DNA of 64,000 nt, from positions 62,001 through 126,000 of the forward strand of contig QAIB01000002.1 of assembly GCA_030418545.1 (NCBI GenBank), written 5' to 3'. Shown one piece after another: positions 1-64,000 of this stretch. Below the pieces are notes generated by a model. The model ran no database searches. It saw only the letters and a program-made list of their open reading frames with translations, and was not told where the DNA came from. The position numbers were made by a program, and so were the translations under genes. Position 1 is the stretch's first letter; every line of letters begins with the position of its first letter. The DNA is from Xenophilus aerolatus (GTDB lineage Bacteria; Pseudomonadota; Gammaproteobacteria; Burkholderiales; Burkholderiaceae_C).

Positions 1-966
1 TCCTCGGCGGTGCTCGAGCTGTTCTCGGCCCTCGGCGTGGCGATGGTGGCGGTGTACATCGGCTTCCACCTGCTGGGCCACCTGGGCTTCGGCACCTGGG
101 GGGCACCCTTGACCCTGGGGCAGGGCCTGTTCGTGCTGCTGCTCGCGCCGGCCTTCTTCGAGCCGCTGCGCGACCTGGCCGCCGTGTGGCACGACCGCGC
201 CACGGGCGAAGCCGCCATCGGGGCGCTCGAGCGCCTGAGCACGCAGGGTCAAGCGCTGCCCGACGCGCGAGCCGATGCGGCGGCAACTCGGCCCGTGCGG
301 GCTGCCGGGGCCCTGGCGGTTGCCGTGCGGGGCCTGCGTTTCGCGCACGCCGGCGAAGCGCCGGTCTTCGTGGGTTTCGGCCTGACCGTGCATGCGGGCG
401 AGCACGTCGCGCTGATGGGCGCCAGCGGCAGCGGCAAGACGGCGCTGCTGGCCTTGCTTGCCGGCCTGGCCACGCCGAATGCGGGCGAGATCCGGCTGGG
501 CGATCAAGTGCTCGACAGCGGCAGCGCCGGCGCCTTGCGTGCGCGCATCGGCTGGATGGGCCAGCGTCCCCATGTGTTCGCCGGCTCGGTCGCCGCCAAC
601 GTGGCGCTCGGACGCCCTGCGCTGTCGATGGCCAGCGTCGAGGACGCGATGCGCTTCGCCGCGCTCGACGCGGTGGCGCAGGCCCGTCCGGCGACCCAGC
701 TCGGCGAGGGTGGCGCCGGCCTGTCCGGGGGCGAGGCGGTACGGCTGGCGCTCGCGCGCCTCGCGGTGCATCCGGATGCCGGGCTGCTGCTGGCCGACGA
801 GCCGACCGCGCACCTCGATGCCGAGACCGCCGCGCGCGTGGTCGACGCCCTGCTGGCGCTGGCCCGTGGGCGCACGCTCGTCGTCGCCACGCACGACCCG
901 CGCGTCGCCGCGCGCATGCACCGTGTGGTCACGCTCGGCGCCGACGCGTTGAAGGAGGCAGCATGA
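1..966 (+). CDS. cydD: CydD, thiol/glutathione ABC exporter subunit (C-terminal part)
   Basis: This is the last 321 codons of CydD; the reading frame is open at the first base, so the start lies outside the window. CydDC exports cysteine and glutathione to the periplasm and is needed to assemble cytochrome bd. What remains is the end of the transmembrane domain followed by a full ABC ATPase domain: Walker A (GASGSGKT, bases 418-441), signature LSGGE (721-735) and Walker B LLLADEP with a following H-loop (THD). The stop overlaps the start of cydC by four bases (ATGA), so the two half-transporters are translationally coupled. Identity rests on the neighbours cydC, cydA, cydB and cydX; the domain alone would only say ABC exporter. 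Confidence 0.93.
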   Translation, partial: SSAVLELFSALGVAMVAVYIGFHLLGHLGFGTWGAPLTLGQGLFVLLLAPAFFEPLRDLAAVWHDRATGEAAIGALERLSTQGQALPDARADAAATRPVRAAGALAVAVRGLRFAHAGEAPVFVGFGLTVHAGEHVALMGASGSGKTALLALLAGLATPNAGEIRLGDQVLDSGSAGALRARIGWMGQRPHVFAGSVAANVALGRPALSMASVEDAMRFAALDAVAQARPATQLGEGGAGLSGGEAVRLALARLAVHPDAGLLLADEPTAHLDAETAARVVDALLALARGRTLVVATHDPRVAARMHRVVTLGADALKEAA

Positions 967-2720
967 GCCCCCGCCCGGCAGTTCCGGAGGGGGCTCGCAC
1001 CGCAGGCGAGGCCGAAGGTGCTTCAATGAACCAGGCCGCCCGAGCTACCGTCGGACCGGCGCTGCGCACGCTGTTCGCGGGCCAGGCGCGGGCCTTCGCG
1101 CTGGGCGCCGCGCTGGCGGTGCTCACCGTCGCGATGGGCATCGGTCTGTTGGGACTGTCGGGCTGGTTCATCACCGCCACGGCGCTGGCGGGCCTGCAGG
1201 CCGCAACGGCCATCGTCTTCGATGTCTTCATGCCTTCGGCCGGGATCCGGCTGCTGGCGCTGGGACGCACCTTCTCGCGCTACGGCGAGCGCATCGTCAC
1301 GCACGACGCCACGCTGGGCCTGCTGGCGCGCCTGCGCGAACAGCTGTTCCGTGGCTGGGCGCAGCGGGCACCGGCGCGCGCGCTGGCCCTGCGCCCCGCG
1401 CGGCTGCTGTTCCGCCTGACCGCCGACATCGACGCACTGGAAGCGCTCTACCTGCGGCTGCTGGTGCCGGCGCTGAGCAGCCTGGGCGCGGCGCTGCTGG
1501 CGGGCGTGCTGGTCGGCGTGCACAGCCCGTGGCTGGGTCTGGCGCTCGCGCTGTGGCTGTCGGTCACCGGATGCGCCGTCACCCTGTGGCTGGCGCGGCG
1601 GGCGGCACGGCCCTCGGCCCGGCGCGCGATCGCACTCGAAGCACTGCGTGCGCGCACCGCCGACCTCGTGGCCGGCCAGACCGAGCTGCTGATGGCCGGT
1701 CGCCTCCAGGCACAGCGGCAGGCCATCGCCGCCGCCGACGCACGCATCGCCCGCACCGACGAGCAGCTCAACCGCCTGGAAGCGCGTGCCGTCTTCATGC
1801 AGGGCGCGGCAGGCGCAGTGACGCTGGCGGCGATGGTGCTGGCCGCCGGCTGGCTGGTCGGCGAAGTGCAGGTCGGCGCACCGGTGGCGGCGTTGTGCAT
1901 CCTCGTGGCGCTGGCGGCGGGCGAGCCCTTTGCCGCGCTGCGGCGCGGTGCTCTGGAGGCGGGGCGCACTGCCCTGGCGCTGCGGCGGCTGGCGCCCGCT
2001 CTGGGCGCCACGCACGAAGACAACTCACTCGCCGCGCCGGCCGAAGGCGCCGCCGTGCGCATCGAGGCCGCCGAGGTGCGACACCCCGGCGCATCGCAGG
2101 CCGCCCTGCCTGCCCTGTCCTTGCGCATCGGCCCCGGCGAGCGCGTCGCGCTGGTCGGCCCGAGCGGTGCGGGCAAGTCCACGCTGCTGGCCCTGGTGGC
2201 CGGCGAGATCGCCGCGGCGCGCGGCAGCGTGCAGGCGCTGCCTGCCAGCTGGCTCACGCAGCGCATCGACCTGTTCGAGGACTCGTTGCGCGACAACCTC
2301 CGCGTCGCCGCCCCCGCGGCCGACGACGCCACACTGCGCGCCGCGCTCGACGATGCCGGCCTGGGCGCCGACGTCGCCGCGCTGCGCGCACAGCTCGACA
2401 CGCCGCTGGGCGAGGGCGGCCTCGGTCTTTCGGGCGGCCAGGCCCGCCGCCTGGCGCTGGCGCGCCTCTTCCTCCATGCGCGGCCGCTGTGGCTGCTCGA
2501 TGAGGCGACGGAGGCGCTCGATGCCCCCACCGCCAACGACCTGCTGGCGCGTCTGCGCGTGCGCGCCGCCGGCCACACGTTGCTGATCGCCACCCACCTG
2601 CGCCGCGAGGCTGCGCTGGCCGACCGGCTGCTGCGCATCGACCACGGCCGGGTGGTGCAGGACCTGCGCCGTGGCACCCCCGAATTCGAGGCGGCGTTGT
2701 CCGCGCTCAGACCGGACTGA
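963..2720 (+). CDS. cydC: CydC, thiol/glutathione ABC exporter subunit
   Basis: Partner half-transporter of CydD, 585 residues with this start. An N-terminal six-helix ABC exporter domain (about residues 30-330) precedes the ATPase domain, with Walker A GPSGAGKST near residue 399, signature LSGGQ near 489 and Walker B LWLLDEA near 510. I chose ATG 963 because it overlaps the cydD stop and has AAGGAGG four bases upstream. An internal ATG at 1026, giving a 564-residue protein that begins right before the first conserved helices, is a real alternative because the first 21 residues are low-complexity. Thirty-three bases separate it from cydA, so the five cyd genes probably form one operon. The CydC rather than CydD assignment follows gene order. 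Confidence 0.93.
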   Translation: MSPRPAVPEGARTAGEAEGASMNQAARATVGPALRTLFAGQARAFALGAALAVLTVAMGIGLLGLSGWFITATALAGLQAATAIVFDVFMPSAGIRLLALGRTFSRYGERIVTHDATLGLLARLREQLFRGWAQRAPARALALRPARLLFRLTADIDALEALYLRLLVPALSSLGAALLAGVLVGVHSPWLGLALALWLSVTGCAVTLWLARRAARPSARRAIALEALRARTADLVAGQTELLMAGRLQAQRQAIAAADARIARTDEQLNRLEARAVFMQGAAGAVTLAAMVLAAGWLVGEVQVGAPVAALCILVALAAGEPFAALRRGALEAGRTALALRRLAPALGATHEDNSLAAPAEGAAVRIEAAEVRHPGASQAALPALSLRIGPGERVALVGPSGAGKSTLLALVAGEIAAARGSVQALPASWLTQRIDLFEDSLRDNLRVAAPAADDATLRAALDDAGLGADVAALRAQLDTPLGEGGLGLSGGQARRLALARLFLHARPLWLLDEATEALDAPTANDLLARLRVRAAGHTLLIATHLRREAALADRLLRIDHGRVVQDLRRGTPEFEAALSALRPD

Positions 2721-2753
2721 GAAGAGAACAGGAAAAGGAAAGGAAACCCACCC

Positions 2754-4361
2754 ATGGACCTCGACATCGTCGCGCTGTCGCGATTGCAGTTCGCACTCAC
2801 GGCGCTCTATCACTTCCTCTTCGTGCCGCTCACCATCGGGCTGGCCATCGTCATCGCCATCATGGAGACGGTCTACGTGATGACCGGCCGCACCGTCTGG
2901 CGCGACATGACCAAGTTCTGGGGCGTGCTGTTCGGCATCAACTTCGCGATGGGCGTGGCCACCGGGATCGTGATGGAGTTCCAGTTCGGCATGAACTGGA
3001 GCTACTACAGCCACTATGTGGGGGACGTCTTCGGTGCGCCGCTGGCCATCGAGGGGCTGATGGCCTTCTTCCTCGAAGCCACCTTCGTCGGCCTGTTCTT
3101 CTTCGGCTGGGACCGCCTGTCGAAGGTCGGCCACCTGGTCGCGACCTGGTGCGTGGCACTGGGCTCCAACTTCTCGGCGCTGTGGATCCTCATCGCCAAC
3201 GGCTGGATGCAGAACCCCGTGGGCGCGCAGTTCAACCCGCAGACCATGCGCATGGAGGTGACCGACTTCTTCGCCGTGCTGACCAACCCGGTCGCGCAGG
3301 CCAAGTTCGTCCACACCGTGTCGGCCGGCTACGTGACCGCGGCGCTCTTCGTGCTGGGCGTGTCGGCCTGGTACCTGCTCAAGGGCCGCCACGTGCAGCT
3401 CGCCAAGCGGTCGATGACGGTGGCCGCGTCCTTCGGCCTGGCCGCCGCGTTGTCGGTTGTGGTGCTGGGCGACGAGAGCGGCTACCTCTCGACCGAGCAT
3501 CAGAAGATGAAGCTGGCCTCCATCGAGGCGATGTGGAAGACCGAGCCGGCGCCGGCCGCTTTCACCGCCTTCGGCTTTCCCGACCAGGCTGCACGCGAGA
3601 CGCACTTCGCCGTCCACATCCCCTGGGCCATGGGGCTGATCGGCACCCGCTCGCTGACGACCGAGATTCCCGGCATCGAGGACCTGGTCAAGCGCGCCGA
3701 AGTCCACATCCGCGACGGCCTCAAGGCCTACGACGCCCTGCAGCGGATCCGTGCCGCGAAGACTGACGCCGACGTGCCGCCGCAGGCGCGCGCCGACTTC
3801 GAGGTCAACGGCGCCATGCTGGGCTACGCGCTGCTGCTCAAGCGCTATGTCGACGATCCACGCCAGGCCACGCCCGAGCAGATCGCAAGGGCCGCCTGGG
3901 ACACCGTACCGCAGGTCGCGCCGCTGTACTGGACCTTCCGCATCATGGTCGGCCTGGGCATGTTCTTCATCCTGCTGACGGCGACCTTCTTCTGGCTCTC
4001 GGCCCGCCGCCGGCTCGATGCGCATCCCTGGCTGCTGAAGGTGGCGCTGTGGTCGATCCCGCTGCCCTGGATCGCCGCCGAGTGCGGCTGGTTCGTCGCC
4101 GAGTTCGGCCGCCAGCCCTGGGTGATCGAGGGCGTGCTGCCCACCGCAGTGGCCGTGTCCAACCTGGGCGCGGGCACGCTGCTGCTGACCATCGCCGGCT
4201 TCGTGGCGATCTACACCGTGCTCTTCGTCATCGAGATGAAGCTGATGCTCAAGGCGATCCGCAAGGGCCCCGCCGAGCACCCGATGGCGCCGGTCGAGAG
4301 CTTCCGTGCCGAGGCCGATCCCGAACTCGCCGCGCGCCCCGCGCTCGCGCCCGTGCGCTGA
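2754..4361 (+). CDS. cydA: Cytochrome bd ubiquinol oxidase subunit I
   Basis: Quinol-oxidising, haem-carrying subunit of the bd-type terminal oxidase of the inner membrane, 535 residues. The axial ligand His20 sits in the first helix ([15 protein letters not shown]). The conserved GRQPW motif is at residues 452-456. The periplasmic Q-loop begins after GDESGY (about residue 243) and includes a stretch rich in charged residues and GTRSL. Length and helix layout fit the CydA family (short Q-loop length class). The SD-like AAGGAAAGG lies just upstream of ATG 2754. It acts as a heterodimer with CydB plus the small CydX and takes electrons under low oxygen or respiratory stress. No oxygen-responsive operator was recognised in the short gap to cydC. 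Confidence 0.97.
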
Positions 4362-4383
4362 GCCACCCCGAGGAATTGCAACC

Positions 4384-5538
4384 ATGATCCTTCACGAACT
4401 CATTTCCTACGACGTGCTGCGCGTCGTCTGGTGGCTGCTGCTGGGCGTGCTGCTGGTCGGCTTCGCGGTGACCGACGGCTTCGACCTCGGCACGGGTACG
4501 CTGCTGCCCTTCGTGGCCCGCAACGACCTGGAACGGCGGGTCGTCATCAACACCGTCGGCCCGGTGTGGGAGGGCAACCAGGTGTGGCTGATCCTGGGCG
4601 GCGGCGCGATCTTCGCGGCCTGGCCGCACATCTATGCGGTGTCCTTCTCGGGCTTCTACCTGGCGATGTTCGCCATCCTGGTCGCGCTCATCCTGCGGCC
4701 GGTCGCCTTCAAGTTCCGCAGCAAGCGCGAGGACCCGGCCTGGCGCAGCCGCTGGGACTGGGCGCTCTTCGTCGGCGGCTTCGTGCCTTCACTGATCTTC
4801 GGCGTCGCGATGGGCAACGTGCTGCAGGGCGTGCCCTTCCGCTTTTCGCCGGAGATGCACATCTTCTACGACGGCAGCTTCTTCGGCCTGCTCAATCCCT
4901 TCGCCGTGCTCTGCGGCCTGGTGTCGGTCGCGATGCTGGTGATGCACGGCGCCGCCTGGCTGGTGCTGAAGTCCGGCGGCGCGGTGGCGGCCCGGGCACG
5001 GGCGGCAGGCATCGGCGCCGCGTTGCTGGCCGCCGCGCTCTATGTGCTGGCCGGCGTGGCGCTGTCGCTGTGGGTGCAGGGCTACCAGGTCACGAGCCCG
5101 GTGGTGAGCACGGGCCCGTCGAACCCGCTGCTCAAGACCGTCGGCCTCCAGGCGGGCGCGTGGTTCGCCAACTATGCGGCGCACCCGGCGCTGTGGGTCG
5201 TGCCGGCGCTCGGCGTCGCCGGGCCGCTGCTGGCCGCCCTCGGCCTGGCGGCGCGGCGCGAACTGCTGGCGCTGCTGGCCAGCGGCGCGGGCATCGCCGG
5301 CATCGTGCTGAGCGTGGGGGTGTCGATGTTCCCCTTCATCCTGCCCTCGTCGATCGACCCGCGCGCCAGCCTCACGGTGTGGGACTCGTCCTCGAGCCAC
5401 CTCACGCTCTTCATCATGCTGGTGTGCGTGCTGATCTTCCTGCCGATCATCCTGGCCTACACGAGCTGGGTCTATGCGGTGCTGCGCGGCAAGGTCGATC
5501 CGAGGGCGATCGAGGACGAACGCACCCACGCCTACTGA
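4384..5538 (+). CDS. cydB: Cytochrome bd ubiquinol oxidase subunit II
   Basis: Second large subunit of cytochrome bd, 384 residues, predicted to span the membrane about eight to nine times. Family hallmarks are the N-terminal DGFDLG stretch and the WEGNQVW motif near residues 57-63, followed by FAAWP. The start at 4384 is preceded by GAGGAATTGC 22 bases after the cydA stop; the frame stays open further upstream, but that extension would overlap cydA and lacks family similarity. CydB has no haem of its own in the canonical enzyme and supports the CydA haem environment and proton/oxygen paths. The next gene, cydX, follows after 29 bases. Confidence 0.96.
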
Positions 5539-5567
5539 CCACGGCACCCATCAAGAAAGGACACCCC

Positions 5568-5690
5568 ATGTGGTATTTCGCCTGGCTCCTGGGCCTGCCC
5601 CTGGCCGCCGCCTTCGCGGTGCTCAACGCGATGTGGTTCGAGCTGATGGAGGACGACGCCATCCGCCGCGACAAGACACAGAAGCCGTGA
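5568..5690 (+). CDS. cydX: Cytochrome bd oxidase small subunit CydX
   Basis: A 40-residue single-helix membrane protein immediately after cydB. It begins MWYFAWLLG and contains a hydrophobic helix ending ...NAMWFE, then an acidic and basic tail; the MWYFxWxLG start and a Glu after the helix are typical of CydX/YbgT. CydX stabilises the haem groups of CydAB. It has its own SD (AAGAAAGGA, 5554-5562). It is the last gene of the cyd operon; the next gene runs the other way and ends 43 bases later. Confidence 0.92.
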   Translation: MWYFAWLLGLPLAAAFAVLNAMWFELMEDDAIRRDKTQKP

Positions 5691-5733
5691 AGCCCAGGTC
5701 GGCGCCGAGGCGCTGGCCGTTCGACGAGGTGGT

Positions 5734-6321
5734 TCAGCCCGTCTTCTTGCCGGCAGCCTTGCGGCCGGCGGCGCCGGTGATGCGGTCCTTCAGGCCCAGC
5801 ACCTTGGTCACCGTGGCGCCCATGCCCATGAGCTTGAGCGCAGTCTCCGGGGCCAGCTTCTGCACGTCGTCGAACCAGGTCATCAACCGGTCGATCAGAT
5901 CGTGCATCTCGCGCATGCGCTGCTGCGCATGGCGTTCCTCGTCGGTGTGCACCTCCTCGAGCAGCGCACCACGCAGCATCGAGAGCGTCGGCTCGATCTC
6001 GCGCCGGCGCCGCTCCTCGGCCAGCACGCGGAAGATCTCCCACACGTCGGCCGGCGCCTCGAAGTACTCGCGCCGGTCGCCGGGCTGGTGGCGCAGCTGC
6101 ACCAGCCGCCAGGCCTGCAGCTCCTTCAGGCCCATGCTTACGTTCGAGCGAGAGAAGGCGAGCAGCTCGCCGATCTCGTCGGCGTTGAGCGGCTTCTGCG
6201 AAAGGAAGAGCAGGGCGTAGATCTGCCCCACGGTGCGGTTGATGCCCCAGCGGCTGCCCATCTCGCCGAAGTGGGCGACGAACTGGCGGTTCAGGGGTGG
6301 GAGTTCGGCGGGAGAGCTCAT
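5734..6321 (-). CDS. GbsR/MarR-family transcriptional regulator
   Basis: A 195-residue winged-helix DNA-binding protein of the GbsR branch of the MarR superfamily. The N-terminal half holds the helix-turn-helix (about residues 30-90, with NADEIGELLAFSRSNVS as recognition region), and the rest is helical, ending in a Lys/Gly-rich tail (GRKAAGKKTG). GbsR-type proteins typically sense small osmolytes or act as copper/lactate-type regulators; the ligand here cannot be read. A near-perfect 18-base palindrome lies 27 bases upstream of the start (6348-6365), consistent with autoregulation. It converges on the cyd operon, so a role in respiratory control is possible but only by position. Confidence 0.85.
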   Translation of the reverse strand: MSSPAELPPLNRQFVAHFGEMGSRWGINRTVGQIYALLFLSQKPLNADEIGELLAFSRSNVSMGLKELQAWRLVQLRHQPGDRREYFEAPADVWEIFRVLAEERRRREIEPTLSMLRGALLEEVHTDEERHAQQRMREMHDLIDRLMTWFDDVQKLAPETALKLMGMGATVTKVLGLKDRITGAAGRKAAGKKTG

Positions 6322-6347
6322 CCCGCCATTGTGGCGCGCTGCTGAAG

Positions 6348-6365
6348 ATTCAGGAATTTCTGAAT
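6348..6365. promoter_or_regulatory. Palindromic operator candidate upstream of the GbsR-type regulator
   Basis: The arms ATTCAG and CTGAAT are perfectly inverted around GAATTT; only one base pair of the 18 positions breaks the symmetry. The site lies 27-44 bases before the regulator's start codon, where an autorepressor would bind, in an AT-rich island of a GC-rich genome. Assignment to this regulator is by position. Confidence 0.5.
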
Positions 6366-6441
6366 TTCCTGGTTCGCTGTCGGCGACCGGCCTGCGGCGC
6401 AGCGCGTCGGCCGATGAGCGAGGCGCGATGGCGCCGCGCGC

Positions 6442-6864
6442 TCATTTCCAGGGCGTGGGCTCCGGCACCTCGGCCGCGGGCTCGACGTCGATGCTCTTGA
6501 AGTCCGCCGGCGACACGATCTCCAGGTACTCCATGTCGGGCGAGTAGTCGAAGAGGTAGTGCCGGATGCCGGGGCGCTGGTGCACCACGTCGCCAGCTTC
6601 CACCAGCGTCTCCTTGTCCTCGTACATGAAGCGGGCCCAGCCCTTGACCATGATGACGATCTGGAAGTCCGCCTCGTGGCGGTGCCAGCCCGTGCCCTTT
6701 TCGGGGGCCATGTTCGCCTTGACCAGATGCGCGATCACCTTGCCGTGCGTGGCGTCGGCGATGCCGAGGTCACGGTAGAGGAAGAAGTCGCGCAGGCCGC
6801 CGCCGACGTAGTCGGTGTCGCCAGGCTTCACATGGGAGAACTTCGTCGCCGTCCGATCCAACAT
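6442..6864 (-). CDS. Cupin-domain protein
   Basis: A 140-residue single-domain cupin. The two metal-binding cupin motifs are visible: HRHEADFQ in motif 1 (two His and a Glu spaced as in mononuclear metal cupins) and GDVVHQRPGIRH in motif 2 (third His). I start it at ATG 6864, with AAGGAG ten bases before; an in-frame ATG 42 bases upstream would add a poorly conserved leader. Such stand-alone cupins range from dioxygenases to sensors of small molecules, and the substrate cannot be told. It lies between the GbsR regulator and an EthD-like protein on the same strand. The following intergenic 120 bases hold the GbsR palindrome. Confidence 0.8.
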   Translation of the reverse strand: MLDRTATKFSHVKPGDTDYVGGGLRDFFLYRDLGIADATHGKVIAHLVKANMAPEKGTGWHRHEADFQIVIMVKGWARFMYEDKETLVEAGDVVHQRPGIRHYLFDYSPDMEYLEIVSPADFKSIDVEPAAEVPEPTPWK

Positions 6865-6943
6865 GGGGCACTCCTTGGCAGTGAGGGGGATGCTGCGTCG
6901 CAGCACGCATAAAGCATTCCTGCCGGCGGTGCCCCGTCGTGGT

Positions 6944-7255
6944 TCAAACGACGACCTCGCTGATCTGCATCACCGGCGCGATGTCGGTGTAGTTGCGGAT
7001 GTCGCCGTTGATCTCCTTCGCGTGCGGGCCGAAGGCGGCCTGGAAGCTCTGCACGGAGTCGCACAGGATGTGGCACATCGCCACGTAGGCGGGCGCGGAT
7101 CCCGGGGCCGGGCCGCCCAGCCCCTTGTCGACCTGGTAGCCGCGGCAGGCCTCGCCCATGCGGGCCTGCACCAGCGGCATGTGCTTGTCGCGGTAGTAGT
7201 CGTGGTCGAAGCGCGCACCGTCGGTGTGCGGGTACATGACGCTGACACGGATCAT
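6944..7255 (-). CDS. EthD-family protein
   Basis: A 103-residue protein of the EthD / dimeric alpha-beta barrel fold. Typical marks are the N-terminal beta strand IRVSVMYP, the FDHDYYRDKHMPLV stretch (Tyr-Tyr...His-Met-Pro is the family signature) and a C-terminal strand. EthD proteins are small companions of oxidative degradation pathways (for example with the EthB P450), often with unknown catalytic role. SD-like AAGGAGAC precedes the start. It lies 36 bases before paaY on the same strand, so it may be co-transcribed from the paaY side, but a direct part in phenylacetate breakdown is not established. Confidence 0.85.
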   Translation of the reverse strand: MIRVSVMYPHTDGARFDHDYYRDKHMPLVQARMGEACRGYQVDKGLGGPAPGSAPAYVAMCHILCDSVQSFQAAFGPHAKEINGDIRNYTDIAPVMQISEVVV

Positions 7256-7291
7256 CGGAGTCTCCTTGGGGGCTTGGGAATTCGGTGGCGC

Positions 7292-7894
7292 TCAGCCACG
7301 CTTGGTGGCGATCAGCGGCTTCACGTCCGGCGCCTGCAGGCGTGGGCGGTCGGCCTCGACCTGCGCCAGCGGGGCCACTTCGCGCAGGCTGGCCAGGCTG
7401 CGGCGCGTGAGGTCCTGGTAGGTGAGGGTGCCCTCGTGCTTCCAGGCCATCTCCTGCTCGGTCAAGGGGCGCTTGACCTTCGCCGGCACGCCGGCCACCA
7501 GCACCTCGGGCGGGACCTGCGTGCCGGCCGGCACGAAGGCGCAGGCGGCGACGATGGCGCGCTCGCCGATCACCGCGTCGTCCATCACCACCGCGTTCAT
7601 GCCCACGAGGGCGTCGCGGCCCACGATGCAGCTGTGCAGCACCGCGCCATGGCCGATGTGGCCGTTCTCGCGCACCACCGTGTCGTGGGCCGGGAAGCCG
7701 TGCACCACGCAGGTGTCCTGCACGTTCGAGCCGGCTTCCAGCACGATGCGGCCGAAGTCGCCGCGCAGGCAGGCGGCCGGGCCGACGTAGCAGCCGGGAC
7801 CCACGATGACGTCGCCGATCAGCACGGCGGTGGGATGCACATAGGCGCTCGGGTCCACCACGGGGACCACGCCTTCGATGGCGTAGCAGGGCAT
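7292..7894 (-). CDS. paaY: PaaY, hexapeptide-repeat thioesterase of phenylacetate catabolism
   Basis: A 200-residue left-handed beta-helix protein of the gamma-carbonic-anhydrase-like family; repeating [IVL]-x-x-x-x units run through residues 15-140 (for example [31 protein letters not shown]). Zn-site histidines are present ([20 protein letters not shown]). In the Paa system PaaY hydrolyses the dead-end compound 2-hydroxycyclohepta-1,4,6-triene-1-formyl-CoA, protecting the cell when ring cleavage lags. The start chosen (ATG 7894, [11 protein letters not shown]) matches the usual family N-terminus; a start 69 bases upstream would add a proline-rich leader. It is divergent from paaG and shares the 188-base control region with the TetR-type palindrome. 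Confidence 0.92.
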
Positions 7895-7976
7895 GGGCTC
7901 AATGTCTCCTGATGCGGGCGCGCCGGCCAGCGGGTGCGGCTTTGGCGGGCCTCGGGTTTTCACGGGGAAGCATGAC

Positions 7977-8006
7977 TTGCGTCAACGCAGGCGAGGATTC
8001 TATGAT
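7977..8006 (+). promoter_or_regulatory. Sigma70-type promoter candidate of the paa operon
   Basis: A -35-like TTGCGT (7977-7982) and a good -10 TATGAT (8001-8006) are separated by 18 bases. The predicted transcription start falls at about 8012-8014, inside the CCGACCGGTCGG palindrome and about 70 bases upstream of paaG. The -35 match is weak, so this is a candidate only. Confidence 0.5.
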
Positions 8007-8009
8007 CTG

Positions 8010-8021
8010 CCGACCGGTCGG
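8010..8021. promoter_or_regulatory. TetR-type (PaaR) operator candidate
   Basis: CCGACCGGTCGG is a perfect 12-base palindrome of the shape bound by many TetR repressors, including PaaR-like proteins of betaproteobacteria (known pattern, quoted from memory). It sits directly downstream of the candidate -10 box, where bound repressor would block initiation. The TetR gene at 14403 closes the same operon, giving a simple autoregulated circuit, with phenylacetyl-CoA as the likely inducer. Confidence 0.65.
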
Positions 8022-8082
8022 TCGAAAGTATTTTCTTCGACAGGACCGCGGTGTAGACCTCATAAGAGACCCGGAGACTCCC

Positions 8083-8880
8083 ATGTCCGATGCCCTGGTG
8101 CTGCAGAGCACGAACGGCCCCGTGCGCACGCTGACGCTGAACCGCCCGTCGGCGCTCAACAGCTTCACGCAGGCCATGCACGGCGAGCTGATGGCCGCGC
8201 TCGAGGCGGCCGCTGCCGACCCGCAGGTGCGCGCGCTGGTGCTGACCGGCGCCGGCCGCGGCTTCTGTGCCGGGCAGGACCTGGCCGATCCGGCCGTGGC
8301 GCCGGAGCCGGGCGGCGCACCCAAGGACCTGGGTGACACGGTGGCCCGCTTCTACCGGCCGCTGGTGCTGCGCCTCAAGAGCTTCCCGGTGCCGGTGGTG
8401 GCCGCGGTCAATGGCGTGGCGGCCGGCGCCGGTGCCAATCTGGCGCTGTGCTGCGACCTCGTCCTTGCCGGTCGTTCGGCCAGCTTCATCCAGGCCTTTG
8501 CCAAGATCGGGCTGGTGCCCGACACCGCCGGCACCTGGCTGCTGCCGCGGCTCGTCGGCCGCGCGCGGGCGCTGGGCCTGGCGATGCTGGGCGACAAGCT
8601 GCCGGCCGAGGAGGCCGAACGCATCGGCCTGATCTGGCGCTGCGTGGACGATGCGGCCCTGGCCGACGAGGCCGTCGCGCTGGCCACCCGCCTGGCCGCC
8701 ATGCCGGTGGCGGCGTTGGCCGCGACGCGCGCGGCGCTCGACGCCGGCCCGTCCCTCTCGCTGGAGGACGCGCTGGACGAAGAGGCGCGCCTGCAGAGCC
8801 GGCTGGGCCGCGCCCACGACTACCAGGAAGGCGTGGCCGCCTTCGCTGCACGTCGCGCCCCTGTGTTCGAGGACCGTTGA
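8083..8880 (+). CDS. paaG: PaaG, ring-1,2-epoxyphenylacetyl-CoA isomerase
   Basis: A 265-residue crotonase-fold enzyme that isomerises 1,2-epoxyphenylacetyl-CoA to the seven-membered oxepin-CoA. The oxyanion-hole segments are visible: GAGRGFCAGQDL (CoA/oxyanion site) and GVAAGAGANLALCCDLVLA. The Asp of the FIQAFAKIGLVPDTAGTW segment matches the catalytic Asp of PaaG-type isomerases. Start at ATG 8083 follows GGAGACTCCC; the open frame upstream covers the promoter region and is not coding. First gene of the paa operon, 3 bases before paaI. Confidence 0.94.
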   Translation: MSDALVLQSTNGPVRTLTLNRPSALNSFTQAMHGELMAALEAAAADPQVRALVLTGAGRGFCAGQDLADPAVAPEPGGAPKDLGDTVARFYRPLVLRLKSFPVPVVAAVNGVAAGAGANLALCCDLVLAGRSASFIQAFAKIGLVPDTAGTWLLPRLVGRARALGLAMLGDKLPAEEAERIGLIWRCVDDAALADEAVALATRLAAMPVAALAATRAALDAGPSLSLEDALDEEARLQSRLGRAHDYQEGVAAFAARRAPVFEDR

Positions 8881-8883
8881 GCC

Positions 8884-9321
8884 ATGAGCGATACCACCGC
8901 GCAGCAGATCGCCGAGCACGTGCGCCGCGGCATGTTCGCCAACGACCGGGCGCTGCAGGCGCTGGGCATCGCCGTGACCGAGATCGCGCCGGGGCGGGCG
9001 ACCGCCACCATGGCGGTGCGCGAGGACATGCTCAACGGCCACGACATCTGCCATGGCGGCCTGATCTCGACACTGGCCGATTCGGCCTTCGCCTATGCCT
9101 GCAATTCCTACGACGAGCTCACCGTGGCCTCGGGCTTCAGCGTCGACTTCGTGGCACCGGGCCGCCTGGGCGACGTGCTGGCGGCCCGCTGCGCCGAGGT
9201 GTCGCGCGCGGGGCGCACCGGCGTTTACGACGTCGAGGTGACGAACCAGAAAGGCGAGCGCGTCGCGATCTTCCGCGGCCGCTCGTACACGGCCAGGGGC
9301 CGCCCGGCCGTGCCGCGCTGA
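8884..9321 (+). CDS. paaI: PaaI, hydroxyphenylacetyl-CoA thioesterase
   Basis: A 145-residue hot-dog-fold thioesterase. The family signature NGHDICHGGLISTLADSAFAYA contains the helix with the catalytic Asp, and the following strand ends in SGFSVDFVAPGRLGD. PaaI hydrolyses hydroxylated phenylacetyl-CoA and other stalled thioesters to free CoA. It lies between paaG and paaK with tight spacing (3 and 25 bases). Confidence 0.93.
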   Translation: MSDTTAQQIAEHVRRGMFANDRALQALGIAVTEIAPGRATATMAVREDMLNGHDICHGGLISTLADSAFAYACNSYDELTVASGFSVDFVAPGRLGDVLAARCAEVSRAGRTGVYDVEVTNQKGERVAIFRGRSYTARGRPAVPR

Positions 9322-9346
9322 AACCGAGAGATCAAGGAGACACCCC

Positions 9347-10663
9347 ATGCCCGTCAAGCGCCCCGCCCCCGGCGACCTGGAGCCGATCGAGACAGCCAGC
9401 CGCGACGAGATCGCGGCCCTGCAGCTCACGCGCCTGCGTGCCACGCTCGCGCACGCCTACGACAACGTGCCGCACTACCGCCACGCCTTCGACGAGAAGG
9501 GCGTGCACCCGTCCGACCTGAAGCAGCTGTCGGACCTCTCGAAGTTCCCCTTCACGGTCAAGAACGACCTGCGCGACAACTACCCCTTCGGCCTGCTGGC
9601 CGTGCCGCGCGAGAGGCTCGCGCGCATCCACGCCTCCTCGGGCACCACCGGCAAGCCGACGGTGGTGGGCTACACGCAGGGCGACATCGACCGCTGGGCC
9701 GACCTGGTGGCGCGCTCCATCCGTGCCGCGGGCGGGCGCGCGGGCGATCTCGTCCACGTCTCCTACGGCTACGGCCTCTTCACAGGCGGCCTGGGCGCGC
9801 ACTACGGCGCCGAGCGGCTGGGCTGCACCGTCATCCCGATGTCGGGCGGCCAGACCGAGAAGCAGGTGCAGCTCATCCGCGACCTGCAGCCCTCGATCAT
9901 CATGGTCACGCCCAGCTACATGCAGGTGATCGTCGAGGAGTTCGCACGCCAGGGCCTGGACGCGCGCGAGTCGTCGCTCAAGGTCGGCATCTTCGGCGCC
10001 GAGCCCTGGACCGAGGCCATGCGGCGCGAGATCGAGGGCCGGGCCGGCATCGACGCCGTCGACATCTACGGCCTCTCGGAAGTGATGGGTCCCGGCGTGG
10101 CGAGCGAATGCATCGAGTCCAAGGACGGCCCGGTGATCTGGGAGGACCACTTCTACCCCGAGATCATCGACCCCGACACCGGCGAGGTGCTGCCCGACGG
10201 CGAGGAGGGTGAGCTGGTCTTCACCACCCTCACCAAGGAAGCACTGCCGATCGTGCGCTACCGCACGCGCGACCTCACGCGCCTGCTGCCGCCCACCTCG
10301 CGCGCCTTCCGCCGCATGGGCAAGATCGTCGGCCGCAGCGACGACATGCTCATCATCCGCGGCGTGAACGTGTTTCCCACGCAGATCGAGGAGATCGTGC
10401 TGGCGCACCCGCAGCTCTCGGGCCAGTACCAGCTCCAGGTGCGCCGCGAGGGCCACCTGGACGAGGTCGAGGTGCGCTGCGAGCTGCAGCCCGAAGGCGC
10501 GGCTGCCGCACCCGTGAGCGAGATCGCCGCCTGGGTTCAGCAGCGCATCAAGACGCTGGTGGGCATCAGCACCGTGGTCAGCGTGCTGCCGCCCGACGCC
10601 ATCGAACGCACGCTGACCGGCAAGGCCCGCCGCGTGTTCGACCAGCGCACCAAGGCGCGCTGA
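9347..10663 (+). CDS. paaK: PaaK, phenylacetate-CoA ligase
   Basis: A 438-residue adenylate-forming enzyme that converts phenylacetate, ATP and CoA to phenylacetyl-CoA, the entry step. The AMP-binding P-loop SSGTTGKP is at about residues 96-103, followed by YGYGLFTGGLG and the YGLSEVMGPGVA segment (A5). The C-terminal lid begins after VGRSDDMLIIRGVNVFP and ends with the conserved Lys in ERTLTGKARRV. Length is normal for PaaK. AAGGAGA lies seven bases before the start. Gene order K-A-B-C-D-E places activation directly before the epoxidase subunits. Confidence 0.96.
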   Translation: MPVKRPAPGDLEPIETASRDEIAALQLTRLRATLAHAYDNVPHYRHAFDEKGVHPSDLKQLSDLSKFPFTVKNDLRDNYPFGLLAVPRERLARIHASSGTTGKPTVVGYTQGDIDRWADLVARSIRAAGGRAGDLVHVSYGYGLFTGGLGAHYGAERLGCTVIPMSGGQTEKQVQLIRDLQPSIIMVTPSYMQVIVEEFARQGLDARESSLKVGIFGAEPWTEAMRREIEGRAGIDAVDIYGLSEVMGPGVASECIESKDGPVIWEDHFYPEIIDPDTGEVLPDGEEGELVFTTLTKEALPIVRYRTRDLTRLLPPTSRAFRRMGKIVGRSDDMLIIRGVNVFPTQIEEIVLAHPQLSGQYQLQVRREGHLDEVEVRCELQPEGAAAAPVSEIAAWVQQRIKTLVGISTVVSVLPPDAIERTLTGKARRVFDQRTKAR

Positions 10664-10681
10664 ACCTTCAAGGAGCAGACG

Positions 10682-11692
10682 ATGTACACCCAAGCCATGG
10701 ACACGCTCGGCAAGGATGCCGAGGACCGCAAGCCGGTGCGCTCGACCGAGCAGGCGATGCTGGAGGCGCGCTTCGATGCGCGCATCGACGACGGCGCCTT
10801 CATCGAGGCCAAGGACTGGATGCCGGACCACTACCGCAAGACGCTGGTGCGGCAGATCAGCCAGCATGCGCATTCCGAGATCGTGGGCATGCTGCCCGAA
10901 GGCAACTGGATCAGCCGCGCGCCCACGCTCAAGCGCAAGGCCATCCTGCTGGCCAAGGTGCAGGACGAGGGCGGCCACGGCCTGTACCTCTACGCGGCGG
11001 CCGAGACGCTGGGCACCTCGCGCGACGAGATGCTGCACGCGCTGCACACCGGCAAGGCCAAGTACAGCTCGATCTTCAACTACCCCACGCTGACCTGGGC
11101 CGACGTCGGCGCCATCGGCTGGCTGGTCGACGGCGCGGCCATCATGAACCAGGTGCCGATCTGCCGCTGTTCCTATGCGCCCTATGCGCGCGCGATGGTG
11201 CGCATCTGCCGCGAGGAGAGCTTCCACCAGCGCCAGGGCTTCGAGAGCCTGCTCACCATGATGCAGCACGGCACCGAGGCGCAGAAGGCGATGGTGCAGG
11301 ACGCGGTGAACCGCTGGTGGTGGCCCTCGGTGATGATGTTCGGCCCGCCCGACGACCAGTCGCCCAACTCGGCGCAGTCCATGCGCTGGGGCATCAAGCG
11401 CATCTCGAACGACGAGCTGCGCCAGAAGTTCGTCGACGCCGCGGTCGAGCAGGCCAAGGTGTTGGGCGTGACGCTGCCCGACCCCGACCTGAAGTGGAAC
11501 GAGGAGCGCCAGCATCACGACTTCGGCGCCATCGACTGGGACGAGTTCTGGAACGTCATCGCCGGCAACGGCCCCTGCAACCGCGAGCGGCTCGCCGCCC
11601 GCGTCAAGGCCTGGGACGACGGCGCCTGGGTGCGCGAGGCCGCGCTGGCCCACGCCGAGAAGCAGCAGCAACGATTCAAGGAGGCCGCATGA
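10682..11692 (+). CDS. paaA: PaaA, phenylacetyl-CoA epoxidase catalytic subunit
   Basis: A 336-residue di-iron oxygenase subunit of the soluble multicomponent PaaABCE complex. Iron ligands are visible in AHSEIVGML (Glu), [12 protein letters not shown] (Glu, His) and [14 protein letters not shown] (Glu, Glu, His). It inserts one oxygen atom across C1-C2 of phenylacetyl-CoA. The stop overlaps the start of paaB by four bases. The start at 10682 follows AAGGAGCAG; a second Met five codons later (MDTLGK) is possible. Confidence 0.96.
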
Positions 11693-11994
11693 GCGAGCAA
11701 GCGAAACCCCAGGGCACGGAGTGGCCGCTCTGGGAAGTGTTCGTCCGAACGAAGGCTGGCCTGGACCACAAGCACTGCGGCAGCCTGCATGCGGCCGACC
11801 CCAAGATGGCGATCCAGCTGGCCCGCGACGTCTACACGCGCCGCCAGGAGGGCACCAGCGTGTGGGTGGTGCGCGCCGACCAGATCGTGGCCAGCGACCC
11901 GGGCGACAAGGACATGTACTTCGATCCGATGGAAGACAAGGTGTACCGCCACCCGACCTTCTACCAGCTGCCCGGCGCGGTCGACCACATGTGA
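11689..11994 (+). CDS. paaB: PaaB, phenylacetyl-CoA epoxidase subunit
   Basis: A 101-residue small subunit. PaaB joins PaaAC heterodimers and PaaE in the epoxidase. Characteristic segments are [21 protein letters not shown], the [11 protein letters not shown] stretch and the C-terminal [16 protein letters not shown]. It starts at an ATGA overlap with the paaA stop, with AAGGAGG eight bases upstream. Confidence 0.95.
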
Positions 11995-12007
11995 GGACGG
12001 CACCGAC

Positions 12008-12781
12008 ATGCAGCCATCGATCGCCGTCGCCGACGACCTCGCCACGCAGTACCTGCTGCGCATTGGCGACACAGCACTGATCCTCGCGCAGCGCCTGGGC
12101 GAGTGGACCGGCCACGCGCCGGTGCTTGAGGAGGACATCGCCCTGGCCAACATGGCGCTCGACCTCGTCGGGCAGGCGCGTGCCGTGCTCTCGCATGCCG
12201 GCGCCACCGAGGGCGCGGGCCACGACGAGGACCAGCTTGCCTTCCTGCGCGAGGAGCGCGACTACCGCAACGCCACGTTGGTGGAGTTGCCGCGCGGCGA
12301 CTTCGCCTTCACCGTGCTGCGCAACGCGATGGCCGCCACCTTCTTCCGGCTGCTGTGGACGCGCCTGCAGGCATCGTCGGACGCCGAACTGGCCGCCATC
12401 GCCGCCAAGGCCGTGAAGGAGGCGCGCTACCACCAGCAGCACGCGGCCGACTGGGTAGTCCGCCTGGGCGACGGCACGGCCGAGTCGCGCCGGCGCATGC
12501 TGGCCGCGCTCGACATGGCCTGGCCCTACGCGGCCGAGCTCTTCGCCGACGACGCCGTGGACGAGGCGGCGGCGGCCAGCGGGCTCGGGCCGCGCTGGAG
12601 CGAGCTGCGCGCGGAGTGGGAATCGCAGATGGCCGAGGTGCTGGCCGAAGCGGACATGCCGGTGCCGGCAGCATCGAAGTTCCTGAGCACCGGCAAGCGC
12701 GGTGTGCACAGCGAGCACATGGGCTACATCCTGGCCGAGATGCAGCACCTGCAGCGCGCCTACCCGGGAGGCGTGTGGTGA
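12008..12781 (+). CDS. paaC: PaaC, phenylacetyl-CoA epoxidase structural subunit
   Basis: A 257-residue ferritin-like subunit that pairs with PaaA but has lost the metal site; it stabilises PaaA. The early segment LGEWTGHAPVLEEDIALANMALDLVGQAR and RYHQQHAADWVVRLGDGT are typical. The start at 12008 was chosen by family N-terminus and by a spacing of 13 bases to paaB. The gene ends in GTGTGGTGA, whose last bases form the GTG start of paaD. Confidence 0.95.
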   Translation: MQPSIAVADDLATQYLLRIGDTALILAQRLGEWTGHAPVLEEDIALANMALDLVGQARAVLSHAGATEGAGHDEDQLAFLREERDYRNATLVELPRGDFAFTVLRNAMAATFFRLLWTRLQASSDAELAAIAAKAVKEARYHQQHAADWVVRLGDGTAESRRRMLAALDMAWPYAAELFADDAVDEAAAASGLGPRWSELRAEWESQMAEVLAEADMPVPAASKFLSTGKRGVHSEHMGYILAEMQHLQRAYPGGVW

Positions 12782-13308
12782 CCGCGGCGCTGGCCGAGCA
12801 GGCCGCGGCGCGTGTCGAACGCGCCTGGGCGGTGCTGGCCGAGGTGCCCGACCCCGAGGTGCCGGCGCTGTCGGTGTGCGACCTGGGCATCGTGCGCGAG
12901 GTGCGCGAGTCCGGCGACGCGCTCGAGGTGGTGCTGACGCCAACCTACTCCGGCTGCCCGGCGACGGAGGTCATCGAGCAGAGCGTGCTCGATGCGCTGG
13001 CCGCGGCGGGCCTCGGCCCTGCGCGCGCCACGCTGCAGCGTGCACCGGCCTGGACCACCGACTGGATCAGCGCCGACGGCCGCCGCAAGCTGCGCGAGTA
13101 CGGCATCGCACCGCCGGGCGCCGCCGCGGCGGGGGAGGGCGTGCCCATCCGCATCGTCGGCCGCCGTGCGGCGGCGCCCGCGGTGGCCTGTCCGCGCTGC
13201 GGCAGCGAACGCACCGAGCGCCTGTCGGCCTTCGGCTCCACCGCCTGCAAGTCGCTGTACCGGTGCATCGCCTGCCGCGAGCCCTTCGAATATTTCAAGC
13301 CAATATGA
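12778..13308 (+). CDS. paaD: PaaD, MIP18-type Fe-S assembly factor for the epoxidase
   Basis: A 176-residue protein with a MIP18/DUF59 domain (about 10-90; DPEVPALSVCDLGIVRE, TPTYSGCPATEVIE) followed by a C-terminal zinc ribbon with two CxxC pairs (CPRCGS and CIACRE). PaaD supports maturation of the 2Fe-2S cluster in PaaE. It starts at GTG overlapping the paaC stop (GTGA) and itself overlaps paaE by four bases. GTG is favoured because no ATG stands near the conserved N-terminus. Confidence 0.93.
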   Translation: MTAALAEQAAARVERAWAVLAEVPDPEVPALSVCDLGIVREVRESGDALEVVLTPTYSGCPATEVIEQSVLDALAAAGLGPARATLQRAPAWTTDWISADGRRKLREYGIAPPGAAAAGEGVPIRIVGRRAAAPAVACPRCGSERTERLSAFGSTACKSLYRCIACREPFEYFKPI

Positions 13309-14390
13309 GCACCTTGTTCCACTCGCTCAAGGTCCGGTCCGTCGAGCCCGACACGCAGGAAGCCGTCATCGTCAGCTTCGAGGTGCCGCCCGAGCTGCGC
13401 GAGACCTTCGGCTTCACCCAGGGCCAGTACCTCACGCTGCGCAAGCAGATCGGGGGACAGGACCTGCGACGTTCCTACTCGATCTGCGCCGGCGTCGACG
13501 ACGGCGTGCTGCGCGTGGGCGTGCGCAAGGTGCGCGGCGGCGTGTTCTCGAACTGGATCAACGAGGCCCTCCAACCCGGCGACGAGATCAGCGTCATGGC
13601 GCCGCAGGGGCGCTTCCACGTGCCGCTGGCGCCGCAGGAGCGGCGGCACCACCTGGGCATTGCGGGCGGCAGCGGCATCACCCCCATCCTGTCGATCATG
13701 AAGACCGTGCTGGCGCGCGAACCCGGCAGCCGCTTCACGCTCATCTACGGCAACCGCCAGCTGCGCTCCACCATGTTCAAGGAGGAGCTGGAAGACCTGA
13801 AGAACCGCTACCTGACGCGGCTGGTGCTGCACCATGTGTTCTCGGACGAGCACACGGATGCGCCCATCAACATGGGCTTCCTCGACCGCGCCAAGCTGGG
13901 CGAGTTCCTGTCCACGCTGGTCCCTGCATGGAGCATCGACCATGCCTACATCTGCGGCCCGTTCCAGATGAACGACGAGGCCGAGGCGGCCCTGCGCGCC
14001 GCTGGCGTGCCCGAGTCGGCGATCCACATCGAGCGTTTCGGCATCGCGCAGCCGGCCGCGGCGCCGGTGGGCGCCGTGATGCACGAGGCGCGACCGGGGG
14101 ACGCCGAGCGGGCCAGGGTGGTCATCGTGCGCGACGGCCTGCGCCGCGAGATCGACTTCCTGCGCGACCAGCCGAGCATCCTGGACTGCGCCTCGGCCGC
14201 CGGGCTGGAGGTGCCGTATTCGTGCACCTCGGGCGTGTGCGGCACCTGCCGCGCCAAGGTCATCGAGGGCGACGTGCGCATGGAGCGCAACTTCGCACTC
14301 GACAAGGCCGAGGTGGCGGCCGGCTTCGTGCTGACCTGCCAGGCGCATCCGACCACCGAGCGGGTGGTGCTGTCCTTCGACGAGCGCTGA
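13305..14390 (+). CDS. paaE: PaaE, phenylacetyl-CoA epoxidase reductase
   Basis: A 361-residue NADPH-dependent reductase that passes electrons to the PaaA di-iron site. It has an FAD domain (RRSYSICAG near residue 55), an NAD(P) domain (GIAGGSGITPILS, then YGNRQ) and a C-terminal plant-type 2Fe-2S ferredoxin domain with Cys at about 307, 312, 315 and 345 (CTSGVCGTC ... LTC). The three-domain order is that of PaaE. It overlaps paaD by four bases and is followed 12 bases later by paaR. Confidence 0.95.
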   Translation: MSTLFHSLKVRSVEPDTQEAVIVSFEVPPELRETFGFTQGQYLTLRKQIGGQDLRRSYSICAGVDDGVLRVGVRKVRGGVFSNWINEALQPGDEISVMAPQGRFHVPLAPQERRHHLGIAGGSGITPILSIMKTVLAREPGSRFTLIYGNRQLRSTMFKEELEDLKNRYLTRLVLHHVFSDEHTDAPINMGFLDRAKLGEFLSTLVPAWSIDHAYICGPFQMNDEAEAALRAAGVPESAIHIERFGIAQPAAAPVGAVMHEARPGDAERARVVIVRDGLRREIDFLRDQPSILDCASAAGLEVPYSCTSGVCGTCRAKVIEGDVRMERNFALDKAEVAAGFVLTCQAHPTTERVVLSFDER

Positions 14391-14402
14391 AGGAGCAGGC
14401 GG

Positions 14403-15026
14403 ATGGCGAGAGGACGGGCGGCAGGCTACGACGAGCAGCGCGAGATGATCCTCGAGCAGGCCGGCCTGCTCTTCGCACGGCGCGGCTACCCGGCCACGTC
14501 GATGAACCAGGTTGCCGAGGCCTGCGGCCTGTCGAAGGCCACGCTCTACCACTACTACAAGGACAAGTACACGCTGCTGGTGAACATCGCCGAGGCGCAC
14601 GTCACCCGGCTTGCGGCCATCGTGGAGGAGGTCGCCGCGCGCGGGCTCGGTCCCGAGGCCCGCATGCGCGAGCTGATCCTGAGCCTGGTGCGCGAGTACG
14701 CCACCGCCCAGAGCGCGCACCGCGTGCTGACCGAGGACGTGAAGTTCCTCGAGCCGGAGGACCGCCAGCGGGTGCTGGACCAGGAACGCGCCGTGGTGCG
14801 CGGGTTCGCCCAGGCGGTGGTGGCGCTGCGGCCCGACCTCGCGAGGACCGTGATGGGCATGCCGCTGACCATGCTGCTCTTCGGAATGATCAACTGGATG
14901 TTCACCTGGATGAAGCCCGAGGGGCCGCTGGACTACGAGGACATGGCACTGGTGGTGGCCGACCTGTTCCTCGGCGGGCTGCCGGCTGTCAAGGCGCCGG
15001 AACCTGCATCGGCCTCAGGTGTCTAG
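14403..15026 (+). CDS. paaR: TetR-family repressor, PaaR type
   Basis: A 207-residue TetR repressor. The N-terminal helix-turn-helix (about 12-58) contains ATSMNQVAEACGLSKATLYHYY, a textbook TetR recognition region; the C-terminal domain is helical and ligand-binding (TetR_C). As last gene of the paa operon, with a perfect palindrome over the paa promoter, it is most simply the repressor released by phenylacetyl-CoA. It could also control the ABC importer that follows 78 bases downstream. Confidence 0.88.
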   Translation: MARGRAAGYDEQREMILEQAGLLFARRGYPATSMNQVAEACGLSKATLYHYYKDKYTLLVNIAEAHVTRLAAIVEEVAARGLGPEARMRELILSLVREYATAQSAHRVLTEDVKFLEPEDRQRVLDQERAVVRGFAQAVVALRPDLARTVMGMPLTMLLFGMINWMFTWMKPEGPLDYEDMALVVADLFLGGLPAVKAPEPASASGV

Positions 15027-15051
15027 GTGTTTCAATCTATTCCGCGCAGAT

Positions 15052-15067
15052 ATTTAACTTATTAAAT
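15052..15067. promoter_or_regulatory. AT-rich inverted repeat before the Liv-type importer
   Basis: ATTTAA and TTAAAT form a perfect inverted repeat around CTTA in a short AT-rich island between paaR and the solute-binding gene. It may be an operator or part of a promoter for the importer; no clear -35/-10 pair could be assigned. Confidence 0.4.
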
Positions 15068-15104
15068 TATTGTCCGCTTCCGCTCAAACCAAGGAGACAC
15101 AACC

Positions 15105-16256
15105 ATGAAGTTCAAGATCCAAGCCCTGGCCGCCGCGGCGCTGGCCTGTGCAGCCGGCCTGGCCTGGGCCGACCTCACCGTCGGCGTCACGCTGTCGACC
15201 ACGGGGCCCGCCGCCTCGCTGGGCATCCCGCAGAAGAACACGATCGCGCTGATGCCCAAGACCATCGGCGGGCAGAAGGTCAACTACGTGGTGCTGGACG
15301 ACGCGAGCGACACCACGACGGCGGTCAACAACACGCGCAAGCTCATCACCGAAAGCAAGGCCGACGTGGTCATCGGCTCGAGCGTGACGCCCAACTCGCT
15401 GGCCATGATCGACGTGGTGGCCGAGGGCAAGACGCCCATGATCACGCTGGCCGCCTCGGCCCGGATCATCGAGCCCATGGATGACAAGAAGAAGTGGGTC
15501 TTCAAGACGCCGCAGAACGACGGCATGATGGCCCAGGCCATCGTCGACTACATGGCCGCCAAGGGCGTGAAGTCGGTGGCCTTCGTCGGCTTCTCGGATG
15601 CGTATGGCGAAGGCTGGTACGACGTGTTCTCCAAGGCCGCGGCGGCCAAGAACATCAAGCTGGTGGCCAACGAGCGCTATTCGCGCACCGACACCTCGGT
15701 CACGGGCCAGGCCCTGAAGATCATGTCGGCCAACCCCGACGCGGTGCTGGTCGCCGGCTCGGGCACGCCGGCGGCGCTGCCGCAGAAGACGCTGGTCGAG
15801 CGCGGCTACAAGGGCAAGATCTACCAGACGCACGGCGTCGCCAACAACGACTTCCTGCGCGTGGGCGGCAAGGACGTCGAGGGCACCATCCTGCCGGCCG
15901 GCCCGATGCTGGTGGCCGAGCAGCTGCCCGACAACAACCCGGTGAAGAAGTCGGCGCTGGCCTATGTGGCCGCCTACGAGGGCGCCAACGGCAAGGGCTC
16001 GGCGGCCACCTTCGGCGGCCACGCCTGGGACGCGGGCCTCGTGCTGCAGGCGGCCGTGCCCGAGGCGCTGAAGAAGGCGCAGCCCGGCACGCCCGAGTTC
16101 CGCGCCGCCCTGCGCGATGCACTGGAGCAGGTCAAGGAAGTCGCCGGCGCGCATGGCGTGTTCAGCATGACGCCGACCGACCACCTGGGCCTGGACACCC
16201 GCGCCCGCGTGATGGTCACGATCCAGAACGGCGCCTGGAAGTACCTGCCGAACTGA
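15105..16256 (+). CDS. ABC importer periplasmic binding protein (LivK type)
   Basis: A 383-residue type I periplasmic binding protein with a clean Sec signal peptide ([22 protein letters not shown]; cleavage after about residue 22). The mature part has the Peripla_BP_6 pattern ([35 protein letters not shown]). Such proteins bind branched-chain amino acids, but those linked to aromatic degradation operons bind aromatic acids; here, phenylacetate or a related acid is the likely substrate by context. It heads a four-gene importer ending at 20031. AAGGAGAC precedes the start. Confidence 0.9.
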
Positions 16257-16347
16257 GTTCCCCCAGCCTGGCGGCCGTGCCTTCCCACAGAGGGCCGGTC
16301 GCCTTCCTGTATCCGGCCGCGTCGCGGCCCTTTGCGAGCGAACCGAC

Positions 16348-17376
16348 ATGGATCTACAGATCGCCCTGCTGCTCGGGCAGGACGGCATCGTCAACGGCGC
16401 GATCTACGCGCTGATGGCGCTGGCCCTGGTGCTGGTGTTCTCGGTCACGCGGGTGATCTTCATCCCGCAGGGCGAGCTGGTGGCTTTCGGCGCGCTGTCG
16501 ATGGCGGCCCTGGGCGCCGGCAAGGTGCCCGGCACGCTGTGGCTGCTGGTGGCGCTGGCCGCCATGGTGCTGGTGGTGGAGTTGTGGCGCGCGCGGCGCG
16601 GCGTCCTCGTCGAGTGGAAATCCACGCTCGCCTGGGCGGTGCTGTTCCCCGCGATCGCGGCCGCCGCGGTGCTGCTGGGCCGGCCCAGTTCGATCTGGGC
16701 CCAGTCGCTGGTCACGCTGCTGCTGGTCACGCCGCTCGGCCCGCTGCTCTACCGCCTGGCCTATCGCCCGTTGGCCCATGCCAAGGTTCTGATTTTGCTG
16801 ATCGTGTCGGTGGCGCTGCACGGCGTGCTGGTGGGACTGGGGCTGTTCTTCTTCGGCGCCGAAGGCTCGCGCACGCCGGCCTTCTCCGATGCAAGGCTGG
16901 ACATCGGCGGCATCCCGGTGGCCGGGCAGTCGCTGGTCGTGGTCGGCGTCACGGTGCTGCTGGTGGTGCTGATGTTCGTGTTCTTCGAGCGCTCCATCGT
17001 CGGCAAGGCCCTGCGCGCGGTGGCGATGAACCGCGTCGGCGCGCGGCTGATGGGCATTCCCACCGACCTGTCGGGCGACCTGAGCTTCGCCCTGGCGGCG
17101 CTGATCGGCGCGGTGGCGGGCCTGCTCGTGGCCCCGATCACCACGGTGTACTACGACACCGGCTTCCTCATCGGCCTGAAGGGCTTCGTCGCCGCGATCG
17201 TCGGCGGCCTGGCGAGCTACCCGGTGGCGCTGCTGGGCGCGCTGGTCGTGGGCCAGCTCGAATCCTTCTCGTCCTTCTGGGCCAGCGCCTTCAAGGAGGT
17301 GCTGGTGTTCACGCTGATCATCCCCGTGCTGTGGTGGCGCTCGCTGCACAGCCGTCATGTGGAGGACGAGGAATGA
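16348..17376 (+). CDS. ABC importer permease (LivH type)
   Basis: A 342-residue inner-membrane permease of the branched-chain amino acid type with about eight helices. The conserved start ([32 protein letters not shown]) and the cytoplasmic coupling segment [19 protein letters not shown] are both there. It is longer than a minimal LivH because of an extra hydrophobic stretch around residues 85-130. No strong SD was seen. It pairs with the fused permease/ATPase that follows after 37 bases. Confidence 0.9.
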
Positions 17377-17413
17377 GCGCCGCGTCCGCATGCATCCGCG
17401 CCGGGAGCCTCGC

Positions 17414-19276
17414 ATGACCCGCCGCCACCTCACACTCCTGTTCGTGGTCGCGCTGGCCGTGGTCTGGCCCTTCCTTTCGGACTTCAGCACCACCGTCTTC
17501 AGCTACATCGCGCTCTACTCGCTGGTGGCCGCGGGGCTGGTCATGCTCACCGGGGTCGGCGGCATGACCTCCTTCGGACAGGCGGCCTTCGTCGCGATCG
17601 GCGCCTATGCCACGGCCTGGGTCTGCACCTCGCCCACGACGGCGGGCGCGCTCGCTGCGCTGCCGCCTGCGCTCGTTCCCTGGCTGGGTCTGGTTCTGGG
17701 CCTGGTGCTGACCTTCCTGGTCGCGTGGAGCCTGGGCGCCATCACCGTCAAGCTGTCGGGCCACTACCTGCCGCTGTGCACCATCGCGTGGGGGCTGAGC
17801 CTGTACTACCTGTTCGGCAACCTGCAGTTCCTGGGCGGCCAGACCGGCATCACCGGGCTGCCGGCACTGAGCATCTTCGGTTTCTCGCTGGCATCGCCGC
17901 GCGTGCTGGGGCCGGTGATCTGGGCCGTGCTGCTGCTCGCGCTGTGGGCGCTGCATAACCTGCTCGATTCACGCGAGGGCCGTGCCATCCGCGCGCTCAA
18001 GTCCGGCCAGCTGATGGCCGAGTCGATGGGCGTGGACACCGCGCGCCACCGCGTGAAGGTCTTCGTGCTCGCCGCGCTGCTGGCGGCGCTGTCGGGCTGG
18101 CTCTACGCGCACATGCAGCGCTTCGTGAACCCGACGCCCTTCGGCCTGAACATCGGCATCGAGTACCTCTTCATGGCCGTGGTGGGCGGCGCAGGCCACC
18201 TGTGGGGCGCGGTGCTCGGCGCGACGCTCATCACGCTGCTCAAGGAGCAGTTGCAGGACTGGCTGCCGCGCCTGCTGGGCGCGAGCGGGAACTTCGAGCA
18301 GATCGTGTTCGGCCTCTTGATGGTGCTGGTGCTGCAGCGCTTCGCCGAGGGCCTGTGGCCCACGATCGCGCGCTGGAGCACTCGGGTGCTCAAGCCTGAC
18401 GTCGAGAAGGCGCCGCGTGCCGCCCAGGCGTTGCCGTCGCGACCGCTGCCGCCTACCGGCGAGCTCCTGCTGGAAGCGGCCGGCGTGACCAAGCGCTTCG
18501 GCGGCCTGGTGGCCAACAGCAACGTGAACATGACGCTGCGCGCCGGCGAGGTGCACGCGCTGATCGGCCCCAACGGCGCCGGCAAGAGTACCTTCTTCAA
18601 CATGATCTCCGGCGTGGACGACCCCACGGAAGGGCAGGTGCGGCTGATCGGCACGCCCATGAACGGACGTCCTTCGCGCGACTTCGCCGCGCTCGGCCTG
18701 GGCCGCACCTTCCAGCACGTGCGCCTGCTGGGCGACCGCAGCGTGCTCGAGAACGTCGCGCTCGGTGCGCACCTGCGTGGCCGCAAGGGCTGGCTCGCGT
18801 CCATGCTGCGCCTGGACCGCGCGGAAGAGGCCGACCTGCTGGCCGAGGCGCGGCGCCAGATCGAGCGCTGCGGCCTGGGCGAGTATGCCGACCTGCCCGC
18901 GGCCTCGCTGGCGCTGGGGCAGCAGCGGGTGGTGGAAATCGCCCGTGCGCTGGCCGGCCAGCCGGCCGCGCTGCTGCTCGACGAGCCGGCCGCCGGCCTG
19001 CGGCACCTGGAGAAGCAGGCGCTGGCCCGGCTGCTCTCGCAACTGCGGGCCGAAGGCCTGGGCATTCTGGTGGTGGAACACGACATGGAGTTCGTCATGA
19101 ACCTGGCCGACCGCGTCACGGTGCTGGAATTCGGCTGCGTGATTGCCGAAGGCACGCCCGAAGCGATCCAGCGCAACCCGCGCGTGCTCGACGCCTATCT
19201 CGGCGGTGGCGACGAAGTGCCTGTGCCTGCGCCGGTGCACGTCGCGCCGGGGACGGTACTGGGAGCGACGAGATGA
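17414..19276 (+). CDS. Fused LivM permease - LivG ATPase
   Basis: One 620-residue protein in which a LivM-type permease (about residues 1-330, coupling segment RAIRALKSGQLMAESMGV) runs without a stop into a LivG-type ATPase (from about 353): Walker [10 protein letters not shown] at 385-393, then the LivG-type FQHVRLL segment and LLLDEPAAGL as Walker B. The ABC signature is degenerate: LALGQQR replaces LSGGQ, as is usual for this family. The linker at 335-352 is Pro/Ala-rich. Fusion of this pair recurs in betaproteobacterial importers, and no frameshift is needed. I chose ATG 17414 (MTRRHLTLLF) over an earlier ATG at 17390. Its stop overlaps the next start by four bases. Confidence 0.92.
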   Translation: MTRRHLTLLFVVALAVVWPFLSDFSTTVFSYIALYSLVAAGLVMLTGVGGMTSFGQAAFVAIGAYATAWVCTSPTTAGALAALPPALVPWLGLVLGLVLTFLVAWSLGAITVKLSGHYLPLCTIAWGLSLYYLFGNLQFLGGQTGITGLPALSIFGFSLASPRVLGPVIWAVLLLALWALHNLLDSREGRAIRALKSGQLMAESMGVDTARHRVKVFVLAALLAALSGWLYAHMQRFVNPTPFGLNIGIEYLFMAVVGGAGHLWGAVLGATLITLLKEQLQDWLPRLLGASGNFEQIVFGLLMVLVLQRFAEGLWPTIARWSTRVLKPDVEKAPRAAQALPSRPLPPTGELLLEAAGVTKRFGGLVANSNVNMTLRAGEVHALIGPNGAGKSTFFNMISGVDDPTEGQVRLIGTPMNGRPSRDFAALGLGRTFQHVRLLGDRSVLENVALGAHLRGRKGWLASMLRLDRAEEADLLAEARRQIERCGLGEYADLPAASLALGQQRVVEIARALAGQPAALLLDEPAAGLRHLEKQALARLLSQLRAEGLGILVVEHDMEFVMNLADRVTVLEFGCVIAEGTPEAIQRNPRVLDAYLGGGDEVPVPAPVHVAPGTVLGATR

Positions 19277-20031
19277 GCGCGCCTGAATCCAAACGCCTCT
19301 TCACGCTGGAGGACTTCCACGTGGCCTACGGCACCGTGGAAGCGGTGCATGGTGTGGCGCTGCACATCGACGAGGGCGAAGTCGTCACCGTGATCGGTCC
19401 GAACGGCGCCGGCAAGAGCACCTTGCTCAACGCCGCGATGGGGCTGTTGCCTTCGCGCGGCGCGGTCACCTTCGATGGCGAGCACATCGCGCGCCCGAGC
19501 GTCGAGGCGATGGTGGCGCGCGGCGTGGCGCTGGTGCCCGAGCGCCGCGAGCTCTTCGGCGAGATGCCGGTCGAGGACAACCTGCTGCTGGGCGGCTTCT
19601 ACCGCTGGCGCACCGGCCGGCGCGACCAGCGCGCGCGCATGGACGAGGTCTTCGCCATCTTCCCGCGCCTGAAGGAGCGGCGCACCCAGCTGGCCAGCAC
19701 CCTGTCGGGCGGCGAGCGCCAGATGCTCGCCATCGGCCGCGCGCTGATGGCGCGCCCGCGCCTGCTCATGCTCGACGAGCCCTCGCTGGGCCTGGCGCCG
19801 CTGGTGGTGCGCGAGGTGCTGCAGGTGGTCGGCGCGCTGCGTACGCACGGCGTGTCGGTGCTGCTGGTGGAGCAGAACGCCCGCGCCGCACTGCAGGTGG
19901 CCGACCGGGGCTACGTGCTCGAGACCGGCAGCGTGGCGCTGCAGGGGCCTGCCCAGGCCTTGCTGAACGACCGCCGCATCATCGACACCTACCTGGGGCT
20001 GGGCAACCGCCACGCGGTGGCCGCCGCCTGA
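19273..20031 (+). CDS. ABC importer ATPase (LivF type)
   Basis: A 252-residue ATPase. Walker [10 protein letters not shown] near residues 41-49, signature LSGGERQ, Walker [14 protein letters not shown], and the family ending with [11 protein letters not shown]. It forms the second ATPase next to the fused LivG half. The start is coupled to the preceding stop (ATGA). This closes the importer; aroC follows after 88 bases behind its own promoter-like sequence. Confidence 0.92.
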
Positions 20032-20066
20032 AACCGGCCCTCTGGCGCCTGGGCCCTGCGACTTTG

Positions 20067-20076
20067 TTGGGATAAT
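20067..20076 (+). promoter_or_regulatory. Extended -10 promoter candidate for aroC
   Basis: A TTGGGATAAT sequence, close to an extended -10 box, lies 45-54 bases upstream of aroC; no convincing -35 box was found. The predicted start at about 20083 would fall next to the ATG of a tiny reading frame (20085-20123). Confidence 0.35.
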
Positions 20077-20084
20077 CCGCGGCC

Positions 20085-20123
20085 ATGAGCGACGTCTACC
20101 CGGCCTGCGGAACCCCACGATGA
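20085..20123 (+). other. Twelve-codon leader-like reading frame before aroC
   Basis: ATG 20085 opens a frame encoding [12 protein letters not shown] that stops at TGA 20121-20123, overlapping the aroC ATG as ATGA. This could couple aroC translation to a leader peptide or be chance. It has one Tyr and no aromatic run, so classical attenuation by aromatic amino acids is not obvious. Confidence 0.3.
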
Positions 20124-21253
20124 GCGGCAACACCTTCGGCACCCTGTTCGCCGTCACCAATTTCGGCGAGTCGCACGGGCCGGCCATCGGCTGCGTCATC
20201 GACGGCTGTCCGCCCGGCATGGCGCTGACGGAGGCGGACATCCAGGGCGACCTGGACCGCCGCCGCCCCGGCACCAGCCGCCACGTCACCCAGCGCAACG
20301 AGCCCGACGCGGTGCAGATCCTCTCGGGCGTGTACGAAGGCAAGACCACCGGCACGCCGATCGCGCTGCTGATCCAGAACACCGACCAGCGCAGCAAGGA
20401 CTACGGCGCCATCGCGCAGCAGTTCCGCCCCGGCCACGCCGACTACACCTACTGGAAGAAGTACGGCATCCGCGACCCGAGGGGCGGCGGCCGTTCGTCG
20501 GCCCGGCTCACCGCCCCCATGGTGGCGGCCGGTGCGGTGGCCAAGAAGTGGCTCTTCGAGCAGTACGGCACCGTGTTCCGAGGCTGCATGGCGCAGATCG
20601 GCGACATCGAGATTCCCTTCGCCTCGTGGGAGCACGTGCCGAACAACCCCTTCTTCGCGCCCATCGCCGACGTCGCGCCGCTCGAGTCGTACATGGATGC
20701 GCTGCGCAAGGCCGGCGATTCCTGCGGCGCGAAGATCCGCGTCACGGCCAGCGGCGTGCCCGTGGGCCTGGGCGAACCGCTCTTCGACAAGCTCGACGCC
20801 GACATCGCCTACGCGATGATGGGCATCAACGCCGTCAAGGGCGTCGAGATCGGCGCCGGCTTCGCCAGCGTCACGCAGCGCGGCACCACGCACGGCGACG
20901 GCATCGGCCCGGGCGGGCGCTTCGAGAGCAACAACGCGGGCGGCGTGCTCGGCGGCATCAGCACCGGGCAGGACCTGGAGGTGAGCATCGCCATCAAGCC
21001 CACCAGCTCGATCATCAGCCCGCGGCAGTCGGTCGACGTGCACGACAACCCGGTCGAGGTGATCACCAAGGGCCGGCACGACCCCTGCGTGGGCATCCGC
21101 GCCACGCCCATCGCCGAGGCCATGCTGGCCCTGGTGGTCATGGAACATGCGCTGCGCCAGCGCGCACAGAACGGTGACGTGGCGGGCCGCCGCCCTCGGG
21201 CCGACGCGGGGACCTCCGACGAGGTCGAAGGCCCGCAGTCGTCCTTCCTGTAG
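20120..21253 (+). CDS. aroC: Chorismate synthase
   Basis: A 377-residue FMN-dependent enzyme that converts EPSP to chorismate, the last step of the common aromatic pathway. Signature 1, [19 protein letters not shown], is at residues 15-33, RRRPG follows, signature 2 ([18 protein letters not shown]) is at about 114-131 and [14 protein letters not shown] lies further on. The last 20 residues (after RQRAQNGDV) are a variable tail. Its last base is shared with the GTG start of the next gene. The tie to the phenylacetate genes is by position only; it is a biosynthetic housekeeping gene. Confidence 0.97.
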
Positions 21254-22449
21254 TGTCCGGCCCGGCGGCATCTGCGCCGGCCGGGCGCAGTCCGCTCCTC
21301 GCGTTCGCGGGCCTGTCGGCCAGCTACTTCGCGCACATCGGCTTCTTCAACCCCTACCTGCCGCTGTGGCTGCAGAGCCTGGGGCTGCCGATCTTCACCA
21401 TCAGCCTGCTGACCTCCGTGCAGTCCTTCACGCGGGTGTTCGCACCCTACGCCTGGGGCGCGCTGAGCGATCACCTGGGCGACCGCGTGAAGCTGCTGCG
21501 CATCAGCGCCGCCGTCGCGCTGGTCGCGTCCTTCGGGCTGCTGTGGCATGGCGGCGCGTGGTGGGTCTTCATCGTGCTGCTGGTGATGTTCGTGCACACC
21601 GGCTCGATGATGTCGCTCACCGAGGCGGCCCTGGCGCAGCTGGTGGCCGGCGACTGGGGCCGCTACGGGCGCATCCGGCTGTGCGGCTCGGCCGGTTTCC
21701 TCGTCACGGTGTTCGTGGCGGGCGAATGGTTCGACCGCTTCGGCATGGGCCACTTCCCCGGCTGGGCCTCGATCACGCTGGCGCTGGTGCTCGTCGCAAC
21801 GCTGCGCCTGCCCGAGATGCGGGAGCCACCGGCCGCGCGCGGCGCGCCGCGCGTGCCGGTGCTGCCCGTGCTGCGGCAGCCGGCGGTGCGTTGGTTCTTC
21901 GTGTCGCTGTTCTTCCATGTGATGGCGCATTTCTCCGTCTACGGCTTCATCTCGCTGTACCTGGACGCCCTGGGCTACAGCAAGGGGACCATCGGCGCGC
22001 TGTGGGCCGTCTCCGTGGTGGCCGAGATCGCCTGGTTCGGCCTCCAGGGCCGCGTCATCGGCCGCCTGTCGATGCCGCAGTGGCTGCTGCTGTGCGGGGT
22101 GGCGACGGTGCTGCGGCTCGGCATGACGGCCTGGGCCGCCCATTGGTTGTGGGCGCTGGTTGTGGCGCAACTGCTGCATGCGCTGTCCTTCGCGGCGCAC
22201 CACACGACCTGCGTGGCGCTGGTGTCGCGGCATTTCCCCGGCCAGCTGCGGGGGCGGGGTCAGGCACTCTTCACGGTGATCGGCTATGGTTTCGGTGGCG
22301 TGATCGGCGTGCTGGCCGGCGGTGCCGCCGCGCAGCGCTTCGGCTTCGTCGCGATGTTCGGGGCCGCCACCCTGCTGGCACTGGTGGCCACGGCGTGCGC
22401 GTGGCGCACACTGCGTCTCGAAACGCCTCCTGCGCCTTCCCCTGCCTGA
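21253..22449 (+). CDS. MFS transporter (3-phenylpropionate carrier-like)
   Basis: A 398-residue, 12-helix carrier of the MFS_1_like group that includes HcaT-type phenylpropionate transporters; the early helix FAGLSASYFAHIGFFNPYLPLWL, the RVFAPYAWGALSDHLGDR loop and the RLCGSAGFL segment fit. The substrate is not proven. It starts at GTG sharing one base with the aroC stop; the start is uncertain by a few codons, and a Met is absent in the first 100 residues. Expression appears coupled to aroC. Confidence 0.85.
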   Translation: MSGPAASAPAGRSPLLAFAGLSASYFAHIGFFNPYLPLWLQSLGLPIFTISLLTSVQSFTRVFAPYAWGALSDHLGDRVKLLRISAAVALVASFGLLWHGGAWWVFIVLLVMFVHTGSMMSLTEAALAQLVAGDWGRYGRIRLCGSAGFLVTVFVAGEWFDRFGMGHFPGWASITLALVLVATLRLPEMREPPAARGAPRVPVLPVLRQPAVRWFFVSLFFHVMAHFSVYGFISLYLDALGYSKGTIGALWAVSVVAEIAWFGLQGRVIGRLSMPQWLLLCGVATVLRLGMTAWAAHWLWALVVAQLLHALSFAAHHTTCVALVSRHFPGQLRGRGQALFTVIGYGFGGVIGVLAGGAAAQRFGFVAMFGAATLLALVATACAWRTLRLETPPAPSPA

Positions 22450-22477
22450 GACCGCTCCTCCACGAAAGCCCGAACGG

Positions 22478-23068
22478 ATGTTCTCCCTGCCACCGGCCAT
22501 CCAGGCCCTGATCCTCTCCAACGTCATCCTGTATTTCGCGCAGGGCATGGTGCCGGGCCTCACGCCGGCGCTGGCGCTGTGGCCCATCGGCTCGGGCGAG
22601 TTCGCGCCCTGGCAGCTGCTGAGCTACGCCTTCCTGCACGGCGGCCTCACGCACCTGCTGTTCAACATGCTGGGCTTGTGGATGTTCGGCGCCGACCTGG
22701 AGCGCGTGTGGGGTTCGCGCCGGCTGCTGGTGTTCTACGTGGTGAGCGTGCTGGGCGCCGCCGTGGCGCAGCTGGCGGTGGCGGCGGCCAGCGGCGGCAT
22801 GTACCCGACGGTGGGCGCCTCGGGGGGCCTGTTCGGCATCCTGGTGGGCTTTGCGATGATGTTCCCGACGCGCAAGATCGTGCCGCTCATCCCGCCGATC
22901 CCGATGCCGGCGCCGGTCTTCGTGGCACTGTACGGTGGGCTGGAGCTCTTCTTCGGCGTGACCGGCAGCTTCGCCGGCGTCGCGCATTTCGCCCACCTGG
23001 GCGGCCTGGCCGCGGGCTGGCTGCTCATCCGCTACTGGCGCGGCCAGCCGCCGTTCCCGCGCCGCTGA
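22478..23068 (+). CDS. Rhomboid-family intramembrane serine protease
   Basis: A 196-residue six-helix protein with the rhomboid catalytic dyad: Ser115 in GASGG and His173 in HFAHLGG. Asn63 (HLLFNMLGLWMFG) is the oxyanion-type residue and ERVWGS the L1-loop motif. It cleaves transmembrane substrates; the target is unknown. Start ATG 22478 gives the common N-terminus (PPAIQALILSNVILYF). It sits 28 bases after the MFS gene and 23 before an aldo/keto reductase, probably in one transcript. Confidence 0.92.
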   Translation: MFSLPPAIQALILSNVILYFAQGMVPGLTPALALWPIGSGEFAPWQLLSYAFLHGGLTHLLFNMLGLWMFGADLERVWGSRRLLVFYVVSVLGAAVAQLAVAAASGGMYPTVGASGGLFGILVGFAMMFPTRKIVPLIPPIPMPAPVFVALYGGLELFFGVTGSFAGVAHFAHLGGLAAGWLLIRYWRGQPPFPRR

Positions 23069-23091
23069 ACCGTTTCGTTCGAGGATTCGCC

Positions 23092-24117
23092 ATGCACTAC
23101 ACCCGCCTGGGCCGCACCGGCCTCACCGTCTCGCGCATCGCGCTGGGCATGATGACCTATGGCACGCCGGCCTGGCGGCCCTGGGTGATGGAAGAGGGCC
23201 CCTCGCGCGAGGTGGTGAAGCACGCCGTCGACCTGGGCATCAACTTCTTCGACACCGCCGACATGTACTCGGCCGGCGAGTCCGAGGTGCTCACCGGCAA
23301 GTTCGTGCGCGAGTTCTGCCGCCGCGAAGAGGTGGTGATCGCCACCAAGGTCTACTACCCCGTCTCGCTCGACTTCAAGGGCGGCAACAGCGCGGCGGCC
23401 AAGCCCGACCGCGTGCCCAACATGGACGGCCTGTCGCGCAAGCGCCTCTTCCATGCGGTGGATGCGTCGCTGAAGCGCCTGGGCACCGACTACATCGACC
23501 TCTGGCAGATCCACCGCCTCGACCACGGCACGCCGGTCGAGGAGACGATGGAGGCGCTGCACGACATCGTGAAGAGCGGCAAGGTGCGCTACATCGGCGG
23601 CAGCAGCATGTTCGCCTGGCAGTTCGCCAAGGCGCAGCAGGTGGCCAAGGAGAACGGCTGGACGCGCTTCGTCTCGATGCAGAACCACTACAACCTGGTC
23701 TACCGCGAAGAAGAGCGCGAGATGATCCCGTTGTGCCACGACCAGGGCGTGGGCCTCATCCCCTGGAGCCCGCTGGCGCGCGGCTTCCTGGCCGGAAACC
23801 GCAAGAGCGACGACAAGACCGCTGGCCAGACGAGCCGCGCGCAGACCGACGACATCGCGCAGAAGTACTACTACAACGACGGCGACTTCGAGGTGGTCGA
23901 GGTGCTGTCGCGCCTGGCCGCGGCGCGGGGCGTATCCAACGCGACGCTGGCCTATGCCTGGCTGCTGCACAAGGGCATCACCGGCCCGATCGTCGGCGCG
24001 AGCAAGACCTGGCAGCTCGACCAGGCGGTGGCGGCGCTCGACGTCGCCCTGTCGGCCGAGGAGATCGCGCAGCTCGAAGCGCCGTACCGGCCGCACCCGA
24101 TCCTCGGGCACGTCTGA
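23092..24117 (+). CDS. Aldo/keto reductase
   Basis: A 341-residue TIM-barrel NADPH oxidoreductase. The catalytic tetrad is visible as Asp54, Tyr59, Lys86 and His141 (FDTADMY, IATKVYY, WQIHRLDH). It resembles the YajO/YghZ class of AKRs that act on sugar- or aldehyde-type carbonyls; the natural substrate is not evident. It ends 13 bases before the end of the convergent PfkB kinase gene, with no clear terminator between. Confidence 0.9.
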   Translation: MHYTRLGRTGLTVSRIALGMMTYGTPAWRPWVMEEGPSREVVKHAVDLGINFFDTADMYSAGESEVLTGKFVREFCRREEVVIATKVYYPVSLDFKGGNSAAAKPDRVPNMDGLSRKRLFHAVDASLKRLGTDYIDLWQIHRLDHGTPVEETMEALHDIVKSGKVRYIGGSSMFAWQFAKAQQVAKENGWTRFVSMQNHYNLVYREEEREMIPLCHDQGVGLIPWSPLARGFLAGNRKSDDKTAGQTSRAQTDDIAQKYYYNDGDFEVVEVLSRLAAARGVSNATLAYAWLLHKGITGPIVGASKTWQLDQAVAALDVALSAEEIAQLEAPYRPHPILGHV

Positions 24118-24130
24118 GAACGGGCGGGGC

Positions 24131-25057
24131 TCAGTCCAGCTCGCCCCGCCGCGGCATGTCCGCCCCGCGGCGCGAACAGGTGATCGACGCCGCCCGCGCC
24201 GCGAAGCGCAGCAGCGCCGCCATGCGTGGCACGTCCAGCGCATCGAGCGCCTCGGCCGACAGCCCGTCGTGTTCGGCCAGCCAGGCCAGGATGGCGGCCT
24301 GGAAGGTGTCGCCGGCGCCCACGGTGTCGATCACGTCCACCAGCAGCGACTGTGCTGTCGCGTGGCCGTTGCGGTTCCAGGCCTCGCTGCCTGTGGCGCC
24401 GCGCGTCACCACCACCAGGCGGGCGCCGGCGTCGAGCCAGCGCAGCGCGACGTGCGCCGGCGCTTCGTCGGGGTAGAGCAGGCCGAGGTCCTCGTCGCTC
24501 ACCTTCACCACGTGCGCGAGCGCCGCCATCTCCTGCACCACCGTGCGCCAGCGCGTCAGGTCGGGCTCGACGTTCAGCCGCACGTTGGGGTCGTAGGCCA
24601 CGAGCCGGCGCGTGCGTTCGCGTGCGGCCAGCGCGCGCAGGGCCGAGGCGACCGGCTCCACCACCATCGTGTACGAGCCGAACTGCAGCACGCGCGCCTC
24701 GTCGGGCAGGGCAGGCAGGGCCGCGGCGTCGAGCATGCGATCCGCCGCGCCGTGCCCGTGGAAGGCATAGCTGGGCACGCCGGTGTGGCCCACCGTGACC
24801 ACGCTGAGCGTGGTCGGCGCGGCGCTGCGCACCACCAGCGCGGTGCCCACGCCCTCGTCGCGCAGCGCCTGCATCAGGCGCTCGCCCGGCACGTCCTGCG
24901 ACAGGCCGGCGAGGAATTGCACCGGCTGCGCCAGCCGTGCCAGCCCCACCGCGACGTTGAACGGCGAGCCCCCCACGCGCGCGTCGAGCAGCAGCCCGGT
25001 GGGCGTGCTGTCGCGCACGTAGACATCCATCAGTGCTTCACCGCAGACAACGAACAT
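24131..25057 (-). CDS. PfkB-family sugar kinase (probable fructokinase)
   Basis: A 308-residue ribokinase-fold kinase. Signature 1 is GGSPFNVAVGLARL (residues 29-42) and signature 2 DTVGAGDTF with the catalytic Asp250 in GAGD. The N-terminus VVCGEALMDVYV is typical of fructokinases. Being 77 bases downstream of a sugar-binding protein in an importer operon, it should phosphorylate the imported sugar; fructose fits the Frc-like system, ribose is an alternative. The true start is ATG 25057; the frame runs open for a long way upstream without coding. Confidence 0.88.
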   Translation of the reverse strand: MFVVCGEALMDVYVRDSTPTGLLLDARVGGSPFNVAVGLARLAQPVQFLAGLSQDVPGERLMQALRDEGVGTALVVRSAAPTTLSVVTVGHTGVPSYAFHGHGAADRMLDAAALPALPDEARVLQFGSYTMVVEPVASALRALAARERTRRLVAYDPNVRLNVEPDLTRWRTVVQEMAALAHVVKVSDEDLGLLYPDEAPAHVALRWLDAGARLVVVTRGATGSEAWNRNGHATAQSLLVDVIDTVGAGDTFQAAILAWLAEHDGLSAEALDALDVPRMAALLRFAARAASITCSRRGADMPRRGELD

Positions 25058-25134
25058 CGCAAAGCTTCCTCGGTTGTAGGGCACTCCGGCCGCCGCCGGG
25101 CCGCCCCCAAGGCGGCCGGGCGTCAGGCGGTCGC

Positions 25135-26073
25135 TCAGCGTGGGGCCGACCAGCCCTTGTAGTCCTTCACGTTCGCGCGCGTGATCAGCGTGGAGGGCAG
25201 CAGCGTCATCTGCTGCGCGGGCTTCTTGCCGTTGAGCACGTCCTGGCCGATCTCCACCGCCTTCTGGGCGATCATGTACGGGTCCTGGCTGGCCGAGGCC
25301 TGCACCTGGGTGTCGCTCTTGAGCGCGGTCTCGATGTCGGGTGCGCCGTCCACCGAGGTGATGACGATGTTCTTGCGGTTCAGCTGCCGGGCCGCCAGGT
25401 CGGTGCCCACGGCCTGCGGGTCGTTGATGGCGAACACGGCGTCGATCTTGGGGAAGCGCGTGAGGTGGCTCTGCATCACGTTCAGGCCGCCTTCGCGCGA
25501 GCCCTTGCCGTCCTGGTCGTCCGACAGGATCTTGATGTCGGGCGACTTCTTCAGCACCGCCTTGCAGCCGTTCACCCGGTCGATCACCGCCGACACCTGC
25601 GGGCCGTTCTGGATGATCACGTTGCCCTTGCCGCCGAGCTTCTCGACGATGTACTGGCAGGCGATCTCGCCGGCCTGCACGTTGTTGGTCTGCACCGTGG
25701 CGTCGGCACCGTTGGCGGCCACGTCCACGCCCACCACGGCGATGCCCGCCTTCTTGGCCTTCACCAGCGCGGGCTCGATGGCCTTCGCGTCGACGGCGTT
25801 CACCAGGATCAGGTTCACGCCGGCGGCGATGAAGCCGTCGATCTGCGAGAACTGCTTGTTCAGGTCGTAATCGGCCGACAGTGCCGTGACCTTGGCGTTC
25901 GGGTTGAGCTGCTTGACCTTGGCCTCGGCGCCCTTGGCGAGCGAGACGAAGAAGGGGTTGCCCAGCGAGCCGAGCGTGATGCCCACGCTCTTGATCTGCT
26001 GCTGCGCCTGGGCCGCGAGCGGCAGGGCGGCGGAGGCGGCCGCGACGGCCAGGGCGACGAGGTGTTTGCGCAT
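25135..26073 (-). CDS. Sugar ABC importer binding protein (FrcB/RbsB type)
   Basis: A 312-residue periplasmic binding protein with a Sec signal peptide (MRKHLVALAVAAASAALPLAAQA). The mature protein follows the Peripla_BP_4 pattern: GSLGNPFFVSLAKGAEAK, LILVNAVDAKAIEP, SVDGAPD. It matches FrcB-type proteins better than ribose RbsB in its opening (KSVGITLGSLGNPFF), but specificity cannot be decided by eye. SD AAGGAGAC precedes the start. Order in the operon is regulator, ATPase, permease, binding protein, kinase. Confidence 0.9.
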   Translation of the reverse strand: MRKHLVALAVAAASAALPLAAQAQQQIKSVGITLGSLGNPFFVSLAKGAEAKVKQLNPNAKVTALSADYDLNKQFSQIDGFIAAGVNLILVNAVDAKAIEPALVKAKKAGIAVVGVDVAANGADATVQTNNVQAGEIACQYIVEKLGGKGNVIIQNGPQVSAVIDRVNGCKAVLKKSPDIKILSDDQDGKGSREGGLNVMQSHLTRFPKIDAVFAINDPQAVGTDLAARQLNRKNIVITSVDGAPDIETALKSDTQVQASASQDPYMIAQKAVEIGQDVLNGKKPAQQMTLLPSTLITRANVKDYKGWSAPR

Positions 26074-26130
26074 GGAATGTCTCCTTGATTGAGCGCTGAC
26101 GGGAAGAAAGAGCGAAGAGCCGTGGGACCT

Positions 26131-27129
26131 TCAGGTCCTTGCGGCGTCCTTGCGGCGGTAGCGGTCGAGGGCGACGGCGCCGATGATCACCAGGCCCTTG
26201 ACGATGTACTGCCAGATGTCCGAGACACCCATCAGGATCAGGCCGTTGGTCAGCACCGCGATGATCAGCGCGCCGATCAACGTGCCCAGGATGGAGCCGG
26301 TGCCGCCGACCAGGCTGGTGCCGCCGAGCACCACCGCGGCGATCGCGTCGAGCTCGTAGGACATGCCCAGCGTGGTGCCGTTGGCGGCATACAGCCGGGC
26401 CGAGGCCATCACCCCGCCCAGGCCCGACAGCAGGCCCGACATCGCATACACGAAGAGCAGCACGGCCCACACCTTGATGCCCGCCAGGCGCGCCGCTTCC
26501 GCATTGCCGCCGACCGAGTAGATGTTCAGGCCCAGCACCGTGCGGCGCAGGATGAACCACGAGATCGCGATGACGGCGAAGGCGATGATCACCAGGCAGG
26601 GGATGCCGAACACATCGCCGTTGCCGATGAAGGCGAAGGGCAGCTGCGGGTTGAAGACCGTGTTGTCGCCCGCCAGCAGGCGTGCGATGCCGCGCACCGC
26701 GGTGAGCGAGCCCAGCGTCACGATGAAGGGCTGCAGCTTCACGACCGAGATCAGGAACCCGTTGATCAGGCCGAACAGCAGCCCGCAGCCCATGCCGGCG
26801 GCGATGCCCAGCATGCCCAGCCCGGGGATGTTCGACACCAGCATCGCGGCCACCGCCGAGGCGGCCAGGATCGAGCCCACCGACAGGTCGATGCCTGCGG
26901 TGAGGATCACGAAGGTCATGCCGGCCGCCAGCACGATGTTGATCGAGGCCTGCTGCGTGATGATCGACAGGTTCTGCAGGCTCGCGAAGTTCTCGGTGCC
27001 CAGGCCGAAGCCCACGCACAGCAGCACCAGCACGGGCAGCATGCCCAGCGCGCGCAGGATTTCCTTGCCGCGCGCGCTGGCGGCGGGGCCGGCCACGGGG
27101 GCCGCGGATGCGGTGAGTGGGGCGTTCAT
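26131..27129 (-). CDS. Sugar ABC importer permease (FrcC/RbsC type)
   Basis: A 332-residue permease of the ribose/fructose class with about ten helices. The EAA-like cytoplasmic segment VGGNAEAARLAGIKV and the helix AILAASAVAAMLVSN are typical, as is TAGIDLSVGSILA. It has an Ala-rich cytoplasmic N-tail. It sits 33 bases after the ATPase gene and 57 before the binding-protein gene. Confidence 0.9.
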   Translation of the reverse strand: MNAPLTASAAPVAGPAASARGKEILRALGMLPVLVLLCVGFGLGTENFASLQNLSIITQQASINIVLAAGMTFVILTAGIDLSVGSILAASAVAAMLVSNIPGLGMLGIAAGMGCGLLFGLINGFLISVVKLQPFIVTLGSLTAVRGIARLLAGDNTVFNPQLPFAFIGNGDVFGIPCLVIIAFAVIAISWFILRRTVLGLNIYSVGGNAEAARLAGIKVWAVLLFVYAMSGLLSGLGGVMASARLYAANGTTLGMSYELDAIAAVVLGGTSLVGGTGSILGTLIGALIIAVLTNGLILMGVSDIWQYIVKGLVIIGAVALDRYRRKDAART

Positions 27130-27162
27130 GGGCTGTCTCCTTGATCGTTCGTTCGGGTTGTG

Positions 27163-28716
27163 TCAGTGCAGCGTCGGCGCCTCGCCGGGCACTGCGGCGC
27201 CGGTGGCCAGGGCGACGATGTTTTCCTGCGTGATGGGCAGGCCGCTCGCGCCGCCCACCTCGCCGACCAGTCGGCCTTCGCGCATCACGACCACGCGGTC
27301 GCACACGCCGACGATCTCGGGCAGCTCGCTGGAGATCACCAGCACCGCCATGCCGCGCCGCGCCAGCTCGTCGATGAGGCGGTAGATCTCGCTCTTGGCG
27401 CCGATGTCCACGCCGCGCGTCGGCTCGTCGAGGATCAGCACGCGCGGGCCCACCTCGAGCAGGCGCGCGAGCAGCACCTTCTGCTGGTTGCCGCCCGAGA
27501 GCGCGCCCACGTTCACGCGCGGCGAGGCCACGCGGATCGACAGCTGGCGGATGGCGTCGATGGCGCGCTTGACGGCGCGCCGGCCGTCCATCACGCCGCC
27601 GGCCCTGGCGTCGCGCGGGCTCACCATCACGTTGATGTTGTCGCGCACCGAGAGGTCGAGGAACAGGCCGTTGCCCTTGCGGTCCTCGGTGAGGTAGAGG
27701 ATGCCGTTGCGGATCGCGTCGCCGGGCTGGCGGATGTCGAGCCGGGGGCCGGCGCCGTTGAGCCGCACCTCGCCGGCCGTGGCTGGGTCGGCGCCGAAGA
27801 CCAGGCGCGCGAGTTCGGTGCGGCCGGCGCCGACCAGGCCGGCCAGGCCCAGCACCTCGCCCGCATGCAGCTGGAAGCTGCAGCCGCGCACGCGCCGGCC
27901 GTCGGCCAGGTCGGTCACGGTGAGTGCCACCTCGCCCGTGTGCTGGCCGTGGTGCTCCTTGCGGTAGAAGCCCGAGAGGTCGCGCCCGACCATCATCTTC
28001 ACGAGCTTGTCGCGCGAGAGCTCAGCGCGGCTCAGGGTGCCGACGTAGGTGCCGTCGCGCAGCACCGTCACCTCGTCGGCGAGCTCGTCGATCTCGTCCA
28101 TGCGGTGGCTGATGTAGAGGATGGCCAGGCCTTCGGCGCGCAGGCGACGGATCAGGGCGAACAGGCGCTCCGTCTCGTGCGTCGACAGCGGCGTGGTCGG
28201 CTCGTCCATGACCAGGATGCGGCAGTCGAACTGCACCGCCCGGGCGATCTCCACCAGCTGGCGCTGTGCGATCGAGAGTTGCGCCACCGTGGTGTTCGGA
28301 CCGAAGTCGGCGCCCAGGCGTTCCAGCGTGCCGGCGCACGCGGCCGCCATGCCGGCGCGGTCGACCGTCGGGCCCTTGGTCATCGGCCGGCCCATGAAGA
28401 TGTTCTCGGCCACGCTCAGGTTGGGCGCCAGGCTCAGCTCCTGATAGATCACCGACACGCCGAGGTTCTTGGCGTCGATCGGGCCCTCGATGCGGGCCGG
28501 CTGGCCGCCGATGCGGATCTCGGCGCCGGGGTCGGGCAGGTAGGCGCCCGAGAGGATCTTCATCAGCGTCGACTTGCCCGCGCCGTTCTCGCCCATCAGC
28601 GCGTGGATCTGCCCCGCACGGGCGGTGAGCTGCACGTCCCGCAGCGCCTTCACGCCCGGGAAGGTCTTGGAGATGCCGCGCAGCTCGAGCAGCGGCGCCG
28701 CCGGGGTTTTATGCAT
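27163..28716 (-). CDS. Sugar ABC importer ATPase (FrcA/RbsA type)
   Basis: A 517-residue protein with two ABC cassettes in tandem. Cassette 1 has Walker [10 protein letters not shown] and LSIAQRQ as variant signature; cassette 2 has the degenerate Walker A (GLVGAGRTE) typical of the second half and signature LSGGNQQK, with [11 protein letters not shown] as Walker B. The start at ATG 28716 overlaps the end of the upstream ROK regulator by eight bases, so translation of the two is coupled. Two full nucleotide sites with one degenerate is normal for this family. Confidence 0.92.
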
Positions 28717-29971
28717 GGAAGGACTCCCTGGGTCGGTGCGCGGGAACCCGCGCGGTGGAATGGCCGCGCAGCACGTCGGCGCGCGGCGAGAAGCTGAAGA
28801 ACATCGGCAGGCTGGCCGCGCCGATCGCGCCGGCATCGGCCCCGAAGCTGCCGCGCAGCAGGCGCGGCACCTGGCGCGATTCGGGCGCGATGGCACGCAG
28901 GCCCTGTTCGGTGCGGGCGATCAGCGTGTCGATCAGGCCGGCGTCGATGTCGCAGTCGATCACCACCGCCGGCAGGTCGAGCACGGCGAGCGTGGCGCGC
29001 ACGGCCGGCACCAGCGCGTCGACGCAGTCGTCGAGCCATTCGCGCACCTCGGGCCGACCCGAGGCGACCATCGCCTCCAGCTGCGGGTGCCCCACGACCG
29101 GCGTGCCGCCGTGGCGCAGGTGGCGCGTCAGCGCGTTGAGCGAGGCGCGCGAGAGCAGGATGTCCCACTTGCCGCCCTCGGGCGCGGGCGCCGAGGGCAG
29201 GGCGCTCGGCGGCACCGGCATCAGGCCCAGGTCGGCCGCATTGCCCGAGTGGCCGCGCAGGCTCTCGCCGCCCAGCACCGCGCCTGCCCCCAGCGCGGCA
29301 CCGAGGTAGACGTACAGGAAATCGTTCTCCTTGCGGCCGACGCCGAAGAACAGCTCGGCGATGGCGGCCGCGCTGCCGTCGTTCTCCTGGAACACCGGCA
29401 GGTCCACCGCCTGGGCCAGGCGCTGGGCGAAATCGACCTCGTCCCAGATTCGGAAGTCGGCTTCCAGGTCGAGCTGCCGCAGCCAGCTGCCGAGGTTGTA
29501 GGGCTGCGCGAGGCCCACGCCGGCCAGCCGGCGGCGCTGCACGGGCGACAGCTCGGCCAGCACGCGCGCGATGTCGGCCTGCACCAGCGCCAGCGCCTCG
29601 TCGGGGTGGGGCAGCAGCTGGTCGTGCACTTCGCGGGCCAGGATGCGGCCCCCCAGGTCGATCAGCACGGTTTCGATGCTGGTGCGATCCAGCCGCACGC
29701 CCACGCCGTAGGCGCCCTGCGGATTGATGCGGTACAGGCCGGCGGGCTGGCCCCGCTGGCCCTCGTGGCGGCGGCCGGCGCCCTCGATCAGGCCCGACTC
29801 TTCCAGCGCCTGGACGATGCTGCCGGCCGCAGTGTTCGTCAGCTGCGCCCAGCGGGCCAGGTCGGCCTTCGACGCCTCGCCCGCACGGCGCAGCCGCTGC
29901 AACAGCGAACGCTCGTTGTACTGGCGAAGGTTGACCGAGTTGGTGCCGCGGCCCGGACCGGTGGTTGACAA
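28709..29971 (-). CDS. ROK-family regulator of the sugar importer
   Basis: A 420-residue ROK regulator: N-terminal winged helix (about 15-75; [17 protein letters not shown]) joined to a sugar-kinase-like domain. The usual ROK zinc motif (CxCGxxGC) is missing: the segment after [10 protein letters not shown] has no cysteines, so this protein does not bind Zn in the classical way. It likely represses the operon and is released by the imported sugar. Its 3' end overlaps the ATPase start by eight bases. A 13-base inverted repeat 41 bases upstream of its start is a candidate operator. Confidence 0.87.
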
Positions 29972-30011
29972 GCGTGTCTCCTGAGCGGCGGCCCAGCCCG
30001 CCTATTAATTA

Positions 30012-30024
30012 ATTCAAGTTGAAT
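30012..30024. promoter_or_regulatory. Inverted repeat ahead of the ROK regulator operon
   Basis: ATTCAA-G-TTGAAT is a perfect inverted repeat in an AT-rich island (30002-30032), 41 bases upstream of the ROK start. The size and symmetry fit ROK operators. The remaining bases up to 30258, the tail of the aminotransferase pseudogene, show no gene. Confidence 0.5.
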
Positions 30025-30258
30025 AAAGTTTAGGGGGTCGACCGATACGCTCAATCGGGGGTTTTCCCGGAGCACTCGAAGGGGCTCCGAAGCCGCGGTT
30101 CCGAGCTGTTCGTTCCGGAAACGGGCGTGCGCAGCCAGCCGTGACCCAGCCGGAGCGCATGTCACTGGCGCCGGGGCGCTACGAGCCGGTGCTGGTGCCG
30201 GGCGCGTCGGGCAGGCCGGCGTGGCGGCCGCTCGCCGGATCGCCCGGGCGACGGCCGC

Positions 30259-31464
30259 TCAGGGCGTCTCGCCGAAAAAGTGCATGGCGGCGTCCACGCC
30301 GCTGCCCGCCAGTGCCACGCCCTGGAGCCGCAACCCCATCTCCACCCCCCGCGACCATGGCGATCAGGGTAAGGTCGTTGCTGTCGCCCAGATGCCCCAT
30401 GCGGAACATGCGGCCCTTGAGCTTGCCGAGGCCCGTGCCCAGGGACAGGTCGAAGCGGGCATGGATCAGGCGGCGCAACGCGTCCGCGTCCACGCCCGCC
30501 GGCGTGATCACGCCGGTCAACACCGGCGAGTGGCAGCGCGCGTCGGCGCATTGGATGGGAAGTCCCCAGGCGTCGACGGCTGCCCGCACGCCCGCGGCCC
30601 ATCGCTGGTGGCGTGCGAACACGCGCTCCAGGCCCTCGGCCTCCAGCATCTCGATGGCCTCGGCCAATGCGTAGAGCAGGTTGGTGTTGGGCGTGGACGG
30701 CCAGTAGCCGGTGGCGTTCATTGCCACGATCTCTTCCCAGTCCCAGTACGCGCGCGGCAGGCGGGCGGTGCGCGAGGCCGTCAGTGCCTTCTCCGACAGG
30801 GCATTGAAGCTGATGCCCGGTGGCAGCATCAGGCCCTTCTGCGAGCCGCTCACCGTGACGTCGACACCCCACTCGTCGTGCCGGTAGTCGGCGCAGGCCA
30901 GGCCCGAGATGGTGTCGACGATCAGCAGTGCGGGATGGCCCGCGGCATCGATGGCATCGCGCACCGCGCGGATGTCGGAGGTCACGCCGGTCGAGGTCTC
31001 GTTGTGCACCACGCACACCGCGCGGATGTCGCCGCGGGTGTCCGCGCGCAGCCGGGCCTCGATGTGGTCGGCATCGACCCCGTGGCGCCAGTGGCCGGCC
31101 TCCGGCAGCAGTGGATCGGCGTGGGGCGTGGCGACCAATTCGGCATCCAGGCCGAGGCGGGTGGCCACAGCGACGCGAAATGCCCGGTCTCGTACATCAG
31201 CACCTTGTCGCCCGCACTGAGCGTGTTGCACAGCGCCGCCTCCCAGGCGCCCGTGCCCGAGGCCGGGTAGATGACGACCGGCTGCCGGGTCCTGAAGATC
31301 CGCTGCATGCCCTCGATCACCTGGCGGCCCAGCCGGGCGAACTCGGGGCCGCGGTGGTCGATCGTCGGCAGGCTCATCGCGCGCAGCAGCCGGTCGGGCA
31401 CCGGGCTCGGCCCGGGGATCTGCAGGAAGTGGTGGCCGGTGGGGTGTGAATCGAGGGTGAGCAT
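30259..31464 (-). pseudogene. Serine/alanine-glyoxylate-type aminotransferase, broken by two frameshifts
   Basis: A class V PLP aminotransferase (about 400 residues if repaired) is interrupted twice. It reads from 31464 (MLTLDSHPTGHHFLQIPGPSPVP) to HFASLW at about 31165, then needs a shift to continue as ATRLGLDAELVA. The PLP lysine (GSQKGLMLPPG) and the MFRMGHLGD motif lie in the second segment. Near 30345-30350 a run of six C (plus strand) puts the tail out of frame; with five C the natural ending follows (GVALAGSGVDAA then MHFFGETP and TGA at 30259). The first break fits a 10-base deletion between GTGG repeats (inferred). It follows the FAD oxidoreductase by 45 bases. It could be a real pseudogene or sequencing errors. 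Confidence 0.75.
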
Positions 31465-31509
31465 CGCTGGCGGTCGGCGGCGGCGTTTGCAAGAAGAGGG
31501 CGTTGGAGG

Positions 31510-32913
31510 TCAGCGCGTCATGCGACGCGACAGCGTCTCTTGCGGCAGGTAGGCGCCGGCCTCGCGCAGGCGCGTCACCAGCGCTTCCGTGTCGAGGTCG
31601 CAGGCGGGCTGCCCGGTGGCGAGCGACTGCGCGGCCGCGGTGGCGGCGGCCTGGCCCATCATGTACGCGGCCGACTGCGCCCGGATCGATCCGTGCACCT
31701 TGGTGTCGCTCGAATGGCAGCGGCCCGCGACCCAGAGGTTCTGCGACCCCCTGGGCACCAGGATGCTGTAGGGGATCCCGACGCTGCCGCCAAGCCCGAG
31801 GTTGTCCTTGCCGTGGAAGTCCTGCAGGAAACGCTCGTACTCCGCCCTGGAGGTGTTGGTCGGATGCACGTCGGTCGGCCGGTTGTAGACGGCGATCTGG
31901 TCCGGAAACTGCCGGCGCCGACGGAAGTCCTCGATGGTCAGTTCGAACTCGCCGACGATGCGGCGCGAGTCCCGCACGCCCATCACCGGGGCGGTGCTCA
32001 GCAGCTCGATCTCTTCGCACCCCGGCACGTAGCGGCGGTAGAACTCGGCGTACTCCACCGCGAGCTTGCGGCCGTGCACCATGCCGTCGCTCAGGCTGCG
32101 AACCGACAGCGGGTCGAGCCCGAACACGTGGCCCGCGTTCAGCGTGGCGCTGCGCGGGCCGATCTTGTTCATGCCCGGAAAGAAGCGGTCTTCCTGCGAG
32201 AAGAAGCCGTCCTCGATGCCCTGCGGCACCAGCTCCTTGCGCACGCGTTCCTTGACCGCATCCACGCCGCGCCAGTCCTCCCCGTAGGCGGAGTCGTCCC
32301 AGTTCATCGCGCCGACGAGCGAACACAGCGTGGACGGGGCGACCGAATCGGTGTCGCGCAGCACCACCTTGCATTGCGCGCCGGTCATGGCCGCCAGCGC
32401 GGCGTCGCCCGTGGCGTCGACGAAGGCCCGGGCCCGGACGTACTCCAGGCCTTCCACGCTGGACAGGATCACGCCCTCGACCCGGCCGTCGACGAACTCC
32501 GCGTCGGCCACGCGTGAGAAGAAGCGCAGCTCCACCCCGGCCTGGATCGCGAAGTCGTCCAGGATGCGCTTGAGCGCCTCCGGCTTGAACGGCACCCACC
32601 GGTTGAGCTGCGCATTCAGGAACTCGGGCACCACGTGCGGGCCGAAGGCCTTCTCCTTCCACATGCGCTCCAGCAGCTCCCGCATGAAGCCGCCGGCCAG
32701 CATGCGTTCGCCGTCCGACACGGGCCCGAAGGACGCGACCAGGCCCGAGGTGCCCATGCCGCCCAGGCAGCCGGTGGCTTCGACCAGGAGGGTGCGCAGG
32801 CCCAGGCGCGCGCCGCAGATGGCGGCCGCGCTGCCGGCGGGGCCGCCGCCTGCCACCACCAGGTCGTAGATGGCGCCAGCGCGGATGCTTCGTTGGTAGC
32901 TGAATGTGCTCAT
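31510..32913 (-). CDS. FAD-dependent oxidoreductase (FAD_oxidored type)
   Basis: A 467-residue flavoprotein with an N-terminal dinucleotide-binding GGGPAGSAAA followed by a Glu-rich cofactor strand (LLVEATGCLGGMGTSG, the family-specific GGMGTSG loop). A second conserved segment is GIPYSILVPRGSQNLWVAGRCHS near the C-terminus. The family includes many uncharacterised dehydrogenases encoded next to tripartite-tricarboxylate-type binding proteins. Start ATG 32913 is favoured over one 21 bases upstream by its SD-like context. It lies between the binding protein and the aminotransferase on one strand; I infer oxidation of an imported organic acid or amine. Confidence 0.85.
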   Translation of the reverse strand: MSTFSYQRSIRAGAIYDLVVAGGGPAGSAAAICGARLGLRTLLVEATGCLGGMGTSGLVASFGPVSDGERMLAGGFMRELLERMWKEKAFGPHVVPEFLNAQLNRWVPFKPEALKRILDDFAIQAGVELRFFSRVADAEFVDGRVEGVILSSVEGLEYVRARAFVDATGDAALAAMTGAQCKVVLRDTDSVAPSTLCSLVGAMNWDDSAYGEDWRGVDAVKERVRKELVPQGIEDGFFSQEDRFFPGMNKIGPRSATLNAGHVFGLDPLSVRSLSDGMVHGRKLAVEYAEFYRRYVPGCEEIELLSTAPVMGVRDSRRIVGEFELTIEDFRRRRQFPDQIAVYNRPTDVHPTNTSRAEYERFLQDFHGKDNLGLGGSVGIPYSILVPRGSQNLWVAGRCHSSDTKVHGSIRAQSAAYMMGQAAATAAAQSLATGQPACDLDTEALVTRLREAGAYLPQETLSRRMTR

Positions 32914-32947
32914 GGATCGGGGTTGCGGAAACAAGGGGGCGTGGCGG

Positions 32948-33934
32948 CTACTTCGCGGACACGGGCTGCGTGACCCTGGCGAAGCGCTGGATCTCGTCGC
33001 GGATGAAACGGCCGAATTCCTGCGGCGGCTGGGTCGCCACTTCGAACCCCATGTCGGCCATCAGGCGGGCGACCTGCTCGTCCTTCAGCAGCGCCACGAC
33101 GTCCGAGGAGATCTTCCCGGCCACCGCGGATGGAATGCCGGCGGGGCCGCACAGCCCCGCCCAGTTGACGACCTCGTAGCCGGGGTAGGTCTCGGCGATG
33201 GCCGGCCAGTCGGGGTAGAGCGGGCTTCTCCTGGCGCTGGTCACGCCCAGCACCTTGAGCTGTCCTGCCTTGACGAAGGGCTCGGCCGAGCTGGCCACGG
33301 CAAAGCCCATCGGAATCAGGCCGCCCACCATGTCGGTGTACAGCTTGGCGGCGCCGTTGTAGGGCACGTGCAGCAGGTCGATGCCCGCTGCGTTGCACAG
33401 CAGTTCTCCGGCGAGCTGCGCCGCCGTACCGATGCCGTTCGATCCGAACGAGAGCTTGCCCGGCTGGCTCTTCGCCAGCGCGACCAGTTCCCGGATGTCG
33501 TTGGCCGGCAGCGACCTGGCGCCCACGAGCACCGTGGTGTAGTAGCCCAGCCGCGCCAGCGGGGTGAAGTCCTTGACGGCGTCGTAGGGCAGGTCGTTGC
33601 GCTGCACGGCGTTGATGCTCAGCGAGCTGCCCAGCAGGCCGAAAGTGTGGCCGTCGGGATTGGCGCGGGCCAGCGCCGTGCTGCCGATCACCACGCCACC
33701 GCCCGGCCGGTTCTCGACGATGACCGAACGCTTCCATTGCGCCTCCAGGCGCTCGGCCAGCACGCGCGCCAGCCGGTCCGCGGCACCGCCGGCGGTCTGG
33801 GGCACGATCATGTGCACGGTTCGTCCGGGGTAGCTCTGCCCCCATGCAGTCAGGGCCGGCGCGAGGCCTGCCAGCCCCAGGGCCTGCAGGGCCAGCCGGC
33901 GCGATGGCAGCGTCGCGCGACAGCTCGCTTTCAT
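32948..33934 (-). CDS. Bug-family tripartite tricarboxylate transporter binding protein
   Basis: A 328-residue periplasmic binding protein of the Bug/TctC group. An N-terminal twin-arginine-like signal (SRRLALQALGLAGLAPALTAWG) is followed by the family start YPGRTVHMIVPQTAGGAADRLARVLAERL; ENRPGGGVVIGSTALARANPDGHT and FGSNGIGTAAQLAGELL are further marks. No TctA/TctB membrane partner is encoded in the window, a common situation in betaproteobacteria. It is divergent from the LysR gene over 123 bases and probably heads the oxidoreductase/aminotransferase unit. Confidence 0.9.
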   Translation of the reverse strand: MKASCRATLPSRRLALQALGLAGLAPALTAWGQSYPGRTVHMIVPQTAGGAADRLARVLAERLEAQWKRSVIVENRPGGGVVIGSTALARANPDGHTFGLLGSSLSINAVQRNDLPYDAVKDFTPLARLGYYTTVLVGARSLPANDIRELVALAKSQPGKLSFGSNGIGTAAQLAGELLCNAAGIDLLHVPYNGAAKLYTDMVGGLIPMGFAVASSAEPFVKAGQLKVLGVTSARRSPLYPDWPAIAETYPGYEVVNWAGLCGPAGIPSAVAGKISSDVVALLKDEQVARLMADMGFEVATQPPQEFGRFIRDEIQRFARVTQPVSAK

Positions 33935-34021
33935 GGATGTCTCCTTCGTTCTTGTCGATGCAACGCCCAAATTCTTGGCTGCGGGCCGCCATCGATCAAT
34001 TGAAAAGAACACCGTATCCCT

Positions 34022-34034
34022 TAACCTTTGGTTA
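34022..34034. promoter_or_regulatory. LysR-type operator candidate (T-N11-A)
   Basis: TAACC-TTT-GGTTA is a perfect inverted repeat with the T-N11-A form recognised by LysR regulators. It lies 24-36 bases upstream of the LysR start and about 90 bases upstream of the Bug protein start, as in classic divergent LysR control regions. Confidence 0.6.
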
Positions 34035-34057
34035 TACGCAAAGAAGGTGGTGAATCG

Positions 34058-34948
34058 ATGAACCTGAGGCACATGGAAGTCTTCCGGGCCGTGATGCTCA
34101 CCGGCAGCATCAGCGGCGCGGCGGAAATCCTGCACGTCTCCCAACCGGCCGTGAGCAAGCTGCTGGCCCATGCCGCGCGGCAGAGCCAGCTGGTCCTGTT
34201 CGAGCGCATCAAGGGGCGGCTGGTGCCCACGCCCGAGGCGCAGCAGCTGTACGAGGAGGTGGAGAAGCTCTGGCGAGGCGTCGAGCGCGTGCGCGACGTC
34301 ACGCGTGGCCTGGGGGATCCGAACTCAGGCGTGTTGCGGCTCGCCGTCTCCGCGAGCCTGGGCACGCACCTGGTGCCGCGGGCCGTCGCCTTGCTCTACG
34401 AGCGACACGAGCACGTCAAGGTCAGCATGGAGATCCTGATCGCGCCCATCATGGTGGAGGCGCTGCTCGACCAGAGCGCACATCTGGGCATCGCCATGCA
34501 GCCCATCGACCACCCCAACCTGTCGGCGGTGCGCAGCTACGCCTGCGGCCTCGCGTGCGTGATGCGCAAGGACCACCGCCTGGCCGCGAAGCGCGAGATC
34601 GTTGCGCGCGACCTCGGCGGCGAACGGGTCATTTCCTCGCCGGCCGCCACGCCTTACGGCCAGAGCCTGCGCCGTGCCTACGGGGCCGCGGCGCGCTCCG
34701 CCAAGCTCGACATCGAGGTGCGCTCGGCAGCCAGTGCCTGCTGGTTCGCGCAGGCGGGGGCGGGCATCGCGGTCGTCGACCGCGCCGCGGTGGCCGGACA
34801 TTCCTTTGGCGACCTGGTGGTGCGGCCGTTCCGGTGCAAGGAGTCGCTCGAAGTGCGCATCCTGCGCAATGCGTACCGGCCTCTGTCCGTGCTGCAGCGG
34901 AGCTTCTGCGATGCCTTCGAACAGGCCTGGTCGGAAAGCCTGGGCTAG
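34058..34948 (+). CDS. LysR-family transcriptional regulator
   Basis: A 296-residue LysR regulator with N-terminal winged helix (residues 1-60; GSISGAAEILHVSQPAVSKLL) and a substrate-binding domain. Divergent from the Bug-type binding protein gene, it should control that operon. ATG 34058 follows AAGAAGG. The effector is presumably the imported compound. It ends 12 bases before the convergent DUF421 gene. Confidence 0.9.
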   Translation: MNLRHMEVFRAVMLTGSISGAAEILHVSQPAVSKLLAHAARQSQLVLFERIKGRLVPTPEAQQLYEEVEKLWRGVERVRDVTRGLGDPNSGVLRLAVSASLGTHLVPRAVALLYERHEHVKVSMEILIAPIMVEALLDQSAHLGIAMQPIDHPNLSAVRSYACGLACVMRKDHRLAAKREIVARDLGGERVISSPAATPYGQSLRRAYGAAARSAKLDIEVRSAASACWFAQAGAGIAVVDRAAVAGHSFGDLVVRPFRCKESLEVRILRNAYRPLSVLQRSFCDAFEQAWSESLG

Positions 34949-34960
34949 CGCCGCGCGCTT

Positions 34961-35446
34961 TCACGCCGCACTGGCCTCATCCTGCTGCGCCGACGGCTCG
35001 GCCGACCGTTCGGTCTTGATGAAGCTGATCTTGCCGTTGGGCTCCAGCACGGCCCACTCGACCTCCGACAGCTGCGCGATGCCCGCCAGGCGCATCTCGG
35101 ACTGGATCTCCCCGATCGTCAGGCGGTCGCGCTTCAGGCTGTGCTGCAGCACCTCGCCATGGCGCACGATCACGCGCGGTTCGCCTTCGAGCAGGCGGGC
35201 CGCGCGCGGCGAGAGATACGAGAACCAACTGAGCACCAGCCCCCAGAACGCGAAGGTGCAGATCGCGAGGGTCGCCCCGGTGATGCTGAAGTCGTTCTGC
35301 GTGATGCCCTGCTGGATCAGGTCGCCGATCACGACCATGACGATGAACTCGAAGGGCGTCATCTGGCCCAGCTCGCGCTTGCCCAGCACCCGCACCAGCA
35401 GGTACACGATCGCGAACATGACGGTGGCGCGCAGGACGATTTCCAT
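34961..35446 (-). CDS. DUF421 / YetF-family membrane protein
   Basis: A 161-residue protein with two to three N-terminal helices (MEIVLRATVMFAIVYLLVRVLGKRELGQMTPFEFIVMVVIGD is spread over the first 42 residues) and a C-terminal cytosolic domain (about 85-160). The KRELGQM motif is typical of the YetF family. Function is unknown in this family. It starts by an ATGA overlap with the preceding gene (stop at 35446-35448), so the two are coupled. Confidence 0.88.
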   Translation of the reverse strand: MEIVLRATVMFAIVYLLVRVLGKRELGQMTPFEFIVMVVIGDLIQQGITQNDFSITGATLAICTFAFWGLVLSWFSYLSPRAARLLEGEPRVIVRHGEVLQHSLKRDRLTIGEIQSEMRLAGIAQLSEVEWAVLEPNGKISFIKTERSAEPSAQQDEASAA

Positions 35447-35979
35447 CAGAAGAGCACCTTCATCGAGCGATGCATCGCCGCCAGCGGCCGGCCTGCATCC
35501 TTGAGCCGGATCTCGCCTTCCACATGGCCGAAGAGGCGCGGGTTGATCTGGGCCGAGATCTTGATCAGCGCATCCTGCCCGGGCTTCAGGGGGCCGAACT
35601 GGAAGGTGAAGTTGCTGTCCTCGCCCGACTCCTTCTCGGGCGTGGGCACCATGCCGTTCACGGTGATGTTCTGCCACAGGCTGGGTGCGATCTCCAGTTC
35701 GAGGCGCTCGACCGGCTGCCGTGCATGGACGTGCACGAGCATCTCGAAGAAGTCGCCGGTGCGGATGACCGCCGGCATCTCCACACGCATGCTGGCCGCC
35801 TCGCCCTCGGTCGTGCGCGCCTCGAGCCCGGCATGGCCCAGCCATCCCGACAGCCCCAGCACCAACAGCAGCCCGAGCACGATGACGGACAGGGGGCTCG
35901 CGTGGCGGTCGTACCACTTCGACTTCAGGTGGTCTTCCTGCAATCCGTGCGGCAGGGGGATGTCGTTGGGCGCTTTCAT
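35446..35979 (-). CDS. Hypothetical membrane-anchored protein
   Basis: A 177-residue protein with a charged N-terminus, one membrane helix (residues about 30-50, SPLSVIVLGLLLVLGLSGWL) and a C-terminal soluble part of about 110 residues that alternates hydrophobic and polar residues like a beta-sandwich. It probably faces the periplasm. I do not recognise a named family. It is coupled to the DUF421 gene by ATGA, a pairing worth comparing in other genomes. The start at ATG 35979 is favoured because the preceding 66 bases code for Arg/Cys-rich, unlikely sequence. Confidence 0.7.
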   Translation of the reverse strand: MKAPNDIPLPHGLQEDHLKSKWYDRHASPLSVIVLGLLLVLGLSGWLGHAGLEARTTEGEAASMRVEMPAVIRTGDFFEMLVHVHARQPVERLELEIAPSLWQNITVNGMVPTPEKESGEDSNFTFQFGPLKPGQDALIKISAQINPRLFGHVEGEIRLKDAGRPLAAMHRSMKVLF

Positions 35980-36169
35980 GTCGTGGAGGCGGCAATCGCT
36001 GCTGTGCCGCGCACGCCCGCACGGTGGCAGGCTCCGGCGCCGCATTTAGGCAGGCTTCGACGCTCGCGCGGGCGCCGCGGTCGGCCTGTAGGAGCGGCTT
36101 GCGGCCAGCGGTCGGACCTCACCGTTTGCTCTCCGCACCGTCGCCCGTTCGCGGGTACGATGGCCCGGC

Positions 36170-38373
36170 GTGGTCGAAGAAGGCAGCGCGCACGAGGAGT
36201 TCAGATTGATCCAGCGAATCTCCGCCGCGCAGCGCACCGCCAGCCTCGACGATGAGCAGCGCAAGGCGCTCCTGATGATCGCTTCCGGCGCGCCCCTGCC
36301 CCAATGCCTGGACGCACTGACGGAGGCCGTCGCGCGCCTGGCGCCCGGCGCCCGCGCCTGCGTGCTGCTGGCCAACCCCGAGCGCAGCGCCGTGGGCGAA
36401 AGCTATTCGTCGCATTTGCCGCCCGGCTTCGCGGACGCCGTGCGCGGGCTGCCGATCGGCCAGGCACTGATCGGCACCTGCGGCGTGGCCATCCACCAGG
36501 GCCAGCCGGTGACCTGCGAGGACATCGAGCGGTCGACGCTGTGGGCGCCGGCCTGGCGGTCCCTGTGCCTGGCCAACGGCATCCTGGCCTGCCATTCCCA
36601 CCCGGCACTGGCGCAGGGTGGGCAGGCCGTGGGCTCCTTCTTCCTGTGCCTGTCGCAGGCACGCGCGCCCGACGCATGGGAGCGTCGCGTGGCCGAATTC
36701 GGCGCGCTCGCCACGAGCATCGTGGTCGAGCGCGATCGCGCCGCGACCCATCAACGGCGGGAGATGCAGGCCCTGTCCCGCCTCCAGGCGCTGAGCGCCG
36801 AACTGGTCGGCCCGGGCGAGTTCGAGGCCCTGCTGCAGAAGATCCTGGCGGCCGCGGCGGACATCTCCGGCACCGACAAGGGCAACATCCAGATCTATGA
36901 CCCGGTGCGCGGCACGTTGAGGATCGTCGTGCACCAGGGCCTGGGCCAGCGCCTGGTCGATCATTTCCGCGAGGACGGGTGGGACGCGAGCTGCGGGGCG
37001 GCCGCCAAGCAGGTGCAGCGCCTGATCGTGCCCGACGTGCAGCAGCTCGAGGGGCTGCGCGGCACCCTGGGCCTGGAGATCGTGGTCGAGGACGACATCC
37101 GCTCGATCCAGTGCACGCCGCTGGTGACGCGCGACGGGCGGCTGCTGGGCATGCTGAACAACCACTACCGGTGGCCCGGCGGGCCCACGGCCGATGCGCT
37201 GCGCTACATCGACCTGCTCGCGCGCCAGGCCGCGGAGCTGATCGAGCGGCACCAGACCGAATCGGAGCTGGCCGAAGAGCGCCGGCGAAAGGACGAATTC
37301 CTGGCGATGCTCGCGCACGAGCTGCGCAACCCGCTCGCGCCGCTGCGCAACATGCTGGAACTGCAGAAGCTCGCGGAGGGCGACGAGGCGGTCACGCGCA
37401 CGGCGCGGGCCGTGATGGAGCGGCAGGTCGTGCAGCTGGTGCGGCTGGTGGACGATCTGCTGGACGTCAATCGCATCACGCGCGGGCGGCTCGACCTGCG
37501 CCTGCAACCGATGCCGCTGCAGGCCGCGGTGCAGCATGCGGTGGAGGTCTGCCGGCCCAAGCTCGAGGAGCATGGCCACCGCCTCTCGCTCGACGTGCCC
37601 GAGGCACCGGTGATGCTTGCCGGCGATCTCGCGCGCCTCACGCAGGTTTTCGGCAATCTGCTGGCGAACGCCATCAAGTACACGCCCGCCGGCGGCGACA
37701 TCTTGCTGCGCATGGTCCCGCTCGGCGAGGAGGTGGAAGTCACCGTCACCGACAACGGCGCAGGGATCCCCGCCGAGCACATCGAGCGCATCTTCGACCT
37801 CTTCAGCCAGGTCGATCGGACGCTGGAGCGAGCGCAGGGCGGGCTGGGCATCGGGCTCATGCTGGTGCGGCAACTGGTGACGCTGCACGGCGGCACGGTC
37901 CAGGCCTTCAGCAGGGGCTTGGGGCACGGAGCGAGTTCCGGGTCCGGCTGCCCTCGACCGCGGGCGCGCTGCAGGGCGAGCCGCCCGTTGCGCAGGTCCC
38001 GGCTTCGTCGCCGGCGCGTCGCGTCCTCGTGGTCGACGACAACCTGGATGCCGCCCGGTCGCTGGTGGCACTGCTCAACGTGAAGGGCCATCGCGCGCGC
38101 ATGGCGCTCGATGGCTCGCAGGCGCTCGCGGTGGCCGAGGACATGCAGCCGGAGGTCATCCTGATGGACATCGGCATGCCGGGGCTGAACGGGCTCGAGA
38201 CGTGCCGGCGACTGCGCGAACAGCCATGGGGCCGGCAGATCACGATCGTGGCGCTGACCGGGCTCGGCCAGGCGAGCGACCGCGCGGAGAGCGAGCGCGC
38301 CGGCTTCGATGCCCACCTGGTCAAGCCCGTGGACCTCACCACCTTGAGCAGGTTCCTGGCGAACGCCCCCTGA
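36170..38373 (+). pseudogene. Hybrid sensor histidine kinase with two GAF-like domains, frameshifted before its receiver domain
   Basis: One gene needs a shift after base 37929 to read through. The first frame (from GTG 36170) has two GAF-like sensor regions (about residues 30-190 and 205-360), an H-box with His383 (FLAMLAHELRNPLAPL), N-box NLLANAIKYTP, G1 DNGAGIP and G2 GLGIGLML. Directly after GTVQAFSRGLGHG the frame fails; one extra base would continue SEFRVRLPSTAG and join a full receiver domain (VLVVDDN, phospho-acceptor in LMDIGMPG, KPVD) ending at 38373. The break removes the receiver from the kinase; the kinase domain itself is complete. No partner regulator is adjacent. Sequencing error is a simple alternative. 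Confidence 0.8.
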
Positions 38374-38416
38374 CGGCTGAGCCGCACACGCGCGCTCGAT
38401 GCAGCGCGCGGCCGGA

Positions 38417-38659
38417 TCAGGGCGCCGAGCTGTTCTCCCTCTGCAGGTATTCGGCGATCCAGGCGCGCGCCCGTTCGGCCAGCGCCGTCCTCACCTTCTC
38501 GGCGGCCTCTCCGTGCCGGGACATCGATACCCGGCACATGGGCACGCCGCGGCGGCACACCACGGCGATGTGCTGATCTTCCTCGTGCAGGATCTCCATG
38601 CTCCAGTCCTGCGGGGCGAGCGGCTGTTCATGAGGGGCCCCTTCTCGATCGAGCTTCAC
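38417..38659 (-). CDS. Small hypothetical protein
   Basis: An 80-residue protein starting at GTG 38659 with GGAGG five bases upstream. It begins VKLDREG, and has an alternating pattern (WSMEILHEEDQHIAVVCRR, GVPMCRVSM) suggestive of a beta-rich domain with a C-terminal helix (VRTALAERARAWIAEYL). I cannot name a family. Longer in-frame versions reaching 38947 read through unlikely sequence. It is convergent with the hybrid kinase, 43 bases apart. Confidence 0.55.
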   Translation of the reverse strand: MKLDREGAPHEQPLAPQDWSMEILHEEDQHIAVVCRRGVPMCRVSMSRHGEAAEKVRTALAERARAWIAEYLQRENSSAP

Positions 38660-38816
38660 ACGTGCCTCCAGCAAATATCGTGACGAGCTTACTTCGCGTG
38701 CCGCGGCGCGGCCGCAAGGCGTGCGGCAATTCTTGCAGCAAGAGTGCCGGATGGCAGGCAGGCAGGCGCCTGGAACGCGTTCGCCGGCTGGCCCCGCAAT
38801 TGCTGGCAATGGACGC

Positions 38817-39188
38817 ATGACATCGATGCGACATGGCGGCAACGGACCGAGACGCCCCCAGGGGCCCCACGCCCGGCCCGAGGACTTCGCCCCGGTTCGG
38901 CAGGGTGCTCCACGGACCCGGACGGCGTTCGAGATGGCGATCGACATGCGAGCGGCGGAGGTCGACGTCCCGCCCTATCCCGAGATCCTCCACGCGCTCG
39001 GCCAGCCCATGCACGCCGACCACGCCCGGCTCCTGGACCTGGCCTATCTGCACCTGTGCGACGCCTGGGAATTCCAGGTGCGGGCGCTGTACGCGAGCTG
39101 GACGAGGCGGCAGGACGCCGGGCGGCGGCCGATCGCCAGCCGTGCCGGCGAGATGTTCAGGCGCTCCGGGCCTGCGGTGGATGACTGA
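38817..39188 (+). CDS. Hypothetical protein
   Basis: A reading frame of 123 residues whose second half (from MAIDMRAAEVDVPPY) has the strong third-position GC of real genes here; the first 39 residues do not, so the start may be ATG 38934 (84 residues). The protein is charged and helical with two Trp (LCDAWEFQVRALYASW). No family recognised and no RBS seen. Confidence 0.45.
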   Translation: MTSMRHGGNGPRRPQGPHARPEDFAPVRQGAPRTRTAFEMAIDMRAAEVDVPPYPEILHALGQPMHADHARLLDLAYLHLCDAWEFQVRALYASWTRRQDAGRRPIASRAGEMFRRSGPAVDD

Positions 39189-39366
39189 GGGCGCGTGCCG
39201 GGGCGCTCCCCTTCGCGAACGGGCATGCGTTGGACGAATGGTGTTCGCGCCTGGCCCCGGAGCGCCTAGACTGCCGGGCTTTCCTCGTCGATCGGCGGGC
39301 CGTGGCCGCAGAGTGGCTGCCGCCGAGGCCCGGCCATCGGCGAGTGTTTTCCCGTGAAGGTTCTGG

Positions 39367-39807
39367 GTGCTTCTTGAACGCTTGATCTACGCCAGTCGAA
39401 AGGCACCGGATGTCGATGTGCCCGCACTGGTCGTGCAGGCCGCGCGCTGCAACGAGGCCGCCGGCATCACCGGCGCGCTGGCGACGCTCGAGGACGATTT
39501 CTTCCAGTACCTCGAGGGCACCACGGCGGCGCTGGATGCCTTGCTTCTGAAACTGCTGGCCGACCCGCGTCACTCCGACCTCAAGGTGCTGGAGCGGCGC
39601 GCCATTCCGAGACGCATGTTCGGCGACTGGCGGATGGCGCACCTGCAATGGAACGCCGACACCGAGGCGATCTTCCGCAGTTTCTCGCCGGATTCGCGCC
39701 GTGACCTGCGGGACATCGATCCCAGCACCTGTGCCGCCATGTTCCGGGCGTGGCTGGCCCTGCTCGAAGGCGGCGGTCCGACGCTCAAGGACATGAACCT
39801 CCGGTGA
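39367..39807 (+). CDS. BLUF-domain blue-light photoreceptor
   Basis: A 146-residue protein that is little more than one BLUF domain. Flavin-site residues line up with the family: Tyr8 (LIYAS), Asn29, Gln47 (FFQYLEG), Trp88 and Met90 (FGDWRM). BLUF domains sense blue light through flavin and usually control an attached enzyme or a partner protein; here a C-terminal helical extension (about 95-146) is the only other part. The partner is not evident. Start is GTG 39367; the 178 bases upstream contain no gene. Confidence 0.9.
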   Translation: MLLERLIYASRKAPDVDVPALVVQAARCNEAAGITGALATLEDDFFQYLEGTTAALDALLLKLLADPRHSDLKVLERRAIPRRMFGDWRMAHLQWNADTEAIFRSFSPDSRRDLRDIDPSTCAAMFRAWLALLEGGGPTLKDMNLR

Positions 39808-39861
39808 GCGGGCTGCCGCCGTGTTGCGGCAGTCGAGCGCACCGGCCGGCACGCGGGCGGC

Positions 39862-39900
39862 CGAGCCCGTCCCGCGCGTCACGGCGCGGGCTCGGGCTCG
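39862..39900. terminator. GC-rich stem-loop between convergent genes
   Basis: A long stem (16-17 bases per arm, one small bulge, loop GTCACG) lies between the end of the BLUF gene and the end of the convergent glycine-zipper gene. The right arm is part of a fourfold CGGGCT repeat (39887-39910). There is no T tract, so intrinsic termination is uncertain, but the site is where a two-way terminator would sit. Confidence 0.45.
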
Positions 39901-39915
39901 GGCTCGGGCCTGGTG

Positions 39916-40392
39916 CTACTTCCCGTCGCGGTCGGAATCGCCCGGTACCGCCCTTTCGATCGCGTCGCTGGCACGCTGCCATGCGTCGCGGCTGGCATGC
40001 TTGGCGCGGTCCCAGCTGAGGCTGGACCGACCGCGCGATGCATCCCAGTCGCGACCGAGATCGGGCTCGACCTCATCGAAGCGCCTGCCGGTGTGCTTGT
40101 TGAACGAATCCACGCCATAGCCGTAGGCCGGACCGTAGTCGTCGTAGCTGCCGCCTTCCACGTAGGGACGGGTGCTGTAGTTGTCGCGCCAGTAGGCGTC
40201 CTCGGCATCGCGGTCTGCCTTCATGCTCCTGCCCGCGATCGCTCCGGCCACTGCGCCGACGGCGGCGCCCACTGCCGCGCCCACCGGGCCGGTCATGCCG
40301 CCCACCGCCGCACCTGCCGCCGCGCCGCCTGCGACGCCGCCGGCCACGCCGCCTACCACTGCACCTGTCGCCGTCTTTTCGCCTTCTTTCAT
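39916..40392 (-). CDS. Glycine-zipper membrane protein
   Basis: A 158-residue protein with an Ala/Gly-rich hydrophobic stretch (about residues 9-50, repeated GxxxG and GGVAG/GAAVG units as in glycine zippers) followed by a hydrophilic, Asp/Arg/Tyr-rich C-terminal part (SYDDYGPAYGYGVDS). It may be an inner- or outer-membrane stress protein, but no function is known. ATG 40392 is preceded by AGGAGACAC. It is divergent from the DUF3606 gene. Confidence 0.75.
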   Translation of the reverse strand: MKEGEKTATGAVVGGVAGGVAGGAAAGAAVGGMTGPVGAAVGAAVGAVAGAIAGRSMKADRDAEDAYWRDNYSTRPYVEGGSYDDYGPAYGYGVDSFNKHTGRRFDEVEPDLGRDWDASRGRSSLSWDRAKHASRDAWQRASDAIERAVPGDSDRDGK

Positions 40393-40704
40393 GGGAGTGT
40401 CTCCTGAGGGTTGAGGGAGCCCACACGCTACGAAGGACGATGCAAGCACCCGGCCGGCGAAGCACCTCTGCGTCTGTCGGACAGGGCACGCGCGACGTGC
40501 CCGAGCCAGCACGGCCTGCGCAGACCACAGCAGTGCGTCGCCCCTGACTCGCGACGCTGCGAAGCGCCAGGTGCCGCGGTCGGTGCCGGCGAGCCGGCGA
40601 GCGTGGTCCCGCACCATCACGTCGGCCAGACCTACAGCGCAGGCGGCCCATCCTTTCTAGCTTGACGGGTCCACAAGCAACGCTCGACCGACGAGGAACC
40701 ACAC
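40393..40704. other. Intergenic control region (312 bases)
   Basis: No gene was recognised in this gap between divergent small genes. It contains a 7-base-arm inverted repeat (GGGCACG / CGTGCCC, 40484-40502, loop CGCGA), which could be an operator or hairpin. No convincing promoter box was seen. Confidence 0.4.
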
Positions 40705-40929
40705 ATGAACGACAGCGCATTCGCATCAGACGCGGCAGGGCCGGAACGCATCGACATCCGCTCGGAAGACTCCATCGCACGATGGACCGGCAAGCTGGAC
40801 GTCACGGCGGAGCAACTCAAGGAGGCGGTCGACGCCGTGGGCGACAAGGCGCCGGACGTGGAGATGCATCTCAAGGGGACGCGAGCGACGACCAACGAGG
40901 ACCAGGTGCGCCAATCCGGCGGCGCGTAA
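40705..40929 (+). CDS. DUF3606-family small protein
   Basis: A 74-residue protein with the DUF3606 pattern: an RWTGKLDVTAEQLKEAVDAVG stretch and a C-terminal segment that follows VEMHLKG. Members are common in betaproteobacteria and have no known function; they resemble small stress-induced proteins. ATG 40705 follows GAGGAACC. Confidence 0.75.
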   Translation: MNDSAFASDAAGPERIDIRSEDSIARWTGKLDVTAEQLKEAVDAVGDKAPDVEMHLKGTRATTNEDQVRQSGGA

Positions 40930-40998
40930 TCCGCCGGGCCGCCGGCCCGAGATCGCGGGCCGGCGCCCGGGCCGTCCACGCCGCCCCGGCTCGACGGC

Positions 40999-41829
40999 TC
41001 AGATCAGATTTCTCATCGCCTGCGCCGTCTCGCGCAGCACCGGCAGCACCCGCGCCACCGCTTCCTCGCTGCCTTCCTGCCCGATCGGCATGGTGATGTT
41101 CAGCGCGCCGACCAGCTCCCCGTGGCGATCGCGCAGCGGCACGGCGATGCCGCGGGAATTCAGGTCCAGCTGCTGTTCCGACAGCGCCCAGCCCTGGGCG
41201 CGGATGCGGGCGAACTCGGTCTTCATCTGGTCCTTGCTCGCGATGGTGTGCGAGGTGAAGACCTTCAGCTCGTGGGTCGCCAGCCAGTGCGCCAGCGCGT
41301 CGTCGGGCCGCAGGGCCAGCATGAGCATGCCCGAGGCGGTGACCTGCGCGGGCACGCGCGCGCCCAGCACGTAGCCGGTGTTCATGCTGCGGTTGGGGCC
41401 GTTGCGCGCGATGTAGACGACCTCGTCGCCGTCGAGCACGCTGAGGTAGGCGGTTTCGTGCGTGCCGGCGGCCACGCGCTGCAGGAAGGGCTGCACGATG
41501 CGTGGCAGCCGCGCCGACTCCAGGTAGGACTGGCCCAGGCGCAGCACGCGCGGCGTGAGCCAGAACAGCTTGCCGTCGCTGGCCACGTAGCCCATGTGCT
41601 GCAGCGTGAGCAGGTAGCGCCGGGCGGCGGTGCGGGTCATGCCGGTGCGCTGGCCGGCCTCGCTGGCGGTCATGCGCGGGTGGGCATCGTCGAAGGCTTC
41701 GATGATGCCGACGCCGCGTTCCAGGCCGGCGATCCAGTCGCGCCGGTCGAGGCCGGCGGGTGCGGCGTCGATGTCGTCGGTGTCCTCTTCGGCGGGGGTG
41801 GCGCGGCGAGCGCGCGCAGGGGAGGGCAT
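40999..41829 (-). CDS. IclR-family regulator (PcaR/PobR-like)
   Basis: A 276-residue IclR regulator with N-terminal HTH (about 40-95; TASEAGQRTGMTRTAARRYLLTLQHMGYV) and an effector domain. The opening GLERGVGIIEAFDD is typical of the protocatechuate/quinate branch (PcaR, PobR, PcaU, QuiR). It is divergent from a shikimate-dehydrogenase-like gene, with a palindrome in the 215-base gap. I infer control of the 42045-47604 island, probably responding to a pathway intermediate such as protocatechuate. Confidence 0.87.
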   Translation of the reverse strand: MPSPARARRATPAEEDTDDIDAAPAGLDRRDWIAGLERGVGIIEAFDDAHPRMTASEAGQRTGMTRTAARRYLLTLQHMGYVASDGKLFWLTPRVLRLGQSYLESARLPRIVQPFLQRVAAGTHETAYLSVLDGDEVVYIARNGPNRSMNTGYVLGARVPAQVTASGMLMLALRPDDALAHWLATHELKVFTSHTIASKDQMKTEFARIRAQGWALSEQQLDLNSRGIAVPLRDRHGELVGALNITMPIGQEGSEEAVARVLPVLRETAQAMRNLI

Positions 41830-41865
41830 GGCGGGGGAGGCGTGAGTGCGTGAACGAAGCTTGTC

Positions 41866-41892
41866 CGTTCGATGATGCACGATCATCGGACG
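41866..41892. promoter_or_regulatory. IclR-type palindrome A
   Basis: CGTTCGATGAT and ATCATCGGACG form an inverted repeat (10 of 11 pairs) around GCACG, 37 bases upstream of the IclR start and 152 bases upstream of the dehydrogenase gene. It shares the half-site CGTTCGATGAT exactly with palindrome B at 43183. Such half-sites match PcaU/PcaR/PobR-type operators in size. Confidence 0.6.
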
Positions 41893-42044
41893 CGGGGCCA
41901 TGCCACGCCGCACCTGTCGGCCCCGGCCCGCGCCGCGTACAGTGCGTACCGCGATCCCTGCCGCTTGCGCGGCGGCGAGGCGAGCTTCATCGAACGCGAC
42001 GCGGCGTGCACCCGAACGCCGCAGCGGGCAACCCAAGGCACTTC

Positions 42045-42956
42045 ATGGCGGACATCCACGGCAACACCGACCTCTACCTGATTCCCGGCGACCCGGTCAC
42101 CAACGTCCGGCTGCCGCGCATGTTCAACGCGGTCTTCGAACGCTGCGGCATCGATGCGGTGATGGTGCCGGTGCAGGTGCGCGCGCGCGACTTCGCGGTG
42201 TGGCTCAAGGCCAGCTTCCTGGCGCGCAACGTCAAGGGCATGGTGATCGCGCCGCCGCACAAGCCGCTGGCCGTGGACCTGCTCGACGGCTGCGGCCTCT
42301 TCGCGCGCATCGCGGGCTCGGTCAACGTGGTGCGGCGCACGCACACCGGCGACCTGGAGGGCGACCTGTTCGACGGCGAGGGCATCGTCGGCGCGCTGGA
42401 CCGTTTCGGCATCCCCTTCCGCGGCCAGCGGGTGCTGATCCTCGGGGCGGGCGTGAGCGCTGCGGCCGTGGGCGTCTCGCTGGCCGAGGGCGGCGGCGAG
42501 AACGGCGCGCGCCACATCGCTTTCCACGACCCGGCGCCCGGCAAGTCGGCCGGCGTGGCGGCGCGCATCGATGCCGCCTTCGACGCCACGGTGGTGGTGG
42601 CACCGGATGCCGATCCGTCCGGCTACGACCTGGTCATCAATGCCACCTCGCTGGGGCTGAAGCCCGACGATCCGCTGCCCTGCGACGTGTCGCGCATGGC
42701 GCCGCATGCGGCGCTGTTCGACATCCTGCTGCGCAACCAGCCCACGCCGCTGGTGCAGGCGGCCCGTGCCCGCGGCCTGCAGGCGCAGCCGGGTTTCGAG
42801 ATGCTGATCCAGCAGATGTCGCACTACATGGACTACTTCGGCCTGCACGAGGCGGCCGAGGTGGTGCGCGAGGACGCGGACTTCATCCGCGAACTGATCT
42901 ACCCGCCGGCGCTGGCGGGCGAGATCCGGCTGCCGGTGCGGCATCCCGGCGCCTGA
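42045..42956 (+). CDS. Shikimate dehydrogenase-like protein, variant active site
   Basis: A 303-residue shikimate/quinate dehydrogenase-fold protein. The catalytic Lys is Lys73 (APPHK) and the catalytic Asp is Asp110 (GDLFDG); the glycine-rich NAD(P) loop GAGVSAAAVG follows. The usual NTDG is replaced by FDG, as in the related enzyme at 46771. It probably oxidises or reduces a quinate- or shikimate-type acid in the island. The C-terminal 30 residues (EDADFIRELIYPPALAG) are extra compared with AroE. Start ATG 42045 (AAGGCACTTC upstream) is chosen by the family N-terminus. Confidence 0.87.
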   Translation: MADIHGNTDLYLIPGDPVTNVRLPRMFNAVFERCGIDAVMVPVQVRARDFAVWLKASFLARNVKGMVIAPPHKPLAVDLLDGCGLFARIAGSVNVVRRTHTGDLEGDLFDGEGIVGALDRFGIPFRGQRVLILGAGVSAAAVGVSLAEGGGENGARHIAFHDPAPGKSAGVAARIDAAFDATVVVAPDADPSGYDLVINATSLGLKPDDPLPCDVSRMAPHAALFDILLRNQPTPLVQAARARGLQAQPGFEMLIQQMSHYMDYFGLHEAAEVVREDADFIRELIYPPALAGEIRLPVRHPGA

Positions 42957-43371
42957 TAACCGCCTCCTCACAACCTACCGGCAGATCGTCACGTTCGTGA
43001 CGAGTTTGGCTGCATCGCCCGCTGGATGTGGGCTGCGGGCCGATTGCACTTTCCGGACTGCAGCCGTTTCCGGTCCTGCGACAGGCCGCCGTGCAGGCTT
43101 CTGCGCGGTGCCGCGATGTCACGCCGGCCGGCGCGCTCCCCACGGTGGTGCCGTCCGCACCGGCCTAGGGCAAACCCGGCATGCGTTCGATGATCGCCGC
43201 TTGGCGATCGATGATCGAACGCGGTAACAGGCGCGGCCATTGTCGGCACGCGGGGCGCGTTTCTACAGTCCCTCCCCATGCTGTCGCACCGCTGCCCACC
43301 CACCGCCGCCCGTCCCATGCCCCACGCTGCGGTCGGGCGGCGCGTGGCGAAGGCCGGTTGAAGGCCACGCC
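42957..43371. other. Control region upstream of quiC (415 bases)
   Basis: This gap holds no gene. An inverted repeat CGTCACG-TT-CGTGACG (42987-43002) follows the dehydrogenase stop by 30 bases, and palindrome B (43183-43222) lies 150 bases before quiC. The remaining bases show no obvious promoter. Confidence 0.6.
43183..43222. promoter_or_regulatory. IclR-type palindrome B upstream of quiC
   Basis: GCGTTCGATGATCG (43183-43196) and CGATGATCGAACGC (43209-43222) form an inverted repeat matching at 13 of 14 positions. The half-site CGTTCGATGAT recurs in palindrome A. This is good evidence for one regulator, most simply the IclR protein at 40999, controlling both ends of the island. Confidence 0.65.
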
Positions 43372-45267
43372 ATGCACCGTTCCATTGCCACCGTCTCCCT
43401 CAGCGGCACGCTGCGCCAGAAGCTCGAGGCCATCGCCGCCGCGGGCTTCGACGGCTTCGAGCTCTTCGAGGCGGACTTCATCAACTTCAACGGGTCGGCC
43501 ACCGAGCTGGGCCGCATCGCCGCCGACCTGGGCCTGACCATCGACCTGTACCAGCCCTTCCGCGATTTCGAGGGCATGCCCGAGGCGCAGTTCCGCCGCA
43601 GCCTCGATCGCGCCGAACGTAAGTTCGACGTCATGCAGGCCATGGGCGCATCGCTCATGCTGTGCTGCTCCAACACCTCGCCGCTGGTCGCCGACGATCC
43701 GGCACTGGCCGCCTCGCAGCTGCATGCGCTGGCCGAGCGCGCCGACCGCCGCGGCCTGCGGGTGGGCTTCGAGGCGCTGGCCTGGGGCCGGGTCACCTCG
43801 CTGTACGGACAGGCCTGGGAGATCGTCCGGCGCGCCGACCACCCGGCGCTGGGTTTGATCCTCGACAGCTTCCACACCCTGTCGCTGAAGGACGACCCGG
43901 CCGGCATCGCCGACATCCCGGGCGAGAAGATCTTCTTCCTGCAGATGGCCGATGCGCCGCTGATGGCCATCGACGTGGTGCAGTGGGCACGGCACCACCG
44001 CAGCTTTCCGGGGCAGGGCGATTTCGATTGCGTGAGCTTTCTCGAGAAGACGCTGCAGGCCGGCTACACCGGGCCGCTGTCGCTGGAGATCTTCAACGAC
44101 GTGTTCCGGGAGACGCCGAACCGCCGCACCGCGGTCGATGCGATGCGCTCGCTGCTGTGGCTGGAGAGCGAGGTGCGGGGGCGGTTGGCCAAGGTCGATT
44201 CCATGCAGCCGCCCGTTCACGCTGAGCCGGTCGCGCTGTTCGCCCCGCCGCCTGTGCCCGCGCTCTGCGACATCGGCTTCATCGAATTCGCCGCCGACGA
44301 GGCCTCGGCGCCTCAGTTGGGCGCGCAGTTCGAGCAGCTGGGTTTCCGCCGGGTCGGCCGGCACCGGTCCAAGGCCGTCACGCTCTACCGTCAGGGCGAG
44401 GTGCACTTCATCGTCAACGCCCAGCCGGATTCCTTCGCCCGCCAGCGCTTCGAGCTGCACGGCACCTCGGTCTGCGCGCTGGGCCTGCATGCCGGCGACG
44501 CACAGCAGGCGGTCGAACGCGCGGTGGCGATGTGTTCGCTGCGGCACGACAGCCCGCGCGGCCCCGGCGAAGTGTCCGTGCCGGCCATCGTGGCGCCGGG
44601 CGGCAACCTGATCCATTTCATCCCGGGCGAGATGTCGACCGGCGCCCTGTTCGACGCCGACTTCGTGCTCGACGGCGGGGCCGACTGCGTCGGCGCGGGC
44701 CTGCGCAGCGTCGACCACGTCGCGCTGGGCCTGGCCGTGGACCAGCAGGACACCTGGGTGCTGTTCTCGCGCGCCGTGCTGGGCCTCACGCCCGGCGAGA
44801 GCCTGGAACTGGCCGACCCCTTCGGCCTCGTGCGCAGCCGCGGCGTGGCCAATGCCGATCGCAGCGTGCGCCTGGTGCTCAACGCGTCGATGAGCCAGCG
44901 CACCCGCACCGCACGCACGCTCACGCGCACCGGCGGCGGCGCGGTGCACCACATCGCGCTGGCCTGCGACGACCTCTTCGCCACGGTGGAGCGCCTGCGC
45001 GCGGCCGGCGTGCGCTTCCTGCCGATCTCGCCCAACTACCACGACGACCTGCCGACGCGCCTGGACCTGGCCGACGACCTCGTGGAGCGCCTGCGCACCG
45101 CGGGCGTGCTCTTCGACCGCTCGGCCGCCGGCGACTTCCTGCACATCTACACCGACGGCGGCGAGCAGGGCTTCTTCTTCGAGATCGTGCAGCGCATCGG
45201 CGGCTACGACGCCTACGGCGCGGCCAATGCCGCGGCCCGCATGGCGGCGCAGGCGCAGCAGTCCTGA
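43372..45267 (+). CDS. quiC: QuiC, 3-dehydroshikimate dehydratase fused to an HPPD-like domain
   Basis: A 631-residue two-domain protein. The N-terminal part (about 1-290) is a sugar-phosphate-isomerase TIM barrel (KLEAIAAAGFDGFELFEADF, LILDSFHTLSL, LSLEIFNDVFR with catalytic-site acids and His), the 3-dehydroshikimate dehydratase. The C-terminal part (about 300-620) is a 4-hydroxyphenylpyruvate-dioxygenase-like fold that keeps the metal triad as His in VDHVALGL, His in VHHIALAC and Glu in FFFEIVQRIGG. This fusion is the QuiC1/AroY-independent bacterial dehydratase, giving protocatechuate. Start at ATG 43372 fits the barrel start. The role of the second domain is not settled. Confidence 0.93.
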   Translation: MHRSIATVSLSGTLRQKLEAIAAAGFDGFELFEADFINFNGSATELGRIAADLGLTIDLYQPFRDFEGMPEAQFRRSLDRAERKFDVMQAMGASLMLCCSNTSPLVADDPALAASQLHALAERADRRGLRVGFEALAWGRVTSLYGQAWEIVRRADHPALGLILDSFHTLSLKDDPAGIADIPGEKIFFLQMADAPLMAIDVVQWARHHRSFPGQGDFDCVSFLEKTLQAGYTGPLSLEIFNDVFRETPNRRTAVDAMRSLLWLESEVRGRLAKVDSMQPPVHAEPVALFAPPPVPALCDIGFIEFAADEASAPQLGAQFEQLGFRRVGRHRSKAVTLYRQGEVHFIVNAQPDSFARQRFELHGTSVCALGLHAGDAQQAVERAVAMCSLRHDSPRGPGEVSVPAIVAPGGNLIHFIPGEMSTGALFDADFVLDGGADCVGAGLRSVDHVALGLAVDQQDTWVLFSRAVLGLTPGESLELADPFGLVRSRGVANADRSVRLVLNASMSQRTRTARTLTRTGGGAVHHIALACDDLFATVERLRAAGVRFLPISPNYHDDLPTRLDLADDLVERLRTAGVLFDRSAAGDFLHIYTDGGEQGFFFEIVQRIGGYDAYGAANAAARMAAQAQQS

Positions 45268-45333
45268 GCGGCCCCGTCCGTTTTTCTTTCCTTCCCTCCA
45301 CACACACCGACCCTTCCACCCGGAGACAAAGCC

Positions 45334-46743
45334 ATGTCCACAGCCACCGCCCACGAGCCGCAGGGCAAGCACCAGTCGAAGAAGGCCGCCGCCAGCGGCT
45401 GGATCGGCTCCGCGCTCGAGTACTACGACTTCTTCATCTACGCCACCGCCGCGGCGCTGATCTTTCCGCAGATCTTCTTTCCCAAGGGCGACCCGGCGAT
45501 CGCGATCATCGCGTCGCTCGCGACCTACGGCGTGGGCTACGTGGCGCGCCCCATCGGCGCCTTCGTGCTCGGCCACCTGGGCGACACGCACGGCCGCAAG
45601 CAGGTGCTGGTGTGGTGCATGTTCCTGATGGGCTTCTCGACCATTGCCGTGGGCCTGCTGCCCACCTACGACCAGATCGGCCTGTGGGCGCCCGCGCTGC
45701 TGGTGCTGATGCGGCTGATCCAGGGCTTCGCCGTCGCCGGCGAGATCTCGGGCGCCAGCTCGATGATCCTGGAGCACGCCCCCTTCGGCCGCCGCGGCTT
45801 CTTCGCCAGCTTCACGCTGCAGGGCGTGCAGGCGGGCCAGATCCTGGCCGCCGCCGTGTTCCTGCCGCTCGCGCACTACATGCCCACCGACCAGTTCAAC
45901 AGCTGGGGCTGGCGCATTCCCTTCCTGCTGAGCTTCGTCGTCATCATCGCGGGCTGGATCATCCGCCGCGAAGTGGAGGAGACCCCGGCCTTCACCGACA
46001 AGTCCGAAGCCACGCAGCGCGCCCGCTCGCCCATCGTCGACGCCTTCAAGTACAGCACGCCCGACATGCTGCGCGTGGTGTGCATGGCCCTGATGAACGT
46101 GATCCCGGTGGTCGCCACCATCTTCGGCGCCGCCTACGCGGTGCAGCCGGCCTACGGCATCGGCTTCGCCAAGGACATCTACCTGTGGATCCCGGTGCTG
46201 GGCAACATCCTCGCGGTGCTGGTGATCCCCTTCGTGGGCAACCTGTCGGACAGGATCGGCCGCCGCCCGCCCATCATCGTGGGCGCGCTGCTCTCGGGCC
46301 TGCTGGCCTTCGGCTACCTGTACGCCATCAGCATCCGGAGCGTGCCGCTCGCGATCTGCATGTCGCTCCTGATGTGGGGCGTGGTCTACCAGGGCTACAA
46401 CGCCGTCTTCCCCTCGTTCTACCCCGAGCTGTTCCCGACCCGCACCCGCGTGTCGGCCATGGCCATCTCGCAGAACATCGGCACCGCCATCACGGCCATG
46501 CTGCCCGCGCTGTTCACCGCCGTCGCGCCTCCCGGTGCGGCCAACATCTGGCTCACGGTGGGCGCCATCGCCTTCGGCATCACCGTGATCTCGGCCCTGG
46601 CTGCGCTCAGCGCCCGCGAGACCTACCGCGTCCACATGAAGGACCTGGGCAACGCCGACGCCGTGCCCGTGCCCCAGGCCGAATACGATCGCCTGCGCGA
46701 ACAGGCCCTGGGCGAGAGCCGCCTGCAGAACGCCGCTGCCTGA
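45334..46743 (+). CDS. MFS metabolite:proton symporter (ShiA-like)
   Basis: A 469-residue, 12-helix carrier of the MHS group that includes ShiA (shikimate) and KgtP. Marks are SALEYYDFFIYATAAALIFP, the RPIGAFVLGHLGDTHGRKQ loop and RLIQGFAVAGEISGAS. It is encoded between quiC and aroE-like genes, so shikimate or quinate (or 3-dehydroshikimate) is the likely substrate. AAGCC and GGAGAC lie before ATG 45334. Confidence 0.9.
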   Translation: MSTATAHEPQGKHQSKKAAASGWIGSALEYYDFFIYATAAALIFPQIFFPKGDPAIAIIASLATYGVGYVARPIGAFVLGHLGDTHGRKQVLVWCMFLMGFSTIAVGLLPTYDQIGLWAPALLVLMRLIQGFAVAGEISGASSMILEHAPFGRRGFFASFTLQGVQAGQILAAAVFLPLAHYMPTDQFNSWGWRIPFLLSFVVIIAGWIIRREVEETPAFTDKSEATQRARSPIVDAFKYSTPDMLRVVCMALMNVIPVVATIFGAAYAVQPAYGIGFAKDIYLWIPVLGNILAVLVIPFVGNLSDRIGRRPPIIVGALLSGLLAFGYLYAISIRSVPLAICMSLLMWGVVYQGYNAVFPSFYPELFPTRTRVSAMAISQNIGTAITAMLPALFTAVAPPGAANIWLTVGAIAFGITVISALAALSARETYRVHMKDLGNADAVPVPQAEYDRLREQALGESRLQNAAA

Positions 46744-46770
46744 TCCCCCGCCCCCGAACTTTCGATTCCC

Positions 46771-47604
46771 ATGATTTCCGGCAAGACCACCCTCATCGCC
46801 CACATCGGCTACCCGACCGAGACCTTCAAGGCGCCGATGATCTACAACCCCTGGTTCGATCAGCAGGACATCGACGCGGTGGTCGTGCCCATGGGCGTGA
46901 AAGCGGAGGACTACGCGGTGTCGCTGCCGCAGATCATGCGTTTCTCGAACCTGCGCGGCGCGCTGGTGACGATGCCGCACAAGATCTCGACGCTGTCGCT
47001 GGTCGACGAGGTGACGCCCACGGCGCGCATCGCCGGCGCCTGCAACGCGATCCTCAAGCGTGCCGACGGCAGCCTGCTGGGCGACATGTTCGACGGTGCC
47101 GGCTTCGTGCGCGGCGTCGAGCGCAAGGGGCGGCCGTTCAAGGGCACGAGCGTGCTGGTGTCGGGCTCGGGCGGCGTGGGTTCGGCCATCGCGGCCTCCA
47201 TCGCCGCCGCCGGCGCGGCCGAGCTGATGCTCTTCGACACGAATCCCGCATCGGCCGAGGCGCTGGCCGGGCGCCTGCGGGCTCACTACCCGCAGCTCGT
47301 CGTGCACACCGGCTCGAAGGACCCGGCCGGCTTCGACGTGGTGGTCAACGCCACGCCGCTGGGCATGAAGGAGGGCGACCCGCTGCCCTTCGACGTCGAG
47401 CGCATCGCACCCACCACCTTCGTGGGCGAGGTCGTCATGAAGTCCGAATACACGCCGCTGTTGCAGGCCGCCAAGGCACGCGGTTGCGCGGTGCAGGTCG
47501 GCACCGACATGCTGTTCGAGCAGATCCCTGCCTACCTGGAGTTCTTCGGCTTCGGCAGCACCACGCCCGAGGCCCTGCGCGAAGTGGCGACACTGCGCTA
47601 CTGA
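46771..47604 (+). CDS. aroE: Shikimate dehydrogenase (AroE-like, catabolic)
   Basis: A 277-residue shikimate dehydrogenase with catalytic Lys71 (TMPHK) and Asp108 (GDMFDG), a glycine-rich GSGGVGSA nucleotide loop and the C-terminal GTDMLFEQ segment. The NTDG of Escherichia coli AroE is FDG here, as in the gene at 42045. It likely links shikimate with 3-dehydroshikimate for QuiC. It lies 27 bases after the carrier. A biosynthetic role is possible, but a separate housekeeping AroE would normally be encoded elsewhere. Confidence 0.88.
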   Translation: MISGKTTLIAHIGYPTETFKAPMIYNPWFDQQDIDAVVVPMGVKAEDYAVSLPQIMRFSNLRGALVTMPHKISTLSLVDEVTPTARIAGACNAILKRADGSLLGDMFDGAGFVRGVERKGRPFKGTSVLVSGSGGVGSAIAASIAAAGAAELMLFDTNPASAEALAGRLRAHYPQLVVHTGSKDPAGFDVVVNATPLGMKEGDPLPFDVERIAPTTFVGEVVMKSEYTPLLQAAKARGCAVQVGTDMLFEQIPAYLEFFGFGSTTPEALREVATLRY

Positions 47605-47662
47605 CAGGATGCGCCGCGGGCGGCGCACGACACGGTTCCACAACGAAGAAGGAGACAGCGAG

Positions 47663-48670
47663 ATGAAGAAGAGACAACTGCTGGCCGCCGCCCTGGCGGC
47701 CCTGGGCCTTCTGGCGGCCGGCCCGGCGCTGACGCAGGTGAAGGAGCGCGCCATCAAGTTCGCCTTCCAGAACCAGACCGGCCATCCGCAGGCCCAGGGC
47801 GCGCAGAAGTTCGCCGACCTGGTGGCCCAGAAGTCCGGCGGCAAGATGACCGTCAAGCTCTTCCCGGGCGGTGCGCTCGGCGGCGACCTGCAGACCGTCT
47901 CGGCATTGCAGGGCGGCACGGTGGAGATGACGGTGCTCAACGCCGGCATCCTCGCGGCGCAGGTCAAGGAGTTCGCCGTCTACGACTTCCCCTTCCTGTT
48001 CGGCAACGCGCAGGAGGCCGACGCCGTGACCGACGGCCCCTTCGGCCAGAAGCTGCTCGCGCGCCTGGACGAGAAGCAGATGCACGGACTGGCCTACTGG
48101 GACCTGGGCTTTCGCAACCTCACCAACAGCCGCCGCCCGGTGGCGAAGGCCGAGGACATCGCCGGCCTGAAGGTGCGGGTGATCCAGTCGCCGATCTACA
48201 TCGACCTGTTCAACACGCTGGGCGCCAACGCCACGCCGCTGCCGTTCCCCGAACTGTTCCCGGCCCTGGAGCAGCGCGTGGTCGACGGGCAGGAGAACCC
48301 CAACACGGTGATCCTGTCCTCCAAGTTCGCCGAGGTGCAGAAGCACATCACGCAGACGCGGCACATCTACAACCCGCAGGCGCTCATCATCAGCAGGAAG
48401 TTCTGGGACACGCTCTCGGCCGACGAGAAGAAGGTGCTCACCGATTCCGCTGCCGAGGCCACCGCCTTCCAGCGCCAGGTGTCGCGCGGCGCCGCCGACT
48501 CGGCGCTGGCTGCGCTCAAGCAGGCCGGCATGACCGTGACCGAGTTGCCGCCGGCCGAGGTGGCGAAGCTGCGCGAGAAGGTCAAGCCCGTGATCGACAA
48601 GTACACCGCGAGCGTGGGCGAGTCGACGGTCAAGGAACTGATGGCCGAGATCGCCAAGGTGCGCAAGTAG
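47663..48670 (+). CDS. TRAP transporter binding protein (DctP type)
   Basis: A 335-residue periplasmic binding protein with signal peptide (MKKRQLLAAALAALGLLAAGPALTQ spans the first 25 residues). DctP marks: IKFAFQNQTGHPQAQGAQKFADLV, the conserved Arg in GLKVRVIQSP and FPELFPALEQRVVDGQENP. No dctQ/dctM permease gene is in the window, so the partner is elsewhere or shared. By position it may bind a quinate/shikimate-type acid. SD GAAGGAGACAG is strong. Confidence 0.9.
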   Translation: MKKRQLLAAALAALGLLAAGPALTQVKERAIKFAFQNQTGHPQAQGAQKFADLVAQKSGGKMTVKLFPGGALGGDLQTVSALQGGTVEMTVLNAGILAAQVKEFAVYDFPFLFGNAQEADAVTDGPFGQKLLARLDEKQMHGLAYWDLGFRNLTNSRRPVAKAEDIAGLKVRVIQSPIYIDLFNTLGANATPLPFPELFPALEQRVVDGQENPNTVILSSKFAEVQKHITQTRHIYNPQALIISRKFWDTLSADEKKVLTDSAAEATAFQRQVSRGAADSALAALKQAGMTVTELPPAEVAKLREKVKPVIDKYTASVGESTVKELMAEIAKVRK

Positions 48671-48694
48671 AGGTGCGCACCTGCCGCCTGCCTG

Positions 48695-48729
48695 CCACGC
48701 CCGCCGGGTCGCATGCCCGGCGGGCGTGG
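48695..48729 (+). terminator. Strong stem-loop after the TRAP gene
   Basis: A perfect 14-base inverted repeat (CCACGCCCGCCGGG and its complement, loop of 7) lies 24 bases after the DctP stop, followed by CGCGTTTGTTGC. The T run is short but the stem is very stable; this is a likely terminator of the island. Confidence 0.7.
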
Positions 48730-48730
48730 C

Positions 48731-48760
48731 GCGTTTGTTGCTACGGATTTCATAGCTGCT
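48731..48760. repeat. Possible Comamonadaceae dispersed small repeat
   Basis: The segment after the terminator, with TTGCTACGGATTTCATAGC then TGCTCGCGCAGG, resembles a short intergenic element (GATAGCTGCTTGCGC-like core) that I recall from many Comamonadaceae genomes. The match is by memory and approximate. If right, it supports the family assignment. The rest of this 225-base gap shows no gene. Confidence 0.4.
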
Positions 48761-48895
48761 CGCGCAGGCGGGGCGGGCGCCGCAGCCCGAAATCCTTCGA
48801 ATCCGCCAGAGCGCGGATGCCTTCATGAGTCCTTTCGCAGAAATCCTCTCGTTCGTCGCCACGCGGGTCGCCCGCGGCCGCCGCAAGGCCGGCGC

Positions 48896-50155
48896 ATGGT
48901 GAGTCCGGTACCGGGCGGTCCCTCGTCTTCGCAGCCGAACGGCGGCTTTCGCCGTCGCCGGCCCATGTCCTTCGCGCTGCTGCTGCCGCTGCTGCTGGCC
49001 GCCCAGCCGGTGGCGACCGACAGCTACTTGCCGGCGCTGCCGGCCATCGCGCGCGAGCTCGGCTCGGCCAGCAGCAGCCTCACCGTCTTCGTGCTGGCCT
49101 TCGGCCTGGCGCAGCTGCTGTGCGGCCCGCTGGCCGACCGCTTCGGGCGCCGGCCGGTGCTGCTCGCGGGCCTGGGCTGCTATGCCGTGGCGGCCGTGGG
49201 CTGTGCGCTGGCCGGCAGCGTGGGCTGGCTGGTGGGGTGGCGGGCGGTGCAGGGCTTCTCGATGGCGGCCATCCTGGTGTGTGCGCGCGCGGTGCGCGAC
49301 CTGTACCCGGCGCACGAGGGGCCGCACATCATGGCGCGCGGCCTCACCGGGCTGGGCGTGGTCGCGCTGTTCGCGCCCGTGCTCGGCGCCTGGCTGGTGC
49401 AGGGCCTGGGATGGCGCTGGGTGCTGGGCGCGATGGCCGTCTATGCCGGCGTGCTCTTCGCGCTGTGCTGGCGCGACTTCGCCGAAACGCACGCGCCGCT
49501 GGCGCCCGGCGAGGCCGCCACGCCCGTGGCCCGCGGCAGTGCGCGCGAGGTGTTCGCGAGCCGGAGCTTCCGCGCCTGGGCATCGCTCGCGGCCGCCACC
49601 TACGGCGGCATCTTCTGCTTCCTGCTGCTCTCGCCGATGGTCTACATCGACCTGCTGGGCCTGTCGCCGGCGCTGTACGGATGGATTCCGGCGGGCGGTT
49701 CGCTGGTCTACATCGTCAGCACCACCCTGTGCCGGCGCCTGCTGCGGCGCTGGGGCGCCGTGCGCACGGTGCAGCTGGGCGCGTCGCTGAGCCTCGCGGG
49801 TGCCTGCATCCAGGCGCTCGGCTGTGCGCTGTGGCCGCAGTCGGCGCTGCCCCTGCTGCTCGGCCATGCGGTGTACGTGCTGGGCCACGGCATCCACCAG
49901 CCCTGCGGCCAGGCCGGCGCGGTGGGCGACCTGCCGCAGCTGGCCGGCCGCGCGGTGTCGTGGTCGGGCTTCGCGATGATGCTCGTCGCCTTCTGCCTGG
50001 GGCAGTTCGCAGCGCGCTTCGTCGACAACACCATGAGCCACGGCGCCTGGCCGATGGTGCTGCCGATGGTCGCTGCGGGCCTGGCACTCATGGCGATCGC
50101 TTTCGGCTGGCTGCCGCGCCTCGGGGTGGCGCGTGTCCCTGCGCGCCCCGCCTAG
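48896..50155 (+). CDS. Bcr/CflA-family MFS transporter
   Basis: A 419-residue, 12-helix drug-type carrier. The Bcr/CflA start is LLAAQPVATDSYLPALPAIARELG, with QLLCGPLADRFGRRPVLLAGLG as loop 2-3 motif. A downstream ATG at 48965 (396 residues) is equally reasonable; the first 22 residues are Ser/Arg-rich and may be untranslated. The substrate is unknown. Its end overlaps the small convergent gene by four bases. Confidence 0.87.
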   Translation: MVSPVPGGPSSSQPNGGFRRRRPMSFALLLPLLLAAQPVATDSYLPALPAIARELGSASSSLTVFVLAFGLAQLLCGPLADRFGRRPVLLAGLGCYAVAAVGCALAGSVGWLVGWRAVQGFSMAAILVCARAVRDLYPAHEGPHIMARGLTGLGVVALFAPVLGAWLVQGLGWRWVLGAMAVYAGVLFALCWRDFAETHAPLAPGEAATPVARGSAREVFASRSFRAWASLAAATYGGIFCFLLLSPMVYIDLLGLSPALYGWIPAGGSLVYIVSTTLCRRLLRRWGAVRTVQLGASLSLAGACIQALGCALWPQSALPLLLGHAVYVLGHGIHQPCGQAGAVGDLPQLAGRAVSWSGFAMMLVAFCLGQFAARFVDNTMSHGAWPMVLPMVAAGLALMAIAFGWLPRLGVARVPARPA

Positions 50156-50433
50156 CGGCCCGGGCGCCAACTACGCAGGGGCGCGTGGCGGATCAGCAGC
50201 GCCGTGGCCACGCCCAGCGGCACGCTGACCAGCGGCGACCACCAGCGCGCAGTGGCCAGGCACAGCACGATCGCGACGACCGCACCCAGGGTGGCTGCGG
50301 CGTCCGAGCTCCGTTCGCGCCCATTGCGCGACCTGCGCGCTTTGTGCGAGGCGCGCGCGATGCGCTTCCAGCGCGCCGGGCGCGGCCGTGAAGCCGGCGC
50401 TGCGGCGCAGCGCAGCGAAGAAGTGGGGGCCAT
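50152..50433 (-). CDS. Small membrane protein, hypothetical
   Basis: A 93-residue frame. The first half is Arg/Ala-rich and may not be translated; the second half has one to two helices (AATLGAVVAIVLCLATARWW, SVPLGVATALLIRHA). No family is recognised. It overlaps the MFS stop at its end. Confidence 0.4.
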   Translation of the reverse strand: MAPTSSLRCAAAPASRPRPARWKRIARASHKARRSRNGRERSSDAAATLGAVVAIVLCLATARWWSPLVSVPLGVATALLIRHAPLRSWRPGR

Positions 50434-50509
50434 GGTCGACGCTCTCGGGCGACCCCGAGGGCCGATGGCGCGGTTCTAGGCCCCGACCAAGACAGCCGTT
50501 TGACAGGCC

Positions 50510-51781
50510 CTAGGCGCTGCGCGGTGCCGCCTCGCGCGCGTTGGCACGCTGCGCCAGCATGAACACCGGCATCGCCAGCAGCGCGCAGCCCGCCAGCACG
50601 GCGAAGGCCAGGCCGAAGTGGCCGCGTGCGCCGACCACCGCGTTGGCCACGCCGGCGCTCAGGGCCGCGCCGACGCCCTGCAGCGTGAGCACCAGGCCCA
50701 GCGCCAGGTTGTAGCGGCCGGTGCCGCGCGCGTAGCGCTCGACCATCAGCGGCGTGGCCACGCCCAGCGCGCCGGCCGCGATGCCGTCGAGCACCTGCAC
50801 GGGGATGTTGGCCCACACGCTGGGAAAGCCCCAGGCCAGCAGGCCGCGCACCGGCAGGATCAGGATCGCCAGGTAGACGAAGGCCGACAGGTCCAGCCGC
50901 CGGCTGCGCGCCACCCACAGCGCGACCGGCACCATGGTCAGCTGCGCGACGACGATGGCGACGCCGGTCCATAGCAGCGGCGCGGCATCGGGCTGCGTCG
51001 CGGCCAGGCGCTGGTTCAGCAGCGGCAGCATGGCCGCGTTGCCCAGGTGGAAGAAGGCGCAGGCCAGCGCGAAGAGCCACAGCGCGCGGTGCCGCAGCAG
51101 TTCGCCGAAGCCACCCGGGCCCTCGGCCTGGGGCGCGCCGGCGCCGGCCTCCACGCCGCGCGCCGCGGCATGGTCGATGTCGCCGGCGCGGATGGTGGCC
51201 AGGCACAGCAGGCTGCCCACGGCCATCACCGTCATCACCGACATCATCCAGGGCGCGCCGAACTGCTGTGCCACGATGCCCGCGCCCAGTGCCGACACGA
51301 TGTTGCCGGCGTGGCTCCAGGCCTCGTTGCGCCCGGTCTGCCGGCGCAGTCCCTCGCGCCGCGCCAGGCCCAGCGTGAGCGCGGCCAGCGCGGCGGCCAG
51401 CAGCGCGCCGGCCGCGCCCGCGACCACCTGCGAGCCGACCAGCAGCCACGGCGACTTCGTCATGAAAGCACAGCCGCTGCCCAGCGTGACCGCGACCACG
51501 GCAATGGCCATCAGCGCGCGCTTGGCAGTCCAGCCGTCGGCCCAGGCGCCGGCGAAGGGCGTCATGAGCACGGCGGCCAGCCCGCCGGCGGTCATCGTGA
51601 GGCCGATCAGCGTCTGGTCGACCCGCTGACTCTGCAGGTAAGTGGCGAGGAAGGGGCCGAGCCCGTCGCGCACGTCGGCCAGGAAGAAGGCCGTCCAGGC
51701 CAGGGCCGTGAGCGAGGCAGCGGCGGCGGGCGCGCCGGCCCGCCGGCCGGCCTCCAGGGGCATGGCGAGCGTGGTGGACAT
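50510..51781 (-). CDS. MFS transporter
   Basis: A 423-residue, 12-helix carrier of the drug:proton antiporter or MFS_1 type (FLADVRDGLGPFLATYLQSQ, FAGAWADGWTAKRALM in loop 2-3). It lies 25 bases after the module protein at 51807, so it is likely in the same operon as the two repeat-module proteins and the two-component system at 53320-56102. The substrate is not known. Confidence 0.85.
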   Translation of the reverse strand: MSTTLAMPLEAGRRAGAPAAAASLTALAWTAFFLADVRDGLGPFLATYLQSQRVDQTLIGLTMTAGGLAAVLMTPFAGAWADGWTAKRALMAIAVVAVTLGSGCAFMTKSPWLLVGSQVVAGAAGALLAAALAALTLGLARREGLRRQTGRNEAWSHAGNIVSALGAGIVAQQFGAPWMMSVMTVMAVGSLLCLATIRAGDIDHAAARGVEAGAGAPQAEGPGGFGELLRHRALWLFALACAFFHLGNAAMLPLLNQRLAATQPDAAPLLWTGVAIVVAQLTMVPVALWVARSRRLDLSAFVYLAILILPVRGLLAWGFPSVWANIPVQVLDGIAAGALGVATPLMVERYARGTGRYNLALGLVLTLQGVGAALSAGVANAVVGARGHFGLAFAVLAGCALLAMPVFMLAQRANAREAAPRSA

Positions 51782-51806
51782 GGACGGGCCTCTTCCTCGG
51801 CGCGGA

Positions 51807-52346
51807 TCAGCGGGCGGCCAGCGGCGTGCCGTTGACGGTGTGCGCCTCGATCACACGGCCACGGCCCGCGGCCAGCGGCTGCGACGGCCCTTCGGCGCGC
51901 ACGTGCTCGCCGGGCTGGAGGCCCAGTTGCGCGAAGCCTTCGGGCTTCAGGTGCACGAAGTCGCCGGTGTCGAGCACGACGCCGTTGGGAGCGCCGTGCC
52001 GGGCGTGGTTGATGCGCAGCACGCGGCCCTCGACCGGTCCGTCGTCGTGCACCGGTGCCACGGGGTGGCCGTCGACCTCGCTCAGGCGGTGGAAGTCGTA
52101 GACCACGTGCGCACCCTCGCCCTTGGGCGAGGCCGGGCGCTCGCTGCCTTCGACCGTGATGCGCTGGCCGGGCTCGAGTTGCGCGAAGGCGGCCGCGGCA
52201 GCGGTGTCGTGCTTGTCGAAGACGAACTGCGTGGGCACGCCGTCGGTGTCGATCAGCACGCCTTCGTGCTCGCCGCGCGGGCTGTAGATGAGGTGCTGGA
52301 AGCGGCCTTCGACCGACCAGACGTCGATGAGTGTGTCGTGGGGCAT
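51807..52346 (-). CDS. Cytosolic protein with two copies of an unassigned module
   Basis: A 179-residue protein without signal peptide. It consists of two repeats: residues about 10-85 (VEGRFQHLIYSPRGEHEGVLIDTDG ... GQRITVEGSERP) and 100-175 (VEGRVLRINHARHGAPNGVVLDTGD ... GEHVRAEGPSQP). The same pattern (GRV-x-R, G-x-x-x-GV-LD-x-G, L-x-PG-x-x-V-x-x-G) recurs in the exported neighbour. The pattern suggests a small beta-barrel (OB-like) fold. No catalytic residue is recognised. It is 61 bases downstream of that gene, likely in one operon. Confidence 0.7.
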   Translation of the reverse strand: MPHDTLIDVWSVEGRFQHLIYSPRGEHEGVLIDTDGVPTQFVFDKHDTAAAAAFAQLEPGQRITVEGSERPASPKGEGAHVVYDFHRLSEVDGHPVAPVHDDGPVEGRVLRINHARHGAPNGVVLDTGDFVHLKPEGFAQLGLQPGEHVRAEGPSQPLAAGRGRVIEAHTVNGTPLAAR

Positions 52347-52407
52347 GAGTGAATCTCGCAATGAAGACAGGATGGAAGGGACACGGGGCCACGGCGGCCC
52401 CGACAAG

Positions 52408-53175
52408 TCAGGCCGGGCGGCGGCGCGGGCCGGGGCGCGGTGCGTCGATGGGGCCCGAGAGCACCTCCTGCAGCGCCTGCTGCGTGGCGCCCAGGCGGGT
52501 CGCCTCGATGCCGGTGCCCAGGGGGCTGCGTGTGCCCCAGCCCTGCACGTAGAGCGGGGCACCGGGCTGCAGCAGGCCGCCGATCATGCGACCCACGTGC
52601 GGCGGGAAGCGCACCACGGTGCCGTCGTCGAGCAGCGCGCCATGCGCGTCGCCGCGGTCGTTGAAGAGCACGCGCGCGATGCGGCCGCCGGCGCTCATCG
52701 AGGCCAGCGCGCCCAGGGGGCGTGGCGGCGGAGGCAGGGCGCCGGGCGAGGGCGGCTGGTCGGTCACGGCGCGGCCGTTGGCGCGGATCTCCTGCGCCCG
52801 CAGCGCACCGGCATCGCCTGCACGCCAGCCGGTCGCGTCGATGCGGTCACCGACCCTGGCCAGTGCCGTCACGCTGGCCGAAAGATGCGGCGCGAAGGCG
52901 ATCTGGGTGCCGTTGTCCAGCAGCAGGCCGTCGGCCTCGCCGTTGGGGTTGACCAGCCAGCGTGCGACCTGGCCGCTCACGCTGGCCGTGGCCATCGGTG
53001 CCGGGGCCAGCGGGCCGCCCGGGGGTGGCGGCAGCGGGCCGGCCATGCCGGCGGGGTGAGGCATCGGGCCGCCGGGCGGTGCGGGTTGGGGCGCGGGCTG
53101 CGCGACTGCGAGGGCAGAGACTGCCATCAGGCCGGCCAGCAGGCTGGCGCGCAAGGAAGGAAGGGAAGTGGCCAT
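52408..53175 (-). CDS. Exported protein with two copies of the same module
   Basis: A 255-residue protein with a signal peptide (MATSLPSLRASLLAGLMAVSALAVA, cleavage near 25) and a Pro-rich spacer (APQPAPPGGPMPHP). Two modules follow, about residues 60-135 (GQVARWLVNPNGEADGLLLDNGT ... GDRIDATGW) and 160-235 (GRIARVLFNDRGDAHGALLDDGT ... GAPLYVQGWG), similar to each other and to those of the gene at 51807. A candidate sigma54 promoter precedes it. It may be periplasmic and act with the cytosolic partner; function unknown. Confidence 0.7.
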   Translation of the reverse strand: MATSLPSLRASLLAGLMAVSALAVAQPAPQPAPPGGPMPHPAGMAGPLPPPPGGPLAPAPMATASVSGQVARWLVNPNGEADGLLLDNGTQIAFAPHLSASVTALARVGDRIDATGWRAGDAGALRAQEIRANGRAVTDQPPSPGALPPPPRPLGALASMSAGGRIARVLFNDRGDAHGALLDDGTVVRFPPHVGRMIGGLLQPGAPLYVQGWGTRSPLGTGIEATRLGATQQALQEVLSGPIDAPRPGPRRRPA

Positions 53176-53207
53176 GGTGTGCTCCTTGAAGGGATGTGCC
53201 ATGGGCT

Positions 53208-53223
53208 TCCAAGACGCGTGCCA
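53208..53223 (-). promoter_or_regulatory. Sigma54 -24/-12 promoter candidate
   Basis: Read on the minus strand, TGGCACG-CGTC-TTGGA. The -24 half is a full match to TGGCACG, with correct spacing; the -12 half differs from TTGCA at one of the most conserved bases. Transcription would begin about 22 bases before the ATG at 53175, with an SD in between. It sits 97 bases downstream of the sigma54 activator gene. Confidence 0.5.
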
Positions 53224-53228
53224 AGGGC

Positions 53229-53244
53229 GATTTCCTTTGAAATC
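53229..53244. repeat. Inverted repeat upstream of the sigma54 promoter
   Basis: GATTTC and GAAATC are perfect inverted arms around CTTT, just upstream of the candidate -24 box. The location fits a binding site, but it is closer than usual for an activator. Confidence 0.35.
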
Positions 53245-53285
53245 AAGGACTTGCGTCTCCGACCCGCTCCGCGATCGGATGATGG

Positions 53286-53304
53286 CCGGACACCCCCTGT
53301 CCGG
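53286..53304. promoter_or_regulatory. Inverted repeat, activator site or terminator
   Basis: CCGGACA and TGTCCGG are perfect inverted arms around CCCCC, 63 bases upstream of the -24 box and 16 bases beyond the activator's stop. It could be an upstream activator site or a hairpin terminator of the activator gene; no T run follows on the minus strand. Confidence 0.45.
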
Positions 53305-53319
53305 AAACACGACAGCTTG

Positions 53320-54669
53320 CTAGTCGAGGCCGTGCTGTGTCAGCTTGGCGTACAGCAGCTGACGGTGGATGCCGAGCTGGCGCGCCGCCAGCGAGCGGTT
53401 GCCGCCCGCCTCGGCCAGGGCGTGACGCAGCAGCAGCTTCTCCAGCCGGTCGATCGCCTCGGGCAGGGTGCCCGCATACCAGTCGGCGGGCAGGGCGTCG
53501 GTGGCCGCAGCGCCGGGCGCGGGCGAGGCATCGGCCAGGTCCAGCTGGTGGATCACCGCGCCGCGCTGCAGCGCCTGGCAGCGCTCCATCGCATTGCGAA
53601 GCTCTCTGACGTTGCCGGGCCATCGATGGGCCAGCAGCGCGGCCGCGGCTTCGGGCGACAGGCGCTTGGCCGGGCCCGGCGCCGCCGCGATGCGCAGGAA
53701 GTGCTCGGCCAGCGGCACGATGTCGGCCAGGCGTTCACGCAGCGGCGGCAGATGGATGGCCAGCACGTCCAGGCGGTAGCGCAGGTCTTCGCGAAAGCGC
53801 CCGTCGGCCACGGCCTGCGCGAGGTCGCGGTGGGTGGCGGCCACCACGCGCACGTCCACCTTCTGCGGGCGGTGGCTGCCCACCGGCGTCACCTCGCCCT
53901 CCTGCAGCACGCGCAGCAGCTTGGCCTGCACGTCCAGCGCCATGTCGCCGATCTCGTCGAGCAGCAGCACGCCGCCGTCGGCCGCCTTGAAGCAGCCGGG
54001 CCGGTCGGCGACCGCGCCGGTGAAGGCGCCCTTCACATGGCCGAAGAGCTCGCTCTCGAGCAGCTCGCGTGGAATGGCCGCGCAGTTGACGGCGACGAAG
54101 GGTTGGGCCGCGCGGTCCGAATGGCGGTGCAGCGCGCGCGCCACCAGTTCCTTGCCGGTGCCCGTCTCGCCGACCACCAGCACCGGTGCGCGGCTGCCGG
54201 CGGCCAGGCCGATGCGCTTGTGCACCTCGCGCATGGCCTCGCTGATGCCGATCATCTCGCCATCGTCCGGCAAGGGGGCACGCTCGGGCGTGGCCGGCGG
54301 CGGTGCCGAGGCGGCCAGCGCGCGCCGCACCACCTCGATCACGCCGTCGCGGCTCACCGGCTTGGTGAGGTGGTCGAAGGCGCCCAGGCGCATCGCCTCG
54401 ATGGTGCCGGCGCTGCCGGCGTGCGCGGTGAGCACGACCACCGGCGGCAGGCGCGGCAGGGTGGCCTTCATCGCGGCCAGCGTCTGCAGGCCGTCCATGC
54501 CCGGCATGCGGTAGTCGAGGAAGACCAGGTCGAAGCGCTGCGTGGCGAGGCGCGCGAGGCCGTCCTCGCCGCGGTGTTCGACCGCCACGGCATGGCCCAG
54601 CCCTTCGAGCGTCTCGCGCAGCGAATCGGCGAAATCCGTGTCGTCGTCGACGATCAGCAGTGCTGCCAT
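53320..54669 (-). CDS. NtrC-type sigma54 response regulator
   Basis: A 449-residue protein: receiver domain (phospho-acceptor Asp52 in LVFLDYRMPG, Lys103), sigma54 AAA+ domain with Walker A GETGTGKE at 167-174, GAFTGA loop at 214-219 and Walker B LLLDEIGD, and a C-terminal Fis-type HTH (AGGNRSLAARQLGIHRQLLY). It is paired with the kinase at 54654, the genes overlapping by 16 bases. Downstream lies a -24/-12 promoter candidate, its probable target. The GAFTGA motif is intact, so it should activate sigma54 RNA polymerase. Confidence 0.93.
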   Translation of the reverse strand: MAALLIVDDDTDFADSLRETLEGLGHAVAVEHRGEDGLARLATQRFDLVFLDYRMPGMDGLQTLAAMKATLPRLPPVVVLTAHAGSAGTIEAMRLGAFDHLTKPVSRDGVIEVVRRALAASAPPPATPERAPLPDDGEMIGISEAMREVHKRIGLAAGSRAPVLVVGETGTGKELVARALHRHSDRAAQPFVAVNCAAIPRELLESELFGHVKGAFTGAVADRPGCFKAADGGVLLLDEIGDMALDVQAKLLRVLQEGEVTPVGSHRPQKVDVRVVAATHRDLAQAVADGRFREDLRYRLDVLAIHLPPLRERLADIVPLAEHFLRIAAAPGPAKRLSPEAAAALLAHRWPGNVRELRNAMERCQALQRGAVIHQLDLADASPAPGAAATDALPADWYAGTLPEAIDRLEKLLLRHALAEAGGNRSLAARQLGIHRQLLYAKLTQHGLD

Positions 54670-56102
54670 GGCATCTCCAGGATGAAGCGCGCACCGGGCG
54701 TGCCGGCCTCGTGGCGCAACTCGCCGCCGTGGGCGATCGCGACTTCGCGCGCCAGCGCCAGGCCCAGGCCCGTGCCGTCGGCGCGGCCGGTGCCGAAGGG
54801 CTCGAAGAGACGGCCGCGCACCGCCTCGGGTACGCCCTCGCCGTCGTCGGCGACACCCAGCACGAGCAGGCCGCGCGCCGCGTCGCCCTCGGCCCACAGG
54901 CGCACGCTGCCGCCGGGGCTGCGGGCGTGGCGCACCGCGTTGTCGAGCAGGTTGTCGACGGCGCGTCCCAGGTGCATGGGGTCGAAGACGGCACAGGTCG
55001 GCGTGCCTTCGGCCAGCACCAGCGCCACCTGGCGCTGCGCGGCCGATTCGGCGACCGTGGCCAGGCGTTCCTGCAGCCAGGGTTGCAGCGGCACCGCCTG
55101 CGGGTTCAGGTCCAGCGGCTGGACCAGCGCGAGCAGGCTGCGCACCACCGCGTCGAGCCGGTCGATCTGGCCGACGATGGTGCGCAGGGCGACGGCCTGC
55201 GTGCCGGCATCGGCCGCCAGCGCGTTCTCGGCCTTCAGGCGCATGGCGGCAATGGGGTTGCGGATCTCGTGCGCCACGGCCGAGGTCATGCGGCCCAGCG
55301 CGGCCAGCCGCAGGTCGCGGCTGCGCTGTGCCAGCGCGTCGCGGGCGGCCGCCTGTGCCTGCGCGAAGCGGGCCGCATAGCCGTTGTAGCTGGCGACGAT
55401 GCGGTCGAGCTCGTCCAGCCCGGTGCGCGCCAGCGTGGGCATGGTGTCGGCCGGCGCGGCGGCCAGGGCGGCTTCGAGCCCGCGCAGCCGCGCCCGGCCG
55501 CGGTACAGCAGCACCGCCAGCCACAACGCCGAGCACACGATCGCTGCCGCCAGCGCGCCCAGGCCCAGGCGCAGGCTGCCTTCCGCGGCGGCGGCACCGA
55601 GCTGGGTGCGCGTCATGGTCCAGGCGGCGGCGCCCGGCGCGGCAAGCGGGCAGGCCGCGACGATCAGCAGTTCGCGGCTGCCGCGCACCTGCTGCGTACG
55701 CAGGCGCTGCGTGCCCACGGCCTGCTGCGCCGTCTGCTCGATCAGCGCCTGCTCGGCCGCGGGCACGTCGGTCTTCACGCTGCTGCCTTCGTAGGTGGGA
55801 TAGGCGTACGCGCCGATGCCGCCCTCGGCCCGCCAGATGCCGCCTTCGACGTACGGCGCCTCGGTCAGCACCAGCTGCAGCAGCACGCGCGCCAGGTCCA
55901 GCCGCAGCGTGGCGGTGTCGGGCGCCGACTGCGCGTAGCGCTGCGCGAGCTGGTTGCAGCTGCCTTCGACGCGCGCACGGCCCAGCTCCAGCTGCATGGC
56001 GGGACTCAGCCGGTACAGCCCGAGCACCACCACGCCCAGCAGCAGGCACACGGCCAGCAGCAGGGCCCAGAACACGGCGAGTTGCAGCCTCAGGGAGCGC
56101 AT
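54654..56102 (-). CDS. Membrane sensor histidine kinase
   Basis: A 482-residue kinase with two helices (about 7-29 and 180-200) flanking a periplasmic sensor domain of about 150 residues; then a HAMP-like linker, H-box His278 (SAVAHEIRNPIAAM), N-box DNLLDNAVRHA and G2 GTGLGLALA. The sensor part has no recognised fold; it carries CNQLAQRYAQ and VEGGIW. It is the partner of the response regulator. Start ATG 56102 opens just before the first helix. Confidence 0.9.
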   Translation of the reverse strand: MRSLRLQLAVFWALLLAVCLLLGVVVLGLYRLSPAMQLELGRARVEGSCNQLAQRYAQSAPDTATLRLDLARVLLQLVLTEAPYVEGGIWRAEGGIGAYAYPTYEGSSVKTDVPAAEQALIEQTAQQAVGTQRLRTQQVRGSRELLIVAACPLAAPGAAAWTMTRTQLGAAAAEGSLRLGLGALAAAIVCSALWLAVLLYRGRARLRGLEAALAAAPADTMPTLARTGLDELDRIVASYNGYAARFAQAQAAARDALAQRSRDLRLAALGRMTSAVAHEIRNPIAAMRLKAENALAADAGTQAVALRTIVGQIDRLDAVVRSLLALVQPLDLNPQAVPLQPWLQERLATVAESAAQRQVALVLAEGTPTCAVFDPMHLGRAVDNLLDNAVRHARSPGGSVRLWAEGDAARGLLVLGVADDGEGVPEAVRGRLFEPFGTGRADGTGLGLALAREVAIAHGGELRHEAGTPGARFILEMPWQHC

Positions 56103-56249
56103 CGGGACAAGGAAGGCAGGGGTGGGCAGGGAAGGGGCAGCGGAGTATGCGCGACGGCGATGCACCGGCCCTGACGGACGCCAGGCCGTGCACCGGCAGC
56201 CAAAGCCCCGCGCCCACCGGGGTCGGGCAGCGGGCGGACAATCCCGCGC

Positions 56250-56942
56250 ATGAGCAGCCCCACCTCCGCCCCCACCGCCCTGCAGATCGACTTCGTGTCC
56301 GACGTTTCGTGCCCCTGGTGCGCCGTCGGCCTGGCCTCGCTGGAACAGGCGCTGGCGCGCGTCGGCCCCGAGATCGACGTGCACCTGCGCTTCCAGCCCT
56401 TCGAGCTCAATCCGCAGATGGTTCCCGAGGGCGAGGACTCCGTCGAGCACCTGCAGCGCAAGTACGGCATCAGCGAAGAGCAGGTGCGGGCCAACGGCGA
56501 ACACCTGCGCCAGCGCGGGCTGGCGGTGGGCTTTCCCTTCGACCTCGACAAGCGCAAGCGCGTGTGGAACACCTTCGACGCGCACCGCCTGCTGCACTGG
56601 GCCGAACTGGAAGGCGAGGCGCAGCAGCTGGCCCTGAAGAAGTCGCTGTTCAAGGCCTACTTCCTCGATGGCCTGAGCCCGGCCGACCATGAGCTGCTGG
56701 TGCGCCTGGCCGTGGACGCGGGCCTCGACGAATCGCGCGCCCGCGCCATCCTGGCCGGCGACGAGTACGCCCAGGAGGTGCGCGAGCGCGAGCGGCTCTA
56801 CACCGACGCCGGCATCCATTCGGTGCCGGCCATCGTCATCAACAACCAGCACCTGATCTCGGGCGGCCAGCCGCCGGAGGTCTTCGAGCGCGCGCTGCGC
56901 CAGATCGCCGGGGCCCAGCCGCCGGCGGTGATGAGCGCCTGA
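56250..56942 (+). CDS. DsbA/FrnE-family thiol oxidoreductase
   Basis: A 230-residue DsbA-like thioredoxin-fold protein with active-site CPWC at 21-24 (SDVSCPWC). FrnE-type marks: GISEEQVRANGEHL and GIHSVPAIVINN, with the cis-Pro VPA. There is no signal peptide, so it is cytosolic. Substrates in this family include polyketide-type molecules or stress targets; here unknown. It is followed at once by a strong intrinsic terminator. Confidence 0.9.
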   Translation: MSSPTSAPTALQIDFVSDVSCPWCAVGLASLEQALARVGPEIDVHLRFQPFELNPQMVPEGEDSVEHLQRKYGISEEQVRANGEHLRQRGLAVGFPFDLDKRKRVWNTFDAHRLLHWAELEGEAQQLALKKSLFKAYFLDGLSPADHELLVRLAVDAGLDESRARAILAGDEYAQEVRERERLYTDAGIHSVPAIVINNQHLISGGQPPEVFERALRQIAGAQPPAVMSA

Positions 56943-56957
56943 GCGGCGCTTTTTTTT
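56934..56957 (+). terminator. Intrinsic terminator of the DsbA/FrnE gene
   Basis: AGCGCC-TGAGC-GGCGCT followed by eight T. The stem begins inside the last codons and includes the stop codon in its loop. A classic rho-independent terminator on the plus strand. Confidence 0.85.
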
Positions 56958-56963
56958 AAAGCG

Positions 56964-57003
56964 AAAAAAAGTGGCTGCAGCGCCCATGGCACGGGCGCAG
57001 CCA
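56964..57003 (-). terminator. Intrinsic terminator of the OpgC-like gene
   Basis: On the minus strand a bulged stem (TGGCTGCGCCC pairing with GGGCGC...GCAGCCA) ends at 56972 and is followed by C and seven T (plus-strand A run 56964-56970). It follows the convergent gene's stop by 20 bases. Together with the plus-strand terminator it isolates two converging units. Confidence 0.75.
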
Positions 57004-57023
57004 GCCATGGTTTCGATAGCAGA

Positions 57024-58208
57024 TCAGGCGCGTCGGCCGGCGTCGGCCAGTGCCGGTGCCGGGCGCTTGCCCGCCCGCTCGCGGGCCTCGAAGCGCGCCA
57101 CGGCCCAGGCCACCGCATAGAGCCACAGGAACACGCTGCCCAGCAGCGCCACGTCGGCCCACAGCGGCCGTGCGCGGTGGCCGAAGAGCGCCACCACGAT
57201 CAGCACCGCCACCAGGTGCGCGCAGAACACGGCCAGCGAGGCCGATCCCATCGTCTCGAGCCAGCGCGGCCGGGGCAGGTGCGACAGCCAGCCCGGGCCG
57301 AAGCGGAAGGCCACGATGCCGATGGCCGCCAGGTCGAGCAGGCGCAGCGGGCCGAGCCGCCACTTGTCGAACAGCAGGTTCAGCTCGGCATGCTCGCCGA
57401 AGGGCGCCTGGCCCCAGGGGCCGAGGTGGCGCCAGGCCAGGCAGCCCACGGCCACCACCACGGCGATCTGCACCACGCGGCGCGGGACGACGATCGGCCG
57501 CGCATCGGGCGCGTTGCGGCTGGCGCCCATCCACAGCCCGAAGAACCACAGGAACTGCCAGGCGAAGGTGTCGAAGGATCCGGTCTCGTTGAAGGGGATG
57601 GGGATGCCGAGCAGGCCCATCATCAGATGCTCGTGCAGCCACGGCGTCATGCCGAACTGCGCGCCGGCCCACAGCAGGGCGCTCAGCAGCATCGGCCGCT
57701 GCCAGCCGTGACGCAGCGCATAGGCCATGACCCAGGGGCTGAGCAGCATGAACAGGATGTACAGCGGCAGGATGTCCAGCAGGGCAGGCTGGTAGACCAG
57801 CAGCAGCGAGTACAAGAAGCCCTCGTGCGGATGCGCGAGGTAGTACTTGAGCAGGTCCTTGACCTGCGGTTCCTCGATGTGCAGGCCGATGGCCAGCGCG
57901 GTGATCACCGTGAAGAGGAAGAGCAGCAGTGCCGCCTGGCTCATGTAGATGCGCACGGCACGCTTCCAGAAGCCGCGGCGCATCGCATCCACCCCCTGCG
58001 TGTGGCCGATGCGGCCGTAGACCAGGCCCGAAACGAAGGCAGACAGCAGCACGAAGCCTTCAGCCGCCGACACGAAGCCGAAGGGCTGCCCCACCGGGTC
58101 GGTGAAGCGCGTGGGCACGTGCGTGATCGTCATCAGCACGAGCATCAGCCCGCGCACGGCGTCGATCTCCCAGTAGCGACGCGACGGGGGCGGTGCGGAA
58201 GCGCTCAT
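57024..58208 (-). CDS. opgC: OpgC-type membrane acyltransferase
   Basis: A 394-residue integral membrane protein with about ten helices of the OpgC family (the start RYWEIDAVRGLMLVLMTITHVPTRF and SAAEGFVLLSAFVSGLVYG are characteristic). OpgC succinylates osmoregulated periplasmic glucans; here no opgG/H is nearby, so a glucan or another acceptor is inferred. ATG 58208 has a weak SD. The 215-base gap upstream has no gene. Confidence 0.85.
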   Translation of the reverse strand: MSASAPPPSRRYWEIDAVRGLMLVLMTITHVPTRFTDPVGQPFGFVSAAEGFVLLSAFVSGLVYGRIGHTQGVDAMRRGFWKRAVRIYMSQAALLLFLFTVITALAIGLHIEEPQVKDLLKYYLAHPHEGFLYSLLLVYQPALLDILPLYILFMLLSPWVMAYALRHGWQRPMLLSALLWAGAQFGMTPWLHEHLMMGLLGIPIPFNETGSFDTFAWQFLWFFGLWMGASRNAPDARPIVVPRRVVQIAVVVAVGCLAWRHLGPWGQAPFGEHAELNLLFDKWRLGPLRLLDLAAIGIVAFRFGPGWLSHLPRPRWLETMGSASLAVFCAHLVAVLIVVALFGHRARPLWADVALLGSVFLWLYAVAWAVARFEARERAGKRPAPALADAGRRA

Positions 58209-58423
58209 CGGCGGGGGGCTTTCATCGCAGGGACTCTATCGGCGTGAAGCTGACGGGATGTCGGTCGGCGCTCCATGACCACGTGGGCCATGCGGCATCG
58301 GCCGGGGTGGGGAGATCGGGCGGCGCGCCGTCCTACCGGCGCACGCCGCCCGGTTCGACGGCGCAGGCGCGCGCCGGTTCCTAGGCTGTTGCGCCTGCTG
58401 ACACAAAAGATAGGAACTGCACC

Positions 58424-58615
58424 ATGAGCATGCGCAAGCGCCGCCGCGGCCTGTACGCCAACATCCAGGCCAAGCGCCGCCGCATCGCACGCGGCAGCGG
58501 CGAACACATGCGCAAGCCGGGCGAGAAGGGTGCGCCGGCCCGCGGTGCATTCCGCAAGGCCGCGAAGACGGCGCACGGCCGGCGCCGAACGCGCCGCCGA
58601 ACCAGCAAGCGGTAG
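58424..58615 (+). CDS. Small basic protein (DUF6321-like)
   Basis: A 63-residue Arg/Lys-rich protein beginning MSMRKRRRGLYANIQAKRRR, with GSGEHMRKPGEKGAP, a pattern typical of a small family (DUF6321, recalled) found in bacteria and phages. It is probably cytosolic and might bind nucleic acid; no function known. AGGA lies eight bases before the start. It is convergent with the Lrp gene. Confidence 0.65.
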   Translation: MSMRKRRRGLYANIQAKRRRIARGSGEHMRKPGEKGAPARGAFRKAAKTAHGRRRTRRRTSKR

Positions 58616-58625
58616 CCGGCCGCGC

Positions 58626-59129
58626 TCAGGCGAGGCTGGCAATGGGCACGGTCGCCTCCTTCAGCACGCGCAGCACGAAGTGCGACTTGCTGTGGCGGAT
58701 GCCGGGGATCTTGTAGAGCTTCTCGCGCAGCAGCCGTTCGTAGTCGCGCGTGTCGCGCACGGCGATGCGGATGTAGTAGTCGTAGTCGCCCGACACGAGA
58801 TACGCCTCCTGGATCTCGGGGATGGTCGCCAGCACGCGGCCGAAGTCGTACAGGGTCTCGTCGGTGTGGCTCTCGAGCGTGACCTGGACGATGACCGAGT
58901 CCTGGTAGCCCAGCTTGCCGGCGTCGACGTCGACCCTGTAGCGCTTGATGACGCCCTCGGCCTCCAGCCGCTTGATGCGACCCCAGCAGGTGGTGGCCGA
59001 CAGGCCGACCTCGGCGCCGATCTCCTGCAGGGTGCGGCGCGAGTCGGCCAGCAGGATGCGCAGGATCGCCATGTCGGTCTTGTCGAAATTTCCTTCGGCC
59101 GGTTCGCTCGATTTCCGATGGGTTTTCAT
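58626..59129 (-). CDS. Lrp/AsnC-family regulator
   Basis: A 167-residue Lrp regulator: N-terminal HTH (TDMAILRILLADSRRTLQEIGAEVGLSATTCWGRIKRLE, within about 18-56) and C-terminal RAM domain (VSGDYDYYIRIAVRD) that binds amino acids. It is divergent from the acetolactate-synthase-like gene with a 65-base gap, suggesting control of that gene by an amino acid. Start ATG 59129 is preferred over an earlier frame start at 59231 within the neighbouring gene. Confidence 0.9.
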   Translation of the reverse strand: MKTHRKSSEPAEGNFDKTDMAILRILLADSRRTLQEIGAEVGLSATTCWGRIKRLEAEGVIKRYRVDVDAGKLGYQDSVIVQVTLESHTDETLYDFGRVLATIPEIQEAYLVSGDYDYYIRIAVRDTRDYERLLREKLYKIPGIRHSKSHFVLRVLKEATVPIASLA

Positions 59130-59150
59130 GGTTTGGCCCCGATTCTTCGA

Positions 59151-59166
59151 ATTTGCGAAGCACATT
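59151..59166. promoter_or_regulatory. Inverted repeat in the Lrp divergent gap
   Basis: CTTCG and CGAAG are inverted arms around AATTTG (with flanking A/T-rich bases) in the 65-base gap between the Lrp gene and the acetolactate-synthase-like gene. It is a candidate Lrp site; Lrp sites are degenerate, so confidence is low. Confidence 0.35.
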
Positions 59167-59194
59167 CTGCGCTGATCCCTGAAAAATCGGTGGC

Positions 59195-60979
59195 ATGAAC
59201 ACCGAAGCGCTCCTCGACCTGCCAGCCTCACCCCCGACGCCAGCCCCGGCCCAGCGCATGCCCCGCAACGGCGCCGAGGCCCTGCTCGACGCGCTGGTGG
59301 CCTGCGGCGTCGATACCCTGTTCGGCTACCCGGGCGGCGCCGCGCTGCCGCTGTACGACGCGCTGCACGGCGAGCCGCGGCTTCGCCACGTGCTGGTGCG
59401 CCACGAGCAGGCGGCCGTGCATGCGGCCGAGGGCTATGCGCGCAGCACCGGTCGCGTGGGCGTGGTGCTGGTCACCTCGGGCCCGGGCGTGGGCAACACC
59501 ATCAGCGGCCTGCTCGACGCGATAAGCGATTCGGTGCCGGTGCTGTGCATCAGCGGCCAGGTGGCGACGGCCGTCATCGGCACCAACGCCTTCCAGGAAA
59601 GCGACGCGCTGGGCATGTCGCGCCCGGTGACCAAGTGGAACGTGCAGCCGCGCCGCGCGTCGGAGCTGCCGGGCGTGGTGCGCCGGGCATTGGCCATCGC
59701 GGCCGGTGGCCGGCCGGGGCCGGTGCTGATCGACGTGCCGAAGGACGTGCAGCTGGCCCGTTTCGACGCCGCCGCCGAGCCCGCGGCCGAGCGCGCGCCG
59801 GCGGCCCTGCGCCCGCCCGTGCGCGCCAGCCTGCAGCGCGCGGCCGACCTCATCGCCTCGGCGCGCCGACCGGTGTTCTACGGCGGCGGCGGCCTCGTCA
59901 ACGCCGGGCCCGCCGCCTGCGAGGCCTTCACGCGCCTGGTGCGGCAGGTGGGGGCGCCCTGCACGCTCACCCTGATGGGGCTGGGCGCCTTCCCGGCCTC
60001 CGACCCGCAGTTCGTCGGCATGCTGGGCATGCACGGCACGCTGGAGGCCAACCTCGCGATGCACGAGGCCGACCTGGTCGTCAACGTCGGCGCGCGCTTC
60101 GACGACCGCGTGACCGGGAAGCTCGACGAGTTCTGCCCGCATGCGCGCAAGATCCACGTCGACATCGACCCCAGCAGCATCCACAAGACGGTGAAGGTCG
60201 ACGTGCCCATCGTCGGCGACTGCGGGCAGGTGCTCGACGCGCTGCTGGCCATGCCCGACCTGGAAGGCCTGCCTGCCGCACGTCTTGCGCCCTGGTGGGC
60301 GCGCGTGGAGCGCTGGCGCGCCGAGCGATGCCTGGACTTCACGCCGCGCCCGGGCGAGATCCTGCCGCAGCAGCTCATGTCGACGCTGCAGGCGCAGCTC
60401 GCAGGACGCGACGCCATCGTCTCCACCGACGTCGGCCAGCACCAGATGTGGGCCGCCCAGTACCTGCGCTTCGAGCGGCCGCGCCGCTGGCTCACCTCGG
60501 GCGGTGCCGGCACCATGGGCTACGGGTTGCCGGCGGCCATCGGCGCGCAGATTGCGCACCCCGAGGCGCTCGCCGTCTGCGTGAGCGGCGACGCCTCGGT
60601 GCTCATGAACATCCAGGAACTCTCGACCGCGGTGCAGCACCGCGCGCCGGTCAAGCTGGTGCTGTCGAACAACGGCTACATGGGCATGGTGCGCCAGTGG
60701 CAGGAGCTCAACCACGGCAACCGCCTGAGCCACAGCTGGAACGAGGCGCTGCCCGATTTCGTGGCCCTGGCACGGGCTTTCGGCTGGGGCGCGCGGCGCG
60801 TGAGCGATCCGGCCGAACTCGACGAGGCGCTGGCCGAATGCCTGGCCTGGCCCGGCCCCTTCTTCCTCGACGTGCAGGTGGCGGCGCAGGAGAACTGCTT
60901 CCCGATGATGCCCGCCGGGCAGGGGCATCACCGGGTCATGCTGGCCAAGGATCGGTGGTACGAGCCGCCCACGGCCTGA
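59195..60979 (+). CDS. Acetolactate synthase large-subunit-like, TPP-dependent enzyme
   Basis: A 594-residue ThDP enzyme of the acetohydroxyacid synthase family. Catalytic Glu is Glu71 ([12 protein letters not shown]), and the C-terminal Mg-ThDP motif runs from GDA (465-467) to NN (492-493). It has the FAD-associated middle region of the family. No small regulatory subunit (ilvH) is adjacent. The divergent Lrp regulator and the following SDR (102 bases on) argue for a specialised rather than housekeeping role. I did not assign ilvB because related enzymes (for example glyoxylate carboligase, acetolactate synthase for catabolism) share the pattern. Confidence 0.85.
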
Positions 60980-61081
60980 GCGCATCGCATGCGCGGCATG
61001 CCGGGATTTCCGGCGATTCGCCGCTCGCCGCGGTTCAAATGCGGGGCATCGTCTCGCACAGCATCGAAAGGACCTTGCCCC

Positions 61082-61831
61082 ATGAGCGCCTCACCTGGCA
61101 CCGTGCTGATCACCGGCGGCAGCCGCGGCATCGGTGCCGCCACTGCGCGCCTTGCCGCGCAGCGCGGCCATGACGTGTGCTTCACCTATGCCGAGCGGCA
61201 CGACGCCGCGCAGCAGGTGGTGGCCGAGCTGCGGGGGCTCGGCCGGGCCGCCCATGCGATCCAGGCGGACGCGGGGGATGCCCAGGCCATGGCCACGCTG
61301 CTCGATCGCCTGCCGCCGCTGCGTTCGCCGCTCACGGCGCTGGTCAACAACACCGGCGTGACGGGACCGCTGGGGCCCTTCGCCGGGCAGGAGCTGGCGA
61401 CCTTGCGCCGCGTGCTCGACGTCAACGTGCTGGGCCTCATGGTGCTGACGCAGCAGGTGGTGCGGCGCTGGCAGGCCGACGGCACGGCGGGCGCCATCGT
61501 CAACGTGTCGTCCATCGCGGCCACCCTGGGCGCGCCGGGCGAGTACGTGCACTACGCCGCCAGCAAGGCCGCGGTCGAGGCTTTCACCGTGGGTCTCGCC
61601 AAGGAGCTGGCGGGGCAGGGGATCCGCGTGAACGCGGTGTCGCCCGGCACCACGCTGACCGAGATCCACGCCACCGCCGGCGAGCCGGGGCGCCCGCAGC
61701 GCGTGGCGGCGCGCATCCCGATGCAGCGGCCGGGCGAGGTCGACGAGATCGCACAGGCGATCGTCTGGATGCTCTCGCCCGAGGCCTCGTACGTGACCGG
61801 CACGACGCTCAAGGTGGCCGGCGGGCTGTGA
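61082..61831 (+). CDS. Short-chain dehydrogenase/reductase
   Basis: A 249-residue SDR with the nucleotide motif TGGSRGIG at 11-18, NNTG, and the catalytic pair Tyr158 and Lys162 (YVHYAASK). The coenzyme preference looks NADP-like by the early Arg15. It is probably co-transcribed with the acetolactate-synthase-like gene. Substrate not known. It converges on the acyl-CoA ligase gene. Confidence 0.88.
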   Translation: MSASPGTVLITGGSRGIGAATARLAAQRGHDVCFTYAERHDAAQQVVAELRGLGRAAHAIQADAGDAQAMATLLDRLPPLRSPLTALVNNTGVTGPLGPFAGQELATLRRVLDVNVLGLMVLTQQVVRRWQADGTAGAIVNVSSIAATLGAPGEYVHYAASKAAVEAFTVGLAKELAGQGIRVNAVSPGTTLTEIHATAGEPGRPQRVAARIPMQRPGEVDEIAQAIVWMLSPEASYVTGTTLKVAGGL

Positions 61832-61933
61832 GGCCCCCAAGGGCGGGCCGCCAGTCGCGCGCATGCCGGCGCGGGGCCTGTGCCGAAGACGAACGCCGAC
61901 GCGCGTTCGAATGCCCCCGCGGCGCCGAGCGGC

Positions 61934-63499
61934 CTAGCCGACCGCCCGCGTCTGCCCCTTCCAGTGCGGCTCGCGCAGCACGCGCTTGAGCACCTTGCCG
62001 CTGGGATTGCGCGGCAGCGCATCGAGGAGGTCGACGCTTTTCGGGCACTTGTAGTGCGCCAGGTTCTCGCGCATGAACTCGATGATGTCGCGCTCGGTCG
62101 CGGCGGCGCCGGGCCGCAGCACCACGCAGGCCTTGACCGCCTCGCCCCAGGTCGGGTCGGGCACGCCGATGACGGCGCCGTCCAGCACGGCCGGGTGCCG
62201 CATCAGCACGTTCTCGACCTCGGCCGGATAGATGTTCTCGCCGCCCGAGACGATCATGTCCTTGATGCGGTCGTTGATGTACAGGTAGCCGTCCTTGAGG
62301 TAGCCGCCGTCGCCCGAGCGGAACCATCCGCCGTTGGCGTTGCGCCCCTCCGGGTACGCCGCCGCCGTGGCCTGCGGATTGCGCCAGTACGCCTTGAAGT
62401 TGCGGTCGGACTCGATCCAGACTTCGCCGACCTCCCCGTCGGGCAGGTCCTGCAGGCAGATCGGATCGACGATGCGCAGGCGCCCGCCCCCGATCGGCCG
62501 TCCGGCCGAGCGCAGCAGCGAGGTGTCGCCCGAGCGGTGGTCCTCCGGGAACAGGAAGGTGGCGGGGCCCGACACCTCGGTGAGCCCGTAGACTTGCAGG
62601 AAGTCGCAGCCGAAGACGTCGAAGGCCTGCTTGAGGACGGTCTCGCTCACCGGGGAGCCTCCGTAGGCCATCAGCTGCAGCGTGCCGAAATCGTGCGCCT
62701 TGGCGTCGGGCACCTGCAGCATGAACAGGATCATGGCCGGCACCACGAAGGTGTGGGTGATGCCGTGCTGCGCAAAGGCTTTCAGGTAGGCCCCCGGGTC
62801 GAAGTCGGCGTAGGCAGAGGTCTGTCCGCCGGTGTAGAGCGTGAGCAGCAGCATCGTCATGCCGGCCACGTGGAACACCGGCAGCGGATTGCCGAGCACG
62901 TGGCGGTGGTCGAACTTCCATTCCCTGGACACCACGCGCGAGGTCGACAGCAATCCGGCATGCGTGAGCACGATGCCTTTCGGCAGGCCGGTCGTGCCGG
63001 ACGAGTACAGCTGTAGCGCCGCGTCGTGCGTGTCCGCCGCCACCGGCGTGAAGGTGTCCGGGAAATCCGCAGACCGCTGCGCCAGCGACGGAAGACCGCC
63101 CTGCGAGGTGCCGGTGCAGACCCGGGTCTTCACGCCGGGCATGTCGGCCTTCTCGACCGTGGGAACGAACTCGGCATCGACCATCAGGAAGGGCGCCTGG
63201 CCGTCGTTCACGATGTATTCGATTTCGCCCGCGGTGAGGCGCCAGTTGACCGGCATGCAGACCGCGCCGAGCTTGCAGGCGGCCAGCGTCACCAGGATGC
63301 ACTCGACGTGGTGCTTGGTCAGCACCGCGACGCGCGTCTCGCGCGTCACGCCGGCCTGCGCCAGTGCATTGGCGAGGCGATTGGTGTGCGCCTCGACCTC
63401 ACGGTAGCTCAGGCGCCGTTCCCCGTGGCGGTAGGCGATGTCGTCGGGGCGCTCGCTGAGCTGGCGCTTCAGGCTGTCGATGAGGGTGAGGTCTTCCAT
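61934..63499 (-). CDS. Acyl-CoA synthetase (AMP-binding)
   Basis: A 521-residue adenylate-forming ligase. P-loop YSSGTTGLPKG at 165-175, the YGLTEVSGPAT segment (A5), GWFRSGDGGYL and DRIKDMIVSGGENIYP follow, and the C-terminal lid ends with NPSGKVLKR. Its neighbour upstream encodes a biotin-dependent acyl-CoA carboxylase subunit (20-base gap), so it probably activates a branched or terpenoid acid for carboxylation. Start ATG 63499 was chosen by family N-terminus (MEDLTLIDSLKRQL). Confidence 0.9.
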   Translation of the reverse strand: MEDLTLIDSLKRQLSERPDDIAYRHGERRLSYREVEAHTNRLANALAQAGVTRETRVAVLTKHHVECILVTLAACKLGAVCMPVNWRLTAGEIEYIVNDGQAPFLMVDAEFVPTVEKADMPGVKTRVCTGTSQGGLPSLAQRSADFPDTFTPVAADTHDAALQLYSSGTTGLPKGIVLTHAGLLSTSRVVSREWKFDHRHVLGNPLPVFHVAGMTMLLLTLYTGGQTSAYADFDPGAYLKAFAQHGITHTFVVPAMILFMLQVPDAKAHDFGTLQLMAYGGSPVSETVLKQAFDVFGCDFLQVYGLTEVSGPATFLFPEDHRSGDTSLLRSAGRPIGGGRLRIVDPICLQDLPDGEVGEVWIESDRNFKAYWRNPQATAAAYPEGRNANGGWFRSGDGGYLKDGYLYINDRIKDMIVSGGENIYPAEVENVLMRHPAVLDGAVIGVPDPTWGEAVKACVVLRPGAAATERDIIEFMRENLAHYKCPKSVDLLDALPRNPSGKVLKRVLREPHWKGQTRAVG

Positions 63500-63519
63500 G
63501 GCTTCATCTGCTGTGGTCG

Positions 63520-64000
63520 TCAGGCGGGAACGGCTTGCGCCTGGGCGGCCTCGATCTCCACGACCACGCGGCTGGCCGCCACCTGGTCGCCGGGCTTCAC
63601 ATGCAGGGCCACGACCGTGCCCGCCACGGCCGCCGCGTGGACGTGTTCCATCTTCATGGCTTCGAGCGTGACGACCGGTTGCCCCACCGCCACGCGATCG
63701 CCGACCTTGGCCATCACCGCGACGACGCGGCCGTTCATCGATGCGCGCACCTTGCCGTCGCCGCCGTCGTGGCCCTGGCGCGCGGTCGCGGCCCGGGTCT
63801 TGTCCTCGACGCGCGACGAGATGCCGCGGTACTGGAGCAGCAGGGTCGCGCCGTCGCGATGGAAGGCGGCCTTCTCGTCGAGGCCGTTGCAGGTCAGGCG
63901 CACCGTGTGACCGTCCGCGTCCAGGAGAGTGATCGAATGCGTGGCGTCGCCGATGCAGACCTCGTAGCAACGCGGGCCTGACGTTGTCAGCACGGCCGTC
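63520..64000 (-). CDS. Biotin-dependent acyl-CoA carboxylase alpha subunit (C-terminal part)
   Basis: The end of a biotin carboxylase/BCCP subunit, cut by the right edge; the frame is open at base 64000. The biotinyl domain is complete: the biotin lysine is in EAMKMEH, with the flanking V-x-x-VGDRVAVGQPV and VKPGDQV turns. The upstream 80 residues are the beta-rich linker of the 3-methylcrotonyl- or geranyl-CoA carboxylase type. Gene identity (acetyl-, propionyl-, methylcrotonyl- or geranyl-CoA) cannot be decided here. It precedes the acyl-CoA ligase by 20 bases. Confidence 0.85.
   Translation of the reverse strand, partial: TAVLTTSGPRCYEVCIGDATHSITLLDADGHTVRLTCNGLDEKAAFHRDGATLLLQYRGISSRVEDKTRAATARQGHDGGDGKVRASMNGRVVAVMAKVGDRVAVGQPVVTLEAMKMEHVHAAAVAGTVVALHVKPGDQVAASRVVVEIEAAQAQAVPA

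Follow-up and report, generated by a model that had tools for sequence, protein, structure and literature searches.

Five minus-strand genes in the region 50510..56102 of the window (the whole analysed stretch of 64,000 nucleotides from Xenophilus aerolatus) raise the question of what a sensor kinase and an NtrC-type regulator govern when they stand before two repeat-bearing proteins and an MFS carrier. The genes are as follows:

54654..56102, minus strand: sensor histidine kinase, 482 aa (ATG at 56102, stop ending at 54654), with HisKA and HATPase_c
53320..54669, minus strand: NtrC-type response regulator (ATG at 54669, stop ending at 53320), with receiver, sigma-54 AAA domain and Fis-type HTH
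52408..53175, minus strand: exported protein, 255 aa, with a signal-peptide-like start, a Pro-rich linker and two predicted OB-fold modules
51807..52346, minus strand: cytosolic protein, 179 aa, with two predicted OB-fold modules and no signal peptide seen
50510..51781, minus strand: MFS carrier, 423 aa, of the 'ADVRDGLGPFL' type, an operon member kept in relatives

The coordinates bear out the 16-base overlap of the kinase and regulator genes reported in the initial annotation (54669-54654). The exported, cytosolic and MFS genes share one orientation with short gaps, as it had also reported (61 bases between the exported and cytosolic genes, 25 bases between the cytosolic and MFS genes). The start of the exported protein was read from the sequence without a predictor. 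A search of 50100-56400 turned up neither a sigma-70 promoter nor an intrinsic terminator pattern, and no Rfam family was detected in the window.

The two-component pair

The regulator matched the Pfam families Response_reg (2.3e-25), Sigma54_activat (2.9e-70) and HTH_8 (2.4e-9), and it has the domain build of an NtrC-type sigma-54 two-component system; its own genome carries one gene with a sigma-54 DNA-binding domain. The kinase contains one further feature:

55503..56102, minus strand: N-terminal sensor region with EGGxW- and YPTYxGSxxKxDxPxAE-like motifs

This region of about 200 aa had no Pfam match and no match among PDB sequences at E<=1; its Cys49 and Cys151 are conserved in 12 of 13 aligned kinases.

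Predicted tandem OB-fold modules

The exported and cytosolic proteins had each been described as holding two copies of one pattern, which we delimited as follows:

52762..52995, minus strand: OB module 1 of the exported protein, residues 61-138
52489..52704, minus strand: OB module 2 of the exported protein, residues 158-229
within 51807..52346, minus strand: OB modules of the cytosolic protein, about residues 9-91 and 105-167

Profile comparison showed the repetition to be real, both within the exported protein (module 1 against module 2, E = 4e-24) and within the cytosolic protein (E = 1e-6), as well as between like modules of the two proteins (E = 4e-9 and 2e-12). For each of four module pairs, 20 column-shuffled controls were compared; the highest control score was 18.5, and the real pairs reached 36.9-119.4. 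Whole-protein profiles of the exported and cytosolic proteins, built from alignments sharing no sequences, matched at E = 1.3e-15. Structure prediction suggests that both proteins are tandem OB-folds, the predicted modules showing a barrel of five strands in which an alpha helix joins the third strand to the fourth, and the closest solved folds by structural comparison were SSB and PriB. These neighbours, together with below-cut-off matches of the relatives P0002 and P0005 to PF01336 'OB-fold nucleic acid binding domain' (E 0.022 and 0.012), would suit a pair that binds nucleic acid as SSB and PriB do, a reading we regard as very improbable.

No Pfam or NCBIfam family was found above its curated cut-off for any of the four modules; below the cut-off, the cytosolic protein matched DUF6424 (E 0.12) and the exported protein a trimethylamine-oxide demethylase model (E 0.03). 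PADLOC and PHROGs gave zero matches at the limits used. The question whether the modules map to a known domain thus has a divided answer: the predicted fold is a known one, and no named family of known function was found. YgiW is a BOF (OB-fold) protein with a single OB domain, and its family (PF04076, YgiW/VisP type) was rejected for the modules, with no BOF match at E<=1 and profile-profile scores of 10.8-13.8 against eight BOF sequences, which do not exceed the 14.4-18.5 of the shuffled module-pair controls. DUF5666 (PF18914) gave no Pfam match at E<=1; in profile-profile comparison, with only five DUF5666 domains used, it scored at best 20.9 (over 27 columns), slightly higher than the best shuffled control at 18.5. 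Matches of the OB profiles to PDB sequences were weak, fell on designed beta-trefoils and other chains, and were taken as chance.

Control region before the exported gene

The interval between the regulator and the exported gene contains four candidate control features:

53298..53314, minus strand: regulator-site-like palindrome TGTCGTGTTTCCGGACA, two mismatches to TGTCCG-N5-CGGACA
53276..53292, minus strand: second, weak palindrome copy TGTCCGGCCATCATCCG, four mismatches, beginning 22 bases after the first copy
53241..53253, minus strand: IHF-like site CAAGTCCTTGATT, scored, like the homologous regions, by the IHF consensus
53208..53223, minus strand: -24/-12-like sigma-54 element TGGCACG-CGTC-TTGGA, 48 bases before the exported-protein ATG

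The last of these is the TGGCACG-N4-TTGGA element that had been noticed after the regulator, located here at 53223-53208. Its -12 part reads TTGGA rather than the usual TTGC, and in the window and most Comamonadaceae loci (not Delftia) GG or GA takes the place of GC at -12. Of the 64 named homologous loci, 62 were scanned (L092 and L095 had too little upstream DNA). In 60 of them the best -24/-12 match started 45-71 bases upstream of the assigned ATG, and in 47 of the 62 it reached p<=0.05 relative to shuffled sequence.

The upstream sites were counted in 57 regions, namely the window and 56 loci, omitting loci in which no regulator was detected or in which regulator and target lay less than 30 or more than 700 bases apart (L033 is a duplicate of the window). 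TGTCCG-N5-CGGACA with at most two mismatches was present in 55 of the 57 (0.8 expected from shuffles). A second palindrome with at most four mismatches, a level that amounts to chance for a single match taken alone, lay 20-23 bases past a better one in 36 of the 57, where 0.9 would be expected, and at each of four other spacings in at most one. An exact IHF-like site was present in 29 of the 57, and shuffles gave an expectation of 0.0; in the Xanthomonas loci the site was not exact. The layout of palindrome, often an IHF-like site, and -24/-12 element was found in alpha-, beta- and gammaproteobacteria.

Further loci were read without a shuffled control. Palindromes with 0-3 mismatches and a -24/-12 match precede the exported gene in plasmids of Bradyrhizobium, Methylocystis and Acidiphilium and in Paraburkholderia L107, the kinase and regulator there being distal and on the other strand. 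In Methylocystis, an MFS gene separate from the exported gene has its own palindrome (two mismatches, second copy four) and -24/-12 match. No comparable site pair was found before the orphan copies L110, L113 and L132; L136 lacks a good -24/-12 match at its assigned start, and the sites before the first gene of G726, a kinase-regulator locus described below, are weak.

Judged by its sequence, the control region resembles a sigma-54 enhancer, with a palindrome pair, often an IHF-like site and then a -24/-12 element, and a putative -24/-12 promoter with upstream regulator sites stands before the target genes as in NtrC-type systems. The sigma-54 two-component control of twin-module proteins and an MFS carrier proposed in the initial annotation is thus supported by this layout and by the conserved gene set. 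Elsewhere in the genome, the loose palindrome occurred at 101 places a strand (106 for the reversed pattern, no enrichment), and the composite GGACA, 60-90 bases, TGGCACG-N5-TG at two places (four for the reversed pattern), these being the present operon and one apparently coding sequence (by eye). Since neither count exceeds that of its reversed pattern, no second target is supported in this genome, although weaker ones are possible.

Conservation and a possible accessory-protein explanation

Conservation of the gene set was assessed in the 64 named loci, 52 with full flanks and 12 cut by contig ends. Kinase, regulator, OB pair and MFS carrier are kept together in most of the 52: MFS genes were detected in 50 and the second OB gene in 46, one of which (L057) is a short remnant. 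Kinase and regulator were each present in 52 of 52, a one-sided count since the loci were found by searching with the exported OB gene. Matches occurred in 20 plasmid records, of which 8 were examined. In L043, one of the loci cut by contig ends, the 3.2 kb upstream hold no kinase or regulator; by eye, the stretch resembles a transposase of an insertion sequence and a frame of aminoglycoside-adenylyltransferase type, and a perfect palindrome is still present 143 bases before the exported gene.

This constancy of the kinase-regulator pair beside the exported OB gene, together with the exchange of transporters, would fit an arrangement in which the exported OB protein activates the kinase or regulates it by feedback, the cytosolic OB protein is its inner counterpart, and transport is secondary. 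Such an arrangement, which we consider possible but not probable, is drawn by analogy with known sigma-54 systems that own a third component (QseG for QseE, ZraP for ZraS). Against it stands G726, whose genes run kinase, regulator, phosphoesterase, ArsB-like permease and DMT, with neither the OB pair nor the MFS gene beside them. Divergence data (partial-correlation tests on 31, 25 and 20 loci, dereplicated or chosen) speak to the same point. Divergence of the exported OB protein correlated with that of the sensor region (partial r 0.39, p 0.001, 31 loci, in the first test; 0.18-0.26, p<=0.003, later) and with that of the MFS carrier (0.21-0.26, p<=0.004), while MFS and sensor region gave -0.24 to -0.37. 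Within Comamonadaceae the cytosolic OB protein, which is unable to touch the periplasmic face, covaried with the sensor region equally (partial r 0.264), and we therefore rejected covariation as evidence of physical contact between the exported OB protein and the sensor.

Transporter exchange and the direction of transport

The operon in relatives is broader than the gene set first described and includes ArsB/CitMHS permeases, DMT transporters and sometimes a metallophosphoesterase. Transporters are exchanged among two MFS groups, ArsB/CitMHS permeases and small DMT transporters (DMT_YdcZ, DMT_6), and 24 of the 60 MFS proteins detected were <50% identical to the window's in the best tblastn piece. 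The window's MFS carrier had no match among PDB sequences at E<=0.001. The L112 permease scored above the Pfam ArsB cut-off (114.1 against 22.2) and below that of NCBI's ArsB models (174.9 bits against 457).

DctB/DctD activate dctA through a sigma-54 promoter, and by analogy the kinase could sense an organic anion that the MFS and CitMHS proteins import. CitMHS is a 'citrate transporter' family, kinase and regulator are of general NtrC-family build, and some flanks contain metabolic genes, such as genes resembling short-chain dehydrogenases in 5 of 20 loci. Several partners in relatives are instead exporter-like (ArsB-like permease, the 'putative inner membrane exporter' DMT_YdcZ, a cation-efflux protein and an HlyD-type protein), and as far as the neighbours were annotated, a phosphoesterase and transporters were seen between the core genes and no recurring catabolic enzyme. 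We consider nutrient uptake unlikely.

Proposed mechanism

Comparison established the gene set, the relatedness of the modules, their predicted OB folds, the promoter architecture and the exchange of transporters, and on this basis we favour, as a reasonably probable reading, a dedicated sigma-54 two-component operon for export or detoxification with an OB pair on both sides of the membrane. The sensor kinase, through its envelope-facing domain, would respond to a chemical signal and phosphorylate the NtrC-type regulator, which would bind the palindrome pair TGTCCG-N5-CGGACA, two helical turns apart, with the first palindrome about 75-90 bases upstream of the -24/-12 promoter. IHF would bend the DNA in many species, and the regulator would activate sigma-54 RNA polymerase, making transcription of the exported OB protein, the cytosolic OB protein and the MFS carrier dependent on RpoN. 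The carrier (ArsB/CitMHS-type permeases or a small DMT in relatives) would move a cell-stressing compound out; we can only infer this direction here, since CitMHS/ArsB and MFS proteins can import too. The OB proteins would act on the same ligand or damage from opposite membrane sides, probably buffering it by binding or holding and perhaps signalling to the sensor as well, in a role of ligand binding, chaperone or kinase accessory. Counting against this export reading are the weak second palindrome of the window (four mismatches), the GG/GA at -12, the full-flank loci in which the second OB gene is missing (6 of 52) or the MFS undetected (2 of 52), G726 with its weak sites and no adjoining OB pair, the poor -24/-12 match of L136, and the want of support for any further target in this genome.

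More speculatively, and with rather low confidence, the tandem OB proteins may be a matched two-sided pair holding the same toxic ligand, one at each inner-membrane face, so that sensor, exchangeable exporters and pair would form a regulated hand-off circuit refittable with different carriers.

Significance and comparison with known systems

The OB-pair arrangement recurs in many proteobacteria and has no family name; among the matches listed, no description of the present gene set was found in open-licence PMC papers, where mentions by locus tag alone are possible. From alpha- to gammaproteobacteria the sensor-regulated module is found again and again, and a related one was seen in a Nitrospira assembly, nearly always with the exported tandem-OB protein and usually with its cytosolic twin. 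It would offer a context for 'hypothetical' proteins adjoining 'MFS', 'arsenic' or 'anion' transporters, the palindrome is a direct handle for regulon mapping and inducer finding, and the OB pair is a test case for a ligand or stress handled by matched proteins across the inner membrane.

Four systems, as described in the parts of the sources considered here, invite comparison. In Vibrio cholerae, as proposed here, a conserved periplasmic protein, the VisP/YgiW homologue, is under two-component control, with VC1639 as sensor kinase (PMC5636140). Profile comparison found no relation between the BOF family and the present modules. In the arsenic-oxyanion system AioX-AioS-AioR, AioX is a periplasmic-binding protein, unlike the OB protein here, and the targets are arsenic metabolism enzymes rather than OB proteins and carriers (PMC5908839). 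ZraPSR of E. coli resembles the proposed system in having a sigma-54 regulator with few targets, an exported protein under its control and a link to envelope stress; ZraP, which the title of a work cited there names as a ZraSR repressor, is described as a chaperone, and the text considered mentions no OB fold or cytosolic twin (PMC7657598). The E. coli system QseE-QseG-QseF (GlrKGR) differs in that QseG is a lipoprotein of the outer membrane and the genes driven by QseF are glmY and rpoE; the abstract names neither an OB pair nor a transporter operon (PMC6075780). QseEGF nevertheless resembles the present locus in joining a kinase and a sigma-54 regulator to a third exported protein, QseG, which stimulates QseE, and QseF binds upstream activating sequences as we propose for the regulator here (PMC6075780).

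Organization and conservation of the operon

The operon lies on the minus strand at 50510-56102. As the initial annotation had described, its kinase and regulator genes overlap by 16 bases and are followed on the same strand by genes for an exported protein, a cytosolic protein and an MFS carrier. The exported and cytosolic proteins each contain two related modules predicted to be OB folds. The five genes are:

56102-54654, minus strand, sensor kinase with HisKA/HATPase domains
54669-53320, minus strand, NtrC-type regulator with receiver/AAA/Fis-HTH domains
53175-52408, minus strand, exported OB protein
52346-51807, minus strand, cytosolic OB protein
51781-50510, minus strand, MFS carrier

The nearest named record, Xenophilus sp. 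E41, is 100% identical across these genes. Divergent from the kinase lies a gene named FrnE/DsbA-like by eye (56250-56942), followed by an OpgC-like membrane protein gene (57024-58208); among 64 loci from a named-genome scan, both were found in the four closest only (L033-L036).

Ten genomes with strong matches in the initial search of the window's family were examined with wide flanks (L018-L027). Kinase, regulator, exported and MFS genes occur together in all ten, the MFS gene of L027 being in pieces. The cytosolic gene is present in nine of the ten (truncated in L022), and six carry within the group an anion-permease-like gene, called CitMHS after a homologue. Conservation of the kinase-regulator-module-module-MFS set held among the 52 full-flank loci of the named scan, with kinase and regulator detected in all 52, the MFS gene in 50, a second OB gene in 46 (counting a remnant in L057) and the anion permease in 14. 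In the aligned Xanthomonas and Rhodanobacter loci the second OB gene is of the cytosolic type and bears, close to the start, MHW(V/L)DPDFLP or a closely related motif. The MFS genes form two groups, 24 of the 60 detected being less than 50% identical to that of the window. The steady core of the system is thus made up of kinase, regulator and exported OB gene, with transporters exchanged around it.

A calcineurin-like phosphoesterase of about 370 residues with an extra C-terminal region recurs within the operon of relatives (L112:8164-9276, L250:8975-10090, L091:10448-11581). In Variovorax paradoxus 110B (L043:1-3235), frames resembling by eye an insertion-sequence transposase and an aminoglycoside adenylyltransferase lie upstream of the target genes, in the expected place of kinase and regulator.

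Distribution, plasmids and orphan OB genes

Within the window's family, 14 of 200 genomes matched the exported protein, several only weakly; profile matches were obtained in 43 of 200 genomes of a second family from the window's order, 7 of 399 of that order and 9 of 398 of the phylum. Loci of the named scan include Xenophilus, Pseudacidovorax, Variovorax, Acidovorax, Paracidovorax, Xylophilus, Delftia, Achromobacter, Xanthomonas, Rhodanobacter and one Nitrospira assembly.

Among the eight plasmid records read, of 20 with a match, two from Paraburkholderia and one from Bradyrhizobium carry kinase, regulator, both OB genes, MFS and an 'arsenic' or 'anion' transporter, some adding a DMT transporter, a metallophosphoesterase or a CHASE3 protein. 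The Burkholderia stagnalis plasmid has the same set through MFS plus a permease fragment, that of Methylocystis lacks the cytosolic OB gene, and that of Acidiphilium has kinase, regulator and exported OB gene only; Caballeronia and Methylocapsa plasmids (one each) bear single OB genes without a kinase pair. Single OB-tandem genes were also found by the phylum search in three genomes (2.0-2.5 Mb) from a single genus (L132, L133, L134), with no kinase or regulator within the 14 kb read; that of L132 lies between peptide-transporter-like and ATP-synthase-like genes (by eye). Two short proteins of one genome, G061 (L028, L031), match about one OB module, have a different N-terminal part and lie outside the operon context.

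A conserved control region

The region ahead of the first target gene was scored against a sigma-54 consensus in 62 loci. The best -24/-12 match falls 45-71 bases ahead of the assigned ATG in 60 of them; for 47 of the 62 its p value, judged by first-order shuffles, is at most 0.05. Its -12 part (53212-53208 in the window) is TGG or TGA here and in the majority of Comamonadaceae loci, and the usual TGC in Delftia, Xanthomonas, Rhodanobacter and alphaproteobacterial loci.

The window and 56 loci with a detected regulator and a regulator-target gap of 30-700 bases, 57 regions in all, were searched for a 17-base palindrome, TGTCCG-N5-CGGACA; 31 contain it with at most one mismatch (0.0 expected) and 55 with at most two (0.8 expected). 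A second copy (at most four mismatches) starts 20-23 bases on, two helical turns, in 36 regions vs 0.9 expected, four other spacing ranges yielding 0 or 1. An IHF-like sequence located between the palindromes and the promoter is exact in 29 regions (0.0 expected), carries 1-3 mismatches in Xanthomonas loci, and was not found in five loci where the permease comes first among the target genes. Because the regions share descent, all these counts reflect conservation and not independent events.

The strongest check on the predicted control region comes from sites outside the family, compared without shuffled control: the exported genes of Paraburkholderia L107, Bradyrhizobium, Methylocystis and Acidiphilium carry a pair of palindromes (0-3 mismatches) at a spacing of 22 bases, together with a -24/-12 element, in L107 even with kinase and regulator distal on the other strand. 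In Methylocystis, an MFS gene standing away from the exported one is likewise preceded by palindromes (2 and 4 mismatches) and a -24/-12 element. No such sites were seen upstream of L110, L113 and L132, orphan OB genes with no kinase pair close by; in L114 they lie farther upstream of the assigned start, and L136 has no good -24/-12 there.

Together with the regulator domains, these conserved elements support the annotated sigma-54 two-component control, which on comparative grounds very probably governs the operon. The kinase would sense a signal at the envelope, and the regulator would bind the palindromes and activate sigma-54 polymerase, yielding one carrier and a pair of OB proteins split between the two sides of the membrane.

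The sensor region and the purpose of the operon

For the N-terminal sensor region of the kinase (about 200 residues), searches at E<=1 gave no match to a Pfam family or to a PDB sequence. Cys49 and Cys151 are conserved in 12 of 13 aligned kinases, missing from the Nitrospira copy, so that a metal, metalloid or redox signal is a fair guess, no more. A profile of this region alone matched 7 of 398 phylum genomes, and OB matches had been obtained in six of these as well. In the remaining one, G726, kinase and regulator are followed by genes for a metallophosphoesterase, an ArsB-like permease and DMT_YdcZ (two copies in one frame), with neither OB pair nor MFS beside its kinase pair and weak sites only at its first gene.

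Divergence of the exported OB protein parallels that of the sensor region, but the same holds for the cytosolic OB protein; this co-divergence, which fits a shared ligand or a shared history, is no demonstration of contact. A kinase-accessory role for the OB pair is rather unlikely, and ligand binding by the pair is a tentative proposal, rated slightly higher. The export-type partners and the phosphoesterase point to detoxification and not to uptake for feeding; export or detoxification is on balance the probable purpose.

Comparison with known systems

Judged by domain and promoter-sequence tests, the system belongs to the two-component systems of NtrC type. In its predicted way of working it resembles QseE-QseG-QseF and ZraPSR, sigma-54 systems in which an exported protein is the third component, and likewise AioXSR, which depends on sigma-54. 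Membership of the OB proteins in the BOF/VisP family was rejected; a protein of that family is placed under control of a Vibrio two-component system in PMC5636140. As far as our searches go, the tandem-OB family, its two-sided membrane placement and the combination of interchangeable transporters with a single conserved sensor and regulator site are new.
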